From: Bdellovibrionales bacterium
Lineage (GTDB): Bacteria > Bdellovibrionota > Bdellovibrionia > Bdellovibrionales > UBA1609
Direction of reading: 5' to 3'
NCBI GenBank assembly: GCA_013216195.1
Contig: JABSOQ010000001.1
Location: forward strand, 1 to 43,613
Length of the DNA: 43,613 nucleotides
Numbering within the stretch: the first letter of the stretch is position 1; each line of letters begins with the position of its first letter. This document shows positions 1 to 43,613 of this stretch, piece by piece. Under the pieces are notes generated by a model. The model searched no databases. It was not told where the DNA came from and worked only from the letters and a program-made list of their open reading frames with translations. Made by a program: the position numbers and the translations under genes.

Positions 1-1052
1 TGCCTGCCTTGAACCCTGGATGCCGTCAACATCACCGAATTTCGAAGTCTTCTCCACCGCCCCAACGTAGGCCTTAACTTCTTTAGTCTGCACATCAATA
101 ACTATGGCAGCACCATCGTTTACATCTTTATCGCGAAGTCGATGAACATTCTGAAACAGAATTTCACTGACTCGCTTTTGCAAGTCTTTATCAAGGGTCG
201 TTTGGTAGCGATCCATTTCAGGAAACCGCTCAGTCATCAATCGCGCTATATGAGGTGCCAAATCAAGAGACTGGGGAACAAATTTTTCTCGAAGAGCCAA
301 GGCCAGGTTCAGGTCGGTGCCGAAGGCCTCATCACAAGACAAAGTCTTTGAGCCTGTCTCGTCACGAAGTTTCTCAAGATAACTACAAGCTCGTTGCTCT
401 ATATTCTTTTTTGATGTGTTCGGTGAAGCGATCAAAGCCGCGATCACAGCCGCCTTACGCTCATCAAGATTAGATGCGGGCATCTGATAGTAAGCACGAG
501 CAACGGTGTGCACACCTTGATGCTCTCCCCTCAAGTGAATCAGATTCAGATAGCTTTCAAAAATCTGCTTTTTGCTGAGCCTCATCTCTATGAATAAAGC
601 CTTCACAATCTGAATCAATTTGCGATCAAAACGCCCTTTTACAATTCGGCCCTTGCCTGAGAGTACTTCTGGCCTGATGAGATCTGAAAGTTGCATGGTA
701 ATCGTACTGGCACCCTGAACTCGCTTACCCTGCGACATTGCCAGAGAAGCTCTGATAAGGGCTGCGAAGTCTACACCTAGGTGTGAGTAAAACCTTCGAT
801 CCTCAGCGAGCAGTACAGTTTTACGAATTGGTTTTGAAAAATGCTTGAGCTCTAGCCAAGGTAACCTTCGAGATTTGAGGTCTTGTCTAATCGTTTGTAA
901 GATCTGACCATCTTCAGAATAGACAACCCTTTCACTACTGAGGGCCCGATTTTGAATCTCTTCAAAGTCAGGCGTCAGGATGAATCCCGCCACCAAGCCG
1001 ACGAAAACAAACATTAATATATAGAGAGCCATCCTTTTGACTTTGCGCATAA
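1..1052 (-). CDS. pbpC: Penicillin-binding protein 1C-type peptidoglycan glycosyltransferase (3' end outside window)
   Basis: Reverse-strand translation gives about 350 residues open to the left edge. It starts at ATG 1052-1050 with Met-Arg-Lys-Val-Lys-Arg followed by one membrane helix (about residues 8-25). The GT51 transglycosylase motifs are visible: EDRRFYSHLGVD (catalytic Glu about residue 83) and GASTITMQL (about 113-121). The last residues in the window (KAYVGAVE, then GIQGSRQA) look like the start of the transpeptidase domain, just before where the active-site Ser motif should lie. GT51 enzymes polymerise lipid II glycan strands on the periplasmic side of the inner membrane. The gene is divergent from the alpha-2-macroglobulin gene, and pbpC next to bacterial alpha-2-macroglobulin is a known association. 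The 1C assignment rests partly on that neighbourhood; another class A PBP is possible. Confidence 0.85.
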
Positions 1053-1101
1053 AAAGTCTATAGCACACTTAATTTCACCTATGTGAACATTTGTGCATTT
1101 G

Positions 1102-1121
1102 TTGTTAACAAACAGTTAACT
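1102..1121. promoter_or_regulatory. Paired palindromes in the pbpC / alpha-2-macroglobulin divergent promoter region
   Basis: The divergent intergenic region holds TTGTTAACAA (1102-1111), a perfect 10-bp palindrome, followed two bases later by AGTTAACT (1114-1121), a perfect 8-bp palindrome. Both centre on GTTAAC, 11 bp apart, about one helical turn. This is the spacing expected for cooperative binding by a dimeric regulator. The region is AT-rich, so chance is possible. No clear -35/-10 pair was identified for either gene. Confidence 0.3.
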
Positions 1122-1277
1122 TTGCCAACTCGCCGTAAAATTACCCCAAAAGCCTATGTAGACATTACCGGCAGACCACTAACGTACTTGTACAAAAAGC
1201 GTCCAACCCTGTACCCATCAAGGGCTTTCAGAAAACAAAAATAAAAACGAGAGATATTCCATAGGAGGACTAAAGCA

Positions 1278-4200
1278 ATGGGAGGCATTTCCAAACTAGG
1301 GACTTGGAGCTTCGCTTCATTGGCGTTTGCAGTCGGTTTGTCATCACAAGCCAACGCGTCAGTACAAGTGAGCCCCGTAGGTCTTACTGACCAAGATGTC
1401 AGACAAGTAGAAATCAATTTTGGAGAAAGTGTAGAAAAGGTCGATGCCTTTGAAGTCACTTGCTCTCCAGCAGTAACTGGCTTTGGTAGCTGGGCTGCAA
1501 ACAACACTGTCTACACTTACACGTTCGATCCATTGCCGGGGGGTTCTCTCGTAAAAGGTTCTAAGTGTACGGTTACACAAACTAAAGAGGTTGTGACAAC
1601 TTCAGGCACTTCTTACGCGCCAGGAAGACTCAACTCTTACTTTACTGTTAGAGCTCCACAAATCACTCGTGTAGTTCCTGCTCCTACAGAGAGCTATGTG
1701 CGTTCAAAAACGATCAAAGCTAAAGATCCTGTATTTTTGATTCAATTTGATGGTCCTGTTTCTGAAGCGTCAATCTTCAGTAACGCCTTTGAGAACTCTC
1801 TTTCTTACGTCGGCGGCGCTGACGCACGTGAAAGAATCGCTCTCAAACCCGTTCCTGCTAGCCAGAAAGAAGAGATCTTTGCCTATTTCAAAGAGAACTC
1901 TTACCTTTGGGTCGATTACGACGAAGGTAACTGGGTGCTTGCGACAGTAGACAGACGTCTTCGCCCTCTTGCTGAAGTTAGAATCAACGTCGGTTATGTC
2001 GAAAGCCTTTACAACCCAGACGTGGTTAACGATCAGAACTTTTATGTTGGCGACATCTTCGTACGTGACAACTTTAAAGGTGAACTCACATGTTCTCGCC
2101 TTCAAGGTGACGACGAAACTTGCCTACCTAACTCTCCCGTTGGCTACAAATTTAACGCTCAAGCCCCTTGGGGAACAGTTAAAGAAGCCTATGTTGAGTA
2201 TACAGAATTCAAGACTGGTGAGCAAAAGAGAGCTTACCCAAAGTCACCGTTTGAAGAGAACGAATCTTGGATAGACGCTTTAACTGGTACATCTGACGGC
2301 AAACCTGTCACGAGCTTAGATTTTGACGTCAAAATCGAAGCTGAGACAGTAGCAAGCTTAGTACTACCTGAAGGTCTCAAAGATATTGACGGTCGCTGGT
2401 TTCAATCAGCTACTACTGTTCGTATTCCCGTTAACACTGTTCAGGAAGACTACACGCTCCCGCCAGCTGTCGCTGTTTACGAGCGCAACCTTCCTGGTGT
2501 TTCTTTCAGATTCAGTGCAGTTAATCTAAACCAACAGGTTACGCTAACAAGAAGTGGTACAAAGAGCCAAGTTTGGGCTCCGATCACTTCAGCTCAAGAC
2601 ATCATGCAAGTTGTTAAGGCTTATGACCGCTCGGGCGACTACAGAGAAGAGTTCCGTTACAGCTCACCTCTAGCTCAGCTTGGTCAGAAAATGAATTCGG
2701 CTCAGATCCCACTTGATGGCGCAAGAAACCGCAACACGGTTGCTGAACTTCCGTTTGCTGGCGAAGGTGCGACTCCTCAGAGTGGTATTTACGCTGTAGA
2801 GGTTTCAAGCCCAGCGTATCTCGCGGCTCAGTCTAGCCCAGAGTACGACAGCTATAAAAACCCTCTTTATTCACTTGCTCAGGTTACAGACCTCGGCGTG
2901 ATTCTTAAGAAAGGTCAAAACAACTCAAACGTTTGGGTTTCAAGCCTTTCAAAGGGTACGTCAGTAGCCGGTGCTCAAGTTAAGGTTTACTCTTGCAGTG
3001 GTGAAGTTGTGGCTTCATTTCAAACGAACGAGCAAGGTGTTGCTTCATTCGTAACTCCTGTAGACCAAGAGTGCCCAAGAGTTAACAACCAATACTCAAG
3101 CTATGACCGCGGCTACTTCATGTTTGTTGAAGCTGGCGACGACATTAGCTTTGTTCACTCTTCTTGGACTGATTCTGATTCTTACATCTTTAATGCTCCT
3201 GGTATTGAGTACTTCTCATCAGAGCTTTCAGATGGTTCAGTTCACTTTCACAATATCATTGGTGTAAACCTGGTTAAGCCAGGCCAATCTGTACCAGTTC
3301 AGATCTTGGCTGCTAAGCCGAGCAAATCTGGTTTCTCACCAGTTGCAGCTGCTGATCTTCCTGCCACTGCTGAAATTGTGAACTACAATAATGACGACAT
3401 TAAATACGAGTTTGACCTAAGCTGGAACAGCGGCTTGGCTGAGTTCGAGTGGCAAGTTCCTGGTCAAGGTTCAGTAGAACTCGGTGCCTACCAGATCAAC
3501 TTGAAAGCCGCTAACGGCCAGGTTATGCGCTACTTCTGGAACCAGCAGATTGAAGTTTCTGAGTTCCAAGTGCCTCTAATGAAGGGCTCTTTGTCTTTCG
3601 CTGAAGGCAGCTCAAAAGATGCGATCCCAGTTACGGGTTATGTTCAATACTCTAATGGTGTTGGTGCTAAAAACCTTGAAATGGATTTCGCGTACTTCTT
3701 CAACAATTCATCAGTGAGTTTTGAAGACTACGAGAACTTTAACTTCTCGGCTGGCCCGATCGTTCTTGACCGCTCAAACAGCAGTCAAGATGCCGAAGTT
3801 CTTCCAACTTCATCACGCCCTGGTGACATTCAAGATGTCATGACAAACAACGATGGTAATGCCGTTGTTGATATCGCAGCTCAGACTCTTGCAAATGGCC
3901 AAAAGGTTTCTGATGTATTGGCTGCAGCAACGACTCCAAAAACTGTGATCGTTAGAGCGACTTACCCAGATCAGGTTGGTGAGTTCCAAACTCTATCAGC
4001 TTCAAAAACAATTTACCCAACAGACGTTCTTGCCGGTGTGAACCTTGTATCAGGCAAGAAATCAGTAGCTAAACTTCAAGCTGTTGCTGTTAACACTGAT
4101 GGCAAAGCCGTAACTGGCTCGGCAAGTGTTGAGACTTCTCTACAAAAGATCGAGACTTCGGTAATTGGTGAGACACTTTATGGTGGCTTGATTAAGAACC

Positions 4201-7166
4201 GAGTTGAGAAGTCACTTGAAGAGGTCGACTGGGAGCCGAACTGTGCTCTTGAAGGCGATGTCCTTAACTGTGGCCTGTCAGTAATTAAAGCTGGAAGTTA
4301 CGTTTTCTCTGCCAAAGTTGGCCAAAACGAGTCTCACATCACTTTCAACGTGAACTCTGACGGTCAAGTTTACCAGAACTACTTCTACGGTGACGACAGC
4401 TATGGCAATGAGCAAGTTGCACTGACGCTCGACAAAGAGCTCTACCAACCAGGTGAAGTGGCAACTGTAAGCTATGAAGCCCCATTCCACAGCTGTTCGG
4501 CTTGGGTCTCTATCGAGAGAAATGACGTTCTCGAATCATTCATCAAAGAAAATGCTTGTGAAGCCGGTGCTGTGAATGTGCAACTTAAAGGCGAACAAGC
4601 ACCAAACGTTTTTGTTTCAGTTGTGTTTTTCACTGGTCGTGCAGGCGGAGATCTTTCTGCAAGTGCTATTGATCTCGGAAGACCTTCTATGAAGTCAGGT
4701 TTTGCAAATGCCATCATCTCTACAGAGGCATTTGTAGCCGAAATGGAAGTGAGCCTAGATAAAGACGTTTACGGCCCTCAAGAGAACGTTCAAGTAACCG
4801 TTTCTCTTGGCGATGAGTCAATTAACGAAGGTTATATCACTATGGTGGCGATTGAAGAGAACCTGCTCACTCTTAGACCAAACTCAACGTACGACATCGT
4901 AACGGCCCTTCTTCAGAAGCGTGGTCACGGCGTGTCGGTTGTGTCTGGCCTTTCAAGAGTTGCAAGTTCAGCAGCAGGCCTTGAGGCCGCTCCGGTATTA
5001 GCTGAAGAGTCTGCTAGAAAAGATGGTGACGAAGGTGGTGATGGTGGCCCAAGTGGTGCTGACTTCGCCAGAAAAGACTTCGACTCACTTGTAGAGTTCG
5101 GCACAATGATTCCTGTCGTGAATGGTGTTGCGAAGCACTCTTTCAAAACAAATGATCAGCTTGCTAAATTTAAAGTGTTTGCTGTTTACGTAGATTCTGC
5201 AGCCAAGTTTGGTTTTGCTGAGTCTGGGTACCTTGCTGAGAAATCAACTCAGGTATTCTCGAATCTTCCAGTTAAGGCAACTAATGGCGACAGCTTCCCA
5301 GCTATCGTGAACGTTCAGAACAACACCAAACAAAAGCAGTCTTACCAAATCTTCATTAACGGAAAGTTCTACGACGCCAATGGCCAGGTTGTAAACAACC
5401 TTGCTATGCAAGGTTCAGTCTCTCTTGATTCTCCGTTCAACACCGAAGGCACATCCGCAGCCGCTGTTGAGCTTGGTCAATTGAAAGTTCCTGATGGTTC
5501 AGTAGCTGCTGACTACACTGTGACTGTTGTTGACGCTTCAGGCGCTGTTGTTGATGCGATCGTTATCGATGATGTGAGAATCACGAATCCAACGCCTCTT
5601 AGAACCTATGACCTGTTCATGGCTCAAACGCAAAATGGCGAAATGGAGTTCAAACTGAAGAAGCCTGAAACAGCAGTGCCTGGTGAAGGTGAAGTTGCAG
5701 TTTCCGCTCAGTCGTCTCTTGTGAGCAGCGCTCAAGGCGTAATCCAAGACAAAATTGCTTCATCTAATTTTGTTTCGATCTTTTACCCGGCTGAGCTTGT
5801 TCAAAGTTTGATCGAGCTGAAAAAGGGTGATGCGAAACCAATCGAAATTACGATGAGCAAATTGGTTGCGATGACTGATGCTTACGGCATGGTGAAGTAC
5901 TCTAGAGATTCTGACGAAGGCAGCCTCGGCTTGACCCTGAACGTTTTGAACCTCTTGAGCATGTCTCCTGAAGCTAAGGCATTCGTGCCATCACCGGTTA
6001 TGAACAAGTGGAAGCAACTTGCTGCTGCTGTTTACGACCAACAGATTCCACAAGAAAAAGTTGGCACTACTGCAATGGCATGGTTCCGCGCACAGGCTAA
6101 AATGGCCAAAGCGGTTGAGTTCTTGGGTGATTCAGCTGTTAAAGACAAAATGGTAGCTTTCGTTAGCATCGTTTCTGACAACTTAAGAGCTGACCAGTTT
6201 GCTTATGGCCCTAAGTTTAGCGAATGGGCTTCGAGTGACCTCGTACTTTTGATGGCTGCGCACAACGCAAGCGGATTGCCTAAAGGTGGTGTTTACACTC
6301 AAGCAAAAGAGCTTATGACCAAAGCACCTCGTATTCAGAGATCAGGTCAGATCGCATCAGTTAAAGGCAGCCCATCATTTGGCTTCTACTATTCTGATGA
6401 AACGATCACTTCGGCTGAGCTTCTTGTCGAGCTTGTGAAGTCTGACTCTGATGACCTATTGTCTCAGAACCTTGCCATCGGCCTGATGAATGCAAGTAAG
6501 AAGGGCTGGTACAACGTTGTCACTATGGGTTACGTTCTTGGCGCACTAGAGAAGTTCGCTGCCAAGTATGAAGCCGTGCGAGTATCGGGTGTTTCGACTC
6601 TATCTGTAGAGCCAGGCGCTCAAAGTGCAAACGTCGTGTTCTCAGACAACGCGGCTTCAGGTGTAAGCTCGTTGGTTGCTGACTTCCCTGGTGAAGAAGC
6701 TACAGCTTCTGTTGTTCACCGAGGCGAAGGCGAAGTGTGGTTCTCAGCTCAATCTAAAGTTGCGAACGATATCAAAGAGCCTTTTGATCAAGGTCTCAAA
6801 GTTCGCAAAACAGTTCGCAATGTGAACAGAGAGAGAATGGATCTTACAGAAGCTGGTGACCTGATTGAAGTTGAGCTTGAGCTCAGCGCTGCAGTTCCGG
6901 TTAGCAACGTCGCTCTTTTTGATCCGATTCCGTCTGGCTCAACAGTTGTTGGTAAGCCATACGGTGGGTTCTTCGCTAATGCACAAAGCAGCTATGACGG
7001 CGTGAAGTTCCTTTTCGGCTACGTTTCTGAAGGCGGAGTGAAATTGAAGTATCAATACCGAGTGAACAACAAGGGTACATTCCCAGTTGGACCAACTCGC
7101 GCAGAAGCTCTTTACGAGCCTGCAACATTCTCTGAAGCACCAAATGGTGTCATGCAGGTGAAGTAA
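1278..7166 (+). CDS. Bacterial alpha-2-macroglobulin family protein lacking the thioester motif
   Basis: A 1962-residue exported protein. AGGAGG sits 8-13 bases before the ATG. A Sec signal peptide ends at about residue 27 (SSQANA, then S), with no lipobox Cys, so it is predicted to be soluble in the periplasm. The first ~1250 residues look like serial beta-sandwich macroglobulin domains. Residues ~1270-1320 match the A2M domain (FGTMIPVVNG to FKVFAVYVD), ~1475-1760 the helical thioester-domain region, and the last ~200 a beta receptor-like domain. I find no CxEQ thioester and no Cys in the last ~850 residues, unlike thioester-bearing E. coli YfhM and like YfaS. Family members are thought to trap invading proteases near the envelope. 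The divergent pbpC supports a role in envelope defence or repair. A tandem hairpin/terminator follows. Confidence 0.88.
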   Translation: MGGISKLGTWSFASLAFAVGLSSQANASVQVSPVGLTDQDVRQVEINFGESVEKVDAFEVTCSPAVTGFGSWAANNTVYTYTFDPLPGGSLVKGSKCTVTQTKEVVTTSGTSYAPGRLNSYFTVRAPQITRVVPAPTESYVRSKTIKAKDPVFLIQFDGPVSEASIFSNAFENSLSYVGGADARERIALKPVPASQKEEIFAYFKENSYLWVDYDEGNWVLATVDRRLRPLAEVRINVGYVESLYNPDVVNDQNFYVGDIFVRDNFKGELTCSRLQGDDETCLPNSPVGYKFNAQAPWGTVKEAYVEYTEFKTGEQKRAYPKSPFEENESWIDALTGTSDGKPVTSLDFDVKIEAETVASLVLPEGLKDIDGRWFQSATTVRIPVNTVQEDYTLPPAVAVYERNLPGVSFRFSAVNLNQQVTLTRSGTKSQVWAPITSAQDIMQVVKAYDRSGDYREEFRYSSPLAQLGQKMNSAQIPLDGARNRNTVAELPFAGEGATPQSGIYAVEVSSPAYLAAQSSPEYDSYKNPLYSLAQVTDLGVILKKGQNNSNVWVSSLSKGTSVAGAQVKVYSCSGEVVASFQTNEQGVASFVTPVDQECPRVNNQYSSYDRGYFMFVEAGDDISFVHSSWTDSDSYIFNAPGIEYFSSELSDGSVHFHNIIGVNLVKPGQSVPVQILAAKPSKSGFSPVAAADLPATAEIVNYNNDDIKYEFDLSWNSGLAEFEWQVPGQGSVELGAYQINLKAANGQVMRYFWNQQIEVSEFQVPLMKGSLSFAEGSSKDAIPVTGYVQYSNGVGAKNLEMDFAYFFNNSSVSFEDYENFNFSAGPIVLDRSNSSQDAEVLPTSSRPGDIQDVMTNNDGNAVVDIAAQTLANGQKVSDVLAAATTPKTVIVRATYPDQVGEFQTLSASKTIYPTDVLAGVNLVSGKKSVAKLQAVAVNTDGKAVTGSASVETSLQKIETSVIGETLYGGLIKNRVEKSLEEVDWEPNCALEGDVLNCGLSVIKAGSYVFSAKVGQNESHITFNVNSDGQVYQNYFYGDDSYGNEQVALTLDKELYQPGEVATVSYEAPFHSCSAWVSIERNDVLESFIKENACEAGAVNVQLKGEQAPNVFVSVVFFTGRAGGDLSASAIDLGRPSMKSGFANAIISTEAFVAEMEVSLDKDVYGPQENVQVTVSLGDESINEGYITMVAIEENLLTLRPNSTYDIVTALLQKRGHGVSVVSGLSRVASSAAGLEAAPVLAEESARKDGDEGGDGGPSGADFARKDFDSLVEFGTMIPVVNGVAKHSFKTNDQLAKFKVFAVYVDSAAKFGFAESGYLAEKSTQVFSNLPVKATNGDSFPAIVNVQNNTKQKQSYQIFINGKFYDANGQVVNNLAMQGSVSLDSPFNTEGTSAAAVELGQLKVPDGSVAADYTVTVVDASGAVVDAIVIDDVRITNPTPLRTYDLFMAQTQNGEMEFKLKKPETAVPGEGEVAVSAQSSLVSSAQGVIQDKIASSNFVSIFYPAELVQSLIELKKGDAKPIEITMSKLVAMTDAYGMVKYSRDSDEGSLGLTLNVLNLLSMSPEAKAFVPSPVMNKWKQLAAAVYDQQIPQEKVGTTAMAWFRAQAKMAKAVEFLGDSAVKDKMVAFVSIVSDNLRADQFAYGPKFSEWASSDLVLLMAAHNASGLPKGGVYTQAKELMTKAPRIQRSGQIASVKGSPSFGFYYSDETITSAELLVELVKSDSDDLLSQNLAIGLMNASKKGWYNVVTMGYVLGALEKFAAKYEAVRVSGVSTLSVEPGAQSANVVFSDNAASGVSSLVADFPGEEATASVVHRGEGEVWFSAQSKVANDIKEPFDQGLKVRKTVRNVNRERMDLTEAGDLIEVELELSAAVPVSNVALFDPIPSGSTVVGKPYGGFFANAQSSYDGVKFLFGYVSEGGVKLKYQYRVNNKGTFPVGPTRAEALYEPATFSEAPNGVMQVK

Positions 7167-7179
7167 TTGACCTTGCTTT

Positions 7180-7258
7180 AAGAGGTCTCAAGCTGAGGCC
7201 TCTTCAGAGTCAAATTTGAGTTTTAGAAAACGGAGCCCAGTTGGCTCCGTTTTTTTTA
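7180..7258 (+). terminator. Tandem hairpins with Rho-independent terminator after the alpha-2-macroglobulin gene
   Basis: The first hairpin, 7180-7204, is a 10-bp stem with one G-T pair and a 5-base loop, and has no T run. The second, 7229-7251, pairs AACGGAGCC with GGCTCCGTT around CAGTT and runs directly into eight T residues. This is a strong intrinsic terminator. Nearly the same GGAGC stem recurs in the bidirectional terminator at 34231. Confidence 0.85.
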
Positions 7259-7316
7259 TTTGAGAACTCAAAGCTCAAGTTGAGAGCAATTCGTCATACT
7301 GATACAACCATGAACC

Positions 7317-8093
7317 ATGGGGCGTATACGATTGCACATTCGATATCAAGGTAGCGACTTTGCGGGTTGGCAGAAGCAGCCTGATGAAAAGCTACAGACA
7401 GTTCAAGGCTGCCTTGAGCAAGCTTTACTGAAACTCACTGGTCAGAATTGCTTAACCGTCGGCTCTGGGCGCACCGATGCAGGAACTCACGCCCGTAAGC
7501 AAGTCGTTCATTTTGACATCGATAAACCCGCTGACCGGTATCCGTGGGTAAAAGCTCTAAACGCGCATCTGCCCGAATCGATCCAAGCTTTTGAGGCCTT
7601 CGAAGCCCCAGACGAGTTTCACGCTCTTCTCAGTTGCCAGAGCAAAACCTATGACTATTACATTCAGAACTCTGAGTTAAAGCCTCTGTTTCGCCGGGAT
7701 TTTGTCTGGCACGTAAGAAAGCCACTAACTATCGACTGGCTCAATCGGTGCGCCAGCCACCTGGTCGGAACTCACGATTTCAGCAGCTTTCAGAACGCGG
7801 GCACAGAGGTGCCAAGCACTGTGAAGACCCTATATTTAGCCAAATGGCAGCAGATTGACTCTCAGACCATAAGGTTTCGAGCATCTGGCGATGGCTTTCT
7901 AAAACAGATGGTCAGAAACCTGGTTGGCACTCAAGTCGACCTATTTAGATCTGAGGCCCAACCCACTGAAATACTGAAGGTTTTACAAGCCCAGAATCGA
8001 AGCCAGGCGGGGCTGACAGCCCCTGCCACAGGGCTTTTTTTGACCTCAGTGAAATACCCAAGCCACCTTGACAATCGGTGCCGAAAACTTTAA
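7317..8093 (+). CDS. truA: tRNA pseudouridine(38-40) synthase TruA
   Basis: 258 residues, the normal length for TruA. The catalytic motif GSGRTDAGTHA is present with Asp about residue 54, plus the N-terminal YQGSDFAGWQ and a C-terminal FLKQMVRNLVG segment typical of the family. The enzyme isomerises uridines 38, 39 and 40 of the tRNA anticodon arm in the cytoplasm. An ATG at 7310 is out of frame, so ATG 7317 is the start; no good ribosome-binding site is visible. The 3' end carries the likely rplM-rpsI promoter. Confidence 0.93.
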   Translation: MGRIRLHIRYQGSDFAGWQKQPDEKLQTVQGCLEQALLKLTGQNCLTVGSGRTDAGTHARKQVVHFDIDKPADRYPWVKALNAHLPESIQAFEAFEAPDEFHALLSCQSKTYDYYIQNSELKPLFRRDFVWHVRKPLTIDWLNRCASHLVGTHDFSSFQNAGTEVPSTVKTLYLAKWQQIDSQTIRFRASGDGFLKQMVRNLVGTQVDLFRSEAQPTEILKVLQAQNRSQAGLTAPATGLFLTSVKYPSHLDNRCRKL

Positions 8094-8096
8094 TAC
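8068..8096 (+). promoter_or_regulatory. Probable sigma-70-type promoter for rplM-rpsI, inside the truA 3' end
   Basis: A perfect TTGACA lies at 8068-8073. Downstream, TTTAAT (8089, spacer 15) or TAATAC (8091, spacer 17) could act as -10. It is 44 bases before the rplM ATG and overlaps the truA stop codon. It would let the ribosomal-protein pair be expressed apart from truA. Assigned by eye only. Confidence 0.45.
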
Positions 8097-8139
8097 TACC
8101 GGCTTCTTATCGGAATATTGCGTAGAAAAGGAACAACCC

Positions 8140-8568
8140 ATGAAAACATGGAATGCAAAACCTGGTGAAGTAGAAAAGAAATGGTGGCTCGTGGACGCAA
8201 CTGACAAGAGCGTCGGTCGACTTGCTAGTGAAGTTGCAAAAGTTTTGAGAGGCAAAAACAAGCCTGAATTCACTCCTCATTGTGATGCTGGTGATTTCGT
8301 TGTTGTCGTCAACTCTGACAAAGTGAAATTCACTGGTAACAAGTGGTCACAGCAGACTTACTACAAGCACACTGGTTATTTTGGATCATTGAAAGAAACT
8401 ACAGCTGCTGAGCAATTGCAGAAAGACTCAACTGAGATTATCCGCAATGCTGTTAAAGGAATGTTGCCTAAGAACACTCTTGGCCGCCAGCAGTTCTCCA
8501 AACTAAAAGTTTACCAAGCTGCAGAGCACCCACATCACGCTCAACAGCCAGAATCATTGAGCCTGTAA
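8140..8568 (+). CDS. rplM: 50S ribosomal protein L13
   Basis: 142 residues, the usual length for bacterial L13. Recognisable family features are WWLVDATDKSVGRLAS at the N-terminus, GDFVVVVNSDKVKFTGNK, the YYKHTGYFG motif and AVKGMLPKNTLGR. An upstream in-frame start at 8068 was rejected because it would add 24 residues not found in L13. ATG 8140 is preceded by AAAAGGA and fits the family. L13 binds 23S rRNA early in large-subunit assembly. It is followed 12 bases later by rpsI, the usual bacterial operon. Confidence 0.97.
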   Translation: MKTWNAKPGEVEKKWWLVDATDKSVGRLASEVAKVLRGKNKPEFTPHCDAGDFVVVVNSDKVKFTGNKWSQQTYYKHTGYFGSLKETTAAEQLQKDSTEIIRNAVKGMLPKNTLGRQQFSKLKVYQAAEHPHHAQQPESLSL

Positions 8569-8580
8569 GGAAGGAATAAA

Positions 8581-8973
8581 ATGTCAGATTCAGTTATATA
8601 CGCAACAGGTAGAAGAAAGACGAGTGCAGCTCGCGTATTCCTTAAGCCAGGTTCTGGTAAAATTAAAATCAACGGCAAACCCGGTGACGAGTACTTCGAG
8701 ACTCCATCTGGAAGAGCTGCTGTTCAACAAGCATTTTCGACTGCTGATATGAAGAACAAGTTTGACGCCTACATCACTGTTAAAGGTGGCGGAGTGACTG
8801 GTCAGTCAGAAGCGATCAGACACGGCATCGCCCGAGCTCTTGTTGCCGTTGACGAATCTCTTCGTGGTGCCCTCAAAGGTGCTGGTCTTCTTAGACGTGA
8901 CTCTCGAATGGTTGAGAGAAAGAAATACGGTCTTAAGAAGTCTCGTAAATCTAGCCAGTTCTCAAAGCGTTAA
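8581..8973 (+). CDS. rpsI: 30S ribosomal protein S9
   Basis: 130 residues, standard length. The N-terminus has ATGRRKTSAARV, the middle has GGGVTGQSEAIRHGIARAL, and the basic tail ends KSRKSSQFSKR; this tail reaches the ribosomal P-site tRNA. AAGGA precedes the ATG. It is co-transcribed with rplM and closed by a strong terminator. Confidence 0.97.
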   Translation: MSDSVIYATGRRKTSAARVFLKPGSGKIKINGKPGDEYFETPSGRAAVQQAFSTADMKNKFDAYITVKGGGVTGQSEAIRHGIARALVAVDESLRGALKGAGLLRRDSRMVERKKYGLKKSRKSSQFSKR

Positions 8974-8998
8974 TATTTTACGCTATTGCGAATCAAAG

Positions 8999-9027
8999 AA
9001 CCTCGCTCACAAGGCGAGGTTTTTTTG
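8999..9027 (+). terminator. Rho-independent terminator of rplM-rpsI
   Basis: AACCTCGC pairs with GCGAGGTT around a 7-base loop, followed by a run of seven T residues. It lies about 25 bases after the rpsI stop. The remaining ~215 bases to the next (convergent) gene contain no gene I can support. Confidence 0.85.
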
Positions 9028-9244
9028 TGTCTTTTGCTAACTATCAAGCTCAGGTGAAGATTCTCAGCCGGCCGACACCCTAATCATCTGATTTCAGACC
9101 TAACTGATGATCTGACCGACCAGTTTTTTGTTCGACTGCTTTGTGAATAAGACGCATCTTCCCCCCTTTAAACGCCCACCACTAGACAAGCTGGTGACCG
9201 AAGCGCAGCCATTCAGGGGCTGGCAGCATGCTCTTGCACTTGAT

Positions 9245-10048
9245 TTAAAACAGATCTCTGTCCATGTGATACTTGAGAACTTTCGAACAGCTGATTTGCC
9301 AGTCGTCAGCATCGGGAGATGCTTGCTCGAATAAGTTTGCAATTTGATACCTGGTTAGCCCCCCCCCCAGGGCTTTTGCATCTGTGCTGGCAGCTTTAAA
9401 GCCATCGGGCCAGTTGTTGAGCTTTTCAAACCTCAAGAAACCAGTAAGAGTCTGGGTGATGAGAAGACTCGCGCCAGACAAACCAAGTAAAGCTCTCTCG
9501 AGAAAGCGCACCAGCTCAGGAGAATGAGCCTCACCAGTGTGCTGAGCTACCAAGCCCACCAATAGGTAAGTCAAACCACCCAGAACTACTGTCTCAAGCG
9601 ATTTGCCCAGAAACACTTTCAGGCCTAGCGTCTTGTGCCAGACGCTTGAATCATATAGCAGAATCTGCCCATCGCAGGCCTCCGCTAAAAGCACCTGAGG
9701 CTCTGAATTGAGTAGTTGGATCTCTGATATACAACGATGACCGCTCAACAGGCGGGCGTAGTTGTGACCTTCAACCTGTATGGTGTGATAAACGCGGCCC
9801 TCAGCCGTTAAGCCCACAACGTTATCTTCAAGTGTGTTGCCCTCTGGGTAGTTTTCACCATCGATTGGAATCCATTGAACGAGTTCAAGATCTAAAAGCT
9901 CATCGGGCCCTTGGGTAATATAGGGTTTAAAGATTTGAGTCTGAGGAACTGTATAAGCATGCTCCATGCGATGCTGGAAAACACCAGTCTCTGCATGAGA
10001 AATTGGGCCTGCCAAAACAGCAAATGATATCAAAACTCGCAATAACAC
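9245..10048 (-). CDS. Secreted or membrane hypothetical protein with a G10 tract near its 3' end
   Basis: 267 residues that I do not recognise. A signal peptide is visible (MLLRVLISFAVLAGPISHA, cleavage before E about residue 20). Two hydrophobic stretches lie around VVLGGLTYLLVGLVA and LLGLSGASLLITQTL, suggesting an inner-membrane hairpin after a periplasmic N-terminal domain. The codons for Leu-Gly-Gly-Gly-Leu lie on an uninterrupted run of ten G residues (9359-9368 on the plus strand). A one-base slip there would replace the last ~40 residues; one alternative frame stays open to 9100. It is the last gene of a minus-strand cluster with the radical SAM gene and another secreted protein (gaps of 62-65 bases). 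Confidence 0.6.
   Translation of the reverse strand: MLLRVLISFAVLAGPISHAETGVFQHRMEHAYTVPQTQIFKPYITQGPDELLDLELVQWIPIDGENYPEGNTLEDNVVGLTAEGRVYHTIQVEGHNYARLLSGHRCISEIQLLNSEPQVLLAEACDGQILLYDSSVWHKTLGLKVFLGKSLETVVLGGLTYLLVGLVAQHTGEAHSPELVRFLERALLGLSGASLLITQTLTGFLRFEKLNNWPDGFKAASTDAKALGGGLTRYQIANLFEQASPDADDWQISCSKVLKYHMDRDLF
9359..9368. repeat. 10-base homopolymer (C10 on plus strand, G10 in the coding strand)
   Basis: Ten consecutive C residues on the plus strand lie within the coding sequence of the minus-strand hypothetical gene, about 120 bases before its stop. Runs of this length are prone to slippage in replication and in sequencing. Confidence 0.95.
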
Positions 10049-10113
10049 GTTTGTACTCCCCTACAAGTAGGCAAGTTACAACTCAATCACAGAGGATTCA
10101 TAGTCTATTCTTT

Positions 10114-11499
10114 TTATTGAGTAGATGTTTCACGGCGGTCAAGACCGATAACAGAGCGGGCCCTATTGAAACCATGTTTTAACCCAGACCAGCCCCGGCC
10201 CCATGAGCCAGAGTTCGTCAGCAGCTCTGGATCTCTCCACCATTGCTGTAAGAGAGGCTCATCAGCAAAGATCGAGTTAAGAAGCTCTTGCTCGGCCTGC
10301 TCACCATGGAGTTCTCGAAACAACTCTATCTGTTGCTTCATTCTCATTAACCATGCCTCACGACCAAACAACTCCTGGCAAGTGGTGCTTTGTTGCAACT
10401 CTTCTATGAAGCCAATGAATCTCGACTTCGAAGCGCTGCCACTTTTCGCTATCGACTGAATCTTCTTTCTTTGCCTCTGAAGAACTGAAAACAGCACGCG
10501 CTTCGGAAGCATAAACGGTGAAGCAAGATCACCCCTATCACCAACAAGAGCAGGTTTGAGAATAAATTCAATATTCAAACTGTCTACAAACTCAAATACA
10601 TTGTGCAAATCAACTAAGCCGTAGCTTGTGCAAGTGTAATCAAAAACAACTTTCACATTTTCATTGGACTCAGCAAAGCTCACACAGCTATCGAAGTTTT
10701 TTTGCCATACTCGCCAATCGAGACAATCCCGCACAAACTCTCCAATGCGGCCAATGCCATCCATACTGGCATTGATCTGAACAGATTTAAAAAGCGGTAG
10801 TAAATCAAACAGATTTTGGTTCTTGAACTTCAACATCGTGAGGTTGGTGTTGTAGCGAAGATCTACATTCTAGCTTTCGCCTGAAGCAACCAACTGATTC
10901 AGAATCTTCCAGTGCTCTGGCCACATCAGTGGCTCGCCTCCACACCAATAAATCTCACGCACCCGATTCTGCTCAACCGCTTGAGACAACTCCGTCAGAG
11001 TGGTGTCTTTGTAGAGGCTCTTAAGCATAGCCTGCTCAGCATTCACACTCTCTTTGAATGCCAGGTGATTGTCGCTCAATTTGTTTATTTTGCTAACCCA
11101 CTTGGTTGAGGCCACCGGCCCACACATTTTACATTCAAGGTTACATAAATTAGTAAAACGATGATCATAAGAAACCGGCGCCATTGAAGTAGCACCGTCC
11201 TGTGAGGTAGCGCTTTCGATTTCTTCCCAGGAGGCGAATTTATCAAAGTGCTGACGATAAGCGAGCTCTCCACGATCGCAGATTCTGCAGGCCGAGGGCA
11301 CTTCACCCGCCAAGATCTTCTTGCGAACTTGCTTTACAGAGTCACCATTGTGAACTGGCTGAGGCGCGCCACAGTTGGCCAAATCATAGGGCTCCTCTGA
11401 AATACAACAGAGCTTGCGCTGCCCATAGGCTGAGATGTGAGAATGAACCCAAGGCGCCTTGCAAAAGCCCTTTGAAATTTCGGAATCACTTGTTTTCAC
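10114..11499 (-). pseudogene. Twitch/SPASM-like radical SAM protein gene interrupted by one in-frame TAG
   Basis: Two open frames, 209 and 240 residues, lie in the same phase and are separated only by TAG at 10872-10870 and ten sense codons. Read through, the protein is about 461 residues. The radical SAM cluster motif is CNLECKMC (Cys 119, 123, 126; CX3CX2C). An N-terminal Cys-rich part precedes it (FCKAPW, KLCC, ACRIC). YWCGGEPLMWPEHW and, just beyond the TAG, LRYNTNLT and INASMDGIG are conserved core segments of this family. The stop falls within the catalytic barrel, so the first fragment cannot be a complete enzyme. TAG ends several intact genes here, so recoding is unlikely; mutation or a sequencing error is more likely. 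The start is GTG 11499. The substrate is unknown. Confidence 0.8.
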
Positions 11500-11561
11500 A
11501 GCAGAAGCTCATCACGCCGAGCACATGGGGTCAACCGCCCTTGCCCAGAGTCAGGCTTCAG

Positions 11562-12467
11562 CTACCGATCAAATTCACATAGAAATTGCTGAGTTGAGCA
11601 ACTGGCTGTGGCCTCTGAGAGCGCACTGCTAAACGACGCCGGGCAACTAAGAGAGGCACTCAAGTTTTGAATTCGCCCTGACTCTCCCAACACTCTTGCG
11701 AACCTGCTCTGGCTGTAGAGCTGTGGCAGATCGACTACGGTTTCAACTTCGCTACTTTTGTCAAAAACTCTCGCAAATGGAAACACAAATCGGATCCCAT
11801 GAGAGTAATCATCATAACCGAAGTCATGTACTAGTGAGACTGACTGAATTGGCCTGCCATTCGAACGGTGCCAACCATATATGGCCACACGATCAGGTCT
11901 CGCTAACAGTCTTTCAGAAACAATCACATCTTTTTTATGACCTGCCACCAAACCAAGACGGCCGGCTCGCCTGGCCTCAACTCTATCGTGATGAACCTTG
12001 TAATTTTGCAGGCTTCTCATTGCACCGGGGTACTTGTACCAGTCAGTAGGTTGCGGGCTTAGCCTCACTTCAGCTTGCTCCCAAGCCCTGTCCACAATGG
12101 CCTTTGTTGGCAAAAGAAACCCCAACTTGTTTGCTAAGTACTGAGCGGCGTAGTTGGTGAGGGGTATTCTAAAAGCTGAAGCCCCACTGCCAAGCTTCAA
12201 GTAGTCGTCACTTAGAAACACTGTGATGAGGTAGCGGCTATCTTCGAAAAATACCTGAGAGAACATCAAGTTGTCTAGTGAATGATACCCCCTGAGGATC
12301 AACTTCACGAACTCGACCTGCCTGGCCGCTGAGGGGGTATTGTACCGCTCAAAGAACCCTGGCGGCTGCCAGTTTGAATTCTGGCTTGGCTCGGGGAAGC
12401 CGCAACCAGTTGCTCGAACATTTGCGCTAAAAAGACACACTAGAAAAATCAAGATTAGCTTTTCCAT
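11562..12467 (-). CDS. Secreted protein of unknown function with a DYSHGIR motif
   Basis: 301 residues. A signal peptide of about 19 residues ends at VRATG. The body has segments I associate from memory with an uncharacterised secreted family: DDYLKLGS, LVAGHKKDVIVSERL, IYGWHRSNGRPIQ and HDFGYDDYSHGIRFV. The conserved His, Asp and Tyr could be catalytic, but no function is known to me. It is the first gene of the minus-strand cluster with the broken radical SAM gene 62 bases downstream. No clear ribosome-binding site precedes the ATG. Confidence 0.65.
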   Translation of the reverse strand: MEKLILIFLVCLFSANVRATGCGFPEPSQNSNWQPPGFFERYNTPSAARQVEFVKLILRGYHSLDNLMFSQVFFEDSRYLITVFLSDDYLKLGSGASAFRIPLTNYAAQYLANKLGFLLPTKAIVDRAWEQAEVRLSPQPTDWYKYPGAMRSLQNYKVHHDRVEARRAGRLGLVAGHKKDVIVSERLLARPDRVAIYGWHRSNGRPIQSVSLVHDFGYDDYSHGIRFVFPFARVFDKSSEVETVVDLPQLYSQSRFARVLGESGRIQNLSASLSCPASFSSALSEATASCSTQQFLCEFDR

Positions 12468-12563
12468 AGAGTTAAGTGTCTCGAGAGCCTTCTTTCAGGC
12501 TCAACTCAAGACTGAAAATCTAGATCTAAGGCCGTGCCTACAACAAAATTGGAGCGCACCTTG

Positions 12564-12643
12564 CAACGCCAAGGCGTTGAAGGAATAAGACCAAAGGAGA
12601 CCCCAAGAGAGATGTAAGCTTTATAGGCTTGCTCCTATTTTTT
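12564..12643 (+). other. Inverted repeat and weak terminator-like hairpin in a divergent intergenic region
   Basis: CAACGCC AA GGCGTTG (12564-12579) is a perfect 7-bp inverted repeat. Further on, ATAGG / CCTAT with a 6-base loop and six T residues (12623-12643) resembles a weak plus-strand terminator. A terminator between two divergent genes would imply a short untranslated transcript or leader attenuation. An AAAGGAGA followed by ATG-TAA also occurs here. No coding gene is supported. Confidence 0.3.
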
Positions 12644-12707
12644 GCTGCAGCTCTCAAATCTCCTAAATTCAAAGTTATCGGCTCAATTTTGAGATGCAGG
12701 AGGACTC

Positions 12708-13400
12708 ATGAAGCACTTGATGTTGTTGGCCACTGCCCTAGTGGCCCTTCAGACCCAGGCCAACGGTGATGTGGAACTGTTTTCATACCCGCTTTTCGCC
12801 GGGCAAGCTTGCGAAAGCGGCTTAGCAACCCCGATCTACTGTGAGGCTGAATTCGACGAAACCGAAGAGCTTTACACAACAGATCAAAAGAGAACAAATT
12901 GGGTAGGTGGCGGCCGCGACCAAGACTGGGGTTGCGAGCAGATACAGGGTCGTTTCACAAAGCAAATTGCAGATGCACTCGCCCAGCACCCAGAAGCTAG
13001 AATTGTGCACTCTCAACAAGACGAAGATGATCGCACCCACAACTTCGCAACAGAGTATCGTTACTACTGTGAGGTGAAGGTGGTCGTTGACGTGAAAGTA
13101 ACTAAAAGAGATCCATCTTGCGGTGTTGAGCAGTACGCCTACATTCTCCCAGGCAGTGACCTTTCAGACATTGAGGGCCCTCTTTATTGCCTAGACTGCT
13201 CTCACATGGAAGAGACTGATGTTGCTGAAAACATCGTGAGATGTGTTGCTGACCGTCTGTCAGTTCCAGATACTGTGTTTTTCGCATCCAGCGACGAAGA
13301 CAAACTAAGAGAAAGAGCTAGGGCTCTCAGAGACGTCGGCGCTTTAAACTCGCTACCATTTGGTGAAGCGAGAAAAGTGCTCAGCTTTATTGGCGAGTAG
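12708..13400 (+). CDS. Secreted Cys-rich hypothetical protein
   Basis: 230 residues, not recognised. AGGAGG precedes the ATG. A signal peptide ends about residue 19 (TQANG). The mature part is acidic with about ten Cys, including a CLDC pair near residue 164, which suggests disulfides in the periplasm or outside the cell. A strong terminator follows, so it appears to be a single-gene unit. Confidence 0.65.
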   Translation: MKHLMLLATALVALQTQANGDVELFSYPLFAGQACESGLATPIYCEAEFDETEELYTTDQKRTNWVGGGRDQDWGCEQIQGRFTKQIADALAQHPEARIVHSQQDEDDRTHNFATEYRYYCEVKVVVDVKVTKRDPSCGVEQYAYILPGSDLSDIEGPLYCLDCSHMEETDVAENIVRCVADRLSVPDTVFFASSDEDKLRERARALRDVGALNSLPFGEARKVLSFIGE

Positions 13401-13425
13401 TGAAACGTCTCATATTGAGACAATT

Positions 13426-13459
13426 AAAAGGTCATTGGTTTCGGCCAATGGCCTTTTTT
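13426..13459 (+). terminator. Rho-independent terminator
   Basis: A 13-bp stem (AAAAGGTCATTGG against CCAATGGCCTTTT, one G-T pair) with a 6-base loop ends in a T run. It is about 25 bases after the stop of the Cys-rich secreted protein gene. Confidence 0.85.
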
Positions 13460-13628
13460 CGATGAGGCCTGATCCTCTCTACCTATACAGATTTTAAACA
13501 CCCACAGGTTTACAACAGAATTTCGCAGATTTGTTGAGCTTGAGTTCTAGCAATCAGCAATTTTCGCGTTTCTTAGCTCAAGCCCTTAAACCCTTCTGTT
13601 TCGTTTTCACTAAAATTCAGACCGATAG

Positions 13629-13654
13629 ATCTCTAGAGATTTGACAGCTGTCAA
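13629..13654. promoter_or_regulatory. Two abutting perfect palindromes upstream of the SUMF1-like gene
   Basis: ATCTCTAGAGAT (12 bp, 13629-13640) is directly followed by TTGACAGCTGTCAA (14 bp, 13641-13654). Both are perfect palindromes. The second begins with a consensus -35 hexamer, TTGACA, but no good -10 is seen 16-18 bases on. They lie 66 bases before the next start codon in a 319-base gap otherwise holding only the preceding terminator. This looks like an operator region; function is inferred. Confidence 0.35.
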
Positions 13655-13719
13655 AGCCACAAAGAGCTGACTGAATGATTACAGTTTTTTGAGACCACAA
13701 ATCAAAATAGACTGGATGG

Positions 13720-14568
13720 GTGGGATATCTAAAAAAGTCATTTATTCGAATCAGTCTATTTCTATTCATTCTTACACTTGCGGCTGCATTCAAAGCCCAA
13801 GCTGCTGAGACCAGGCGAGATGGAGGAGGGCCAACCGACCTTCACCCCGCCAGCTATCACAACCAGCAGACAGAGTTTCCTGATCTGAGGGTGCCGCAGA
13901 GAATTGGCGGCTTTGGAAACAATCAAAACCAATTTGGTTACCTTCATCCGCACGATCGAAATTTGAGACGAGACCAAGAAGCCAACAGAGCAAGAGAACG
14001 CGCATATTACCAAGGCTCTGGAGGTTGCAACCGTAGGATAAGGTGCCCAGGCAGTGATATGAGCCAGGTTTGTCACCCAAATTACGAGATCAAGGTTTGC
14101 ATCGACACTGATCTCGTCACCGATGAAAATGGCTTACCTAGGGGTAGCATGAGTTACGATCAGTGTGAGGCTCATTGCACAGCCCAAGGTAAAAGACTGC
14201 CCTCTAACAATGAATGGATGGTCGCAGCTCTAGGCACTGACCGCAACGCCTGCCTGCCACCTGGCGGAGCACCAGCACAGGAGGGGTATGCTGGCCGAAC
14301 CACCAATGGCCGCATGAATGATGCCAGCTTCAATATTGCTGGCTTAGGCCACGACAGAAGGCAGTGTGTCTCAACCTTTGGCGTTCGCGACATGATCGGC
14401 ACACTAGGGCAACACGTGACTCACGGTATGGCTCAAAGTGGTCGCACTCAATTTAATGGAGGTTTTTGGGGCATGCCGCACTCTTCAATTTTTTATCGAA
14501 CAGTGTTTCATGAAGCCGACCATACCGACTTCTCGACTGGCTGCCGATGCGCTTGGAGCCCTGAATAA
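13720..14568 (+). CDS. Secreted SUMF1/formylglycine-generating-enzyme-fold protein
   Basis: 282 residues starting at GTG; the nearby ATG at 13716 is out of frame. A signal peptide ends about residue 28 (FKAQA, then AETRR). Residues ~30-100 are a low-complexity region rich in Asn, Gln and Arg. From ~120 onward the order of motifs matches the FGE-sulfatase fold: CIDTDLVTDENG, CEAHCTAQGKRLPSNNEWMVAA, FGVRDMIGTLGQHV, FNGGFWG and a terminal STGCRC. Most bacterial members are not true formylglycine generators, and many are secreted proteins or binding folds. I do not claim catalytic activity. Confidence 0.7.
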   Translation: MGYLKKSFIRISLFLFILTLAAAFKAQAAETRRDGGGPTDLHPASYHNQQTEFPDLRVPQRIGGFGNNQNQFGYLHPHDRNLRRDQEANRARERAYYQGSGGCNRRIRCPGSDMSQVCHPNYEIKVCIDTDLVTDENGLPRGSMSYDQCEAHCTAQGKRLPSNNEWMVAALGTDRNACLPPGGAPAQEGYAGRTTNGRMNDASFNIAGLGHDRRQCVSTFGVRDMIGTLGQHVTHGMAQSGRTQFNGGFWGMPHSSIFYRTVFHEADHTDFSTGCRCAWSPE

Positions 14569-14662
14569 TTGTTTCTTAAGACAGACGATTGAAATGACCA
14601 AGTCTCAAGAGAACAAGATGAAGCAAAGAATTTGAAGATGAGTTAAGGCTCGATTTTAAGGA

Positions 14663-15697
14663 CTACTGATCGAGGATGTAGTTCATTGGGTCAACAGGTA
14701 CACCATGCACCCGCACCTCGTAATGCAAGTGCGGCCCTGAAGATCGGCCTGTGTTACCAACAGTTGAGATAACCTCTCTACGAGAAACCTTCTGGCCTTT
14801 TTCAACCAGAATTCGAGAGTTGTGAGCGAAACGAGTGACCACACCGTAACCGTGATCAACTGAAACCAACTTACCATAACCAGATTCATACCCCACAAAA
14901 CTCACGACACCATCTGCTGGAGCGTAAACAGGGGTTCCCGGAGGAGCCGCAATATCAAGACCAGCATGCATAACTGGCTTTGCTGTAAATGGGTCAATTC
15001 GATAACCAAAACGAGAAGTGAACCAGCCCCGCGCAGGCTTAATACTAGGAGTCGCTGCCAAAAGGCTCTGTCTCTCTGACAAAGATTCGTAAAGTTCGAG
15101 AATACCCTGCTCTCTCAACTGAGCTTCTTTGACCGCTCTATCAATTTTGATTGAGAGTGTTGCGTAGTCTCTTCTGATCTCGATACCAAGCTCACCTCGT
15201 TTCGTATCTAAAGGAGGTGCGTTCATGAACAGATTGTCTTTCTGCAAAAAAGCTGCGCTCGGGCTTCGATCGCTCTGATCGCCACTTCGACCACTCACAT
15301 CTAGCATCGACCCTGAATCAGTGCCTGTTAGCTGACCGAATGATTCGTTTGGATCTACAGACAATTTCAATGATCTATTTTCGTCATCAATGTTGGTGAT
15401 CAACCGAAGCTTCTTAGAAAAGTTCTTCACACGCTCAAGACCAGTTTCAAGTGATTCGAGCTGACTCTCAACAACTTGAAACTGTCTCTTCAATGTGGCG
15501 TTCTCAGCTTGAAGGCGCTTGTTCTCACCCGCTTGTAATAGCAAACCGACATAATCAACGGCCGCAGCACCTATTAAAACTGAAAGTAAGAGACTCATGA
15601 ACAAAATCGTCTTCAACCACGCGGAGTTAACAGTAAAACTGTGGGTCTCGCCACGTCTGTTGGTTGAAATCATGAAAGTGTAGGTTTTCTTATCCAT
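14663..15697 (-). CDS. M23 (LytM/lysostaphin-type) metallopeptidase, membrane anchored
   Basis: 344 residues from ATG 15697, preceded by GAGGG; a longer upstream start at 15748 is less likely. A short basic cytoplasmic part is followed by a membrane helix (about residues 29-52), a coiled coil (~55-100), a linker, and a C-terminal LytM domain with the zinc ligands HAGLD (about residue 243) and HLHYE (about 322). All core ligands are visible, so it is probably an active endopeptidase cutting peptidoglycan cross-links, not a degenerate EnvC/NlpD-type activator. It lies 82 bases downstream of the PP2C gene on the same strand and may be co-transcribed with it. Confidence 0.88.
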   Translation of the reverse strand: MDKKTYTFMISTNRRGETHSFTVNSAWLKTILFMSLLLSVLIGAAAVDYVGLLLQAGENKRLQAENATLKRQFQVVESQLESLETGLERVKNFSKKLRLITNIDDENRSLKLSVDPNESFGQLTGTDSGSMLDVSGRSGDQSDRSPSAAFLQKDNLFMNAPPLDTKRGELGIEIRRDYATLSIKIDRAVKEAQLREQGILELYESLSERQSLLAATPSIKPARGWFTSRFGYRIDPFTAKPVMHAGLDIAAPPGTPVYAPADGVVSFVGYESGYGKLVSVDHGYGVVTRFAHNSRILVEKGQKVSRREVISTVGNTGRSSGPHLHYEVRVHGVPVDPMNYILDQ

Positions 15698-15779
15698 GTC
15701 CCTCGATAGCCCCAAAATTGTCAGAGCCCAGACCTTATAAAAGATCAACGTTTTGCGTCAAGCTCGGGGTTCAGATGAA

Positions 15780-16505
15780 TTAGCTTATCTGAACCACAAT
15801 CGCAGAAATGTTGTCATCACCGCCTGCTTTCTTCGCCATGCTGATTCCCTCTGTGACAACGGCGCTCTTTTTCTTCTTTTTACACAGGTCGGCAATTTCT
15901 TGATCACTGATGAGTCCAGAAAGCCCGTCCGAGCAGAGTACGTAGACATCTCCGGGCTTCACCTCTCTTTGCAAAGTGTCCACCTGGACCTCTCTCTCAA
16001 ACCCAACACTACGCGTTATCACGTTTCGCCCGACCACGTGTGGAGCTTCTTCTTCAGAAATCACTCCGGCCCGAATCTGGTCGTTAATCAGCGAGTGATC
16101 CTCGGTCAGTTGCCAAAACCCCTCATCAGTCCACATGTAGAGACGAGAGTCTCCTACGTTGGCAATGTACATGACTCCATTGCGCATCCAGAAACCAACC
16201 ATTGTGGTTCCCATGCCAGCCAAGTCTTCTTGCTCATTCTCTGCACGAAAAAAGATACGCTTGCTCGCCTCTTTGTAGGCTTCAACTAAAACCATCAAAG
16301 ATTCTTCTTTGCGAACCCCTTTGTTTTCACTCACGATTTCACGAACAGTTTCAACAGCCATAGCTGAGGCCACTTCGCCCCCTCTGTGCCCGCCCATGCC
16401 ATCTGCCACGATATACAGGCCAAGGTCTTGATCGACTAAAATTGTATCTTGATTGATTTCTCTGCGGAGGCCGACGTCTGTAGCCCCCCAAACCTGAATT
16501 TCCAT
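15780..16505 (-). CDS. PP2C-family serine/threonine protein phosphatase
   Basis: 241 residues from ATG 16505 (AAGG just upstream); an upstream in-frame start at 16532 adds nine residues. PP2C motifs occur in order: GLRREINQD, VADGMGGHRGGE, GMGTTMV, NVGDSRLY, CSDGLSG and GGDDNIS. These supply the Asp ligands for the two metal ions. The size and layout match stand-alone bacterial Stp/PrpC enzymes, which reverse Hanks-type kinase phosphorylation in the cytoplasm. No partner kinase is in this window. It is divergent from the TonB-family gene. Confidence 0.92.
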   Translation of the reverse strand: MEIQVWGATDVGLRREINQDTILVDQDLGLYIVADGMGGHRGGEVASAMAVETVREIVSENKGVRKEESLMVLVEAYKEASKRIFFRAENEQEDLAGMGTTMVGFWMRNGVMYIANVGDSRLYMWTDEGFWQLTEDHSLINDQIRAGVISEEEAPHVVGRNVITRSVGFEREVQVDTLQREVKPGDVYVLCSDGLSGLISDQEIADLCKKKKKSAVVTEGISMAKKAGGDDNISAIVVQIS

Positions 16506-16738
16506 AACCTTAATTGTAAACGAACAATCCAACAGTCAGAAAGGGTTTTTTGTGAAACAAAACCTTCGCTTTGTTACACAACAACTGCAACATTTCAGAC
16601 AGTTTTCGAAAGATGACTTAAGGCTTCCCGACGATAGGCTTGTATCAATAACTAAACCGGGGCCCTGTTCCCTAAAAACCGCACTGACAGCCTTAAACAA
16701 AAGAGCCCTGCAACCGATGGGTTTATACAGAGGTTGCA

Positions 16739-17713
16739 ATGCTAAAAAAGTACATCGACAGAATGAAATATCCCGCCTTGGCGTTTCTGTTGCTATCTAT
16801 GCTCACTCACTTGAGTGTGTACTTATTCTTGAGCATTGCTAGGGACAAACCAAAGCCTCCTATCGCTCAGACGGTAGAGTTTGAGTACATCGCGCCGGCC
16901 CCTGCCGAGAAATCAAAGCCTGGTCAAAAACCCAAAAAGGTCATCAAGCGAAACAAGCAGATCGTGACGCAAGAAAAGCGAATCAATGACGAGAAGCCTG
17001 TAGACAGTCGTTACATGAGTAAATTCAACCAGAGGGTGAAAAAGCAAACCCGAGCAGCCAACACTGGCGAATTCAACAATTCAGCTAAACCGGGCCAACA
17101 GGTTGCTGGCCAGAATCAGAAACCTCAGCCTAAGCCAAGCCCGAAGAAAAACCCTGAAAAAGGGCCCGGCAAAATCAAGAAGCTTAGCCAACTTGTACCG
17201 CAGTATTCGCTGACTCCAGATGCCAGAAAAGACCTCGCAAAACACGTTGGGAACCCATCGCAAACCGACGATTATCTGAAAGACGTCGAAGTGGGCCTGC
17301 AGACCGCACTGAGCACTAGAGAGTTTCTCTACTACTCCTATTACGACAGAATCAAAAAGAAGATTCGCCAATTTTGGGAGCCAAACGTAAGACAGCAAGT
17401 GAAAATGATTTACCGCAAGGGCCGAACTATTGCTTCATCGAGCGATAGAATCACTCAAGTGCTGATTACCCTTGATGCTAGGGGCTCTCTAGAGCGCATT
17501 GAAGTTATTACTCAAAGCGGCGTATCTGCTCTAGATAAGGCTGCCATAGAGGCTTTTAAAGAGGCTGCTCCCTTCCCGAATCCACCCAAAGGTATGGTTG
17601 AACAAGATGGACGTATACGAATTCGCTGGGATTTCATTCTCGAGGCAAGCGCCCTGGAGATCAATGGCGAAAGGAACTATGCGACACTTGCCAGACCAGA
17701 AAAGTCGCTTTAG
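16739..17713 (+). CDS. TonB-family protein (TonB C-terminal domain)
   Basis: 324 residues; AGAGG precedes the ATG. One membrane helix (about residues 13-32) is followed by a long Pro/Lys-rich periplasmic stretch (~36-160) and a C-terminal domain with IKKKIRQFWEP, VLITLDARGSLERIEVITQSGV, LDKAAIEAFKEAAPFPNPP and RIRWDFIL. This is the TonB C-terminal pattern. TonB proteins link the inner-membrane motor to outer-membrane receptors. No exbB, exbD or receptor gene is adjacent, so the role is open. Confidence 0.85.
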   Translation: MLKKYIDRMKYPALAFLLLSMLTHLSVYLFLSIARDKPKPPIAQTVEFEYIAPAPAEKSKPGQKPKKVIKRNKQIVTQEKRINDEKPVDSRYMSKFNQRVKKQTRAANTGEFNNSAKPGQQVAGQNQKPQPKPSPKKNPEKGPGKIKKLSQLVPQYSLTPDARKDLAKHVGNPSQTDDYLKDVEVGLQTALSTREFLYYSYYDRIKKKIRQFWEPNVRQQVKMIYRKGRTIASSSDRITQVLITLDARGSLERIEVITQSGVSALDKAAIEAFKEAAPFPNPPKGMVEQDGRIRIRWDFILEASALEINGERNYATLARPEKSL

Positions 17714-17765
17714 ATTCACCCAGATAGGAAGCACCACACAATCAACATAATTGGGAGTCACAACC

Positions 17766-20555
17766 ATGGCAAAGCATGACTTTGATACGGCAACGCTCGA
17801 ATCGATTGCAAAACGAGCCCACTATTTTGCCAACCAAATGGTGTTCATGGCGAACAACCGAAAAGACAAACAAAAGGGCGATCCAAAAATTGGCGGCCAC
17901 TCTTCAGCAAGCACTAGTGCACTTCACATTTTAGGAGCCTTGCACCTGGTTGTGAAAACTGGCTTTGACTTCATCGCCAACAAGCCACACGCGAGCCCTA
18001 CAGATCACTCATTTAATTTTCTGTTAGACCACTTGTTAAAAGATGACCTGAGCAAACTTAGCTACGAAGAGGGCGCAAAAGCCATGACTGGCCTTCGCGC
18101 GTTTCCTCAAAACGATGAATATGTATTTCAAAGTTACCACTCGGCTTACGACCCAGATTTTCACAACTTCTTACCCTCAGGTACAGTGGGTATCCCTGGT
18201 GTGGTAGCTGGCTATCTGGCACACGCCTACTCTTATTCAAAAAGTCATGGCTATGAAGTTCCCGATGCCCATTTCTGGTGTGTGATTGGTGACTCAGAAT
18301 TTCGAGAGGGCTCTTTGTTTGAAGCCGTTCCTGATTTTGCTGAAAGACAAATCGGCAATTTGACTTGGATCATCGACTACAACAGACAGAGCCTCGATGG
18401 CCATAGAATCACCAACCAAGAAATCATGGGCGGTACTGACGACACTCGAATCGCAAAAACTATGGAGGCCAATGGCTGGGAGGTCATTGAAGTTCGTCAC
18501 GGTAAGCTGAGAAAGAAGCTTTTTGAACTTGAGGGAGGAAAAGCTTACCAGAAGCTTCTCGAAGACGACTTGAGCGATTATGAACTTCAAGTTTTGTTGC
18601 AGCTAACGGATGCAGCCGCAATACGAAAAGATCTAGGCTCACACGAAGGCATGAGCACATTCTTGAGTAACGTCTCTGACGAAGACCTAGTGGCCTCAAT
18701 TGGAGACCTCGGTGGTCACGACTTCGAAGCGCTTATCGAGGCTATGGAGCGAAGTAAGCAATCAACAAGTCGCCCGACGATTATCATCGCTCATACGGTT
18801 AAGGGCTGGGGCACCGAGCTTGCTGCGCTGCCAGGTAACCACAACTTGATACCTGGCAAACCCGAAATGGATTCTCTTCGAGAAAACCAAGGGATTCCTG
18901 CCGAAGAACCGTTTCAAAGGTTTGATGCTTCAACAACAGAGGGTCAGTTCTTAGAAAAACGTGGCGAGCAGATCTACAATGATATTTTAGCTCAAAGAGA
19001 ATTAAAAGATCGCAACCAAAAACGATTCTTAGATGAGTTTGAAGCCTACGAGAAAGAGAATGAAACTCTCGACATCAACCTGAAGATGGCCTCTTACCCT
19101 CATACACAATGGATGCTAGGCCAGCTGACTGCGAAACTCACTCGTATTGCCAACACTCCCCTGGATGACTCTCGGCTAGCAGAAAAGCAAAAGCCCCTGA
19201 ATGAGGTCGAGAAATCATGGCACCTTCCTGCGCAGATGATTGTCTCTATGGCCCCTGATGTGGGTACAAGTACAAACCTGAACCCATCAATGGATGGCAA
19301 GATCTACGGTGCAGAAGTTACTGAAGACATCGAAGAAGAGTTCGGTGTAAAAGATAAGAAAACTCCTGACCTCGTGCCTGGCGAAGAAGAAAATGACCGC
19401 TTCTTAAGATTTGAAATTGCTGAAGCTAACGTCATGAGCTGCATGGGTGCTTACGGAAAAATTCGTGAGATCCTAGGCATCCCGATTCTTCCTTTGATGA
19501 CGGTCTATGACTTCTTTGTTAAACGAGCGCTCGATCAGTTCTTCTACAACCTATACTGGAAGTCTTCATTTATCGCCGTAGGAACACCGGCGGGCGTAAC
19601 TCTGAGCCCTGAGGGTGCTCAGCACGGTTGGAAGTCTGACTTTCAAATTCCTAACCAGATTGTTTGGGAGCCGTTCTTCTGCCAAGAGCTCGACTGGATC
19701 TTGTGTGATGCCATCAAAAGGCATGTTACCGGCGACAATGAAGGTCGAACTGGTGTTCACATCAGAGGTGTCACGAGAGGCGCTGAACAAAAAGACTTTT
19801 TGCGACTACTTAGAACTCAAGTGAAGTACAAACAAAATGCTACAGGGCAACCTCTACATCCAAAGGGTCAGCCGGTTGAAGGTGCTATCGACGAATCAAC
19901 TCTACCTGCCATGTCTGATGCTGAGATATTCGAAAGCGTGAGAATGGATGTTCTTAACGGCGCTTATTATCTTATCGATTATCGCGGTTACGCTAACTAC
20001 GAACCTGGTGACAATGTGGTAAACATTTTTGCTATGGGCTCTCTTGGCACAGAGGCGATCAAAGCCTCTGCAGAGCTTCTTGAAAAGGGCATCTACGCAA
20101 ACGTGATCATGGTCACTAGCCCCGAACTTCTTGTGGGTCTGTTGGGCGCAGAGAATGACTACCATCACCTAACGCAAAACCTAGGCGTAAACGGAGATCT
20201 CTATTTGCAACCAACACTTAACGGAGCTCTTCAAACCGGTGAAGCGGCAACTTTAAGTGGCCGGCGTGTACCTGTGGTGAGTGTTGCCGACGGAGAAATG
20301 GGGTTACTCGATAACTTGGGCTCTATTATTGGTGTGAAGCAGGAGACACTTGCAGTTAAAAAGCACTCACGGTGTGGTCGCCCTGTCGACATCTACAAGT
20401 ACCACAAGATAGACTCAGGCTCTGTAGTTGAAGCTTGTGGCAAAGTCTTATCGAAAACAGCTATCGAACAGGTCAGAGTGAGTGGCCGCGCATTAGGTGA
20501 GCTCGATCAGAAGGGGCCACAACAAGAAAACTGGAGATCTTACTGGAAGCAGTAA
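17766..20555 (+). CDS. AceE-family (homodimeric pyruvate dehydrogenase E1-like) thiamine-diphosphate enzyme
   Basis: 929 residues from ATG 17766, preceded by GGGAG at good spacing; an in-frame TTG at 17751 was rejected. The length and motif order fit homodimeric PDH E1: GGHSSASTSALHI near the N-terminus, IGDSEFREGSLFEAVPDF then WIIDYNRQSLDGHR (ThDP-binding region), HTVKGWG, a central FEIAEANV (probable catalytic Glu region) and SPEGAQHGW. The usual GDGE of the ThDP motif is GDSE here, and no E2 or E3 gene follows. It may be a divergent E1 or a related transketolase-superfamily enzyme with another substrate. The next gene is a hydrolase 44 bases downstream. Confidence 0.75.
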   Translation: MAKHDFDTATLESIAKRAHYFANQMVFMANNRKDKQKGDPKIGGHSSASTSALHILGALHLVVKTGFDFIANKPHASPTDHSFNFLLDHLLKDDLSKLSYEEGAKAMTGLRAFPQNDEYVFQSYHSAYDPDFHNFLPSGTVGIPGVVAGYLAHAYSYSKSHGYEVPDAHFWCVIGDSEFREGSLFEAVPDFAERQIGNLTWIIDYNRQSLDGHRITNQEIMGGTDDTRIAKTMEANGWEVIEVRHGKLRKKLFELEGGKAYQKLLEDDLSDYELQVLLQLTDAAAIRKDLGSHEGMSTFLSNVSDEDLVASIGDLGGHDFEALIEAMERSKQSTSRPTIIIAHTVKGWGTELAALPGNHNLIPGKPEMDSLRENQGIPAEEPFQRFDASTTEGQFLEKRGEQIYNDILAQRELKDRNQKRFLDEFEAYEKENETLDINLKMASYPHTQWMLGQLTAKLTRIANTPLDDSRLAEKQKPLNEVEKSWHLPAQMIVSMAPDVGTSTNLNPSMDGKIYGAEVTEDIEEEFGVKDKKTPDLVPGEEENDRFLRFEIAEANVMSCMGAYGKIREILGIPILPLMTVYDFFVKRALDQFFYNLYWKSSFIAVGTPAGVTLSPEGAQHGWKSDFQIPNQIVWEPFFCQELDWILCDAIKRHVTGDNEGRTGVHIRGVTRGAEQKDFLRLLRTQVKYKQNATGQPLHPKGQPVEGAIDESTLPAMSDAEIFESVRMDVLNGAYYLIDYRGYANYEPGDNVVNIFAMGSLGTEAIKASAELLEKGIYANVIMVTSPELLVGLLGAENDYHHLTQNLGVNGDLYLQPTLNGALQTGEAATLSGRRVPVVSVADGEMGLLDNLGSIIGVKQETLAVKKHSRCGRPVDIYKYHKIDSGSVVEACGKVLSKTAIEQVRVSGRALGELDQKGPQQENWRSYWKQ

Positions 20556-20599
20556 GGCTCCTTCATCTGCACTCAGACTGCTGAGTGAGGAGAGTTCGC

Positions 20600-21376
20600 G
20601 TGGCCTCCCTACCTGAAGGTGTGGTATTCAAAGCAAGCCCAAACCGCCGTTTCGAAGAGACGGTGGTTTTCGTTCACCACTTTGGTGGCACAAAGTTTAC
20701 TTCCAAAAGACATCAAGAGTATTTGTGTGAACTTGGGTTTGACTGTGTCGCCTTTGACCTTCTCTACCATGACAGTGATCGCTTTCCGAAATCAAAGCAA
20801 ACTCTTGTAGATGTCGCTCGCGGTTTTCGGCATGCTTGGGCCGATCAAATCGAACAAGTGCTCAAGGCCATTGATGGGCCTAAAATCATGTTTAGCTTCA
20901 GCATGCCTGGCGGTGGGGCTCTAGAGGCCATGAGCAGAATAGAAGCCAAAGGCATGACAGCATGGGTTTGCGAAGGCGGCCCGTTTTTATCAGTTGCCCA
21001 ATGCTACTGGAACTACATGAATCGCTTTCACCCTAGTCTTTGGTTTCCACTTCGAGTTTCAGCGGTGGCCGCCACCTTCTTGGCCATGGGAATCTACGAT
21101 TACAAAAAAGATGTGCAGAAATACTTTAAGAACTTACCCACTGGGTTTCCGACCTTGAGTATTCGAGCTTGGCAAGATGAGCTTGTGCCAATCTCAGCTA
21201 TCGATGTATTTTTTGAACAACAAGAACACATAAGCCTTGAGATTTTGTCATTGCCTGAAGCAGATCACCTGCAAGGTCTTCGTGAATACCCCGAGGACTA
21301 TAAGCCGAGGCTGAGCAAGTTTCTAATGGCCCACGCCACTGCCCTGACCTCAGTTGCAAAGACGACAGACTCGTAG
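20600..21376 (+). CDS. Alpha/beta hydrolase
   Basis: 258 residues from GTG 20600, with GAGGAGAG 6-13 bases upstream; an earlier GTG (20585) lies before that site. Alpha/beta-hydrolase features are FVHHFGG (oxyanion region), FSFSMPGGGA as a degenerate nucleophile elbow (the middle Ser replaces the usual GxSxG), WQDELVP (Asp) and EADHLQG (His). The substrate is unknown. It probably shares a transcript with the AceE-like gene. Confidence 0.7.
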   Translation: MASLPEGVVFKASPNRRFEETVVFVHHFGGTKFTSKRHQEYLCELGFDCVAFDLLYHDSDRFPKSKQTLVDVARGFRHAWADQIEQVLKAIDGPKIMFSFSMPGGGALEAMSRIEAKGMTAWVCEGGPFLSVAQCYWNYMNRFHPSLWFPLRVSAVAATFLAMGIYDYKKDVQKYFKNLPTGFPTLSIRAWQDELVPISAIDVFFEQQEHISLEILSLPEADHLQGLREYPEDYKPRLSKFLMAHATALTSVAKTTDS

Positions 21377-21437
21377 ACGAGTTCTTTGCTTCGTCTCAAG
21401 AGAGAAAAGCCTGTAAACAGTTACAGTCTTTTCGTTA

Positions 21438-21893
21438 TCAAAGGCGAACAGAATGAACAGCGGTTGAATCTTCGTCGAGATAACCTGCTTTGATTAAAAC
21501 ACCATTTTCGTTGGTCTTCTCTTGAACGTGAACACTGCGCACGCAAATGAGAACCAAAGCTTGCCTCAACAATCTGCCAAAGGGTGCTCTGAAAGTCGGC
21601 TGCTCGAGAACTTGAGAGCTCTCGCCCACTTCTTCGATTATGTCAGATGCTAGCACCACAGATAGCTCTTCATCTTCAATCTGCACGGCTTCTCTGTTTC
21701 TCTGCACAATCGTAATGACACTTTTGGTGACCTGATCTTGCTCTTTCAAATAGACAAGGTTTCTGACCCGCCCACAAACCTCAGGCCACAAAACAGCACC
21801 ACTGTGCTCATCTGTAGCGCTGACAGTGAGTGCCTGGCAGACAGATCCCGCTAATAGCAAAGCTAGGATTGTAGAATTCAAAACAAATTTCAT
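21438..21893 (-). CDS. Small secreted hypothetical protein
   Basis: 151 residues, unrecognised. A signal peptide of about 21 residues (ending VCQALT) is clear. The mature part has two or three Cys and mixed alpha/beta character. It converges on the alpha/beta hydrolase gene, with a 61-base gap and no strong terminator. Confidence 0.55.
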   Translation of the reverse strand: MKFVLNSTILALLLAGSVCQALTVSATDEHSGAVLWPEVCGRVRNLVYLKEQDQVTKSVITIVQRNREAVQIEDEELSVVLASDIIEEVGESSQVLEQPTFRAPFGRLLRQALVLICVRSVHVQEKTNENGVLIKAGYLDEDSTAVHSVRL

Positions 21894-22045
21894 AATAGTA
21901 GTCTTCCTTGCACCAATTAGTACTCCAGGCGACCACGTGACGTCTAGGTTACGGGTTTATAGCTGTTGAATTTTCAGTGCAGAGAGATTTTTTCACATCA
22001 CAGCCACAAGACATAAGGCACTGTAACCATTGAGCAATTTTCCTT

Positions 22046-22729
22046 TTAAAATAATTTCTGAGCCACTAATAGGCCCTCAGAGGTCGGAAGCATGCTGCCT
22101 TGATAGAGGTTTTGATCGGCCAAGCGGGCGTTGAGCTTCTTCATATTCTCAATAACACTTGGGCTCCAGCGATCTGAAATCTTCTCGCCATAGACCCCTC
22201 CGAACAAAAAGGTGTTGTCGGCGATAACAAAACCTCCCTTCTTGAGCAGGCCCTCTCCCCACAGCAGAGCCCGGTAATAAGCCGCCTTATTCGCATCAAT
22301 AAAGAGCAAGTCAAAAGGGGCCTTAGCTTCGAGCTCCGCTCGCAGCTCTTCAAAGTCACCTTGCAACCCCACTATCTGGCTGGCCCAAGGGCTCTCGGCA
22401 AAGAACCGCTGTGAATCAGCGAATCTGCTTGAATCTTTCTCGACGGTACAAATTTGGCCGCCCTCACCTAGGCCGCTTGCCATCCACATCGCCGAGTAAC
22501 CAAAAAGAGTGCCTAACTCGAGAATTTTTTGAGACTTAGTCCAAACTACTAAACTCTTGAGCAACTGCCCTTCATAGGGGCTAACTTGCATACCCTCACG
22601 GTTGTTCGCAACTGAGTGCTCTCGCACTTTTCGCATCGTCTCTTGCTCAACACCAAAGGTGTCATTGAGATAGTTTAACTTCTTTGATTCTTTTTCAGTA
22701 TCTGGACGCATGGCAATGAGGTATCTCAT
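22046..22729 (-). CDS. SAM-dependent O-methyltransferase (methyltransferase family 3)
   Basis: 227 residues. It carries the SAM-binding motif ILELGTLFGYSAMWMA (about 70-85), then CTVEKDS, FDLLFIDANKAAYY and GGFVIADNTFLFGGVY. This order is typical of caffeoyl-CoA O-methyltransferase-like and bacterial TrmR-type enzymes. The DAN and DN pairs are probable metal ligands. The substrate may be a small catechol or tRNA; I cannot tell which. The start may be the second Met (residue 7); neither has a good ribosome-binding site. Confidence 0.82.
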   Translation of the reverse strand: MRYLIAMRPDTEKESKKLNYLNDTFGVEQETMRKVREHSVANNREGMQVSPYEGQLLKSLVVWTKSQKILELGTLFGYSAMWMASGLGEGGQICTVEKDSSRFADSQRFFAESPWASQIVGLQGDFEELRAELEAKAPFDLLFIDANKAAYYRALLWGEGLLKKGGFVIADNTFLFGGVYGEKISDRWSPSVIENMKKLNARLADQNLYQGSMLPTSEGLLVAQKLF

Positions 22730-22915
22730 ATATGGCTAGAGTGCGAGGGCTTTTTTGAACGAACTGGGCTGTAACCAAGGGCTCACAATCGATTGAAGAA
22801 ATGATCCACATTTTGAAAAATTCGAGCTAGTCTTTCACACTATCAGGCGGCTCGAACCCTATCGAGCGACAGGGAAGAATTTGAGGCAAGCACGGCCTAC
22901 TACAGAGGGGAACTG

Positions 22916-23572
22916 ATGAAACTTGAAATGATGATCTTTGATTTCGATGGCACCCTAGTCGACACGGCTTATGACATCTGTGAAGCCATAAACATTTTGT
23001 TCGAGAAAAAAGGCATCGAACCCTTACCGCACGAGAAAATTCGACCTGAGATTGGCATGGGCCTTAGAACTCTCCTCGAGAGAACTTTTCCAGACGAAGC
23101 CGGTAGCCCAGAAGAAGAGCTCAAGCTGACTCAGCAGCTACACGACGTTTATGATGACATTCACCTCAACAACCCAACCATTTTTGAAGGTGTCGAGGAG
23201 GCTCTAAACAAGTGGGAAGGTCAAATTGCTATCATCTCGAATAAGCCTGAGCGCTACGTGCATTCGATCTTGAATCACCTCAAACTCAAAGATCGACCAT
23301 GGGTCGACGTAATAGGTGGAGACACTCTAGTGGAGAAAAAGCCTCATCCCCTGCCCTTCGAAACCGTACTCACCAAAGCGGGCCTCAAACCAGAGCAAAG
23401 CCTGATGATTGGCGATGGCGAACCCGACATTTCTGGAGCAAAAAATTCAGGAATTCGATCTGTGGCAGTTGAGTTCGGCTATGGTGACCTAGAGACCTTA
23501 AAGGCGCTAGGAGCCTGGAAAACAGCCAAATCCTACGAAGAGATTTCTAAACTCGCTGAGTCATTGAGTTAG
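22916..23572 (+). CDS. HAD-family phosphatase, phosphoglycolate-phosphatase-like
   Basis: 218 residues. HAD motifs are visible: I FDFDGTLVDT (about 8-17), II IISNKP, III EKKPHPLP, and IV IGDGEPDISGAKNSG. A helical cap domain lies between motifs I and II, giving the Gph-type arrangement. GAGGGGA precedes the ATG. It probably hydrolyses a small phosphate ester such as 2-phosphoglycolate; the exact substrate is inferred only from family resemblance. Confidence 0.85.
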   Translation: MKLEMMIFDFDGTLVDTAYDICEAINILFEKKGIEPLPHEKIRPEIGMGLRTLLERTFPDEAGSPEEELKLTQQLHDVYDDIHLNNPTIFEGVEEALNKWEGQIAIISNKPERYVHSILNHLKLKDRPWVDVIGGDTLVEKKPHPLPFETVLTKAGLKPEQSLMIGDGEPDISGAKNSGIRSVAVEFGYGDLETLKALGAWKTAKSYEEISKLAESLS

Positions 23573-23663
23573 GCATTTTACAAACCAGTTTATTTCAAAC
23601 CTTTTGCCCAAATAACCTCGCACAAACACTGCGCAATTCTGACTAATATTTGACTTTGACCAT

Positions 23664-23695
23664 CCATAACGCTACACAACATACGGCGTTAATGG
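23664..23695 (+). promoter_or_regulatory. Leader hairpin abutting the ribosome-binding site of the peptide transporter operon
   Basis: TAACGC (23667-23672) pairs with GCGTTA (23686-23691), and CCA/TGG extends the stem past one unpaired base. The stem ends at the edge of the GGGAGGA ribosome-binding site of the binding-protein gene. It could protect the 5' end or modulate initiation; function is inferred. Confidence 0.35.
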
Positions 23696-23706
23696 GAGGA
23701 GTTTTC

Positions 23707-25491
23707 ATGTTTAAAACGACGAAATCGATAGTTCAACTTGTGATTCTAACAGCGACCTGTTTGGTCATTTCCGCGTGCACCAATAGCTGCTCGCAAAAAA
23801 CATCATCAACAGATACAACACTGCATTTTCCACTGGCCTCTACAATCAAAGGCATGGATCCAATTCAATCCAACTCGACGTATTCAAGCCGAGTTGTGAG
23901 TCAGATTTTCACACCACTTTTCGAGTACCACTACCTTAAGAGACCTTACGAGCTCGTACCTCAAGCTGCTGAGAGCATGCCTGAAGCCTCTGCCGATGGT
24001 CTTGTGCACACAATTAAGATCAGAAAAGGCATGAAGTTTCACAACAACGATTGCTTTGAGAATGGTGAAGGCCGCGAAGTGAAAGCTTCTGACTTTATCT
24101 ACTCTTGGAAGCGATTGGCTGACCCTGACAACCGTGCAAACGGTTTCTGGATCTTCGACGGCAAGATTAAGGGCCTCAACGAATGGAGAGACGCAAAGTC
24201 AAAAGGTGAAGCTGACTACGACACAGTGATCGAAGGCATGAAAGTTCTTGATGACTACACACTTCAGATCACACTCACTAAGCCTTACTACCAATTGTAC
24301 TACACTCTCGCTATGGAGTTCACTGCTGTGGTGCCTAAAGAGGCTGTAGATAAGTATGGTGAAGAATTCTTGAACAACCCAGTAGGCTCAGGCCCTTATG
24401 TTTTTACAGAGTGGGTTCGTGGTTCAAAAATTACACTTGATAAGAACCCTACATTTTTTGGTCAAAAGTACCCTTCAGAAGGTGCTGAGGGCGACAAAGA
24501 AGCCGGTCTTCTTGATGATGCTGGCCAAGACATTCCATTCAACGACAAGATCATTTTCTACGAAGTTGTTGAGTCTCAGCCTCTATGGTTGAACTTTATG
24601 AAGGGCAACTATGACGTTGCAGGTATTCCTAAAGACAACTTTGATGCTGTGGTCGTTGAAGGTGAACTTTCAGACGACATGAAAGGTAAAGGCATTCAGA
24701 TGTCGACTTACCTTCAGCCTGATGTGACATACATCGCTTTCAATATGAAGGACCCTATCCTTGGTAAGAACGACAAATTGAGAAAAGCCATCGCAATGGC
24801 TTACGACTCGGCAACGTCAATCGACAAGTTCTACAACGGTAGAGGCGTAAAAGCTCACAGCCCAATTGCACCGGGTATTGATGCTTACGACCCTGAGTTC
24901 AAAAACCCTTACGTTGAGTTCGATCAGTCAAAAGCCAAGCAAATGCTAAAAGATGCTGGCTTCCCTGATGGAAAAGGCGCACCAGTACTTGAGTACGCTA
25001 CAACTTCATCTTCGACGGCTCGTCAAATGGCCGAGTATTTCAAGCAAAACATGGAGGCGGTAGGTCTTAAAATTCAAATTGCTTCAGTTTCATGGCCACA
25101 GCTTCAAGCTAAAATTAAAGATGCGAAAGCCCAAATGTGGGGTATTGCATGGCTTGCTGACTACCCAGATGCTGAGAACTTCTTGCAGCTTCTGTACGGA
25201 CCGAACCAAGCTCCCGGCCCAAACGGTGCGAACTTCAACAACAAGAAGTTCAACAAGCTTTACGAGCAAGCATCTGCACTCCCTCCTGGCGAAGAGCGAA
25301 CTGCTGTTTACCAGAAAATGAGAGACATCTTTGTTGAAGAGATGCCTTGGGTACCAAACGTGCACAGAAAAGGTTACTCACTTCGCCACGGTTGGATCAA
25401 AAACTACAAGCCACATGCAATTAAAGCGAACTCTTTGAAATACTTTAAAGTCGATACGGGCAAGCGCTCTGAACTAAAGGCGAAACTCTAA
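23707..25491 (+). CDS. Peptide ABC transporter substrate-binding lipoprotein (SBP family 5, OppA/DppA-like)
   Basis: 594 residues from ATG 23707, chosen because GGGAGGA precedes it and a lipoprotein signal (LVISAC, Cys about residue 19) follows directly. Family-5 features are an N-terminal FPLASTIKGMDPIQSNS, the conserved KIRKGMKFHNND stretch, NPVGSGPYVFTEW and a C-terminal QAPGPNGANFNN. It captures peptides in the periplasm and hands them to the permease pair. It is the first gene of a five-gene operon, and its stop overlaps the next start (TAATG). Confidence 0.93.
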   Translation: MFKTTKSIVQLVILTATCLVISACTNSCSQKTSSTDTTLHFPLASTIKGMDPIQSNSTYSSRVVSQIFTPLFEYHYLKRPYELVPQAAESMPEASADGLVHTIKIRKGMKFHNNDCFENGEGREVKASDFIYSWKRLADPDNRANGFWIFDGKIKGLNEWRDAKSKGEADYDTVIEGMKVLDDYTLQITLTKPYYQLYYTLAMEFTAVVPKEAVDKYGEEFLNNPVGSGPYVFTEWVRGSKITLDKNPTFFGQKYPSEGAEGDKEAGLLDDAGQDIPFNDKIIFYEVVESQPLWLNFMKGNYDVAGIPKDNFDAVVVEGELSDDMKGKGIQMSTYLQPDVTYIAFNMKDPILGKNDKLRKAIAMAYDSATSIDKFYNGRGVKAHSPIAPGIDAYDPEFKNPYVEFDQSKAKQMLKDAGFPDGKGAPVLEYATTSSSTARQMAEYFKQNMEAVGLKIQIASVSWPQLQAKIKDAKAQMWGIAWLADYPDAENFLQLLYGPNQAPGPNGANFNNKKFNKLYEQASALPPGEERTAVYQKMRDIFVEEMPWVPNVHRKGYSLRHGWIKNYKPHAIKANSLKYFKVDTGKRSELKAKL

Positions 25492-26426
25492 TGTTAAAAT
25501 TTGCGATCCGAAGAACTCTCTATATGTTTCCAATCCTTTTCGGGATTGCCCTTGTCACATTCTTGCTATTTAACGTAGCGGGTGGTGACCCGGCAGCCCA
25601 AGCAGCCGGTAAATACGCCACTGCCGAAAAGATTCAAGAGATGAGAGAGAGTCTTGGGATCGCAGGCCCTCTACACGAACAGTTCTTTGGCCATTTGAAA
25701 CAAATGGCTACTTTTGATTTTGGGCGAAGCTGGTCGACAAAACAGACCATTCGCTCAATGATTTTTTCTGGAATCGGAGCATCTGTAAGCTTGATGGTTC
25801 CAGTGTATGTGATTTCTTTGATACTCGCGATTTCACTAGCTCTTCTCGTTGCATTTTTACGAGGAACTTTTTTCGATGGCGCTACACTGGTAGTGAGCCT
25901 CGCACTGATGAGTATTAGCTCTCTCGTTTATATTCTCGCAGGCCAGTATTTCGTGGGCTACGAATTGGGGCTGTTTCCAATTAATGGCTGGGATTCAAGC
26001 CTGATAGCGCGCTGGCAGTATTTGGTTTTGCCAACTTTGATTTTTGTTGTTCTCTCTTTGGGCTCTAACGTTCTCTTCTACCGCACGGTATTCTTGGATC
26101 AGATGTACCAAGACTATGTTCGAACCGCTCGCTCAAAGGGCTTGGCCGATCGCGTGATTCTTTTCAAGCACGTGCTTCGAAACGCTATGATCCCAATTAT
26201 TACAGTGGTTGTGACTCAGCTGCCCTTTATGATTTTGGGCTCTCTTCTACTTGAATCTTTCTTTGGTATACCCGGTCTTGGTCGTATGATCGTTGACGCT
26301 ATTCAAAGCTCAGACTTTCCAGTCATCAAAGCAATGACGACGATTACGGCAATTTTGGTATTGGTATTTCAACTGGTCGCTGACTTGCTCTACGCAGTTG
26401 TCGATCCTCGAGTTCAAGTGAGGTAG
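25491..26426 (+). CDS. Peptide ABC transporter permease, OppB/DppB type
   Basis: 311 residues with six hydrophobic helices. The N-terminus (LKFAIRRTLYMFPILFGIALVTFLLF) is typical of DppB/OppB. The EAA loop is visible as YVRTARSKGLADRVILFKHVLRNAMIPIIT, the segment that contacts the ATPase. The ATG shares a base with the preceding stop, implying translational coupling. It forms the membrane channel with the next gene product. Confidence 0.93.
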   Translation: MLKFAIRRTLYMFPILFGIALVTFLLFNVAGGDPAAQAAGKYATAEKIQEMRESLGIAGPLHEQFFGHLKQMATFDFGRSWSTKQTIRSMIFSGIGASVSLMVPVYVISLILAISLALLVAFLRGTFFDGATLVVSLALMSISSLVYILAGQYFVGYELGLFPINGWDSSLIARWQYLVLPTLIFVVLSLGSNVLFYRTVFLDQMYQDYVRTARSKGLADRVILFKHVLRNAMIPIITVVVTQLPFMILGSLLLESFFGIPGLGRMIVDAIQSSDFPVIKAMTTITAILVLVFQLVADLLYAVVDPRVQVR

Positions 26427-26428
26427 GT

Positions 26429-27346
26429 GTGAAAGTGGCTTCGATAAGTTCTACAGCAATCGACACCAAGAGTAAGCAAGATGAATTAGAAAAGGGTACC
26501 AGTCTTTGGGCGGATGCCGCCAGCCGCATGAAAAAGAAACCCGTAGCGGTTGTTTCATTTTGGTTTGTCGCTTTCTACCTTGGCTTGGCACTGCTATGTG
26601 CACTTGATTTGATTTTTACCAGCTACAGTGTCGTAAACAACGACATCGCTTACCAGGCACCAACGTGGGCGCATTGGTTTGGTACAGATGTCTTTGGTAG
26701 AGATGTTTTAGCAAGAGCCGCGCATGGCACAGTCACATCTTTGACAGTGGGCTTCTTCGGCGCGGGCATTGCGATGTTTATCGGAACCTTTTTTGGTGCC
26801 ATCGGCGGGTACTTCGGCGGCAAGATTGATGACTTGGTAGTATGGCTTTACACGACGGTAGATACCATTCCAGGCATCTTACTTGTGGTGTCGTTCTCAT
26901 TTGTCATGGGGCCAAGCCTGAAGACTGTTTGTTTGGCAATTGGCCTGACAGCCTGGGTGGGCCACTGCCGAATCATTCGTGGTGAATACATCAAGCACCG
27001 CGACCAAGACTACGTTCAGGGAGCAGCCGCGCTAGGGGCTGGTCACATTCGTAGAATTTTTCTTCATATTCTTCCGAATGTGTTTCATCTGATTTTGATT
27101 AACTTCAGCCTGGGCTTTGTTGGAGCGATTAAATCTGAAGTGATTCTATCGTTCCTCGGCCTTGGTGTAGAGCCAGGTACACCATCTTGGGGTGTGATGA
27201 TTAACGACGCCAAACAAGAGCTGTTCCGTGGCGTTTGGTGGGGCCTAGCTGCCGCAACAATTTTTATGTTCTTTCTAGTATTGGCAGTTAACCTATTTAA
27301 CAGTGAGCTACGAGATGCTCTTGATCCGAAGTTGAAAAACAAATAG
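26429..27346 (+). CDS. Peptide ABC transporter permease, OppC/DppC type
   Basis: 305 residues from GTG two bases after the previous stop. A cytoplasmic N-terminus ([20 protein letters not shown]) leads into the first helix, then [19 protein letters not shown], a signature of OppC/DppC. The EAA loop is [24 protein letters not shown], and [15 protein letters not shown] is near the end. It pairs with the preceding permease. Confidence 0.93.
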
Positions 27347-27359
27347 TGGGGATGATGAT

Positions 27360-29084
27360 ATGAGTGAAACAATCTTAAGCGTAAAAAATCTAGCTGTAGA
27401 CTTTAAAACCGATGATGGCGTAGTAAGAGCCGTCAAAGGTGTTTCTTTTGACATCCCCAAGGGCAAAACTGTTGGTCTTGTTGGTGAATCTGGCTCGGGC
27501 AAGAGTGTGAGTTCATTGGCAGTGATGGGCCTCATACCAAACCCTCCTGGTGAAGTGACCTCTGGTGAGATTCTGTTTGATGGGCAAGACCTTCTCAAGG
27601 TTTCAGACGCTGAAATGAGAAGAGTTCGCGGAAACCGCATTTCAATGATCTTTCAGGAGCCTATGACGAGCTTGAACCCGGTTTTCACTGTGGGTAACCA
27701 AATTTGCGAGAGCTTGATTCTGCATCAAGGCCTAGACAAGCGAGCTGCAAAGCAAAAGGCGATCGAGCTTCTTGATCAAGTTGGCATTCCGAACCCTTCT
27801 GAGAGAGTTGACTCTTACCCTCACGAAATGTCGGGTGGCCAGAGACAGCGAGTTATGATTGCTATGGCAATTGCTTGCGAGCCTGAACTGCTAATTGCAG
27901 ATGAGCCAACGACGGCTCTCGATGTGACAATTCAAAAACAGATTCTTGAACTCATGGCAGACTTGCAAAAGAAGTACGGAATGTCAGTACTGTTCATCAC
28001 TCACGATCTCGGTGTGATTGCCGATATCGCCGACGATGTCGTGGTTATGTACCGCGGAGACATTGTTGAGAAGGGCAATACCGAACAGATCTTTCAAAAG
28101 CCGCAGCACCCTTACACAAAGGGTCTTTTGGCTTGCAGACCATCTCTTGAGTCTAACCCGCAAAGACTGCCAATGGTCAGCGACTTCATGACTGATGAGG
28201 GCGAAGAGATTCCGAACGATATCGAGGCCACTAAAGGTGACAAATTCGTGCGCTCAATTAGTGAAGAAGAGAATCCAATCATTCTTCAGCTAAAAGGAGT
28301 TCAAAAGCACTTCCCACTACAAAAGACTCTATTTGGCAAGGTCACGAAATGGGTGAAGGCCGTTGATGGTGTAACTTTGAATGTGCGCAAAGGCCGAACA
28401 CTTGGTCTAGTTGGTGAATCTGGATGTGGCAAAACTACCCTTGGCCGTACGGTTCTTCGCTTGATTGAACCAACTGGTGGCCAAGTGATCTACGACGGCA
28501 AAGACATCACAGCTCTTGACCCGAACGAAATGCGAGAGATGCGCAAAAGAATGCAGATTATCTTTCAAGATCCGTACGCATCATTGAACCCTCGAATGAC
28601 CGTTGGTGCTGCGATTATGGAGCCTATGGTGATTCACAATCTTGGCGGCAGTAAAGCTGAGAGAGTCAAAATGGCTGGGGACCTGATGGAGCGTGTTGGC
28701 CTCAGCCGCATGATGCTCAATCGGTACCCACATGAATTCTCTGGTGGTCAAAGACAGCGTATTTGCATCGCAAGAGCTCTGGCAGTTAAGCCCGATTTCA
28801 TTATTTGTGATGAGTCTGTTTCGGCTCTTGATGTGTCAGTGCAGGCGCAAATCTTGAACCTGCTTCTTGATCTACAAGAAGAGTACGGGCTGACCTACAT
28901 CTTTATCTCTCACGATCTTGCTGTCGTGAAGTTCATCTCTGATGAAGTGGCCGTTATGTACAATGGTCAAGTTGTCGAGATGAATGATGCCATTGGTATT
29001 TACGAGAATCCTCAACATGACTACACTAAGAAACTACTGAGCGCGATTCCGAAGGGGATCCCAAAGACAATGCTTCAACAGTGA
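27360..29084 (+). CDS. Fused double ABC ATPase of the peptide importer (DppD-DppF / OppD-OppF fusion)
   Basis: 574 residues carrying two complete nucleotide-binding domains, which DppD/DppF encode as separate proteins. The first domain has Walker A GESGSGKS, signature SGGQRQR and Walker [13 protein letters not shown]. The second has [16 protein letters not shown] and [11 protein letters not shown] (Ser in place of the usual Pro). The linker around residues 265-305 is acidic. The C-terminal extension typical of peptide-importer ATPases ([15 protein letters not shown]) follows the first domain. It powers uptake on the cytoplasmic side; one fusion protein would supply both ATP sites. Confidence 0.94.
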
Positions 29085-29088
29085 GGTC

Positions 29089-29562
29089 ATGACTGACATG
29101 AGAGATCAGCGTAGGGTTGCCAACTTATTCATCCGCTCTAATATGGCTCTTAAGTTTGGCAAACTGGTGCTGATCGCTTGGCTAGCCGGCATGGCACTTA
29201 ATATCGGTGGCAACTACCTACTACACGGCACTCTCGCTCAAACTATCTCTTCACAAGTGGGTTTTGCAGCTCAAGAGTCTGTAAAACACGAAATCGACAC
29301 CTTTCTAGTTCAAGCTGTGGCGCTGAACGTGATCACATTCACAATCTTGGCTTGGGCTGTTTTGGCATTTTTGACTGTGATGAATCACAGAATTTTTGGT
29401 CCGCTTGAAGCTCTCAAAGAGTTCATTGGCCACCTCAGATCTGGCAATTACGACCCACCCAAGCGGCAACTTCGCGAAAAAGATGAACTTGTAGCTCTAA
29501 TGGATGAGCTGAATGCTCTTGCTGACAGTCTCAAAGAGCGTGAGGCCCAGTCTAATTCATAA
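29089..29562 (+). CDS. Two-helix membrane protein with a HAMP-like domain
   Basis: 157 residues. Two membrane helices (about 25-45 and 80-102) flank a short periplasmic loop. A HAMP-like segment follows: RIFGPLEALKEFIGHLRSG, then LREKDELVALMDELNALADSL. No output domain follows; the protein ends directly after HAMP. It starts four bases after the transporter ATPase stop, so it is the operon's last gene. It might sense or modulate transporter state or act as a signalling adaptor; this is inference. Confidence 0.7.
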   Translation: MTDMRDQRRVANLFIRSNMALKFGKLVLIAWLAGMALNIGGNYLLHGTLAQTISSQVGFAAQESVKHEIDTFLVQAVALNVITFTILAWAVLAFLTVMNHRIFGPLEALKEFIGHLRSGNYDPPKRQLREKDELVALMDELNALADSLKEREAQSNS

Positions 29563-29669
29563 AGCCTGACCTCCGCTGACTGAAAGCCAGATTTGCTGAC
29601 CCCAAACTATTTAGCACTGGTGGCTGGCTTCCGAACACTCACTACTAGCTATAAATTCCTGATTGGTGA

Positions 29670-31094
29670 TTATTGCTGACTCAGGGCTAAGTCTAAAGCC
29701 TCTTCGATGAGATCGAGCCAAATCTCAACATACTCAGAATTCACTTGTGGCTGAAACAGCCTCGGTGTCGCCGTCTCAGCCGATCGCTGTCTCATCTCTG
29801 TGGCCAAGGCAATTCTCATAAGCCTGGCATAGTTTAAGCTGAAGAACTCACTGCCCACATCATCCGGAAACACAACCTCAAGCTCAGTTCTGGCTCTCTC
29901 AGAAGCAAAATCCCAGATCTTTTGATCAAATTCTTCTAACCAAGGCCTGGCTGTTTCGACACTGCCGGCGAAGTCTTCTTCTAGCGGAAAGGGATAAGCA
30001 CTGCCGTTAGTATTGAGAACGGTAAGCTCAGCATTGCGACTAGGGTCTGAGCTTAGGCTTCGCACAAGGGTTGTCCAGCGAGTTGCAAACCGAGCAGCTG
30101 CCTCTGATTTAACCCTGTAGAGCCAACGGATTACCACATCGGCACTCTCACCGTTGTTCTCTGAACTGACATTGAAGTTCCAGTGGTAAGAAAGCTCATC
30201 TTTGAACTCTTCGCGAGCCAAATAGTCAGGCACTTTGATTGATGAGTAGCCTCCGACAAGGGCAAAGGCCCGCCTGCCGTCAGCCTCAGTGTAAAACACA
30301 GGCGCACTCTCTTGAGTGGCTAACCACAGAGAGTTCAACAGTTGCCGCAACTTGTATTGCAGCTGCGCCCCCTCAATAAACTCAGGGCTCTTCATAATTT
30401 TGGAGGTCTTAACGAAGTTCGCAGCCACCCTCTCTGTAAGAGCTCTGATTCTCGGGTCAGCAAACAAAATGAGATGAGAAATCAGATCATGGTGATTGCC
30501 AATGAGAATTAACTTGTTATCCAAAGCTGCAAAGAAATCTCTTTGATCAATAAACCCGTCATTCTCAGTGCCAGCGACTTTCGCTACTTTGTAGCCTGGT
30601 AGGTTTCGACGGACCCAGGCTTCAACCTGAGACCAGACTGACTCGCTTTGTTTAGGTTGTGAAGTCAGAATTTGGTAAAGGTCTCTACCACCCGGAAAGC
30701 TCGAAAACAGTTGCGAATGGTCCCCGATCTGCAAGTTTACAGCGTGCATAGCGTACAGTATTTTTTTGGGCTCACTGCCAATCCTTAGGTACTCATCAGA
30801 GCCCAAGAAAAGGGGTAAATCCATCTGCTTTAAGTTCTCTAAAAAGTTGTAAGTGGCTCTCGACACAAAAGGCACATCTTTAGGTAGTGCCGAGCGAAGC
30901 AACATGGCTTGCTCATTCGGGTAGTTGTGAAACCTCGCATCTATCTTTAGTCGCAGCCAACACTCTCGAAATTCAGACAAGCTCGATGGGCAACGACCTT
31001 TTGACGAGGGTTTGACCTGCCAATCTGATCTCTCGCCTATCAACCAAATGGCAAGAGAGAGGCACAAAATGTAGACAACCGCTAAGGCTCTCAC
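29670..31094 (-). CDS. Hypothetical exported or membrane-anchored protein
   Basis: 474 residues, no family recognised. A hydrophobic N-terminus (residues ~4-20) may be an uncleaved anchor or a signal peptide. The rest is soluble and mostly helical with no obvious catalytic motif; two Cys (about 34 and 45) follow the anchor. It converges on the peptide-transporter operon (107-base gap) and lies downstream of a repeat-rich gap. Confidence 0.6.
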   Translation of the reverse strand: MRALAVVYILCLSLAIWLIGERSDWQVKPSSKGRCPSSLSEFRECWLRLKIDARFHNYPNEQAMLLRSALPKDVPFVSRATYNFLENLKQMDLPLFLGSDEYLRIGSEPKKILYAMHAVNLQIGDHSQLFSSFPGGRDLYQILTSQPKQSESVWSQVEAWVRRNLPGYKVAKVAGTENDGFIDQRDFFAALDNKLILIGNHHDLISHLILFADPRIRALTERVAANFVKTSKIMKSPEFIEGAQLQYKLRQLLNSLWLATQESAPVFYTEADGRRAFALVGGYSSIKVPDYLAREEFKDELSYHWNFNVSSENNGESADVVIRWLYRVKSEAAARFATRWTTLVRSLSSDPSRNAELTVLNTNGSAYPFPLEEDFAGSVETARPWLEEFDQKIWDFASERARTELEVVFPDDVGSEFFSLNYARLMRIALATEMRQRSAETATPRLFQPQVNSEYVEIWLDLIEEALDLALSQQ

Positions 31095-31212
31095 GAAGCT
31101 TCCTTTAATCTCGAAAAACTTTAAGCTCTCGTAGTTTGATCGACATTTTGATAGTTCGATGAGAGTCCAATTTAAAACCGAACCTCATACCTGTTTGCTT
31201 GTTCCTAGGAAC

Positions 31213-31310
31213 TAGACTGAAGACTGAAGACTGAAGACTAAGACTGAGACTGAGACTGAAGACTAAGACTGAAGACTGAGACTGAGACTGAGACTGAGAC
31301 TGAGACTGAA
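31213..31310. repeat. Short tandem repeat mosaic of AGACTG / AGACTGA units
   Basis: About 15 head-to-tail units of AGACTG (6 bp) and AGACTGA (7 bp), with occasional AGACTA variants, fill about 100 bases. The last five or six units are uniform 6-mers. It is part of a 344-base gap (31095-31438) between two minus-strand genes that contains no supported gene. Confidence 0.9.
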
Positions 31311-31352
31311 AATAAGACTCTACTTAGATCTAGCGCTAGAAAAAGAAAGAGC

Positions 31353-31378
31353 CAACAACAACAACAACAACAACAACA
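31353..31378. repeat. CAA trinucleotide microsatellite
   Basis: Eight consecutive CAA units lie about 40 bases beyond the AGACTG array in the same gap, 60 bases from the response regulator stop codon. Confidence 0.9.
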
Positions 31379-31438
31379 GTGCAAGTGCAAGACTGACAAC
31401 CGATGGGATCAACTCAAGTCAATTGAGCCTAACACTAC

Positions 31439-31873
31439 CTACTCATGAGCGAGGGTTAGAAGTGTCTTAACTGCCTTTTTGATTTTATCAATTTGAAAGG
31501 GCTTTTTGACAAAGTCATCAGCGCCAACCTCGAAAGCTTTTTTCATGTCTTCCCTAGAGGTGCGAGCAGAAACAAAAATTAGAGGTATGTGCTTGAGATC
31601 GACATGGGCTTTCATCAACTGCGCCAACTCATAACCATTGATCCAGGGTAATCCAATATCAAGTATGATCAAGTCTATTGGGTGCTCACCCATAACTTCA
31701 GATAGCTGCGATCCATCTGTTGCAGCATTCACTTTGTAGCCCTCTGATTCAAAAAGCCTTTGCATGGCTTTTCGAACAGTTTCATCGTCTTCAATGATCA
31801 GTAGATGATAGGGCTGAATCTCGGGCTGCTTTGCCCTAAAAGCGCTAAGAGAGACGACGTCTTCTTGCGCCAT
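31439..31873 (-). CDS. Single-domain response regulator (CheY-like receiver)
   Basis: 144 residues if started at ATG 31873 (GAGAG upstream). A longer frame to 31972 would overlap trxB and add 33 unconserved residues. The receiver domain is complete: the acidic pair in LIIEDDE, phospho-acceptor Asp in LIILDIGLP (about residue 69), Ser in IFVSARTS and Lys in DDFVKKPF. No output domain follows, so it acts by protein contact. It is likely the third gene of a minus-strand run SDR-trxB-regulator. Confidence 0.87.
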   Translation of the reverse strand: MAQEDVVSLSAFRAKQPEIQPYHLLIIEDDETVRKAMQRLFESEGYKVNAATDGSQLSEVMGEHPIDLIILDIGLPWINGYELAQLMKAHVDLKHIPLIFVSARTSREDMKKAFEVGADDFVKKPFQIDKIKKAVKTLLTLAHE

Positions 31874-31941
31874 TCTCTCTTTTGTAATGCGCTCGATATG
31901 ACTTACGAGATCTTTGGTGTCGAAAGATCTGCGCTTTTCAC

Positions 31942-32895
31942 TCAAGAAGAGTGCTCCTGGTTCTCTAACCATCTCTCAGCATCCATCGCAGCCATGCAAC
32001 CTGTACCAGCTGCTGTAATGGCCTGGCGGTAGATGTCGTCTTGAACATCTCCGCATGCGAAAACACCATCAACAGAGGTGTAGGTAGATTTGGGCTGAGT
32101 GGTAAGATAACCGACATCGTTCATATCAAGTTGGTCGACAAACAAGTCTGTATTTGGCTTGTGCCCGATCGCGATGAAAACGCCGTCCATCTCCATCTCG
32201 ACGGTTTCGTTTGTCTGATTGTTGAACACTTTGATTTTCTCAACAGCGTTGTCGCCAACAACCTCTTTCAATTCTGAGTTCCAAAGCACTTCAACCTTTT
32301 CATTGTTGATCACTCGCTCAGCCATAATCTTAGAAGCTCTGAATTCATCTCGGCGGTGAATCACATAAACCTTTGAGGCAAAGCGAGTTAAGAAGTTGGC
32401 TTCTTCCATTGCTGTGTCTCCACCACCAACAACGCAAACCTTTTGATTTCTAAAAAAAGCTCCATCACAAGTTGCACAAGCTGACACTCCCCGCCCCAGA
32501 AGCTTTCTCTCTGACTCTAGACCTAGATACTTCGCACTTGCTCCTGTTGAAATAATCAAAGACTTTGCCTGATACTCTTCGTCTTCGATCCAAAGTTTGA
32601 AAGGTCTCGAAGACAGATCAACCTTGGTTACATTTTTTGGAATAAACCGAGTACCAAATCTTGAAGCCTGTTGCTTAGTCACAGTCATCAAATCTGGCCC
32701 CATAATACCTTCTGCGAAGCCCGGGTAGTTTTCAACATCAGTTGTGGTCATCAACTGACCTCCAACTTCTTCACCTTCAATCATAAGGGGCTCTAGGTTG
32801 GCCCTTGCTGCATAAATGGCTGCTGTTACCCCGGCAGGGCCAGAGCCCACAATGATGACCTCTTCAAGAGGCTTTTTCTCAACAGATGCCGACAT
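31942..32895 (-). CDS. trxB: Thioredoxin-disulfide reductase
   Basis: 317 residues from ATG 32895, with AAGGAG at good spacing; a frame extending to 32973 has no ribosome-binding site. FAD-binding GSGPAGVTAAIYAAR is near the N-terminus, the redox-active CATC is around residues 139-142, the NADPH-binding GGGDTAMEEA follows, and GVFACGDVQD is near the C-terminus. It reduces thioredoxin with NADPH in the cytoplasm. The length is normal. Confidence 0.96.
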   Translation of the reverse strand: MSASVEKKPLEEVIIVGSGPAGVTAAIYAARANLEPLMIEGEEVGGQLMTTTDVENYPGFAEGIMGPDLMTVTKQQASRFGTRFIPKNVTKVDLSSRPFKLWIEDEEYQAKSLIISTGASAKYLGLESERKLLGRGVSACATCDGAFFRNQKVCVVGGGDTAMEEANFLTRFASKVYVIHRRDEFRASKIMAERVINNEKVEVLWNSELKEVVGDNAVEKIKVFNNQTNETVEMEMDGVFIAIGHKPNTDLFVDQLDMNDVGYLTTQPKSTYTSVDGVFACGDVQDDIYRQAITAAGTGCMAAMDAERWLENQEHSS

Positions 32896-32996
32896 ACAAT
32901 CTCCTTGCAAATAACCCGCTACACCGGGCAAATCTCGAGAGTAAGGTATAAGCCATGGGCTTTGTCTTGGCAAAAGGTGCCTGCAGCTGCCCGCTC

Positions 32997-33704
32997 TTAA
33001 TGGGCCTTTCGGGGCGTGTCAGCAAACAGCGATAGACTCATATGGCCACCAAATTGAGCATCATCACTGCACCACCTGCACAACATACTCGCAACATGAT
33101 CGGGCTCCCAGAGACTCTGGCTCTGCTGCCTTGGCCAGCTACCCGCTGGGATCATATCTGTGTTCATATAGCCTGGAGAAAACAGCCTCAGATCTAACTT
33201 GGGCTTTTCTTTCTGAATCGACTGATAAAGCCCCAAGAGCGCGTGCTTCGCCGCTGCATAGCTAGCAGCCTGGGCATCACCCTGAGACTCTGCCACTGAG
33301 CTACCAATCATAACCATTTGCCTGGCTTTCGATGCACCTTGTTGACCTAGAAACCAATGGCAAATCTCTGCGGCGGCTAAAAAGCTCACGCGCAAGGCCC
33401 ATTGATGAGCACTCCATTTGGCTTGCTGATAGTTTGAAAAAGGGCCTCCGCCTGCGCAATAAAATATGCAGTCTGGGGCAAAGGCATTCAGTTTCTGAAT
33501 CAAGTCGCTGAGATCAGGCTTTGATAGATCGAATTCGAAAAACTCAGATTTACTTAGAGTAGTCTCGCCAGAAGCTGGTTTGCGGCTAACGCACAATAGA
33601 CTCTCGACAGATTCAGTCTGTTGCAACCTCTCGGCGATCGCTCTACCTAAGCCCCTTGAGGCCCCTAAGATTGCGACTTTGCGGTGAGTTGGTGAATTCG
33701 TCAT
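32997..33704 (-). CDS. Short-chain dehydrogenase/reductase
   Basis: 235 residues. NAD(P)-binding GASRGLG at residues 14-20, the YCAGGG loop (usually NAG), the catalytic Ser in MIGSSVAE and YAAAK (Tyr about 149). The motif LFSPGYMNTDM follows. The substrate is unknown. It lies 101 bases upstream of trxB on the same strand and is divergent from the ferredoxin gene. Confidence 0.88.
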   Translation of the reverse strand: MTNSPTHRKVAILGASRGLGRAIAERLQQTESVESLLCVSRKPASGETTLSKSEFFEFDLSKPDLSDLIQKLNAFAPDCIFYCAGGGPFSNYQQAKWSAHQWALRVSFLAAAEICHWFLGQQGASKARQMVMIGSSVAESQGDAQAASYAAAKHALLGLYQSIQKEKPKLDLRLFSPGYMNTDMIPAGSWPRQQSQSLWEPDHVASMLCRWCSDDAQFGGHMSLSLFADTPRKAH

Positions 33705-33797
33705 GCTTTGTATCTCATTCTATTTTGTCTTCGGGCTCAACAGCAAAATGCAGTTTTGCAAGTATGACCGGGTCTGAATTCATAGTAAGCTTCTCTT

Positions 33798-34088
33798 ATG
33801 GCGAAGATCCAATTCTTAAAAGGCTTTTCTGAAATTCAGCTCAGCAACCCTGAGAACCTGATGCAAACGCTTCGAAAGCATAACATTCCCGTCGCAAGTT
33901 CTTGTGGTGGCGAGGGCATTTGTGGCAAGTGCCAAGTTAAGGTTATAAACGGCGAGGTGAACTTAAGCGCTAAACGTAAGCTTGAGTCTGACTGCCTGAT
34001 ACGAAACGGGGTTCACGAAAAAAATGTCAGGCTTAGCTGCCAGTGCACTGTTATGGGCGACGTTCAAGTCGACACCAACTACTGGTGA
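33798..34088 (+). CDS. [2Fe-2S] ferredoxin
   Basis: 96 residues. Cys 36, 42, 45 and 81 (CGGEGICGKC then LSCQC) give the CX5CX2C...C pattern of vertebrate-/adrenodoxin-like or Isc-type [2Fe-2S] ferredoxins. It is a small soluble electron carrier; no partner reductase is adjacent. The last five codons lie inside the first copy of a 41-bp tandem repeat that continues past the stop. Confidence 0.88.
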   Translation: MAKIQFLKGFSEIQLSNPENLMQTLRKHNIPVASSCGGEGICGKCQVKVINGEVNLSAKRKLESDCLIRNGVHEKNVRLSCQCTVMGDVQVDTNYW

Positions 34089-34210
34089 CACCTAATCGAC
34101 CAACTACGAGTAACACCGACTGCTGGTGAAACCTAATCAACCGATGACGAGTAATACCGACTACTGGTGAAACCTAATCAACCGATGACGAGTAACACCA
34201 ATTAAAGGTG
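34073..34210. repeat. 41-bp tandem repeat seeded in the ferredoxin 3' end
   Basis: Copies start at 34073, 34114 and 34155 (exactly 41 bp apart), with a partial copy at 34196. The first copy includes the end of the ferredoxin gene (CACCAACTACTGGTGA, containing its stop). Later copies carry CACCGACTGCTGGTGA or TACCGACTACTGGTGA. Copies two and three are closest to each other, which suggests stepwise duplication of the gene end. Confidence 0.93.
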
Positions 34211-34230
34211 AATACCTTCGATCATAAACA

Positions 34231-34258
34231 AAAAAACGGAGCCTGAGCTCCGTTTTTT
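34231..34258. terminator. Bidirectional terminator between ferredoxin and HiPIP genes
   Basis: AAAAAACGGAGC pairs with GCTCCGTTTTTT around CTGA: a perfect 12-bp stem with A and T runs at the two ends. It can stop transcription from both convergent genes. Confidence 0.88.
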
Positions 34259-34303
34259 AATTCGAAAAAAATTAAACAATCACAATTCAGCTTTAGCGCC
34301 GGC

Positions 34304-34708
34304 CTATGATTTTGGGTTCCATGAAGTACACCAACCATCAGCGTGCACATAGAACTTGGCAGCTGGTACTAGCTGACACTTGTAGTTGTCGCCGTCTTTC
34401 ACACCAAGTACGCAGTTTTTGCAACCTTGTGCTTCGGGCTTAACTCCACCTTTTTCTGCGACAGTTACATCTTTATTTGCAATTGCTTCTTTCACGTTCG
34501 CAACATAGTTCAAAGCCAAAAGGGTCGCGACGTTAGAATCTTTTTTGTTGTTAACATCAACAACAGACATCGCTCCGCCACCTGCTGCCGCAGCTGCCGC
34601 CTTTTTCTTTTTCTTCTTTTTACCAATAGCCCAGCCCAGATTCGGGATCACAGCTGCAGCCGCTAGCACTGACAATTTGCCAATGAATGTTCTTCTTGAG
34701 GGGGTCAT
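34304..34708 (-). CDS. Tat-exported high-potential iron-sulfur protein (HiPIP)
   Basis: 134 residues. A Tat signal (SRRTFIGK at 4-11, then a hydrophobic core) is followed by seven Lys and six Ala, then a mature domain. Cys 96, 99, 111 and 127 (GCKNC, YKCQLVP, DGWCTSW) match the CX2C...C...C arrangement of HiPIPs, which carry one [4Fe-4S] cluster and move electrons in the periplasm. AGGAG precedes the ATG. The Lys/Ala tract is unusual and may be a linker or membrane-charge tether. Confidence 0.88.
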   Translation of the reverse strand: MTPSRRTFIGKLSVLAAAAVIPNLGWAIGKKKKKKKAAAAAAGGGAMSVVDVNNKKDSNVATLLALNYVANVKEAIANKDVTVAEKGGVKPEAQGCKNCVLGVKDGDNYKCQLVPAAKFYVHADGWCTSWNPKS

Positions 34709-35023
34709 ATTACTCTCCTGTGACTCGCTCGTTGTGAGCTCGTTATCAATTAATTTTCATAATGGACCCCCCGCAACTGAAAATCAACCGAGAATCAACC
34801 AAGAGACACAGATACGTTAGAGACCAATTCGGTGCAAAACACCGTCTCTATCTCGGACGGCTAAGTGTCCGAAATTCAGCCACAAATTGCGCACGGCCTA
34901 CTAGGCTTTAGAGACCAGCTCGGACACATTTTTGCCTCTACACCCACCAAATATTTCGGGCAATCAGAGGACCACAAGTGGCACCCCTATTGCTCTTATC
35001 TGCAACGAATTCGGAGGTTTAGA
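34709..35023. other. Gene-free intergenic region with small hairpins
   Basis: This 315-base gap between divergent genes must hold both promoters. CGGTG-CAAAA-CACCG (34830-34844) and TCGGAC...GTCCGA (34853-34872) can form short stems on the side of the lipoprotein gene. A GTG-initiated extension of that gene from 34865 is not credible, because the lipoprotein signal starts at 35024. Confidence 0.4.
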
Positions 35024-36874
35024 ATGAGTACTGGGGTTTACCGCCTATTAACTCTAATGATTGCGGTATGTTCGCTAACTGCCTGTCTTGAAGAGGTCGA
35101 TGTCAAAAGCGACCAAGATAAGACAACCAATGAAAAAAATACCCTCGACCTAGGGGGCTTCACTGTTATCCGAGAGAAGCAAGCTGGTGGCGATATCAGA
35201 TATGAAGACTTCAACAATCGAGCCTTCGAAGTGGGTATCGACTCACTTTTGCTTTCTGACAAGCTTTACTACAACATTGAAACTGATGAAAACATTCGAC
35301 TTATTTCAACCGTCAGCTGCGGCTCAGATCTTAGAATCGCTAACAACCAACTCGTGGGCATCGAGTACACACAAGACCGCGACCTCGCCTTCGACCGCCC
35401 GATCGAAATCTTAGAATTGATACCCGAGGGCATCTTGTTTCGACCTCAAGACCCTTCAAATGATGGCTTGAAGTGCCACTTCAAATTTTACGCAGAGAAC
35501 GAGGTGGGCTCAACTCGGCACCCGGTGCACTCGCCTGACCCAAGTAGAGGCGAGACTCACCCGGGTAACTTAAAGCGAGTGTTTGCTTCGAGCGAAAACA
35601 GACTCGTTGAGAGCCTCGTGTTAGCCAAAGGCACTCGAGCGATCTCAGACGACGACGCTGTCATCTATCAAGATGAAGTCGATGACTTACTGCTTTGGTC
35701 TCACCGATTGCAGTATCAAGACACGAGCTTCAACAAATTGAAAATGGTTTGTGAGACCTTTGACCTCGAGCAAGAGCTTCAGAGCAACTACAAGCAGACT
35801 TCGCTGCAAGACTTTGATTTCAATCGCGCTCGCATACGTGAGACCTACAAGTTTACTCGCCACGACACTTTTGTCAGCCAAGTCTGCAGACTGCTAGCCT
35901 ACAAAGATCAACGCCTCATCGGGGTGACCTCTTACTTCAAACTCAAACAAGATCAAAAGTATCCTGACGTGAATTTGAGTTACACAGGTAGCGCCTACAG
36001 TGATGGCGACCGCAAAGCTGACGGTTTTAAAATGACCACCTTTGCTACCTTGAACGTAAGCAACCCTCACCAAACTCCACTAGCGGTAGAAGTTGACCTC
36101 TCGAGTTTCGAGACGAGCGCTCAGTTCATTTCTAGCAGTATTCACACCCGCGAAATCAATGGCGATGGCCCACCGAATCTGACTGCGCAAGAATACCGAG
36201 CCGAGAAAGCCCACGAGGACCAAGCAAACAAAAACTGGAGCTTCTTTAGAGAACACAGAAGTGTTATCTACCAAGTTTTTCCTTATGTTGAATTGAACGG
36301 CCCCAACCTTGCTGTAAAAGGCAACATCTATCCAACAACAGATACTGGTGAAGCGAAAGATCTCAAAACAGAACTTGAGGTCACGGCTCCTGGTTCAAGT
36401 GGACCTTCTACTGAAAACTATAATCAAGAGAACCCGCCGCGCTTCCAAGTTATTTTAGAGCCTGGCGAGCAGATGTCTGTGAACCTTCGCTTTAACGACG
36501 AAAAGAGCCGCTGCTGGTTTTACAACAAGAGAGGCATTGGCAAAAACCCACCTGTTGGTGCAAGAGGCACTTATGGGGTTATCTTGCAGTCTAAAATGCC
36601 GAGAATCGAGTTGCTTGAACTTGCTCCTTCTTCTGTCGACAACTTTGGCAAGATTGAGAATTACAGACATGCTGGCCCTGCGGTTGAGCAAAATACGCTG
36701 CTAGAGCCTCATTTGATGTACTCGACATCAAACAACAGCCGAGGTTGGAGACAGCGCTATGAGTACCCTGAATCGCGCTTGGTGATTCAAGAGGCTCCGA
36801 TTCGCGGCCAATTGAACTTCTACAACGTTTGTAGAGAGCAAACTTACTTTCAAACTCCGAGCACAGGCAACTGA
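35024..36874 (+). CDS. Large outer-surface or periplasmic lipoprotein of unknown function
   Basis: 616 residues from ATG 35024, preceded by CGGAGG. A lipoprotein signal ends SLTAC (lipid-bearing Cys about residue 20). The mature part is acidic and rich in Asn, Asp and aromatic residues, with no domain I recognise; the composition suggests beta structure. It converges on trmB, with an octamer array in between. Confidence 0.7.
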   Translation: MSTGVYRLLTLMIAVCSLTACLEEVDVKSDQDKTTNEKNTLDLGGFTVIREKQAGGDIRYEDFNNRAFEVGIDSLLLSDKLYYNIETDENIRLISTVSCGSDLRIANNQLVGIEYTQDRDLAFDRPIEILELIPEGILFRPQDPSNDGLKCHFKFYAENEVGSTRHPVHSPDPSRGETHPGNLKRVFASSENRLVESLVLAKGTRAISDDDAVIYQDEVDDLLLWSHRLQYQDTSFNKLKMVCETFDLEQELQSNYKQTSLQDFDFNRARIRETYKFTRHDTFVSQVCRLLAYKDQRLIGVTSYFKLKQDQKYPDVNLSYTGSAYSDGDRKADGFKMTTFATLNVSNPHQTPLAVEVDLSSFETSAQFISSSIHTREINGDGPPNLTAQEYRAEKAHEDQANKNWSFFREHRSVIYQVFPYVELNGPNLAVKGNIYPTTDTGEAKDLKTELEVTAPGSSGPSTENYNQENPPRFQVILEPGEQMSVNLRFNDEKSRCWFYNKRGIGKNPPVGARGTYGVILQSKMPRIELLELAPSSVDNFGKIENYRHAGPAVEQNTLLEPHLMYSTSNNSRGWRQRYEYPESRLVIQEAPIRGQLNFYNVCREQTYFQTPSTGN

Positions 36875-36886
36875 CCGATTTCTTGG

Positions 36887-36956
36887 TTTGAAGATTTGAA
36901 GATTTGAAGATTTGAAGATTTGAAGATTTGAAGATTTGAAGATTTGAAGATTTGAA
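36887..36956. repeat. Octamer tandem array (TTTGAAGA) x8
   Basis: Eight perfect 8-bp units (36887-36950) plus a partial TTTGAA fill most of the 113-base gap between two convergent genes. The array ends in the near-palindrome GAAGATT TG AATCTTC. Reading the array on the minus strand gives a spurious SSNLQIFK peptide repeat, which is not a gene. Confidence 0.95.
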
Positions 36957-36987
36957 TCTTCTAGCCCCCGCAGGGCCAAGTCGCAAG

Positions 36988-37680
36988 CTACCTTTTCCAC
37001 ATAAAAGCGTAGTAGATCGGCTGGCCCTTTCTGAGAAACAAACTTTCAAAATGAGTTACGAAGTTTCTAGAGGCGAACTCAGAGTTGTGAAGATCGCGAG
37101 TTGAGCCCTCTACCTCGTATTGGCTCTTTTCAAACATTGGTAAAGCCCAATCGAAATAGTCTTCTGAATCTGTTTTGAACTCAAAAAAGCTGCCAGGCTT
37201 TTGCAAAGCATAGAGCTCTTCTAAAAACTCAGGCTGAATCAGGCGATGTTTCTTTTGGCTTTTCTTAGGCCACGGGTCGGGGTGATGCACGAACACATTG
37301 TCGAGTTCACCTGGCTCAAACAGATCTTTCAGAAGCCTTGCATTGTAGCGAAGCATTCTCGCATTGCTCGAATCATTCTTTCGGGCTCGTCGAATTGTTT
37401 GAATTAACGGCTTGTACTTTAACTCAATGCCAACCAGGCTGCGGTCAGGGTTCTGCTCAGCTCTCCATGCGAAGTGAAACCCGTTGCCTGTGCCGATCTC
37501 GAGATCGACGGGGTCTGTACCACCAACCTGAAACTCATCTCGCCAACCACCCTTCAGCGTCGGGGCTTTTTCTTCGTCAAACGCCCAAGGTGAAAACTCA
37601 CCAAGCAGGGCTTGAACGTACTCATTTGGCTTTGGCAGATCTCTGGTACGAGAAACTTGGTTTTGGGCTCCTCTAGACAT
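36988..37680 (-). CDS. trmB: tRNA (guanine-N7-)-methyltransferase
   Basis: 230 residues. The SAM-binding LEIGTGNGFHFAWRAEQNP (about 80-98), GIELKYKPL, the conserved HHPDPWPKK then HRLIQPEF, and FEFKTDSEDYFDW are characteristic of TrmB. It makes m7G46 in the tRNA variable loop. A repeat-rich 3' region separates it from the convergent lipoprotein gene; the C-terminus itself is intact. Confidence 0.93.
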   Translation of the reverse strand: MSRGAQNQVSRTRDLPKPNEYVQALLGEFSPWAFDEEKAPTLKGGWRDEFQVGGTDPVDLEIGTGNGFHFAWRAEQNPDRSLVGIELKYKPLIQTIRRARKNDSSNARMLRYNARLLKDLFEPGELDNVFVHHPDPWPKKSQKKHRLIQPEFLEELYALQKPGSFFEFKTDSEDYFDWALPMFEKSQYEVEGSTRDLHNSEFASRNFVTHFESLFLRKGQPIYYAFMWKR

Positions 37681-37745
37681 GCTGTATAGCTACTTTGAGC
37701 GGGTGAAATCTTCAACCCACAGACAGAGTTCATGTAGGAGATTCA

Positions 37746-37794
37746 CTAGCGACTGCAGTGCTGACAGCTGAGAGAGCCGATTGGCCGTCGCTAG
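37746..37794. other. Long-loop inverted repeat upstream of gamma-glutamyltransferase
   Basis: CTAGCGAC (37746-37753) and GTCGCTAG (37787-37794) are perfect inverted copies 33 bases apart, between divergent trmB and ggt. TTGAAC (37809) with TTAATT 17 bases later is a possible ggt promoter just after it. The repeat could be an operator pair or leader structure of the opposite gene. Confidence 0.3.
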
Positions 37795-37877
37795 AGGCAG
37801 ATAACCTATTGAACCTTCTGTCGATTTTTGATTAATTACAAGCCCAATAGAACTTCAAACAACCCTAGGGGGCGCTC

Positions 37878-39581
37878 ATGCACCACAACTCTTCGCTCAA
37901 ATTTCGAATCGCTCCAGGCAAACTGCTAACGACAGCTGTGCTGATTGTCACAATGAGCATTTCAACATTTCTGCCGGCTCAAAGAGCTTTCGCCATACCT
38001 GCTGAAGGAAGCAAAATGATGATCTCAGCCCCTTCACCTTATGCTGTCGAAGTCGGCAAGAAGATCATCGAGCAAGGCGGTAACGTGGTTGATGTGGCTG
38101 TTGCAGTTGGCCTGACCTTAGCTGTAACAAGCCCTTATTTCGCTGCACTCGGAGGCGGTGGTTTCGCACTAATCAACATGGGCGATGAGGTTGAAGTGAT
38201 CGACTTCAGAGAAACTGCTCCTGGCAAAACAAGCCCGAGCTACTACAAAGACAAAGCTAAAGATGCTTCGATTACTGGCGGCGCCGCGGTTGGAGTTCCA
38301 GGCTTTCCTGCAGGCCTTTATGAAATGCACAAAAAACACGGTAAACTCAGGTGGAGCAAGTTGTTCGCAGAACCTATGCGTCTAGCTGACAAAGGCTTTA
38401 ACGTGAGTGGTGCATGGGTAAAAAGAGCCAAGCGAACTGAGAAACGTTTTAATGATGCCGGTCGCAAGCACTTCATGAAGAAAGTGGGCGTGCACTACAA
38501 GCCGGGCGAAAAGCTCACCCAAAAGGGTTTGGTCAAAGCCCTAAAAGAATTCAAGCGCAAGAATGTCTCAGGCTTTTACGAAGGCTTTGTCGCAAAAGAT
38601 ATCGTACAGGCGGTAAAGTCATCTGGTGGTGATCTCACTTTAGAAGATATGAAGAACTACAAAGTGAGATGGCTGAAACCTTTGACTGCCAACTACCTTG
38701 GCCACAAAATCTACCTGATGCCACCACCAAGCAGTGGAGGTGTTGTTATGAAATCAGCCTTTTCACTTCTTGAAAAACTCAAAGTTCATGAAAAGGCGCC
38801 ACTGTCTGTCGATGAACTGCATTTGATGGCAGAAGTTCTCAAACGCTCTTTCAGAGGCCGTGCCACTCTCGGAGACCCTGACTTTCACAAAAACCCACTC
38901 GATTATCTTTTGTCTGAAGAATACCTAAATGAGATGGCAAAAGGAGTTAGCCTCAGCAAAGCCAAGTCGCTGAAACCTATCACCCTCAAAACCATCGTCG
39001 ACTCTAACGAGACGACTCACTACGCAGTTATGGACAAAAATGGCAAAGCAGTATCTTTAACTGTTACCCTCAACGGCTCTTACGGCTCAGGGGTAGTGTC
39101 GAACCGCTTCGGAATTGCACTTAACAATGAGATGGACGACTTCACAACCCGACCTGGTCAGCCTAACATGTATGGCCTGATTCAAGGCATGGGCAACACA
39201 GTTGAGCCAGGCAAGCGCCCTTTGAGCTCCATGAGCCCAACGCTTGTTGAAAAAGAGGGTAAGATGGTTATGGCGATCGGTGCCCCTGGTGGCCCCCGCA
39301 TCATTAGTGGCACTTTGCAGGCGATTTACCGAGTGCTTGCAAGCGACTGGGATCTCGACTCGGCCATTCAAGCTCCTAGATTGCATCACCAATTTTTGCC
39401 AGACACTGTTTTTGTAGACCGCAACCGCATATCACCAGACGCTCTAGAGCTACTGAGAAAACGTGGTCACAAGGTCGAAGAGTCTTGGGGCGCACGAGTC
39501 AAAGGAGTTCGCATTAACGAAGAGGGGCATATTGAGGCCGCTTTCGATGCTAGAAGTGAAGGTGCTGCCGGAGGCTACTAA
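37878..39581 (+). CDS. ggt: Gamma-glutamyltransferase (glutathione hydrolase), exported
   Basis: 567 residues with a signal peptide (about 40, ending RAFA). Family features: EQGGNVVDVAVAVGLTLAV, LGGGGFALI, IDFRETAPG, PPPSSGGVV, the self-cleavage site ETTHYAVMD (Thr about residue 379, the small-subunit N-terminal nucleophile), RPLSSMSPT, and GAPGGPRI with GDPDF earlier. The precursor cuts itself into two subunits and moves or hydrolyses gamma-glutamyl groups such as those of glutathione in the periplasm. AGGGGG lies upstream of the ATG. It may supply amino acids for uptake. Confidence 0.93.
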   Translation: MHHNSSLKFRIAPGKLLTTAVLIVTMSISTFLPAQRAFAIPAEGSKMMISAPSPYAVEVGKKIIEQGGNVVDVAVAVGLTLAVTSPYFAALGGGGFALINMGDEVEVIDFRETAPGKTSPSYYKDKAKDASITGGAAVGVPGFPAGLYEMHKKHGKLRWSKLFAEPMRLADKGFNVSGAWVKRAKRTEKRFNDAGRKHFMKKVGVHYKPGEKLTQKGLVKALKEFKRKNVSGFYEGFVAKDIVQAVKSSGGDLTLEDMKNYKVRWLKPLTANYLGHKIYLMPPPSSGGVVMKSAFSLLEKLKVHEKAPLSVDELHLMAEVLKRSFRGRATLGDPDFHKNPLDYLLSEEYLNEMAKGVSLSKAKSLKPITLKTIVDSNETTHYAVMDKNGKAVSLTVTLNGSYGSGVVSNRFGIALNNEMDDFTTRPGQPNMYGLIQGMGNTVEPGKRPLSSMSPTLVEKEGKMVMAIGAPGGPRIISGTLQAIYRVLASDWDLDSAIQAPRLHHQFLPDTVFVDRNRISPDALELLRKRGHKVEESWGARVKGVRINEEGHIEAAFDARSEGAAGGY

Positions 39582-39594
39582 TCACTCGGCTCCA

Positions 39595-39614
39595 ATGAGA
39601 AGCTCGATTCTCAT
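39595..39614 (+). other. Hairpin after ggt
   Basis: ATGAGAA pairs with TTCTCAT around GCTCGA, 13 bases after the ggt stop. No T run follows, so it is at most a weak terminator or an RNA-stabilising stem. Confidence 0.35.
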
Positions 39615-39682
39615 CAGGTGTTGCGGGTAGGATGATGGCGAACAAATAGACTATAACCAATGAAACCAGTAAGGCGGTTTAA

Positions 39683-40399
39683 GTGGAGTTTCCAAAGCAA
39701 CTAAAGAGCCTGGTGCTTTGCCCGCTTAAACCTGAGCTGAAGTCTCTTTTAGCCGGGCTCACTGAAGCCGGAGTCAAAATCTCAAGCCCTCAAGCCGGGC
39801 TTCATATCGCCGAAGACCTCAAAACAGGCCTTGCCCTCTGCGGCCATAGCAAGGCCCGTTTTGCAGCAAATGCAAGCCGACTTCTTACTCAAAATTCGCA
39901 ATTTGAAAACCTATTTTGCTGCGGAACAAGTGGTAGCATTAATGAAGTAGCCAAACCTCTTGATGTGGTGGTTGGCAAGGTTAGTGTTGAGCACGACTTT
40001 CACTCAATGTTTATAAAAGTTGGTAAGCTCCCTCACTATGAGTCTTCTACACTCGAGTTGCTCAAAGACCTTTCATTTTTAGAAAATGATTCTTACCAAA
40101 CCCACGTCGCAGGTATTGCGAGTGGCAATGAAGATATTGTGACTCGCGATAGGGCCCTTGAAATCGCCCGCAACACACAATGCATTGCTGTGGCCTGGGA
40201 GGGCGCAGGTGGCGCAGTGGCAGCTGAAGTAAACGGGGTTAACTATTTAGAAATACGATGTATTAGCGATGTCTGTGATGAAAATGTCGAGTCTGAATTC
40301 ATGCAGAACCTGCCCCAGGGCATGAAAAACTGCTCAAAAACTCTATTGAAAGTTTTGCAACAACTTCAACATCAACATCAACATCAACAAGTCTTCTGA
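39683..40399 (+). CDS. Phosphorylase-superfamily nucleosidase (MTA/SAH nucleosidase-like)
   Basis: 238 residues from GTG. The fold features are CCGTSGSINE followed by DVVVGKV, then AWEGAGGAVAAEV (Glu of the MEGA motif) and EIRCISDVCDE (Asp acid). These match 5'-methylthioadenosine/S-adenosylhomocysteine nucleosidases and futalosine hydrolases. The overall identity seems low, so the exact nucleoside is uncertain. The C-terminus runs into an in-frame CAACAT hexamer repeat, giving a Gln-His tail. Confidence 0.75.
   Translation: MEFPKQLKSLVLCPLKPELKSLLAGLTEAGVKISSPQAGLHIAEDLKTGLALCGHSKARFAANASRLLTQNSQFENLFCCGTSGSINEVAKPLDVVVGKVSVEHDFHSMFIKVGKLPHYESSTLELLKDLSFLENDSYQTHVAGIASGNEDIVTRDRALEIARNTQCIAVAWEGAGGAVAAEVNGVNYLEIRCISDVCDENVESEFMQNLPQGMKNCSKTLLKVLQQLQHQHQHQQVF
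40367..40390. repeat. CAACAT hexamer repeat in the nucleosidase C-terminus
   Basis: Three perfect CAACAT units and one CAACAA give a QHQHQHQQ tail just before the stop. The unit is a multiple of three, so length changes would not shift the frame. Confidence 0.9.
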
Positions 40400-40462
40400 A
40401 AATGCATCAGCCTTGAGCAAGTGGTTCATGCTATAGTCTCAAGATTTCAAGATGGAGACTGA

Positions 40463-40990
40463 ATGAAGCTTAATCATCTCTTACTGCAAATTTTGATAGC
40501 CTTGGTGGCCACAATTTCATTTGCGAACCATGCTCTAGCAGAGGGAGCTCAAGGTGAGTTTCCCCCCCTAGGTGATGGCAGCTTCATGTATGAAGGCCAG
40601 CTCTACTATGCCGATGCTTGGCTCGGTGAAGACCTCGGCCTATGCTGGCAAACAATTCTTGAGACTCAGCCCTGGATCTCAAAAGATCAAATTGCCTGCA
40701 TAGAAGCAGGTGATGGCTTTGCCCTGGCCTACGTAGCCCTATGTGCAGCTGACCCCAATAAGATTACAGATGATTTCTCTGCTTATGTTGAGTACACCCG
40801 CGAATCCATTCGAATTTCTGAAGCAATGGGCACCGCCCAAACCGAAAAGGACTGGGCCACTCACTCTCGGCTGTCGGTCGAATTTGAGAGACTCGAGCAG
40901 CAGTGGAGACTCAGCTACTCAAGGCAAGTCGTTTACAGACCGCTTAGCTGGTGGAGTAGTCGCTCAATCAGTAGCGAGTGTGCTAACTAG
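40463..40990 (+). CDS. Small secreted hypothetical protein
   Basis: 175 residues, unrecognised. A signal peptide ends about residue 26 (NHALA). Four Cys in the mature part (LCWQT, IACIEAG, ALCAAD, SECAN) could form two disulfides. The stop lies 30 bases before the first octamer array. Confidence 0.6.
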   Translation: MKLNHLLLQILIALVATISFANHALAEGAQGEFPPLGDGSFMYEGQLYYADAWLGEDLGLCWQTILETQPWISKDQIACIEAGDGFALAYVALCAADPNKITDDFSAYVEYTRESIRISEAMGTAQTEKDWATHSRLSVEFERLEQQWRLSYSRQVVYRPLSWWSSRSISSECAN

Positions 40991-41020
40991 CAGCTGGCTC
41001 AGGTTGCATCAACTGCTTCA

Positions 41021-41083
41021 TAAGTATCTAAGTATCTAAGTATCTAAGTATCTAAGTATCTAAGTATCTAAGTATCTAATGTC
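41021..41083. repeat. Octamer array (TAAGTATC) x7, plus orientation
   Basis: Seven perfect 8-bp units (41021-41076) then a degraded unit TAATGTC. It is the exact reverse complement of the array at 41203-41278, so the two form long inverted arms around about 120 bases. TAA occurs once per unit, so every frame is stopped within about three units. Confidence 0.97.
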
Positions 41084-41193
41084 TAAGGCCGCTTAATATC
41101 GAGCTGACCTACACAGAATTTGAGGGGAGTCATAGCGATCTGTCAAAAAGACGACCCGAAATGTTAGAGTGGCTAGACAAGCAGTTTTCATAA
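41080..41193 (+). pseudogene. Inverted 3' fragment of the esterase gene, carrying its C-terminus and stop
   Basis: On the plus strand, 41083-41190 reads LRPLNIELTYTE, then FEGSHSDLSKRRPEMLEWL and DKQFS, with TAA at 41191-41193. This is what an esterase C-terminus should look like: a beta strand, then a Gly-Ser-His with the catalytic His, then a helix. The minus-strand esterase ends abruptly at RHL inside the opposite array. Both parts share TCTAAG at the break and fuse in frame as RHL-RPLNIEL. The fragment has no start codon or ribosome-binding site of its own and is bounded by inverted octamer arrays. I infer it is the displaced and flipped end of the neighbouring gene. Confidence 0.85.
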
Positions 41194-41202
41194 AACCAAG
41201 CT

Positions 41203-41278
41203 AGATACTTAGATACTTAGATACTTAGATACTTAGATACTTAGATACTTAGATACTTAGATACTTAGATACTTAGAT
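41203..41278. repeat. Octamer array (AGATACTT) x9, opposite orientation
   Basis: Nine perfect 8-bp units (41203-41274) plus a partial AGAT. It encodes the last codons (L-S-I) and the stop of the minus-strand esterase. Same unit as the array at 41021, inverted. Junction sequence on the esterase sense strand: CGCCATCTAAG then TATCTAAG repeats. Confidence 0.97.
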
Positions 41279-42191
41279 GGCGAATTTGTCTTCCGCCAAA
41301 CTGCAAATTGTACTGATCAAACAGACCGACATCTACATACACAGAAGCAAGCTTTTCGACTTTGTCTCGGCGCTCATGCAAAAACACAACAGGGTCTTGC
41401 TGCTTCAGTTTTTGCCATCGCTCCTCGATTCGCACACCGGTGTCGAGATCAACAGGAAACTCGAAGCCGTCTTTGTTGTCTGCGGGCAGGTAGCATTTGC
41501 ACATCGCAATCGCATTTAGCACCGAAAAGCCTGATCGAGAATTCAACAAGCGCCCCTTTTCAAGAGACTTAATCACCTCTTGCAAACCACCCATTTTGTG
41601 AATGACTGGCAAAGCTTTGTAGATATCTGGTAACAAGCTCGCCTCAAAAAAGCTATCAGGCGCAATAGCAGCAACTCTTCCAAAGACATTTGGATACCTT
41701 GAGCCCAAGTGCAAAGCCCCATAGCCACCACTGCTACCACCAACGACGGCCCAGTTCTCTGCTCTGTCGCTCACTTCAACGAAGTCTTTCACGGTCGCAA
41801 CCATGTCACACGCAATGTAGTCTTCGTACTTACCAACAGAGCTCGAGTTTATAAACTGTGAGCCACCCCACTTAGTCCAAGCATCGACAAAGACGTAAAC
41901 CGCCAAGGGCGCTTTACCTCTCGACGCCAGGTCGTCGATATCTTGTGGATAATTCTGTTCAAAACCCTTGTCATTGAACGCCTTGGTGCCATTGCCAGCA
42001 AACCCAGACAGCACAAACACTACCGGCCAGCCACCTTTTGGGGTGTCACCTTTTGGAATGAGTATTGGGCTCTTGCGCAAGTGAGTGTCACCAAGGGGAT
42101 TGCCTTTGAGAGACTCAGAATCAACATGCAAGGTGGCTATGTTGAAACTCTTGAAGTCAAAAACATCGTAATAGGGCTTAATTTCAGACAT
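41265..42191 (-). CDS. Esterase-like alpha/beta hydrolase, truncated at a repeat array
   Basis: 308 residues. Alpha/beta-hydrolase esterase features: VVFVLSGFAGNG (oxyanion region), the nucleophile elbow GGSSGGYGALH (Ser about 154) and DVGLFDQYNLQFG, where the acid residue normally lies. The sequence then stops at RHLSI, where the last residues and stop codon come from the octamer array. The expected C-terminal His segment is absent; it is found inverted at 41083-41193. Restored, the protein would be about 341 residues with His about 322. As it stands, the product lacks a triad member and is probably inactive. The resemblance to Enterochelin-esterase/esterase-D-type enzymes is by fold and motif only. 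Confidence 0.8.
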   Translation of the reverse strand: MSEIKPYYDVFDFKSFNIATLHVDSESLKGNPLGDTHLRKSPILIPKGDTPKGGWPVVFVLSGFAGNGTKAFNDKGFEQNYPQDIDDLASRGKAPLAVYVFVDAWTKWGGSQFINSSSVGKYEDYIACDMVATVKDFVEVSDRAENWAVVGGSSGGYGALHLGSRYPNVFGRVAAIAPDSFFEASLLPDIYKALPVIHKMGGLQEVIKSLEKGRLLNSRSGFSVLNAIAMCKCYLPADNKDGFEFPVDLDTGVRIEERWQKLKQQDPVVFLHERRDKVEKLASVYVDVGLFDQYNLQFGGRQIRHLSI

Positions 42192-42288
42192 GCATACTCC
42201 GTGCTGTAAGACTCAGCTGATCAATTAATTGAATAGTCTTAAGATAGGTCTGAACTCAGGCAAATTCAAGATTCACCTCACCTGGTAA

Positions 42289-43296
42289 TCAGTCGACCTT
42301 ACGCAGTGGCGTGACATTCTCTTCAACGGTTTGCTCACCTGCTTGCTCAGGCTCGGCCTCAGCTGTGAAATCGCTAAACTCAAACCGATTGCGACCATTG
42401 GCCTTGGCAGTATAAAGGGCTTTGTCTGCATGGCGAACCAGAGCCCGAGCATCAAGATCATGCCTCTTTGGGTTCACAATTGCGAAACCAAGGCTGGCTG
42501 TGAGCTCCATACTGTGATCATCGCTTTCAAATTGATAGCCTTCAATTCTCTCGCGAAGTCGACCAGCAAAGATTTTCGCCCCCTCCAGATTGATCTCTGT
42601 AAGAACGACCAAGAATTCATCTCCACCGTAGCGGGCAGCAAAGTCGACTTTACGAATATTCTCTCGAATGATCGAGCCGACCTCTGACAACACAAAACTG
42701 CCAAACAAATGATCGTGATTATCATTCACTTTTTTGAAGTGATCCATATCCATCATGAGAACACAGACTGATCGATCATACCTTCTGGCGCGGTCCAATT
42801 CGAAATCGAGCTTCTTGTAAAGCGAGCGCATATTGAACAAACCTGTTAGATCATCGATATCTACAAGCTCTTTCAGCTTCGAATTCGCAGCCTTCAATTT
42901 GTCGTTAAGGTCTTTGATTCTAAGCTGACTTCTGACTCTTGCAAGCAGCTCAAGCACATCAAATGGCTTGCGTATATAGTCGTCTGCGCCCGAATCGAGA
43001 CCGCGAATTACAGCCTCGGGGCTCGACATCCCACTGACAAAAAGGCAACTCACATACTCATCTCGCTCACGCAATCGGCGCAGGGTTTCGATGCCATTTA
43101 GGCCAGGCATATTCACATCTAACAAGACGAGGTGGGGCCTCCAGTCGTTCATTTCTTTTAGGCCCTCATCACCTGATGTAGCCGTTTTGACCTTGTAGCC
43201 CTGATGAGTTAAGGCGGCCGTTACAAGCTTCAGCGTCTCATCGTCATCATCAACGACCAGCAACCTTCTTCTGGAGTTTTCGAACTTAGAATCCAT
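42289..43296 (-). CDS. Response regulator with GGDEF domain (diguanylate cyclase, PleD-like)
   Basis: 335 residues. The receiver domain has VVDDDDE, phospho-acceptor Asp about residue 60 (VLLDVNMPG), and Lys in DDYIRKPF. A coiled linker (about 128-150) follows, then the GGDEF domain with DDLTGLFNMRSL, active-site RYGGDEF (about 220-226), and an inhibitory RxxD site (RKVD) five residues before. Both catalytic and product-inhibition motifs are intact, so it should make cyclic di-GMP on phosphorylation. No partner histidine kinase is adjacent. The C-terminal ~25 residues are an acidic tail. Confidence 0.94.
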   Translation of the reverse strand: MDSKFENSRRRLLVVDDDDETLKLVTAALTHQGYKVKTATSGDEGLKEMNDWRPHLVLLDVNMPGLNGIETLRRLRERDEYVSCLFVSGMSSPEAVIRGLDSGADDYIRKPFDVLELLARVRSQLRIKDLNDKLKAANSKLKELVDIDDLTGLFNMRSLYKKLDFELDRARRYDRSVCVLMMDMDHFKKVNDNHDHLFGSFVLSEVGSIIRENIRKVDFAARYGGDEFLVVLTEINLEGAKIFAGRLRERIEGYQFESDDHSMELTASLGFAIVNPKRHDLDARALVRHADKALYTAKANGRNRFEFSDFTAEAEPEQAGEQTVEENVTPLRKVD

Positions 43297-43511
43297 AGCT
43301 CTATTATAAGCCGACTGGCCAAGAGAGCGAGGCTGGTTTTTCTGCTCTAGTCTTTGGGATTAAGCCATTCTACGGGGTTTTTAAGCTGAATTTGCCCACT
43401 TAAGATTGTTAGCAATTTGTCAGTGGTACTAGCGAAATAGCCAGGGATTTGGTAAGGTTCCGGGCTTTGATAATGGTTGATAATAATCGCACTGGTCTTT
43501 CGTGAGGTCTT

Positions 43512-43613
43512 ATGGCTTATCCGCATAGTGAAATTGATACAAAATGGCAAGATGCATGGGAAGACAAAGACTGCTTCAAAGCCGTCGCTGCCGACCCTAG
43601 GCCTACGTACTAC
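43512..43613 (+). CDS. leuS: Leucyl-tRNA synthetase, N-terminal fragment (3' end outside window)
   Basis: The first 34 codons start at ATG 43512 with GTGAGG upstream. The N-terminus (MAYPHSEIDTKWQDAWE, then CFKAVAADPRPTYY) matches the LeuRS start, in which an IEKKWQ-type helix is followed by the strand leading to the catalytic HIGH region. The rest of the ~800-residue enzyme is outside the window. It charges tRNA-Leu. Confidence 0.85.
   Translation, partial: MAYPHSEIDTKWQDAWEDKDCFKAVAADPRPTYY

Follow-up and report, generated by a model that had tools for sequence, protein, structure and literature searches.

An inversion flanked by opposed octamer arrays has displaced the 3' end of an esterase gene in a Bdellovibrionales bacterium

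Intragenic invertons have reportedly been described by Chanin et al. (Nature, 2024; cited in PMC11868660). Small inversions are also known as products of DNA copying. Template switching at inverted repeats in yeast results in inversion of the spacer together with copying of a repeat arm (PMC8604942), and the microinversions that distinguish human and chimpanzee were all flanked by inverted repeats (PMC8755829). The spacer inversions documented in these systems were 2–5 bp and 17–33 bp long (PMC8604942, PMC8755829). Opposed tandem arrays occur in Xanthomonas, in which arrays of the GGGAATC heptamer are dispersed at ~185 sites, most of them intergenic (PMC4692102). In the open-access literature, no description was found of a locus-specific array that had become two opposed copies bracketing an inverted gene end, and no paper was found on tandem repeats associated with inversions in Bdellovibrio.

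The locus analysed here lies in a 43,613-nt stretch (the window) of the draft genome of an uncultured Bdellovibrionales bacterium. The locus clearly exemplifies a type of small DNA inversion that is already known, with the peculiarity that a tandem array supplies the flanking repeats (Table 1). Relative to the ancestral gene, the segment between two opposed arrays was inverted in place, and inverted repeats lay at its boundaries. The locus resembles template-switch microinversions in the short in-place inversion, the inverted-repeat boundaries, the similarity at the breakpoint and, possibly, an arm copied across (PMC8604942, PMC8755829). It differs from them in being 122 bp long, in occurring in a bacterium, in the destruction of a gene and in its arm, which is a tandem octamer array beside an 8-bp similarity.

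Table 1. Features of the inverted locus and its neighborhood, with positions in the window.
Feature	Position	Strand	Description
Phosphorylase-family gene	39683–40399	+	Conserved; with the 175-aa ORF bounds the convergent gap
175-aa ORF	40463–40990	+	Orphan with an apparent signal peptide; convergent to the esterase
Outer array	41021–41079	+	7.4 perfect units of TAAGTATC; inverted relative to 41202–41278
Flipped segment	41080–41201	+	Codons 306–342 (CLRPLNIELTYTEFEGSHSDLSKRRPEMLEWLDKQFS) with His323; stop TAA at 41191–41193; 8 bp of 3' flank
Breakpoint octamer, gene-derived	41080–41087	+	TGTCTAAG; 7/8 identical to the array unit TATCTAAG
Gene-side array	41202–41278	-	9.6 perfect units; CTAAGTAT on the minus strand, TAGATACT on the plus strand
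Esterase codons 1–305	41277–42191	-	PF00756; Ser154 (GGSSGG) and Asp292
Response regulator-GGDEF gene	42289–43296	-	Upstream neighbor of the esterase; marks conserved synteny in genomes of the same genus and family

The minus-strand ORF at 42191–41265 encoded a truncated protein of 308 aa with a Pfam match to PF00756 (E = 1.1e-13). The protein was normal through codon 305 (..GGRQIRH), after which the frame ran into the octamer array and a stop, giving the C-terminus RHLSI. The arrays, their orientations, the segment between them and this shortened esterase were all found where the initial annotation had placed them. Serine esterases of the PF00756 type (alpha/beta hydrolases) carry Ser, Asp and His in one chain, and the truncated protein lacked this arrangement: Ser154 and Asp292 remained in the minus-strand part, with the catalytic His323 present only in the flipped piece. 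The esterase gene is therefore broken by a microinversion and its catalytic His is lost from the reading frame. Gene callers would report the product as a normal-looking 308-aa esterase without the catalytic His.

The peptide encoded on the plus strand at 41080–41190 was identified by profile similarity as the esterase C-terminus. It matched an HMM of the C-termini of 28 relatives with E = 3.1e-15, and the runner-up among 73,401 six-frame segments in the searched part of the genome reached E = 0.45. The HMM was non-circular, as the 28 relatives came from a search of related genomes and the window sequence was left out. This result bore out the initial claim that the 3' end of the gene had been inverted. 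A separate 95% match of the flipped piece was discarded as a circular self-match, the query having contained that piece. The flipped piece corresponds to the last 37 codons of the esterase, now on the opposite strand.

The position of the join had to be revised. Fusion at the shared TCTAAG, as first proposed, gave 341 residues and required a one-residue gap relative to all 28 relatives, whereas joining at CAT/TGT resulted in a protein of 342 aa that aligned to 28/28 relatives without a gap across the join. The C-terminal peptide begins at TGT (41080) and the breakpoint in the gene lies between codons CAT and TGT. The interior between the arrays, initially given as 120 bases, was 122 bp long (41080–41201), with the edge octamer TGTCTAAG belonging to the gene piece. 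The nearest solved structure by sequence was esterase 8z91 (PDB), which aligned through the His323 region.

An alignment query against genome contigs revealed 40 relatives, nearly all from Bdellovibrionales and with no sister species among them; the nearest were ~55% identical. The joined protein used as a single query against the genome contigs gave no match. In genome G002, from the same genus, and in the family members G034, G027, G023 and G010, the orthologue beside the response regulator-GGDEF gene was uninterrupted and array-free, a comparison that the initial annotation had proposed. Since the orthologues are contiguous in these syntenic relatives, the inversion represents a derived, lineage-specific change. 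For the 175-aa ORF convergent to the esterase, neither a relative among 58 related genomes nor a match in Pfam or NCBIfam was found. In another same-genus genome, G001, the match of the orthologue stopped at residue 309 and the contig ended 94 bp later (L016, G001:C385:7583-7676); a search of the rest of that genome, which is 61% complete, did not recover the missing C-terminus. This divergence was treated as a contig-end effect; it may reflect a chimera at the end of the contig or a second case of a broken gene end.

The two arrays formed 59-bp perfect inverted arms around the flipped segment. At the gene side, the last AT of the array (41277–41278) is shared with codon CAT, a 2-bp microhomology, and overall the exact overlap at the junctions between array and unique sequence was 0–2 bp, besides the nearby 6-bp TCTAAG similarity. 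The registers of the outer and gene-side arrays differ by 4 bp. A search of the whole 4.1-Mb genome with a 24-base piece of the array matched these two arrays only, so the unit occurred at one locus and did not belong to a dispersed family. No match to Rfam was found at the window or the locus.

The presence of two close, opposed arrays of one short unit is shared with the GGGAATC pairs of Xanthomonas, in which one heptamer forms ~70–75 closely spaced, inverted array pairs (PMC4692102). This raises the option that each array originated or was inserted independently on its own side of the segment, as from a mobile repeat element. Such an origin is considered extremely improbable: in contrast to Xanthomonas, the unit here occurs at a single locus, where the two arrays enclose an inverted gene end, array units in the surveyed 63% of this genome are locus-specific except for one heptamer on two contigs, and the inversion itself would be left unexplained.

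The wider distribution of arrays was surveyed as perfect tandem arrays with 4–20-bp units in 2.57 Mb (63%) of the 4.1-Mb genome. A total of 34 perfect short arrays was found, mostly of 7- and 8-mers, with the long ones spanning 38–82 bp, and two Markov-1 random genomes of the surveyed size contained none of any unit. Half of the intergenic arrays (13/26) were located in convergent gaps, which made up 12.3% of intergenic bp (p = 3e-6 on a crude ORF-based gene map); without the present locus, the proportion was 11/24 (p = 5e-5). Divergent gaps contained almost no arrays. Inside genes, only two short hexamer runs were detected and no long 7- or 8-mer array was present in the 2.57 Mb. None of the 34 arrays formed another close same-unit pair, and the search for further gene ends between inverted same-unit arrays, suggested at the outset, yielded none in this 63% of the genome. 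Loci taken from the relatives (355 kb) were nearly array-free.

The genome was thus rich in perfect arrays of 7- and 8-bp units, generally each with a unit of its own. One further example was located in the window at 36887–36956, and ~30 others were scattered over the 2.57 Mb. Array length was apparently capped near 82 bp in this genome. An AATTAGC-class heptamer formed 11-copy arrays at two sites (G000:C46:12927-13005 and G000:C112:22907-22983), possibly a chance coincidence. At L086:5038-5166, two unlike octamer arrays directly abutted each other (AACAGAAG x6.8 and AGAGGAAT x9.8).

Considering these data, it is probable that one array originated downstream of the esterase, in the gap between the convergent genes, and that a single template-switch microinversion followed, turning the gene into a pseudogene. 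The esterase is convergent with the two plus-strand genes on its 3' side, therefore the gap behind its stop codon would be the usual place for an array in this genome. A single octamer array would have arisen there, between the esterase and the convergent gene. A replication template switch, or the repair of a break using microhomology, would then have paired the array (CTTAGATA) with its inverted match in the gene, TGTCTAAG. The array and the gene end would have been copied backwards into the gene, followed by a jump back into the array, so that the gene would now be followed by the inverted array, its own inverted 3' end and then the array. One break would lie inside the array and the other between codons CAT and TGT, and the array would have been copied or moved into the gene by the inversion. 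Neither an invertase nor a switch function would be required. The results support template switching or recombination, which had been suggested initially, as the likely cause.

The breakpoint octamer is consistent with this copying from the gap. The chance of TGTCTAAG lying beside the breakpoint was 0.0003 in its exact phase; it rose to 0.2% when all phases on that side were allowed and to 1% when either side and either orientation were included as well. The orientation of TGTCTAAG was the one that would have formed an inverted repeat with an array behind the gene. The summed length of the two arrays (77 + 59 = 136 bp) exceeded the maximum of 82 bp observed for any one array in the survey; together with the register offset, this length is explained more easily by copying, through two polymerase template switches or microhomology-mediated repair synthesis, than by a clean cut and paste, although the arrays may have grown after the inversion. 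A further point against the copying model is that the documented spacer inversions were far shorter than 122 bp.

The birth of the array inside the gene, as initially suggested, was also considered. The array would have grown from TGTCTAAG and killed the gene, and a later inversion would have had one break within the array and the other at a TA located 8 bp past the stop. Like the copying model, this sequence of events accounts for the 7/8 match of TGTCTAAG beside the array, and a single inversion with the TA shared at both breaks explains the junctions TATC-TA-GCTTGG and CTTA-TGAAG with the register perfect, a better fit to the register than under the copying model. However, it needs the loss of 2–3 bases at the N edge, deletion of a G from the last unit and a G to A change in every other unit, and it has no parallel among the long arrays surveyed. 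Since the long 7–8-mer arrays in the surveyed part of this genome avoid genes and favor the gaps between them, above all convergent gaps, birth within the gene is regarded as a somewhat unlikely alternative to birth behind it.

The possibility of an assembly or library artefact, raised in the initial annotation, was evaluated in two forms: the gene may in reality be intact and array-free, or the 122-bp segment may have been misoriented between real inverted arrays by a short-read assembler. The assembly is a draft of 296 contigs with some N runs, and the array lengths of 59 and 77 bp are comparable to those of assembly k-mers. Amplification chimeras are often inverted. On the other hand, the array/unique junctions would have to exist in reads, and with an overlap of 0–2 bp they are hard to produce in de Bruijn graphs at ordinary values of k, which makes the caveat weaker than originally stated. 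An array-free gene would read CAT-TGTCTAAGG across the join, but the ancestral join CCATTGTCTAAGGCC was absent from the assembly with up to one mismatch allowed. Arrays showed no enrichment at contig ends, and misorientation would still require two real inverted arrays, one of them within the gene. An artefact is thus judged quite unlikely.

The perfect 59-bp inverted repeats with a spacer of ~130 bp form the pattern sought by inverton finders, and the locus shares with intragenic invertons the inverted repeats around a segment within a gene and the changed end of the reading frame. A functional phase-variable inverton that alters the esterase C-terminus by flips between the arrays would also agree with the very stable hairpin predicted for the RNA (-119.8 kcal/mol, z = -14.6). 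It is nevertheless very improbable. Unlike those of intragenic invertons, the repeats are here short-unit tandem arrays and the frame is broken in both orientations: with units of 8 bp, each of the three frames of an array contains a TAA, therefore either orientation runs codon 305 into the array stop and neither yields an intact or usefully altered esterase. No recombinase was present among the neighbors named by Pfam. The locus also resembles short tandem repeat phase variation in having 7–8-bp units, not multiples of three, in an ORF, but no change in copy number could restore the frame, with a TAA in every frame and the gene end on the other strand. Flipping between the arrays can recur, yet an array remains in the gene, so that, as the initial annotation had recognized, flipping alone cannot restore the esterase. 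This argues for a pseudogenising event and not a designed switch.

A more general interpretation, which we regard as unlikely, is that an inversion breakpoint within a short tandem array creates a new invertible element with long perfect inverted repeats, the segment of which may keep flipping in the population. If true, array birth would be a route to the origin of bacterial invertons. The locus provides a legible single case of short tandem arrays seeding structural change in a bacterium, with the ancestral frame, the breakpoint and the array unit all still readable. It suggests that array-bearing gaps behind genes expose gene ends to inversion and that long inverted repeats can be formed in one step.

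The hairpin was predicted for the transcript over positions 41015–41290 of the window and could possibly affect the termination or stability of both convergent transcripts.
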